Under the pieces are notes generated by a model. It did no database searches and was not told where the DNA came from. It saw only the letters and a program-made list of their open reading frames with translations. The position numbers and the translations under genes are program-made. A stretch of 17,462 bases of DNA from contig JACMOF010000199.1 in NCBI GenBank assembly GCA_014378155.1, positions 1 to 17,462 of the forward strand. The letters are read 5' to 3'. Source of the DNA: Caulobacter sp. GTDB lineage: Bacteria > Pseudomonadota > Alphaproteobacteria > Caulobacterales > Caulobacteraceae. Numbering within the stretch: position 1 is the first letter of the stretch; every line of letters begins with the position of its first letter. This document shows, piece by piece, positions 1 to 17,462 of this stretch.

Positions 1-1
1 C

Positions 2-618
2 ACCATCCGGGTGAGCCGCCGCGAGCGCAGGCATCTGAACCTGTCGGTCCTTCCGGAACGCTATCTCAATGCGCCGGGCCTGTTGGGCATGGACTGGCTG
101 GGCGAGCGGGAGCTGACACTGGACGTGGCGGGCAAGCAACTGCACGTCGGGCCAGCCTGCCCAAGACCGATGAGCTCAGCGTCACGGCGCCCACAAAGCT
201 GCGTCGCGGCGGGTTGGCCTTGATCAAGGCCCTGGCCGCCGGGGTCCCGACCCTTGCCTTCCTGGACACAGGCTCCACCACCACGGTCGGCAACGGGGCT
301 TTGATGGACATCGCCATTCAGCGACGGGGCGTCACCAGCGCCTGGACCGAAACCCAACTGGTCAGTCTGACGGGACAAATGCCGGACGGTCGCTTGGCCG
401 CGCTCAAGCGTCTGAAGCTGGATCCGATCAGCCTGATCAACCTGCCCCTGGTCTTTGGCCCGGTTCATACCTTCGATTATTGGGGGACTTCCGACCGGCC
501 CGCCCTGCTGCTGGGCATGGACGTTTTGAGCATCTTCGAGACCGTTTTGCTCGACTATCGGCGGGGCGCTGTCCATTTTCAACTGTCGCGGTCATCGGTG
601 GACTCGGCCATGTCTTGA
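2..618 (+). pseudogene. Retropepsin-like aspartic protease, two domains, frameshifted, 5' end outside window
   Basis: The reading frame is open from base 2 and shows the end of one retropepsin-like domain (LLGMDWL at about 83-103, then a short strand and turn). A second full domain follows, with the catalytic LDTGS motif near 262-276 and the closing LLGMDVL motif near 511-531; it ends with TGA at 618. The two parts are in different frames. The first continues sensibly to the GGG at 149-151, and the second becomes sensible from GCC at 151. Restoring one G to that run would join them as a single protein, so a G was either lost or missed in sequencing. Two tandem domains of the gag-like aspartyl protease family (PF13650 type) are known in bacterial exported proteins. 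The start, any signal peptide and the first catalytic Asp lie outside the window. The product is confident at family level; the substrate is unknown. Confidence 0.7.
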
Positions 619-664
619 CCGGTCGCTCGCCGCTCTCCAATGGTTGTTTGAACGGAGTGCGTCG

Positions 665-2455
665 ATGAGTTTGCCGGCTAGGTTGAAGCGTGAACTGCGG
701 TTCCTGAAAGGGCTTACGCGGACCCTCAAGCGCGTGAAGTCCATCGCTCCCGACAGCGGCAACCTGATCTGCGATGACCTGGAAGCCGCCGTCGACAAGT
801 GGTCGGGCAGCCCGGCCATCACCTTTGAAGGCAAGACCGTCAACTACGGCGAACTGGACGCCATCGCCAACCGCTATGCCCACTGGGCCAAGGGCCAGGG
901 GATCACGCGCGGCGCCACCGTGGCGCTGTTCATGCCCAACCGGCTGGAATATCTGGCCATCTGGTATGGCCTGTCCAAGGTCGGGGTCGCCACCGCCCTG
1001 ATCAACAACCAGTTGACCGGGCCCGCCCTGGCCCACTGCCTGAACATCTCCCAGGCCCTGCACTGCATCGTCGACGCCGAGACCTCGCCCTGTTTCGAAC
1101 AGGCGAAGGGGGCGCTAGACCGCCACGTCCAGCAGTGGGTGATGGGACCGGCGCACGGCGACCAGCGCGACCTGGTCAACGCCCTGAAGAGCTGCAGCCA
1201 TCTACGCCCAGACCGCCTGACGGCGCGCAACGGCATCACCGCCAAGGACACAGCCCTCTACATCTTCACCAGCGGCACCACGGGTCTGCCCAAGGCCGCG
1301 CGCATCACCCACATGCGCGCTCAACTCTATATGCGCGGCTTCGCGGGCTCGACCGACGCCCGCGCCACCGACCGCATCTACGTCACCCTGCCGCTGTATC
1401 ACGCCACCGGCGGCCTCTGCGCCATGGGCGCGGCCCTGCTGAACGGCGGCAGCGTGCTGCTGCGCAAGAAGTTTTCAGCCAGCCAGTTCTGGGACGACTG
1501 CGTCAACGAGCGCTGCACGATGTTCGTCTATATCGGCGAGCTGTGCCGCTATCTGGCCAACCACCCCGAAAGCCCCAACGAGCGGGCCCACAAGATCCGG
1601 CTGATCTTCGGCAATGGCCTGCGCCCCGACGTCTGGGACACCATGCTCGACCGCTTCAAGGTGGGTGGCGTGCTGGAGTTCTATGGCGCGACCGAGGGCA
1701 ACGTCTCGTTGTTCAACTTCGACGGCCGGCGCGGGGCGATCGGCCGGATCCCGAAATATCTGCGCAGCAAGTTCAACATCCGCATCGTCAAGTTCGACGT
1801 CGAGACCGAGATGCCGGTGCGCGGCTCCGACGGCTGCTGCATCGAGGCGGCGCCCGGCGAGATCGGCGAGTGCATCGGCCACATCGCCAGCGACGCCCGC
1901 TCCAACTTCACCGGCTACGCCGACAAGGCCGCCACCGAGAAGAAGATCCTGCACGACGCCTTCCAGAAGGGCGACGCCTGGTTCCGCACCGGCGACCTGA
2001 TGTGCGGCGACAGCGACGGCTACCTCTATTTCATCGACCGGATCGGCGACACCTTCCGCTGGAAAGGCGAGAACGTCGCCACCAGCGAGGTCTCCGAGCG
2101 CCTGTCCGGCGTCGAGGGCGTCAAGGAGGTCAATGTCTATGGCGTGCCGGTCGGCGACCTGGACGGCAAGGCCGGCATGGCCGCCTTGGTGGTCGGGCCG
2201 GAGTTCGACATCAACGCCCTGGCCGACTATGTCGATCGCGAGATGCCGGCCTATGCCCGTCCGATCTTCGTGCGCCTGCAGCCCGAGATCGAGACCACCG
2301 GCACCTTCAAATATCGCAAAATGGACCTGGTCAAGGAGGGCTTCGATCCCGCCAACACCAAGGATCCGCTCTATTTCCGCGATCAGGCCAAGGGCTATGT
2401 GAAGCTGACCAAGACGGTCCACGCCAAGATTCTGGCGGGCGGTTACCGGCTGTAG
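665..2455 (+). CDS. Long-chain/very-long-chain acyl-CoA synthetase, FATP type
   Basis: This 596-residue ANL-superfamily enzyme should activate long-chain fatty acids to acyl-CoA via acyl-AMP. Visible motifs are the phosphate-binding loop YIFTSGTTGLPKAAR (about residues 199-213), YGATEGN (340-346), and RIGDTFRWKGENVATSEV near 459-476; the last is the signature of the FATP/very-long-chain subfamily rather than of FadD. The C-terminal TGTFKYRK segment (about 546-553) carries the adenylation lysine region. The ATG at 665 has GGAG seven bases upstream. An in-frame TTG at 644 adds only seven residues and has no better ribosome site. A lipoprotein esterase follows on the same strand after 69 bp. It lies just across from the sphingolipid operon, so it could supply acyl-CoA for that pathway, but general fatty-acid uptake is equally possible. 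Confidence 0.88.
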   Translation: MSLPARLKRELRFLKGLTRTLKRVKSIAPDSGNLICDDLEAAVDKWSGSPAITFEGKTVNYGELDAIANRYAHWAKGQGITRGATVALFMPNRLEYLAIWYGLSKVGVATALINNQLTGPALAHCLNISQALHCIVDAETSPCFEQAKGALDRHVQQWVMGPAHGDQRDLVNALKSCSHLRPDRLTARNGITAKDTALYIFTSGTTGLPKAARITHMRAQLYMRGFAGSTDARATDRIYVTLPLYHATGGLCAMGAALLNGGSVLLRKKFSASQFWDDCVNERCTMFVYIGELCRYLANHPESPNERAHKIRLIFGNGLRPDVWDTMLDRFKVGGVLEFYGATEGNVSLFNFDGRRGAIGRIPKYLRSKFNIRIVKFDVETEMPVRGSDGCCIEAAPGEIGECIGHIASDARSNFTGYADKAATEKKILHDAFQKGDAWFRTGDLMCGDSDGYLYFIDRIGDTFRWKGENVATSEVSERLSGVEGVKEVNVYGVPVGDLDGKAGMAALVVGPEFDINALADYVDREMPAYARPIFVRLQPEIETTGTFKYRKMDLVKEGFDPANTKDPLYFRDQAKGYVKLTKTVHAKILAGGYRL

Positions 2456-2524
2456 GCGTCCGGGCTCCGTGCAACGCCGTATCTTGAGCGGCGTGGGCAT
2501 GGGGCGCATGAGGTGGAGCGGGGC

Positions 2525-3391
2525 ATGGTCGGATCGATGACGCGGAGAGCCGGGCTGATCGCGCTGGCGGGGTCTATGGCCTCGGCCTGTTCGCCGCTGT
2601 CGCTGTTCGCCACCTTCACGCCCAAGGACGCCGCCAAGCTCAGCGAGCACGGCGCCGCCTATGGGACCCTGGAGCGGCAGGTGCTGGATGTCTATGCGCC
2701 CAAGCGCGAGACGACCCCGGCCCCGGTGGCGGTGTTCTTCTATGGCGGTTCCTGGGATTCCGGACGTCGGCAGGACTACGGCTGGGTGGGCCGGGCCCTG
2801 GCGGCCCAGGGCTTCCTGACAATCGTGCCTGACTATCGGCTCTATCCGGCCGTGCGCTATCCCAGCTTCATCGCGGACGGGGCCTTGGCCGTGCGCTGGG
2901 CCATCGAGCATGCCCGGGGGCTGGGCGGCGATCCGGACCGGCTCGTGCTGGTCGGCCATTCGGCCGGCGCCTATATCGCCGCCATGCTGGCGCTCGATGA
3001 CCGCTACCTGAAGACCGCCGGCGTCGATCCCAAGGCCGTGAAGGCGCTCGCTGGCCTGTCTGGTCCCTACGACTTTCTGCCGCTGGACGGGCCGATCACC
3101 CGGCAGACCTTCGGCGAGGCCCGCGACCTGCCCGCCACCCAGCCGGCGCGCTACGCCAAGGCCGGATCGCCGCCGGCCTTCCTGGCCACCGGCGACGCCG
3201 ACACCACCGTCAAACCGCGCAACACTGTGGCTTTGGCCGCCGGTCTTCGGGCCAAGGGCGTGGCGGTGGAGGAGCGTCACTATGCGGGGCTGAATCACGC
3301 CGACACGGTGCTGGCCCTCTCCAAGCCCTTGCGCGGCAAGGCGCCGGTGCTGGCGGAGATGGTGGGGTTTTTGAAAGCACGGGTGTCGTAA
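2525..3391 (+). CDS. Lipoprotein alpha/beta-hydrolase (esterase, BD-FAE/kynurenine-formamidase-like)
   Basis: A 288-residue serine hydrolase with a probable lipoprotein signal: TRR, then a hydrophobic stretch and the lipobox-like ASAC with Cys22, so it is probably anchored in the cell envelope. The fold-3 type oxyanion segment reads YGGSW (73-77; the usual HG is replaced by YG), the nucleophile elbow is GHSAG with Ser146, and the likely acid and base are Asp226 (GDADTTV) and His258 (LNHAD). Length and motif order fit small carboxylesterases of the BD-FAE family. ATG 2525 was chosen because AGGTGGAG lies six bases upstream; a GTG at 2513 is in frame but overlaps that site. The gene follows the acyl-CoA synthetase by 69 bp and may be cotranscribed with it. 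The substrate cannot be predicted. Ala at -3 of the lipobox is not ideal, so cleavage by signal peptidase I is an alternative. Confidence 0.82.
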   Translation: MVGSMTRRAGLIALAGSMASACSPLSLFATFTPKDAAKLSEHGAAYGTLERQVLDVYAPKRETTPAPVAVFFYGGSWDSGRRQDYGWVGRALAAQGFLTIVPDYRLYPAVRYPSFIADGALAVRWAIEHARGLGGDPDRLVLVGHSAGAYIAAMLALDDRYLKTAGVDPKAVKALAGLSGPYDFLPLDGPITRQTFGEARDLPATQPARYAKAGSPPAFLATGDADTTVKPRNTVALAAGLRAKGVAVEERHYAGLNHADTVLALSKPLRGKAPVLAEMVGFLKARVS

Positions 3392-3425
3392 AATTCCGCT
3401 CATCGCGGCGAATGCCGGGATGTGG

Positions 3426-3524
3426 ATTCACACTTGAAGTGCACCGCTCCTCAAACGTGAGGTGATCATAGGCTTGTCCCATCGCAACACCTCGGTCAGA
3501 GAGTGTTGCACTTCGTTTGTGAAC
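3426..3524 (-). mobile_element. IS30-family remnant, internally deleted (MITE-like)
   Basis: The two ends are imperfect inverted repeats: ATTCACACTTGAAGTGCACC on the + strand at 3426-3445 and GTTCACAAACGAAGTGCAAC on the - strand from 3524, sharing TTCACA and GAAGTGCA blocks. Reading leftwards from ATG at 3482 gives MGQAYDHLTFEERC, which matches the usual N-terminus of IS30-type transposases; the frame then runs straight into the opposite end. Nearly the whole transposase gene is missing. A perfect 7-bp dyad (GCAACAC at 3484-3490, GTGTTGC at 3503-3509) sits upstream of the ATG. The exact outer ends and a target duplication could not be fixed. Confidence 0.65.
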
Positions 3525-3571
3525 TCAGGGGACCCAGATTCAGCCGGAGCGGCTCGTGGGTTTCACCTGGG

Positions 3572-3589
3572 CCCCGGCCTTCGCCGGGG
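3572..3589. repeat. REP-like GC hairpin
   Basis: CCCCGGC, loop CTTC, GCCGGGG: a perfect 7-bp stem inside the phrase ACCTGGGCCCCGGC...GGGGAGACGG. This wording resembles dispersed extragenic palindromes seen in Caulobacter-type genomes. It lies between the convergent 3' ends of the esterase gene and spt and could help end transcription, but there is no T-run on either side. Only one copy is visible in the window. Confidence 0.45.
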
Positions 3590-3647
3590 AGACGGAAAAG
3601 GGGTGAGGGCCCGGCGCCGAGCTGCTGCCCCCCTGAACTCGAGAAAA

Positions 3648-4865
3648 CTAGGCCGAGACGCGCTTCAGCGGGCTCTCGATAAGGCCCATGGCCGTGCCGA
3701 CGTGCTTGAACACCGCCAGAACCTGGTCGATCTGCTCGTCGGTGTGGGCGGCGCTGACGCTGGTGCGCAGCAGCGGGCGGCTGTCCGGGGTGGCGGGCGG
3801 CAGGGCTAGGTTCAGATAGACCCCGCTCTGCAGCAAGGCGTTCCACATGCCGATCGCGCTTTCGACATTCGGCATGGTGATCGCCACGATCGGGCTGGAG
3901 GTCGGTCCGGTCATGTAGCCCAGGCCGCTCAAGCCGTCATACAGGCGGAGAGCGTTGGCCATCAGCTTGTGGCGCAGCTCGGGCTGTTCTTCCAGGCGGC
4001 GCAGGGCGGTGATCGTCGAGCTGACCACGGCCGGGGGCAACGAAGCGGTGAACATGTAGGGACGGCAGGTGACGCGCATGACGTCGAAGTCGTCCATGTC
4101 GGACACGCAAAATCCGCCGATGGCGCCCAGGCTCTTGGAGAAGGTGCCGACCACGAAATCGACGTCGTCTTCCACGCCGGCCAGTTCGGCCAGGCCGCGG
4201 CCGTGCTCGCCGAGCACGCCCATCGAGTGGGCCTCGTCGACCAGCAAATAGCCGCCCAGCTCGCGCTTCACGGCGGCGATTTCCTTGAGCGGCGCGATGT
4301 CGCCGATCATTGAATAGATGCCCTCGACCACGATCAGGCGCTCGCCGGGCACGTCCTTCATGCGGCGCAGGCGCTTGTACAGGTCTTCGGGGTCGTTGTG
4401 GCGGAAGCGGATGACCTCGGCATGGCCCAGGCGCGCGCCGTCATAGATCGAGGCGTGGCTGTCGGCGTCGAGGATCAGATGGTCGCCCCGGCCCACCAGG
4501 GTGGACAGCACGCCCAGATTGGCCTGGTAGCCGGTGGTGAACACCATGGCGTGCTTGCGCTTGTAGAACTTGGCCAGCGCCGTCTCGAGCTCGACATGGG
4601 CCTCGAAACTGCCGTTGGCGATGCGGGAACCGGTGGTGCCGGTGCCACGTTCCTGCACGGCCTTGACGGAAGATGCGATCGCCTCGGCGTCGAAGGTCAG
4701 GCCCAGATAGTTGTTCGTCCCCAGTAGAATGGTGCGTTTGCCGTTGATCACGCCCTCGGTGGGCGAGGTGACGGCGTCGAAGCGCACGCTGAAGGGATCG
4801 GCGCCCGCTAGCCGGATGGCGTTGTAGGCGTCGCGATATGCGATGTGCTTGTCGAAAAGCCCCAT
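3648..4865 (-). CDS. spt: Serine palmitoyltransferase (sphingolipid long-chain base synthesis)
   Basis: A 405-residue PLP-dependent alpha-oxoamine synthase that should condense L-serine with a fatty acyl thioester to give 3-ketosphinganine, the first step of sphingolipid synthesis in the cytoplasm. The PLP lysine is Lys244 in GTFSKSLGAIGGF. Asp210 and His213 lie in LLVDEAHSMGVLG, His137 in DADSHASIYDG stacks on the cofactor, and Arg367 in LLRTSVSAAH is placed to bind the carboxylate. Length and motifs also fit 2-amino-3-ketobutyrate-CoA ligase or 8-amino-7-oxononanoate synthase. The direct neighbourhood (dedicated ACP three bases upstream, ceramide reductase, acyl-ACP synthetase) decides for SPT, as in Caulobacter crescentus. 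It is the last gene of the leftward array. The stop TAG is at 3650-3648, with no clear terminator after it apart from the REP-like hairpin. Confidence 0.92.
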   Translation of the reverse strand: MGLFDKHIAYRDAYNAIRLAGADPFSVRFDAVTSPTEGVINGKRTILLGTNNYLGLTFDAEAIASSVKAVQERGTGTTGSRIANGSFEAHVELETALAKFYKRKHAMVFTTGYQANLGVLSTLVGRGDHLILDADSHASIYDGARLGHAEVIRFRHNDPEDLYKRLRRMKDVPGERLIVVEGIYSMIGDIAPLKEIAAVKRELGGYLLVDEAHSMGVLGEHGRGLAELAGVEDDVDFVVGTFSKSLGAIGGFCVSDMDDFDVMRVTCRPYMFTASLPPAVVSSTITALRRLEEQPELRHKLMANALRLYDGLSGLGYMTGPTSSPIVAITMPNVESAIGMWNALLQSGVYLNLALPPATPDSRPLLRTSVSAAHTDEQIDQVLAVFKHVGTAMGLIESPLKRVSA

Positions 4866-4868
4866 TTC

Positions 4869-5120
4869 TCAGGCCCTATTCCGAAGGTCTTTGATCAGGT
4901 CCGCCAAGTCTCCGGCCGTTTCGACCGAACCCAGGCGATCCAGAGGAATGGAGATGTCGAAGGTGTCTTCGAGCTCCATGATGATGTTCATCAAGGCCAA
5001 GGAATCGACGGCCAGATCGCGGCCGATATGGGTAACGTTCGTCACCTCGACCGAACGTCCGAGCACCTTGCCCGTCGCCAAGCCAATTTCACGCAAAGTG
5101 AGATCCGTAACTGCTTCCAT
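4869..5120 (-). CDS. acpR: Acyl carrier protein dedicated to sphingolipid synthesis
   Basis: A small acidic 83-residue carrier protein with the phosphopantetheine attachment serine at Ser40 in AVDSLALMN, followed by a typical helix II and the ELEDTFDISIPLD segment. Length and layout are those of a free-standing ACP, but it is clearly not the housekeeping AcpP. It is encoded three bases before spt. In C. crescentus the corresponding ACP is needed for ceramide formation and is thought to present the acyl chain, loaded by the acyl-ACP synthetase encoded two genes upstream in this operon, to SPT. A 59-bp gap separates it from the ceramide reductase gene, the only real break in the array. No strong ribosome site is seen before ATG 5120. 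Confidence 0.9.
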   Translation of the reverse strand: MEAVTDLTLREIGLATGKVLGRSVEVTNVTHIGRDLAVDSLALMNIIMELEDTFDISIPLDRLGSVETAGDLADLIKDLRNRA

Positions 5121-5153
5121 CGAACGCGCCGATATCCCCGACCAAAAACCTAC

Positions 5154-5183
5154 ATAACCGAATTGTAACAGCCGTCCTGTCAG
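5154..5183 (-). promoter_or_regulatory. Possible promoter for acp-spt
   Basis: In the AT-richer gap before acp, the - strand carries CTGACA (5183-5178), an 18-base spacer and GGTTAT (5159-5154), which would place a transcript start about 25-30 bases before the acp ATG. The match to a -35/-10 pair is weak. The case rests mainly on the gap itself and on the terminator-like hairpin just before it. Confidence 0.25.
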
Positions 5184-6166
5184 AAAATCGCCGTATTCGG
5201 CGACTTCTGAGCTTTTTTATCCTTCAACCAACCCTTGGAGCGATACCACCGCACGCTGTGCGCGAATCCCTCCGCCAGAGCGTAACGCACCGGGGGAAAG
5301 TCCGGAATCGGATCGTTGCTAGATAGGGCCCAATCCCCGTGAAGCAACTCCCGGGCCTTGCCGGGGGTGAAGATTGAGTCGCTCCCGGTGGCGATCGAGA
5401 CCCATTTTGAGAAATTCGCCAAAGACTTGATCACCCAGGCGGGAATACGGATCAATCGGGGCGACGTGCCGACCGCCTTGGAAGCGGTCTGCATGAGTTC
5501 GATCCAGCCATACCCGCCAAGACGGTCGTCGGACAAGCTGAGCAGGCCAGGACGCGGCAATTTGACCAGATGGGCGAAACGCGCGGCGGCGTCGTCGACA
5601 TGGATCCAGGCCATCCGCGCCGCGGGGTCGAGTACGGGCAGGAAGGCGCTTCGCGACGCCATTTCGAACAGCCTCAACGTCTCCATGTCGCTGGGGCCGT
5701 AGATGGCGGGCGGGCGGACGATGGTCAGGGCGTCGCCGAACGCCTCGCGCGCCGCGTCCTCGCCGCCGCGCTTGCTGCCGGCATAGTCCGACAGGTGAGG
5801 CTCGCGCGCCGCCAGGCTGGACACCAGGATCAGTCGCGCGCCGGCCGCCTTGGCCGCCCCCGCGACGCGCCGCGCGCCATCGACATTGGCCCGGTCGAAC
5901 GCCGCGCGGGAGGGGGCCTTGATCAGGCCGGCCACGTGGACAACGACCTTGGCCCCGTCGCACAGCGCCGCGAGGGCTGGCGCGTCGGCCAGGTCGCCGA
6001 TCACCAGCTGTGGTTCAAGGTCGGTCCAGGCGGGGTCGGCGATGTCGCGGCGGGCCAACACCCGCACGGTCCAGCCGTCGGCCGCCAGGGCGGTGACCAC
6101 GCGCCGGCCAAGAAAGCCCGTGGCGCCGGTGACGGCAACGAGCCCCCTGACGGGCGTAGGGTCCAT
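5180..6166 (-). CDS. cerR: NAD-dependent epimerase/dehydratase family ceramide reductase
   Basis: A 328-residue extended short-chain dehydrogenase. The N-terminal Rossmann loop is TGATGFLG (Gly14, Gly17, Gly20), and the catalytic pair is Tyr128 and Lys132 in DYAGSK, with Ser116/117 before it. In Caulobacter crescentus the orthologue next to spt is required for sphingolipid synthesis and reduces the keto group of the oxidised ceramide intermediate; I assign the same role from position and family. The gene starts three bases after the acyl-ACP synthetase stop (TGAAAG before the ATG is a modest ribosome site), so the two are probably coupled. Its C-terminus is lysine-rich and its last codons are richer in AT than the rest, overlapping a small hairpin. 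Other substrates cannot be excluded from sequence alone, but the context is strong. Confidence 0.88.
   Translation of the reverse strand: MDPTPVRGLVAVTGATGFLGRRVVTALAADGWTVRVLARRDIADPAWTDLEPQLVIGDLADAPALAALCDGAKVVVHVAGLIKAPSRAAFDRANVDGARRVAGAAKAAGARLILVSSLAAREPHLSDYAGSKRGGEDAAREAFGDALTIVRPPAIYGPSDMETLRLFEMASRSAFLPVLDPAARMAWIHVDDAAARFAHLVKLPRPGLLSLSDDRLGGYGWIELMQTASKAVGTSPRLIRIPAWVIKSLANFSKWVSIATGSDSIFTPGKARELLHGDWALSSNDPIPDFPPVRYALAEGFAHSVRWYRSKGWLKDKKAQKSPNTAIF
5184..5203 (-). terminator. Terminator-like hairpin overlapping the end of the ceramide reductase gene
   Basis: Read leftwards, TCGCCG, loop AATA, CGGCGA (5203-5188) forms a perfect 6-bp stem followed at once by TTTT (5187-5184, the last T's shared with the stem's flank) and then the stop codon TGA at 5182-5180. 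The stem is short, so it is more likely an attenuator or partial stop than a full terminator. Confidence 0.4.
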
Positions 6167-6169
6167 CTT

Positions 6170-7890
<1,721 letters not shown>

Positions 7891-7891
<1 letters not shown>

Positions 7892-9249
7892 CAGGGCACG
7901 CCTTTGGCGCCGTTTTTGTCATCGGCGCAAGTTTGTTCATCGCCCGGCGCGGCGGACATCCGGCCCAAGCTTTGCCGCAGAGTGAGGAACATGCCCAGCG
8001 CCATGGCGGCGGCAGCGGCCACCAACGCCGCCCCGGCCCCACTCAGGCCGAGGTTCTTGATCAGAGGCACGAGGGCCAGCAGATAGAGGGCGCAGACCAC
8101 CACGCGGACCCGCAAGGCGGCCCCCGCCTGGTTCAGCGAGACCAGCATCGGCTCCAGCGGCAGGGCTAGCAGGCCGATGGCGGCGGCGGGGACCTGCCAG
8201 GTCATGATCCCGGCGGCGGCGGCGAACGGCTTGCCCATCACCAGCGCCAGGAGAGGCTCGCCGAACAGGGCAGTGACCAGCAGCAGGGCCCCGGCCACCG
8301 CGCTGCCCATCAGCGCGATCTGGCCGGCCAGCCTGCGCATGGCCATCTCGCCGCCCGTGGCCCGCAACTTGGCCAGTTCAGGATAGAGCGCCGGCACCAG
8401 CAGCTTGGCGGGTTTGGCCATGCCGTCGGCCACCTGTCGGCCAACCCGCCACAGCGCCGCCTGGGCCGGGCCCAGCACCGCCCCGACCACCAGGGTGATC
8501 ACCTGGGTGAAGGCGGTGTCGAGGCTGCCGTTGAAATTGGTCGCCCAGGCAAAGCGCCAGGCGCCGGGCAGGCCCTCGCTGAGCGGTCCCCGGAAGGTGA
8601 ACCCGTCCAGCAGCTTGCGCCGCGCCAGGTCCCACCAGGCCACGCCAATCACATACAGGAACGAGGCCACCGTCCCCGCCGCCCAGGCGGCCAGGAACCC
8701 GCCGATCGGCGCGTGCAGCGCGAAGGCCACGGCGCAGCCGACCAGGCGCACCGCCGAACTGACCGCCTGCTCGGCGGCCAGGAAGCGGAAGCGGTCGAAC
8801 AGGCGCAGCAGGCCGACGGCGGTGGCCGAGGTCATCATGGCGATCGATAGGGCGTAGAGCGCGGCGGCCGGCGCCAGCTCGCGCGGCCAGCCCAGGGCTC
8901 CGCCCAGCAGCAACGCGCCGCTGGCGCCCAGACTCACGCCAACGGCGGCGCCGATCAAGTCGAGCAGCAGCGTGAACCGCAGGACTTGCTGGAAGCGGGA
9001 TCGATCACCTTGCAGCAACGGCCCGGTCCCGTACTGCAGCACGGTCTGCCAGGACTGGAACTTCGCGACGTCGCCCAGGAACTGGGCGAAGGCGTTGATC
9101 AGCACCAGCATGCCCAGTTGAACCGCGCCAAGGCCGCGCGCGGTCAGGGCGATATAGGCCAGTCCGACCAAGGCGTTGACGGTGCGTCCGCCGAGCAGGG
9201 TGCCGGCATTGGCCAGGACCCGCTTCAGAACACGAGAGTCCTGGGTCAT
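7891..9249 (-). CDS. MOP/Wzx-like lipid or polysaccharide flippase
   Basis: A 452-residue, very hydrophobic protein with roughly 12-14 predicted membrane segments spread over its whole length and a short polar tail. It resembles the polysaccharide-biosynthesis (Wzx/MurJ-like, MOP superfamily) transporters that move lipid-linked substrates across the inner membrane. Family assignment rests on the helix pattern, the early QFLGDVAKF segment and the overall length; no catalytic motif exists in such proteins. It overlaps the upstream transferase gene by four bases (ATGA) and the downstream acyl-ACP synthetase gene by one. Being locked between a head-group-type transferase and the ceramide genes, it may flip a modified sphingolipid or a sphingolipid-linked glycan. 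An unrelated O-antigen role is the main alternative. Confidence 0.75.
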
Positions 9250-10415
9250 CGTCCGTGGCGGCTCGACATCGGCAGCCGCTCGACGATCGCGCGGGCGGCG
9301 CGGACCGAGGAGGGCGTTTCCTGCAGGTCGAAGCTTTCAGCAAAGCCTCGCACCTGGACGTCGCTATAGGCGCCGTGGCCGCGCCGCGCTGAGGCGATCG
9401 CGTCAACCAGGCCCTCGACGCTGTCCAGCACCGGACCATAGAGCCAGTGATGAAAGCTCTCATCGCCCTGCCAGGCGGCGTCCGAGGCGTTGAGGAACAG
9501 GCACGGCTTAGGCGTGCGCAGGAACTCGTAGACCTGGCTGGAGACGTCGCCCAGATAGAGGTCGGCCGCGCGGGTATAGGTCATGTCGATCGCGGCGGGC
9601 CCCCCAAGGTCCAGATGGATGCGCGGATGATCGACGAAGGAGGCCAGGGCGTCCACCGTCCGCGGATCCGCGCCGTCGAAGAGGCGGATATGGGGGGCGA
9701 AGATCAGATTGTAACGGTCGTCCGCCGCGAAGGCCTCAAGCACCTGCCGACCCCAGCGCGGCCACGAACCCAGGGTGGGATGGAAATGGGGGTTGTACAG
9801 CACCACCGGCCTGGCCTGGGCGAACACCGGCAGCGGCGAGCCGGGCAGGGCGTCGATGATGTCGAACTTGGGATAACCGACCATGGCGCAGGTCTGGGGC
9901 GTCACCCAGCCCTCGGCGATCATCCGGTCGTACTGCTTGGGTCCGGCGGCCATGACCAGGTCGAAGGCCTTCAGGCGCGGCTCGAACGGCCCGCCGCGAT
10001 CGCCGGCGCCGTGCTGGGTGTAGACCAGCTTGCAGTCCTTGACCCCGAGCTTGCGCAGCAGGGCGGTGGTGCGCTCGGGCGTGACGACGGCGTCGTAGCG
10101 GCCCAAGCGCTGGGCGTTGGCGGCCAGCATCAGGGCCTTGGGCGGGGTCGAGGCGCCCTTCAGCCGCAGGTTCCGCAGCCAGCTTGGCGGTAGCAAACGC
10201 GAGGTGATCGGCGCGCCGCCAAGCTGGGCCAGCAAACCACGCACATAGTCCAGGTGCTCGGCCGTGGTGGCGGCGATCTCGACCTCGACGTCCGGCCAGC
10301 CGCGCGCCAGAGCGACAGCGATCGGCAGGCTGTGCAGAATCTGGTGGGTCTGGGCGATGAACAGGAAACAGACCCGGGGCCTGGCGCCGTTCGCCTTGGC
10401 GTCGGTCTGGATCAC
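9246..10415 (-). CDS. CDP-glycerol:glycerophosphotransferase-like (TagB/TagF family) protein
   Basis: 389 residues with a two-Rossmann, GT-B-like plan. Landmarks are YTQHGAGDR (His135), VGYPKFD (179-185), NPHFHPTLGSW (208-218), a second histidine in FAPHIR (His242) and DLYLGDVSSQVYEF (285-298). The last corresponds to the SD/DYSS element that binds the nucleotide donor in TagB/TagF glycerophosphate transferases. The start is GTG at 10415, overlapping the upstream LptC-like stop by four bases (GTGA), so they are coupled. The family transfers polyol-phosphate or sugar-like groups from CDP- or other nucleotide donors. Because C. crescentus sphingolipids can carry phosphoglycerate head groups, this enzyme is a candidate for a head-group step; that is inference. 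It has no signal peptide or membrane helix, so it acts on the cytoplasmic side. Confidence 0.68.
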   Translation of the reverse strand: MIQTDAKANGARPRVCFLFIAQTHQILHSLPIAVALARGWPDVEVEIAATTAEHLDYVRGLLAQLGGAPITSRLLPPSWLRNLRLKGASTPPKALMLAANAQRLGRYDAVVTPERTTALLRKLGVKDCKLVYTQHGAGDRGGPFEPRLKAFDLVMAAGPKQYDRMIAEGWVTPQTCAMVGYPKFDIIDALPGSPLPVFAQARPVVLYNPHFHPTLGSWPRWGRQVLEAFAADDRYNLIFAPHIRLFDGADPRTVDALASFVDHPRIHLDLGGPAAIDMTYTRAADLYLGDVSSQVYEFLRTPKPCLFLNASDAAWQGDESFHHWLYGPVLDSVEGLVDAIASARRGHGAYSDVQVRGFAESFDLQETPSSVRAARAIVERLPMSSRHGR

Positions 10416-11029
10416 TTTTGCGGTGTGATGCGCGTGCGCACCCGGCCCTTGAAGATTACCCGGTCGCCCTTGTCGCTGGCCGAATAGCTGTCGGCCTGGA
10501 TGGCGCTGTTGTTCGGGCCCAGGCCCTGCACGGCGGCGCCGCCGACCAGGTCGCCGGTGCGGGTGTCGATCAGGGCCTTCTGCGAGGCGAACTGATAGCC
10601 TTGGCCATTGTCGATCTTGACGTCGCCGGTCAGCAGCAGCGAGCCCTTCTCCTCCTTATAGACGCCGTCCTTGGACGCGACGTGGGTAGGGGCGTCGGAG
10701 CCGTAGCCGCGCGTCAGCTGAGGGGTCTTGAGAAACACCTGGTCGGGATTGGCCGGATCGCGCGTGGCCGAACTGGCGGTGATCAGGAAGGCGCGGCCGT
10801 CCTTCATCGCGCCCGTGAAGCGGGGATTGTCCATGCGCAGCGATGCGCCCGAGGCGACGGGCGCGTCCTTGGCCGCCAGGGCGCGGATCGTGCCCTGGCC
10901 GACGATGGTCACGGCCACGCCGATGGCGATGACCGGCAGGAGCAGGCGCAAGGCCCGCACCGACGGGCGGTGGCGGTTGCGGTTCTTCTTGCGGATCGGA
11001 TGGGCGGTGGCGGGGGTGAGGGCGATCAT
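10412..11029 (-). CDS. LptC-like periplasmic lipid export protein
   Basis: A 205-residue protein with a basic N-terminus (residues 10-25), one membrane helix (about 26-46) and a beta-rich periplasmic domain with the repeated strand phrases typical of LptC/LptA jellyrolls (GVYKEEKGSLLLTGDV, then a GRVRTRI end). LptC bridges the inner-membrane LptBFG exporter to LptA and passes lipopolysaccharide across the periplasm. The housekeeping lptC of alphaproteobacteria normally sits before lptA, lptB and rpoN, none of which is here, so this looks like a second copy. As the first gene of the sphingolipid operon it may carry sphingolipid rather than LPS. ATG 11029 was chosen; it lies 95 bases after the upstream same-strand gene, and no convincing promoter was found there. 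Confidence 0.75.
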   Translation of the reverse strand: MIALTPATAHPIRKKNRNRHRPSVRALRLLLPVIAIGVAVTIVGQGTIRALAAKDAPVASGASLRMDNPRFTGAMKDGRAFLITASSATRDPANPDQVFLKTPQLTRGYGSDAPTHVASKDGVYKEEKGSLLLTGDVKIDNGQGYQFASQKALIDTRTGDLVGGAAVQGLGPNNSAIQADSYSASDKGDRVIFKGRVRTRITPQK

Positions 11030-11124
11030 GACTGTACGAACTGCGGGCGACGGATCACCGGATTAAGCCTCCCGGCGCGATCCCCAAAGCGGGAATCCGA
11101 CCCTGCCTTTCGCCGGGCCGGGGG

Positions 11125-11892
11125 TCAACGTCCGGAGGCGATCAGGCTGGTGCGTTCCTCCGTGCTCAGCGGCCGCCAGCGGCCCTCGGGCAGGTCGCCC
11201 AGCAGCAGATCGCCGATGCGGATCCGCAGCAGATCGACGACGACCAGCTCGACCAGCTCGCACATCCGGCGGATCTGGCGGTTGCGGCCTTCGGTCAGGA
11301 TGAACTTGAGCTGCTGGCGGCCCACCACCTCGACCCCGGCCGGGCGCAGGGCGCGCTCGTCCAGCTCCAGCCCGTGCCGCAACAGGGCGAGTTTTTCGTC
11401 GGTGATCCAGCCATCGACCCAGACCAGATATTCCTTTTCGAGCTCGGAGGCCGGGCCGATCACCGCCTTGGCCACCACCCCGTCCTCGGAGAGGATCAGC
11501 AGGCCGCGCGAATCCATGTCCAGGCGTCCCACCGGAGCCAGCTTGTTGTCGAAGCCGGGGATCACGGGGCTCTGGCCGTACAGCGCCTCGCGGGTCAGCA
11601 GGCGGACGGCTGGAACCTGGCCGGTGTCGGGCTGGGCCGAGACGATGCCGATCGGCTTGTGGATCATCACCGTCAGGGCGCCTTCCAGCTGCGCCTGGGC
11701 GCGGTCGGACAGCACCAGGGTCTGGCCCGGCTCGATCTTGCGGCCAACGTCGTCGACTCGCAGGCCGTCGATCGACACCAGGCCCTGGCTGATCAGCGCC
11801 TCGGCCTCGCGGCGCGAACAGACGCCGTTCTGGGCCAGCCAGCGGTTGACGCGCTGCGGCTCGGCTTCGTCATAGAGGCGGGTCCAGGCCAT
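11125..11892 (-). CDS. rluF: RsuA-family pseudouridine synthase (RluB/RluF type)
   Basis: 255 residues. An N-terminal S4 RNA-binding domain (RVNRWLAQNGVCSRREAEAL, about 14-33) is followed by the synthase domain with catalytic Asp125 in VGRLDMDSRGLL and the closing EGRNRQIRRM motif of RsuA-type enzymes. ELEKEYLVWVDGWIT and the LPEGRW end resemble RluF (23S rRNA U2604) more than RsuA, but RluB cannot be excluded. Start: ATG 11892 places the S4 domain near the N-terminus as usual. An in-frame ATG at 11958 would add 22 residues that look non-conserved, and it has a weak AAGG five bases before it. The gene reads towards the lptC-like gene on the same strand but is functionally unrelated. Confidence 0.85.
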   Translation of the reverse strand: MAWTRLYDEAEPQRVNRWLAQNGVCSRREAEALISQGLVSIDGLRVDDVGRKIEPGQTLVLSDRAQAQLEGALTVMIHKPIGIVSAQPDTGQVPAVRLLTREALYGQSPVIPGFDNKLAPVGRLDMDSRGLLILSEDGVVAKAVIGPASELEKEYLVWVDGWITDEKLALLRHGLELDERALRPAGVEVVGRQQLKFILTEGRNRQIRRMCELVELVVVDLLRIRIGDLLLGDLPEGRWRPLSTEERTSLIASGR

Positions 11893-12007
11893 GGCGGGGC
11901 GTCCAGAGGAGTGAGCGGGCCTGTCTAGGGCCGCGAGGCGGGTCTGGGCAACCGCCATGGGACCTTGGCCGTTTCAGGGACCGTGAAATCTGGCTTGGAG
12001 CACCCCG

Positions 12008-12310
12008 ATGACCGACCGCGTCGCCAACGAGACCGCCCTGACTGAGGTTATGGAGTTCATGGCCAGCCCCCCCGTCAAGGACACCCCGGAGGACGCCCGG
12101 TTCGGGCAGCGTTTGCTGCAGGTCCTGGCGGCCTCGATCGTTGATGATCCGCTCGACGAGGACGACCCCGTTTGCACGGCCGAACTGACGCTGGACGCGG
12201 ATCTGAGAGCCCGGCTGGAAAAGGCGTCGCTCGAGCGAAACCATAATGCGTTCGGCGGCTATGCCGACGGCATGGGACCGACCTTGGGCGGTGGACTGAA
12301 CAAGGAATAG
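12008..12310 (+). CDS. Small acidic protein of unknown function
   Basis: A 100-residue soluble acidic protein with no recognised family. GGAG lies seven bases before ATG 12008, and codon use matches the neighbours, so I believe it is real. A hydrophobic helix-like stretch (RFGQRLLQVLAASIV, 31-45) is followed by an acidic run (DDPLDEDDP) and a Gly-rich end. It is divergent from the pseudouridine synthase gene, with about 115 bases between the starts. The stop is 11 bases before a copy of the 107-bp repeat. No function is proposed. Confidence 0.7.
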   Translation: MTDRVANETALTEVMEFMASPPVKDTPEDARFGQRLLQVLAASIVDDPLDEDDPVCTAELTLDADLRARLEKASLERNHNAFGGYADGMGPTLGGGLNKE

Positions 12311-12320
12311 GGCCCCGCCC

Positions 12321-12427
12321 TAGAGCATTTCCCGACCTGACTGCGTCAGGCCGTGAGCTCTAGTTTTTTGTTTTGACGCATTTTTCTTCAGGCGAACCGG
12401 AACCACTTCGCTCGAAAAATGCCCTAG
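12321..12427. repeat. 107-bp structured dispersed repeat, copy 1
   Basis: The same unit occurs at 17182-17288, with four differences in 107 bases. It contains two hairpins. TAGAGC pairs with GCTCTA around an inner CCTGAC/GTCAGG stem, followed on the + strand by TTTTTTGTTTT, which resembles an intrinsic terminator. GCATTTTTC pairs with GAAAAATGC around an inner GCGAA/TTCGC. The outer ends are also inverted (CTAGAGCATTT against AAATGCCCTAG, one mismatch here). It sits between convergent small genes, and its right-hand CTAG supplies the stop codon of the gene at 12424-12615. Confidence 0.85.
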
Positions 12428-12615
12428 ACCTTGCCGCCGGGACTGTTCTTGAAGGTGTCGCCCACCTCGGCGGCGTCGCCGCCGTCGGGACCCGCCGTGC
12501 GGCGTTCCTTGTGACCGGTCTTCACCGTGTCGTGCTCGGAGACCAGCCCTGGGCGGTCGCCAAGGGGTAGGGCGGCATTAGCCTCGCGGCCGGGGCTGTT
12601 GATCTTGTCGGCCAT
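12424..12615 (-). CDS. Small hydrophilic protein of unknown function
   Basis: 63 residues beginning MADKINSPGREAN, rich in Gly, Asp, Lys and charged residues and probably unfolded or cytoplasmic. AAGGAG lies about six bases before ATG 12615, a much better start than any upstream codon, and supports a real gene despite the short length. It is divergent from the coiled-coil gene at 12719. The stop codon TAG (12426-12424) belongs to the edge of the 107-bp repeat, so the C-terminus may have been set by that element. No family was recognised. Confidence 0.65.
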   Translation of the reverse strand: MADKINSPGREANAALPLGDRPGLVSEHDTVKTGHKERRTAGPDGGDAAEVGDTFKNSPGGKV

Positions 12616-12718
12616 GTTGGCTCCTTGCCAATGCATGGAAAGGAAAGCCTTCGACGAGGCCCTGAGTTCCGACCTTGACCGAACGGAACACCACGGCGGC
12701 GTCGATCGTTGCGAGGCC

Positions 12719-13174
12719 ATGGCGCGCAAGCTCAAGGTGTTTTCCTGGTCCGACGGCCTCCACGACTACACGGTGGCCACGACGTCGCGCGCCAAGGCCC
12801 TGGAGGCCTGGGATGTCGGCCACGACCTGTTCAAGGACGGCACGGCCAAGGCGGTCGAGACGGGCGCCGCTTTCGACGCCGCGGTGGCCACGCCAGACAC
12901 GGTGATCACCCGGCTCGCCGGCGGATTGAGCGCGGCGCTGAAGGCCCTGCCGGCCAAGGCCCGCCGCAAACCCTCCAAGGCGGAGACCGCGCGGGCCGAG
13001 GCGCTGGCCGGGCTGCGGGCCGAACTGAAGGCGCTGGAGGACGAGGCCGAGGCCTCCGAAGTGGCCTTCGCCGAGCGGCGCGGGACGCTGGAGGCCGAAG
13101 AGGCGGCGGCCAACGAAGGCTTTGCGACGCGGCGGGCGGCCCTGGAAAATGCGATCAAGGCGGCGGCAAAGTAG
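12719..13174 (+). CDS. Uncharacterised protein with C-terminal coiled coil
   Basis: 151 residues. The first 65 or so (KLKVFSWSDGLHDYTVATTS, then AKALEAWDVGHDLFKDG) look like a small globular domain. From about residue 75 the chain is Ala/Glu/Arg-rich with heptad-like spacing and is probably a long coiled coil. ATG 12719 was chosen because the conserved-looking sequence starts there; the GAGG before it is closer than ideal. An in-frame ATG at 12635 is possible but would run into the promoter region of the divergent gene at 12615. The 3' end faces the carboxylesterase gene with 24 bases between. I recall uncharacterised alphaproteobacterial proteins of this kind but cannot name a function. Confidence 0.65.
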   Translation: MARKLKVFSWSDGLHDYTVATTSRAKALEAWDVGHDLFKDGTAKAVETGAAFDAAVATPDTVITRLAGGLSAALKALPAKARRKPSKAETARAEALAGLRAELKALEDEAEASEVAFAERRGTLEAEEAAANEGFATRRAALENAIKAAAK

Positions 13175-13198
13175 GTCCTCCCCCACAGGGGCAGGATT

Positions 13199-14755
13199 TT
13201 ACTTCCCCACGCTCTCCAGCAGCCGCAGCCGGGCAATGTCCGGATCGGCCACCAGCCGCGTCTCCGGCCCGATCAGCATCTTCTTCGGCGACGTCTCAGG
13301 CGTGTAGGCGGTCCACGGTGGCAGGCCCGGGCCATTGGGGTCGCCAGACCGCGCGAAATTCACCCAATAGGACGACATCTGGTCGGCCACGCGGCGATCG
13401 ACGGCGTCCACCGTCCAGGTCTTGAGGATCTCCGGGTGGTCGAACACATAGACGATGTCGGCCGAATGGAAGGCGCCGAAGCTCTTGCCGCGATTGTTCG
13501 CCCCGAACCAGTCGTCCGGCGTCTTGGGCGCATGGTCGAAGCGGTAGACATAGACGGGCGCCTTGCCTGTGCGGGACTGGGCCGTGGCCCAGCGCCAGGT
13601 TGGCAGGCCCATCCACAGGTCGCCGGCATACATGACCCGCGAGGCCTGGGCCGTGGCGGCCGGATCGGCCGGATAATGCGCCAGGGCCTCGCCGACCCGC
13701 GCGCCGAAGCGCTCGGCCAGCACCTGCTGCAGGGCCTTGGCGCCAAACACGCCGCCTTCCATCAGGCTGCCCTCGTCATGGTTCCAGCCGACCAGCAGCG
13801 GCACGTCCGACTGCTGGTGGTCGTCGAAGGTAGCGGGGGCGGAGGCCGGAAGGATCCAGCCGTCGAGGACGGGGCCGAAGTTCAGGCCGGTGTCGGGCGC
13901 GACCCATAAGGCCAGGATCTCGGCCGACGAGCGGCCGCGCAGTTGGGCCAGGGTCTGGCCGCCCAGGGCCTTGCCGAACGCCACGCCCACCGCCTCGCCC
14001 TGGGCCAGGGTCTTGTCATCGCCCAGCATGCCGAAGGCCGAGCCGCTCTCGCCGATGGCGCGGTGAAACAGGCCCTTGGCCTGGGGCGAGATCATCAGTC
14101 GGCTGACGGCGTCTGGTCCCGCCGACTCCCCGGCGATGGTGACGTTGTTCGGGTCGCCACCGAAGGTCTTGGCGTTGTCGCGCACCCAGCGCAGGGCGGC
14201 GATCATGTCGGCCAGGGCCTGGTCGCCGCTGGCGTGGTTCGGCGATTCGGCCGTCAGTTCGGGATGGGCCAGGAAGCCGAAGGCGCCCAGGCGATAGTTG
14301 ATGGTCACCACCACCACGCCCTTGCGGGCCAGACCCACGCCGTCGTGACGCGGCTCGGCGCCCGACCCCGCGCCATAGCCGCCGCCGTGGATCCAGAAGA
14401 ACACCGGCAGGGCCTGGCCCGGCTTCGCGGCGGTGCTGACGTTCAGATATAGGCAGTCCTCGCTCATCGACGGGGTGAAGGGGTCAAGGTCGGCGTAGCG
14501 CTTGGGCTGCAGGCAGTTGGGGGAGAAGGCGTCAGCGGGACGCACGCCGGTCCAGGGCTGGACGGGGGCCGGCGGCTTCCAGCGGCGCTCGCCGGTCGGC
14601 GGGGCGGCGTAGGGCAGGCCCCTGTAGACGCGCACGCCGTCAGGCGCGGCGGGGGTGGCGGCGATCTCACCGCCAGTGACCTTCAGGGTCTGGGCGGCGG
14701 CGGGTGTGGCCAGCAACGCCAGGACCAGCAAGGGCAGGGCGAAGGCGCGGATCAT
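13199..14755 (-). CDS. Secreted type-B carboxylesterase
   Basis: 518 residues with a cleavable signal peptide (IRAFALPLLVLALLATPAAA, about 2-21). Type-B carboxylesterase motifs appear in order: EDCLYLNV (99-106), the oxyanion HGGGY (123-127), the nucleophile elbow GESAG with Ser211, the acid Glu328 in NHDEGS and the base His430 in GAFHSADIVYVF. It should hydrolyse esters in the periplasm or outside the cell. The residues after the elbow are PDAV where most family members have G/A-rich sequence, a small oddity. ATG 14755 overlaps the TGA of the cyclophilin gene by four bases, and the signal peptide begins there; longer readings upstream run through the cyclophilin gene. The substrate is unknown. 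Confidence 0.88.
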   Translation of the reverse strand: MIRAFALPLLVLALLATPAAAQTLKVTGGEIAATPAAPDGVRVYRGLPYAAPPTGERRWKPPAPVQPWTGVRPADAFSPNCLQPKRYADLDPFTPSMSEDCLYLNVSTAAKPGQALPVFFWIHGGGYGAGSGAEPRHDGVGLARKGVVVVTINYRLGAFGFLAHPELTAESPNHASGDQALADMIAALRWVRDNAKTFGGDPNNVTIAGESAGPDAVSRLMISPQAKGLFHRAIGESGSAFGMLGDDKTLAQGEAVGVAFGKALGGQTLAQLRGRSSAEILALWVAPDTGLNFGPVLDGWILPASAPATFDDHQQSDVPLLVGWNHDEGSLMEGGVFGAKALQQVLAERFGARVGEALAHYPADPAATAQASRVMYAGDLWMGLPTWRWATAQSRTGKAPVYVYRFDHAPKTPDDWFGANNRGKSFGAFHSADIVYVFDHPEILKTWTVDAVDRRVADQMSSYWVNFARSGDPNGPGLPPWTAYTPETSPKKMLIGPETRLVADPDIARLRLLESVGK

Positions 14756-15369
14756 GCGGCGGCCCGTTTCATGCTGAGGATTTGAACCGGGGGGTTCAGG
14801 AACTCGCCCTTCATCGCCGGCACGGGAGCGGGACCGTCGCTGCGTAGGGCCAGGATCGTCTTGACGATCGCCAGGCCCTCGACGACCTGGCCGAACGCCG
14901 CGAAGCCCTGGTTGTCGCCAGGCGCGCCCGGATGGGCGTCGAGATAGGGCAGGGGATTGGCGCAAATGAAGAAGTCGGCCGTGGCGGTGCCGGGCGCATT
15001 GCGAGTGATCGAAATCGTCCCGGCCTTGTGCTTCAGGCCGGTTGTCCGCGTGCTTTCATGGGCGATCGGGGCGAAACGCCGGGCCCGAGCTGCGGGTCCG
15101 CCCTGGATCGTCCCCGCGCCCTTGACGCCCTTGGTGCGCGCCGCCCGATAGATCGTGCCGCCGTCGTATTTGTGGGCGTCCACATAGCGCAGGAAGTTGC
15201 CGGCGGTGATTGGGGCCTTGGCGGTTTCCAGCTCGACCACGATGGCGCCGTGATTGGTCTGGATGACCACGCGCGGCTTAGCTGTCGCCGCCAGGGCGTC
15301 TAGGGGACTAGCCGCCAGCAGTCCGGCGGCGCCCAGCAGGCTTCGACGGCGGATCGTTGCGCTGTCCAT
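14752..15369 (-). CDS. Peptidyl-prolyl cis-trans isomerase, cyclophilin type, Tat-exported
   Basis: 205 residues with a twin-arginine leader (IRRRSLLGAAGLL, residues 6-18, and a likely cut after DALA near 27), then a cyclophilin domain: VVIQTNHGAIVVEL, the catalytic Arg75 in GTIYRAAR, Gln89 in TIQGG, ADFFIC (131-136) and FAAFGQVVEGL (156-166). It should catalyse proline isomerisation in the periplasm. The loop between the catalytic Arg and Gln is about six residues longer than in E. coli PpiB, as in a known divergent cyclophilin group. A perfect AAGGAGG lies six bases before ATG 15369. It is coupled to the carboxylesterase gene by a 4-bp overlap and follows the thiolase gene by 59 bases. Confidence 0.88.
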   Translation of the reverse strand: MDSATIRRRSLLGAAGLLAASPLDALAATAKPRVVIQTNHGAIVVELETAKAPITAGNFLRYVDAHKYDGGTIYRAARTKGVKGAGTIQGGPAARARRFAPIAHESTRTTGLKHKAGTISITRNAPGTATADFFICANPLPYLDAHPGAPGDNQGFAAFGQVVEGLAIVKTILALRSDGPAPVPAMKGEFLNPPVQILSMKRAAA

Positions 15370-15428
15370 CTTGGTCCTCCTTGATCTTCCACGATGCTTA
15401 GCGCGTGGGGAGAGGAAGAGGCGAGGCC

Positions 15429-16631
<1,203 letters not shown>

Positions 16632-16649
16632 GGGCGGTGGCTTTCGAAC

Positions 16650-16666
16650 GGGTGTTTGACACACCC
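16650..16666. promoter_or_regulatory. Palindrome (possible operator) between pcaF-like and GNAT genes
   Basis: GGGTGT, centre TTGAC, ACACCC: a perfect 6-bp inverted repeat 18 bases before the thiolase ATG, inside the 121-bp divergent intergenic region. Its position fits a repressor or activator site for the leftward thiolase gene. The binding protein is unknown. Confidence 0.4.
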
Positions 16667-16752
16667 TAGCCACCCTCGGCGTGGGATCAAGATCAGTCCT
16701 CGCAGCCACCTCCCCCGTTTCATGGCTGAGGAGATCTGGGCTAGCGTCACCC

Positions 16753-17184
16753 ATGACCTTCACCCCCGTGATCCGCGAGACCGACAAGCCGTCGCTAGCC
16801 TCCTACCAGCAAGGCCTGAAGGTCCTGCGCGCGACCACGACCGACGCGGTTGGCCCGCCCGACAACCACGACTTCGCGCTATTGATCACGGCGCCCGGCG
16901 ACACGACGGTGCGCGGCGGCCTGTGGGGACAGTCGCGGTGGGGCGCGTTCTATGTGGACATGCTGGTCGTGCCCGAGGACTTGCAGCACATCGGAATGGG
17001 CACGAGCCTGATGCAGCGCGCGGAGACCGAGGCCCGCGGGCGCGGCTGCCACCTGATGTGGCTCGACACCTACGCCTTCCAGGCCCGCCCGTTCTACGAA
17101 CGCCTGGGCTTCGAGGTGTTCGGCCAGATGGACGGATCAGAACCGATCTATCCGCGCTGGTTCATGCGCAAGGTGCTGGCCTAG
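16753..17184 (+). CDS. GNAT-family N-acetyltransferase
   Basis: 143 residues with the acetyl-CoA-binding pattern of GNAT enzymes: the strand [19 protein letters not shown], then [11 protein letters not shown] (the Q/RxxGxG/A loop is HIGMGTS), and the late [15 protein letters not shown] segment. It would move an acetyl group from acetyl-CoA to an unknown amine. ATG 16753 starts the family-like sequence; no good ribosome site is seen close by (a GGAG lies about 18 bases away), so the start is less certain. It is divergent from the thiolase gene. Its stop codon TAG is the first three bases of the second 107-bp repeat. Confidence 0.82.
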
Positions 17185-17288
17185 AGCATTTCCCGACCTG
17201 ACTGCGTCAGGCCGTGAGCTCTAATCTTTTGTTTTGACGCATTTTTCTTCACGCGAACCGGAACCACTTCGCTCGAAAAATGCTCTAG
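17182..17288. repeat. 107-bp structured dispersed repeat, copy 2
   Basis: 103 of 107 bases match the copy at 12321-12427, in the same orientation. Here the outer inverted ends are perfect over 11 bases if the preceding C is counted (CTAGAGCATTT / AAATGCTCTAG). Both inner hairpins are kept, including the T-rich tract TCTTTTGTTTT after the first. It lies between the convergent GNAT gene and the gene ending at 17329, and supplies the GNAT stop codon. Confidence 0.85.
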
Positions 17289-17293
17289 CGTTT

Positions 17294-17319
17294 GGGGACA
17301 CGCGCCTGCGCGTGTCCCC
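17294..17319. terminator. Strong hairpin between convergent genes
   Basis: GGGGACACGCG, loop CCTG, CGCGTGTCCCC: a perfect 11-bp stem. It is just after the second 107-bp repeat and 10 bases from the stop of the leftward gene at the right edge, so it could stop transcription from both sides. No T-run follows, hence Rho-dependent action, a REP-type element or mRNA 3'-end protection are alternatives. Confidence 0.5.
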
Positions 17320-17328
17320 ATCCCAAAC

Positions 17329-17462
17329 CTAAGCCCCCAGATAGCGGATCAGCGCCGCCATGTTTTCGATATAGGCGCCGGTAGAGATGCCCGGCTTGGG
17401 CACGTCGGCGATGTAGGGCGAGGTGTCGGTGGGATCGCCTACGCGGGTCGTGGAGAACTCGC
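17329..17462 (-). CDS. C-terminal end of an unidentified protein
   Basis: Reading leftwards from the window edge, one frame is open for 43 codons and ends in TAG at 17331-17329. The peptide includes VGDPTDTSPYIADVPKPG and ends with an amphipathic helix ENMAALIRYLGA. Codon use is like the rest of the window and the other two frames are blocked or unlikely, so it is probably the tail of a real gene. I do not recognise the family. Confidence 0.6.
   Translation of the reverse strand, partial: EFSTTRVGDPTDTSPYIADVPKPGISTGAYIENMAALIRYLGA

Follow-up and report, generated by a model that had tools for sequence, protein, structure and literature searches.

Why do genes for a Wzx-type flippase and a teichoic-acid-type transferase adjoin those for ceramide synthesis in Caulobacter, and could both proteins act on the sphingolipid? 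The window analysed here, a stretch of 17,462 nucleotides from Caulobacter sp. (contig JACMOF010000199.1), carries seven genes (Table 1), all of which were confirmed as minus-strand reading frames at the place given in the original prediction and assigned exact coordinates. In C. crescentus the seven-gene unit has already been described as CC_1168-CC_1162, and several genes of that region have already been deleted (PMC11324152, cited throughout from excerpts of its text). The predicted coupling by overlaps or 3-bp gaps holds for five junctions, namely 4-bp overlaps between the LptC-like and TagB-like genes and between the latter and the flippase gene, a 1-bp overlap between flippase and ligase genes and 3-bp spacings at ligase/CerR and ACP/Spt, but not for CerR-ACP, where the gap is 59 bp. 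Between positions 3300 and 12400 no sigma-70-like promoter was found and terminator-like sites were not in excess over shuffled sequences (six versus a shuffle mean of 4.6); an Rfam scan and a tRNA scan were both empty.

Table 1. Features of the sphingolipid gene cluster in the window
Feature	Position	Strand	Remarks
LptC2-like periplasmic protein	10412..11029	-	205 aa; PF06835 E 4e-15, above cut-off; CC_1168 counterpart
TagB/TagF-like GT-B-fold transferase	9246..10415	-	389 aa; CC_1167 ortholog by position; proposed head-group phosphotransferase
Wzx-like MOP-superfamily flippase	7891..9249	-	452 aa; CC_1166 by position
Fatty acyl-AMP ligase / acyl-ACP synthetase	6170..7891	-	573 aa; CC_1165, aasR; NF006624
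CerR-type NAD(P)-dependent reductase	5180..6166	-	328 aa; CC_1164; PF01370 E 4e-21 and position
Acyl carrier protein	4869..5120	-	83 aa; CC_1163; PF00550 E 6e-10 and position
Serine palmitoyltransferase Spt	3648..4865	-	405 aa; CC_1162; NF047599
Synteny-end junction	3392..3647	.	in relatives cpgC-cpgB-cpgA follow convergently here; absent at the window's junction

The left-hand genes were correctly taken for the ceramide synthesis set: Spt and the ligase exceed curated cut-offs (674.6 bits against NF047599, cut-off 500; 874.4 bits against NF006624, cut-off 600), ACP matches PF00550, and CerR is assigned by PF01370 together with its position. The LptC-like protein passes the gathering score of PF06835 (56.3 bits, gathering score 21) and lies below the cut-off of 38 for the LPS-export equivalog TIGR04409 (33.8 bits); of the two LptC-family genes in this genome the second, on contig C444, is presumably the LPS one. 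The original prediction ascribed synthesis, decoration, flipping and transport of the lipid to the seven-gene unit. The seven genes alone do not constitute the complete pathway, since cpgA, cpgB (cut by the contig end), cpgD and the genes for ceramide synthase (CerS) and LptF2/LptG2 are located on contig C243 of the same genome; these searches located neither cpgC nor the DUF2141 gene in this genome. Positions 1-3650 of the window matched, by DNA, only the window's own copy (L001) among the loci compared, while cpg genes, assigned by family, adjoin spt in loci L013 and L025, and L014 and L041 have an equal gene layout. The labels CpgA-D, CC_1153, CerS and LptF2/G2 on fetched genomes are our own and derive from gene order and families, not from named sequences; that of CpgD also rests on a match between its candidate and 4JD0.

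The two proteins that raise the question fall below the Pfam gathering scores, the TagB-like protein with 12.4 bits against PF04464 (gathering score 22.1) and the flippase with 22.1 bits against PF01943 (gathering score 28.2), and are therefore called a distant relative rather than a family member and Wzx-like, respectively. Their weak assignments gain support from relatives and predicted folds. PF04464 is matched at E<=0.01 by 15 of 23 TagB-like relatives, three of which also weakly match Glyco_transf_4, and those in genomes G058 and G091 lie above the cut-off; PF01943 is matched at the same threshold by 14 of 22 flippase relatives. No PDB match was obtained when the TagB-like protein was searched as a single sequence. 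The model of this protein aligned about equally well with TagF and UDP-GlcNAc 2-epimerase in VIA-align (24.2 vs 23.2, tied), and Foldseek ranked an epimerase first and TagF 15th. The flippase model has a MOP fold with WzxE as the clear best match, and three genomes (G266, G335, G390) encode a flippase-CpgA fusion in open frames of 842-847 codons.

How firmly are these genes tied to sphingolipid synthesis? Among 32 close loci, which were found by a search with the TagB-like protein and contain its gene by construction, 30 carry all seven genes in the order of the window (in one of them the contig ends within Spt), and the remaining two stop at a contig edge with their first genes in order. An arrangement conserved to this degree is not due to chance. 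When the flippase start nearest to the upstream stop was scored, a possible start lay inside the end of the TagB-like frame in 32/32 loci, with a 4-bp overlap in 30. In a sample of 200 genomes of the order, Spt was found in 66, the flippase in 50 and the TagB-like protein in 25 including the window's genome, at self-chosen E-value thresholds (TagB-like 1e-3, flippase 1e-20, CpgD 1e-25, CpgA 1e-15, Spt 1e-110 in the order and 1e-90 in the class). All 25 TagB-like-positive genomes were also positive for Spt and flippase, counting fragments in G371 (68 residues, one stop) and G398 (58 residues) and a match with one in-frame TGA in G303, and 49 of the 50 flippase-positive genomes contained Spt. 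Outside the window's genus co-occurrence of the TagB-like protein was 12/12 (hypergeometric p 1.2e-7, uncorrected for kinship), and the flippase gene lay less than 15 kb from spt in 35 genomes, 22 of them outside that genus.

Only Caulobacter, Phenylobacterium and further relatives were seen to carry all seven genes in this order. Two of three Spt-positive genomes of genus g205, from the same family, have flippase-ligase-CerR-ACP-Spt without the TagB-like gene, and LptC2 gave no match within the stretches read; in the corresponding stretch of the third, neither flippase nor TagB-like gene was found. Other arrangements are flippase-TagB-ligase-CerR-ACP-Spt with cpgA-cpgB-cpgC upstream (G175), CpgA-HAD-CpgD-TagB (G422) and flippase-TagB-CC1153-HIT-phosphoesterase adjoining cpgB-cpgC (G436). 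Genes on relatives' loci were called by codon preference, trained per locus for AT-richer loci, so that their ends are approximate; the HAD gene of G256 was missed in this way and recovered by tblastn. Two strict rules were rejected: at class level five of six TagB-positive genomes contain Spt and G091 does not, and CpgA/CpgD do not exclude TagB, as the window's genus, G390 and G422 carry both.

In genus g214 one slot of the sphingolipid cluster is occupied, among seven genomes, by TagB in three, CpgD in two and an ATP-grasp plus a nucleotidyltransferase gene in two; the CpgD genomes have the flippase fused to CpgA, and two added TagB genomes use the same slot. The flippase data reject the backbone clades (p 4.1e-5 and 7.0e-6; 1.7e-4 with the added genomes), and the slot clade is rejected by Spt, CerS and the hydroxylase (p 2.4e-4, 1.3e-4 and 0.0018), CerS of G345 being left out of its comparisons as two frames. 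By these sequence comparisons, the flippase tree tracks the slot gene and not the Spt backbone in these nine genomes of one genus, with groups named after their identities had been seen.

We regard as reasonably probable the following explanation. The operon would cover synthesis and export within a phosphosphingolipid pathway, in which ceramide is built by Spt, ACP, the acyl ligase and CerR with CerS encoded elsewhere, as established by others in C. crescentus, and the phosphoglycerate head group by cpg genes elsewhere in the genome, as others have established genetically and in part biochemically. The TagB-like protein would be a cytoplasmic GT-B-fold phosphotransferase of the CDP-alcohol type that extends the sphingolipid head group by a phospho-alcohol unit, its probable donor being CDP-glycerate or a related CDP-linked compound from CC_1153/CpgD-type nucleotidyltransferases. 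The Wzx-like flippase, matched to that head group, would move the lipid bearing it to the periplasmic leaflet, and LptC2 together with LptF2/LptG2 may pass it on to the outer membrane. Flippase and head-group transferase would act as one exchangeable cassette, which, as the relatives suggest, determines the head group of the lipid. The combination of synthesis, flipping and Lpt-like export that the original prediction had put forward finds support and had been published earlier as a proposal, for CC_1168 (LptC2), CC_1166 (the flippase), CC_1156 and CC_1155 (PMC11324152); the authors of PMC11087976, writing in 2024, had not yet identified a protein that flips or transports these sphingolipids.

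The published view keeps ceramide synthesis and LptC2/flippase export and terms CC_1167 'probably unrelated' (PMC11324152, excerpts); extended beyond that source, the TagB-like protein would be a passenger decorating a surface polysaccharide. TagB-like paralogs do adjoin GT4 glycosyltransferases, once in the window's own genome, and the gene can be lost (G398). This reading nevertheless appears unlikely to us, for close copies always lie in the operon with frames able to overlap the flippase gene. The 25/25 co-occurrence with Spt and the exchange with CpgD inside the sphingolipid cluster favour the head-group role that had been predicted, and such comparative genomic evidence contradicts the published wording. 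The same source gives a co-fitness of CC_1167 with spt of 0.57 (PMC11324152).

Alternatively, the flippase might lack head-group specificity and the exchange in g214 be ordinary recombination of a variable locus, in keeping with the single genus sampled, the naming of groups after inspection and the weak support of the TagB-type flippase clade; the flippase-CpgA fusions and the proximity of flippase and spt in the 22 genomes outside the window's genus make this rather improbable. Our first idea, a CDP-glycerate transferase simply serving CPG2, was weakened because CpgA has a CDP-alcohol transferase domain by family search, both CpgA and CpgD are missing from nine of the 25 genomes with TagB, and CPG is formed without CpgD (PMC11324152). 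We give little credence to the protein being the phosphoglycerate transferase of the CPG/CPG2 route, namely the further, 'so-far unknown' enzyme that, according to the conclusions of PMC11324152, the condensation of (2-phospho)glycerate with activated ceramide might require, even with CpgD directly upstream of TagB in G422, as CpgA fits the second step and, judged from genes and not from CPG2 itself, G259 and G323 possess CpgA, CpgB, CpgC and CpgD without TagB and G398 retains CpgA and CpgD with TagB mostly deleted.

Beyond the preferred reading of a head-group phosphotransferase with a matched flippase, we tentatively suggest that alphaproteobacterial sphingolipid head groups are exchanged in the manner of O-antigens, the Wzx-like flippase moving with the matching enzyme (TagB-like, CpgA/CpgD or ATP-grasp/nucleotidyltransferase) in an otherwise fixed cluster, and that the Caulobacter TagB type might equip a Gram-negative outer membrane with another phospho-head group not yet described, resembling teichoic acid and possibly polymeric. 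If so, bacterial sphingolipids would provide a variable surface chemistry, which might affect phage sensitivity (PMC12633290), how cells respond to polymyxin (PMC11324152) and life in the absence of LPS (PMC12275187). While the operon itself is already known, the open-access literature, searched by title and start of abstract, yielded no exchangeable flippase/head-group cassette, nor any work on a glycerophosphotransferase with sphingolipid and ceramide, on a sphingolipid flippase of the Wzx kind or, in a further publication, on the cluster's flippase or TagB-like gene. The cross-genome comparison gives reason to test both genes in C. crescentus.

The seven genes and their direction, LptC2-TagB-like-flippase-aasR-cerR-acpR-spt, match those within CC_1168-CC_1152 of C. 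crescentus, relatives of most remaining genes of which lie on contig C243; unlike there, cpg genes do not follow spt in the window, and, unlike in the excerpts of PMC11324152, the TagB-like protein is taken as part of the pathway. With TagB/TagF/TarL and TagF-like capsule polymerases (Cps3D) of PF04464 the TagB-like protein would have in common a GT-B fold over about 330 residues and, in profile alignments, an SS-x2-Y-[D/E] motif, and several of its relatives also have nucleotidyltransferase neighbours; it differs by its score under the Pfam cut-off and by the proposed acceptor, a ceramide phosphate lipid in a Gram-negative bacterium. The flippase is closest to the Wzx flippases (WzxE, lipid III) and MurJ of the MOP superfamily, but polyprenyl-glycan assembly genes are absent from the Caulobacter operon and, unlike Wzx and MurJ, it is fused to CpgA in three relatives and tied to Spt in nearly all flippase-positive genomes of the order, a context which argues for a sphingolipid rather than a polyprenyl-linked glycan as substrate. 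The LptB2FGC exporter of LPS is resembled in the LptC-family protein and in the LptF2/LptG2 relatives elsewhere in the genome, copies that, unlike those of the LPS system, adjoin sphingolipid genes. Exchange of O-antigen type involves a change of Wzx/Wzy along with the sugar genes. Here, likewise, the history of the flippase tracks an exchangeable biosynthetic gene and not the conserved flanks, the differences being a sphingolipid as the lipid and a putative head-group enzyme as the product of the exchanged gene.

The operon under study serves the synthesis and export of a sphingolipid. It lies on the minus strand and comprises genes for an LptC2-like protein, a TagB/TagF-like putative transferase (TagB-like), a flippase, an acyl ligase, CerR, ACP and Spt, which correspond by position to CC_1168-CC_1162 of C. 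crescentus. All seven frames were found exactly where the original prediction had placed them, and the coupling by overlaps or 3-bp gaps that it had proposed holds at five junctions but not at that of CerR and ACP (59 bp). Spt, the acyl ligase, ACP and LptC score above the cut-offs of curated families and CerR is assigned by an NAD-binding family and its position; the window sequences of the TagB-like protein and the flippase, taken alone, fall below Pfam cut-offs.

The window's genome holds most of the pathway, in a Caulobacter-like assembly of 598 contigs (85% complete; the window is contig C552). Contig C243 carries genes for CpgA, a phosphoesterase, a HIT protein, LptF2, LptG2, CerS, the CC_1153-like nucleotidyltransferase and the CDP-glycerate synthase CpgD, with a partial cpgB at its very end, and a second lptC gene resides on contig C444. 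A DNA search of this genome gave no match for CpgC, and no DUF2141 relative was seen on C243. The spt operon and the phosphoglycerate head-group (cpg) genes are apart here and adjacent in loci L013 and L025 (by families) and L014 and L041 (by gene layout). Among the loci compared, the left flank of the window has a DNA match solely to its own copy. Synteny with relatives ends directly after spt (window 3392-3647). On the minus strand, the sequence near 3500-3440 resembles the beginning of a transposase of the IS30 type, so spt may have been separated from the cpg genes by the scar of a mobile element or by a join made in assembly.

Scanning of genome contigs with the TagB-like protein yielded 47 loci. 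In all 32 loci with 67-84% identity (Caulobacter, Phenylobacterium and relatives) the operon order is kept; 30 contain all seven genes and the other two are cut by contig ends. When the start nearest the upstream stop is used, the spacing between lptC2 and the TagB-like gene ranges from a 4-bp overlap to 90 bp, and a possible flippase start lies within the end of the TagB-like frame in 32/32, with a 4-bp overlap in 30. Spt was absent from the stretches examined at the remaining 15 loci (23-46% identity), where a flippase relative is found near the TagB-like gene in eight and a GT4-cluster gene in ten (Pfam checked on three cluster members). Ten TagB-like module sequences, two of them from the window's genome and G279, form a separate clade (support 100/100). 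The combination of TagB-like protein, flippase and GT4 recurs in L046, L047 and L049-L052 (Sphingomonadales, Niveispirillum-type) and, as the stretches examined there contain no Spt, suggests a branch directed at glycans or glycolipids. The window's genome itself has a second, 47% identical TagB-like gene (L095, G000:C439, 5534-12337), which adjoins genes for a GT4 glycosyltransferase and a cyclopropane-synthase-like protein, with ABC, HlyD and outer-membrane efflux genes nearby.

Among 200 genomes of the order, 66 encode Spt, 50 the flippase, 25 the TagB-like protein, 30 CpgD and 31 CpgA. Every TagB-like genome (25/25) has both Spt and flippase, and Spt accompanies the flippase in 49 of its 50 genomes. 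The flippase is no more than 15 kb from spt in 35 genomes (22 outside the window's genus) and the TagB-like gene in 17 (four outside); the latter lies equally close to the flippase in 21 (eight outside). In the window's genus, the TagB-like gene is present in 13/13 Spt-positive genomes, one as a remnant and one with a stop, and in 0/3 Spt-negative ones. Outside the genus its co-occurrence gives a hypergeometric p of 1.2e-7, uncorrected for kinship. In a class-wide sample (n=240) five of six TagB-like genomes coincide with the 32 that contain Spt.

The seven Spt-positive genomes in the order sample that belong to g214, another genus, share one cluster: ligase-ACP-Spt; CpgC, CpgB, LptG2 and LptF2; then DUF2141-CerS-CC_1153-flippase-HAD, a slot with interchangeable genes, a cyclopropane synthase in four, and a hydroxylase. 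By gene layout, CerR stands between ligase and ACP in just G256 and G355 and is missing there in the other five, G405 among them (L144, 2100-5411); the 17-kb stretch of G405 gave no CerR match. The slot is occupied by the TagB-like gene in G256, G355 and G405, by cpgD in G266 and G335, two genomes whose flippase frame continues into CpgA, and by ATP-grasp and second nucleotidyltransferase genes in G261 and G345. G390 shows the same flippase-CpgA fusion, in an 846-codon open frame. When the search was extended to 18 g214 genomes, ten proved to have TagB-like genes. All five with at least 70% identity sit in the slot; four of the five with 40-45% adjoin a flippase, other cluster genes being absent from the stretch examined, and the fifth is the sole cluster gene found there. 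As the CC_1153-like gene accompanies every slot type, the donor of the TagB-like enzyme is not fixed by that neighbour.

Features of the compared loci and of the window
Feature	Location	Remark
Natural TagB-like deletion, ~56 codons left between LptC2 and flippase	L137 (G398:C1:1525500-1535500) 7159-7326	
Fused flippase-CpgA, single 834-residue frame, two genomes	L148 8117-10621; L149 9317-11821	
Third cassette: ATP-grasp enzyme and second CC_1153-like nucleotidyltransferase	L153 11220-13036; L154 11532-13348	
Carboxylesterase family gene (PF00135) overlapping cyclophilin-type isomerase gene (PF00160)	window 13199-15369	ordinary neighbours

The genes of the g214 cluster differ in history. G405 groups with the ATP-grasp genomes (Spt tree 82/83, hydroxylase tree 100/99) and G256/G355 with the CpgD genomes in the same trees; CerS, with G345 left out, agrees. 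A TagB-slot clade is rejected by Spt (p 2.4e-4), CerS (p 1.3e-4) and hydroxylase (p 0.0018). The flippase behaves in the opposite way and rejects the backbone clades (p 4.1e-5 and 7.0e-6; 1.7e-4 after addition of G438 and G440), although support for its TagB-type clade is weak (71/78, later 66/66) and the second tree was flagged for a long branch at its outgroup. HAD singles out neither history. Mean flippase identity is 65% within versus 48% between slot types, for groups that were defined after the identities had been seen, just G438 and G440 being added later.

Elsewhere, G175 combines cpgA-B-C with flippase-TagB-ligase-CerR-ACP-Spt, and in G422 cpgD lies directly upstream of the TagB-like gene. 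G436 has a row flippase-TagB-CC_1153-HIT-phosphoesterase beside cpgB-cpgC, with spt on a separate contig and no match for CpgA or CpgD in the genome. Outside the window's genus, a CC_1153-like gene lies within about 4 kb of the TagB-like gene in nine cases (genomes G256, G277, G341, G355, G405, G422 and G436, records L054 and L058). For cpgD this holds in G422 alone, if a match of 22% identity close to the distant L059 is set aside. G398 has lost the TagB-like gene despite retaining the other operon genes and the cpg genes, and G259 and G323 have none, which argues for a tailoring rather than a core enzyme. The operon copy at G303:C29:38700-39824 contains one in-frame TGA, which may mark another loss of the gene or an error in sequencing. 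Alongside the observed anatomy, conservation, co-occurrence, slot exchange and folds, we infer substrate, direction and order of steps: the putative flippase very probably carries the head-group-bearing lipid, and the putative TagB-like enzyme probably adds a phospho-alcohol to the sphingolipid head group.

The seven-gene unit and the idea of export are not new in view of published descriptions of the C. crescentus region. CCNA_01210-01226 are named a sphingolipid biosynthesis and export cluster in the pertinent passage of PMC12633290, and the sections of PMC11324152 on CC_1168-CC_1152 designate CC_1168 as LptC2, CC_1166 as a potential flippase and CC_1165-1162 as ceramide genes. In the relevant part of PMC11087976, CerR is reported as periplasmic and flippases or transporters as not yet identified by its authors. 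The TagB-like CC_1167 is termed 'probably unrelated' in those sections of PMC11324152, which list co-fitness of its mutants with spt (0.57) and CC_1159 (0.54), values that polar effects could explain. The same sections state that addition of (2-phospho)glycerate might require another unknown enzyme; according to the corresponding part of PMC12275187, CpgD has been shown to make CDP-glycerate and CpgA is proposed as the transferase.
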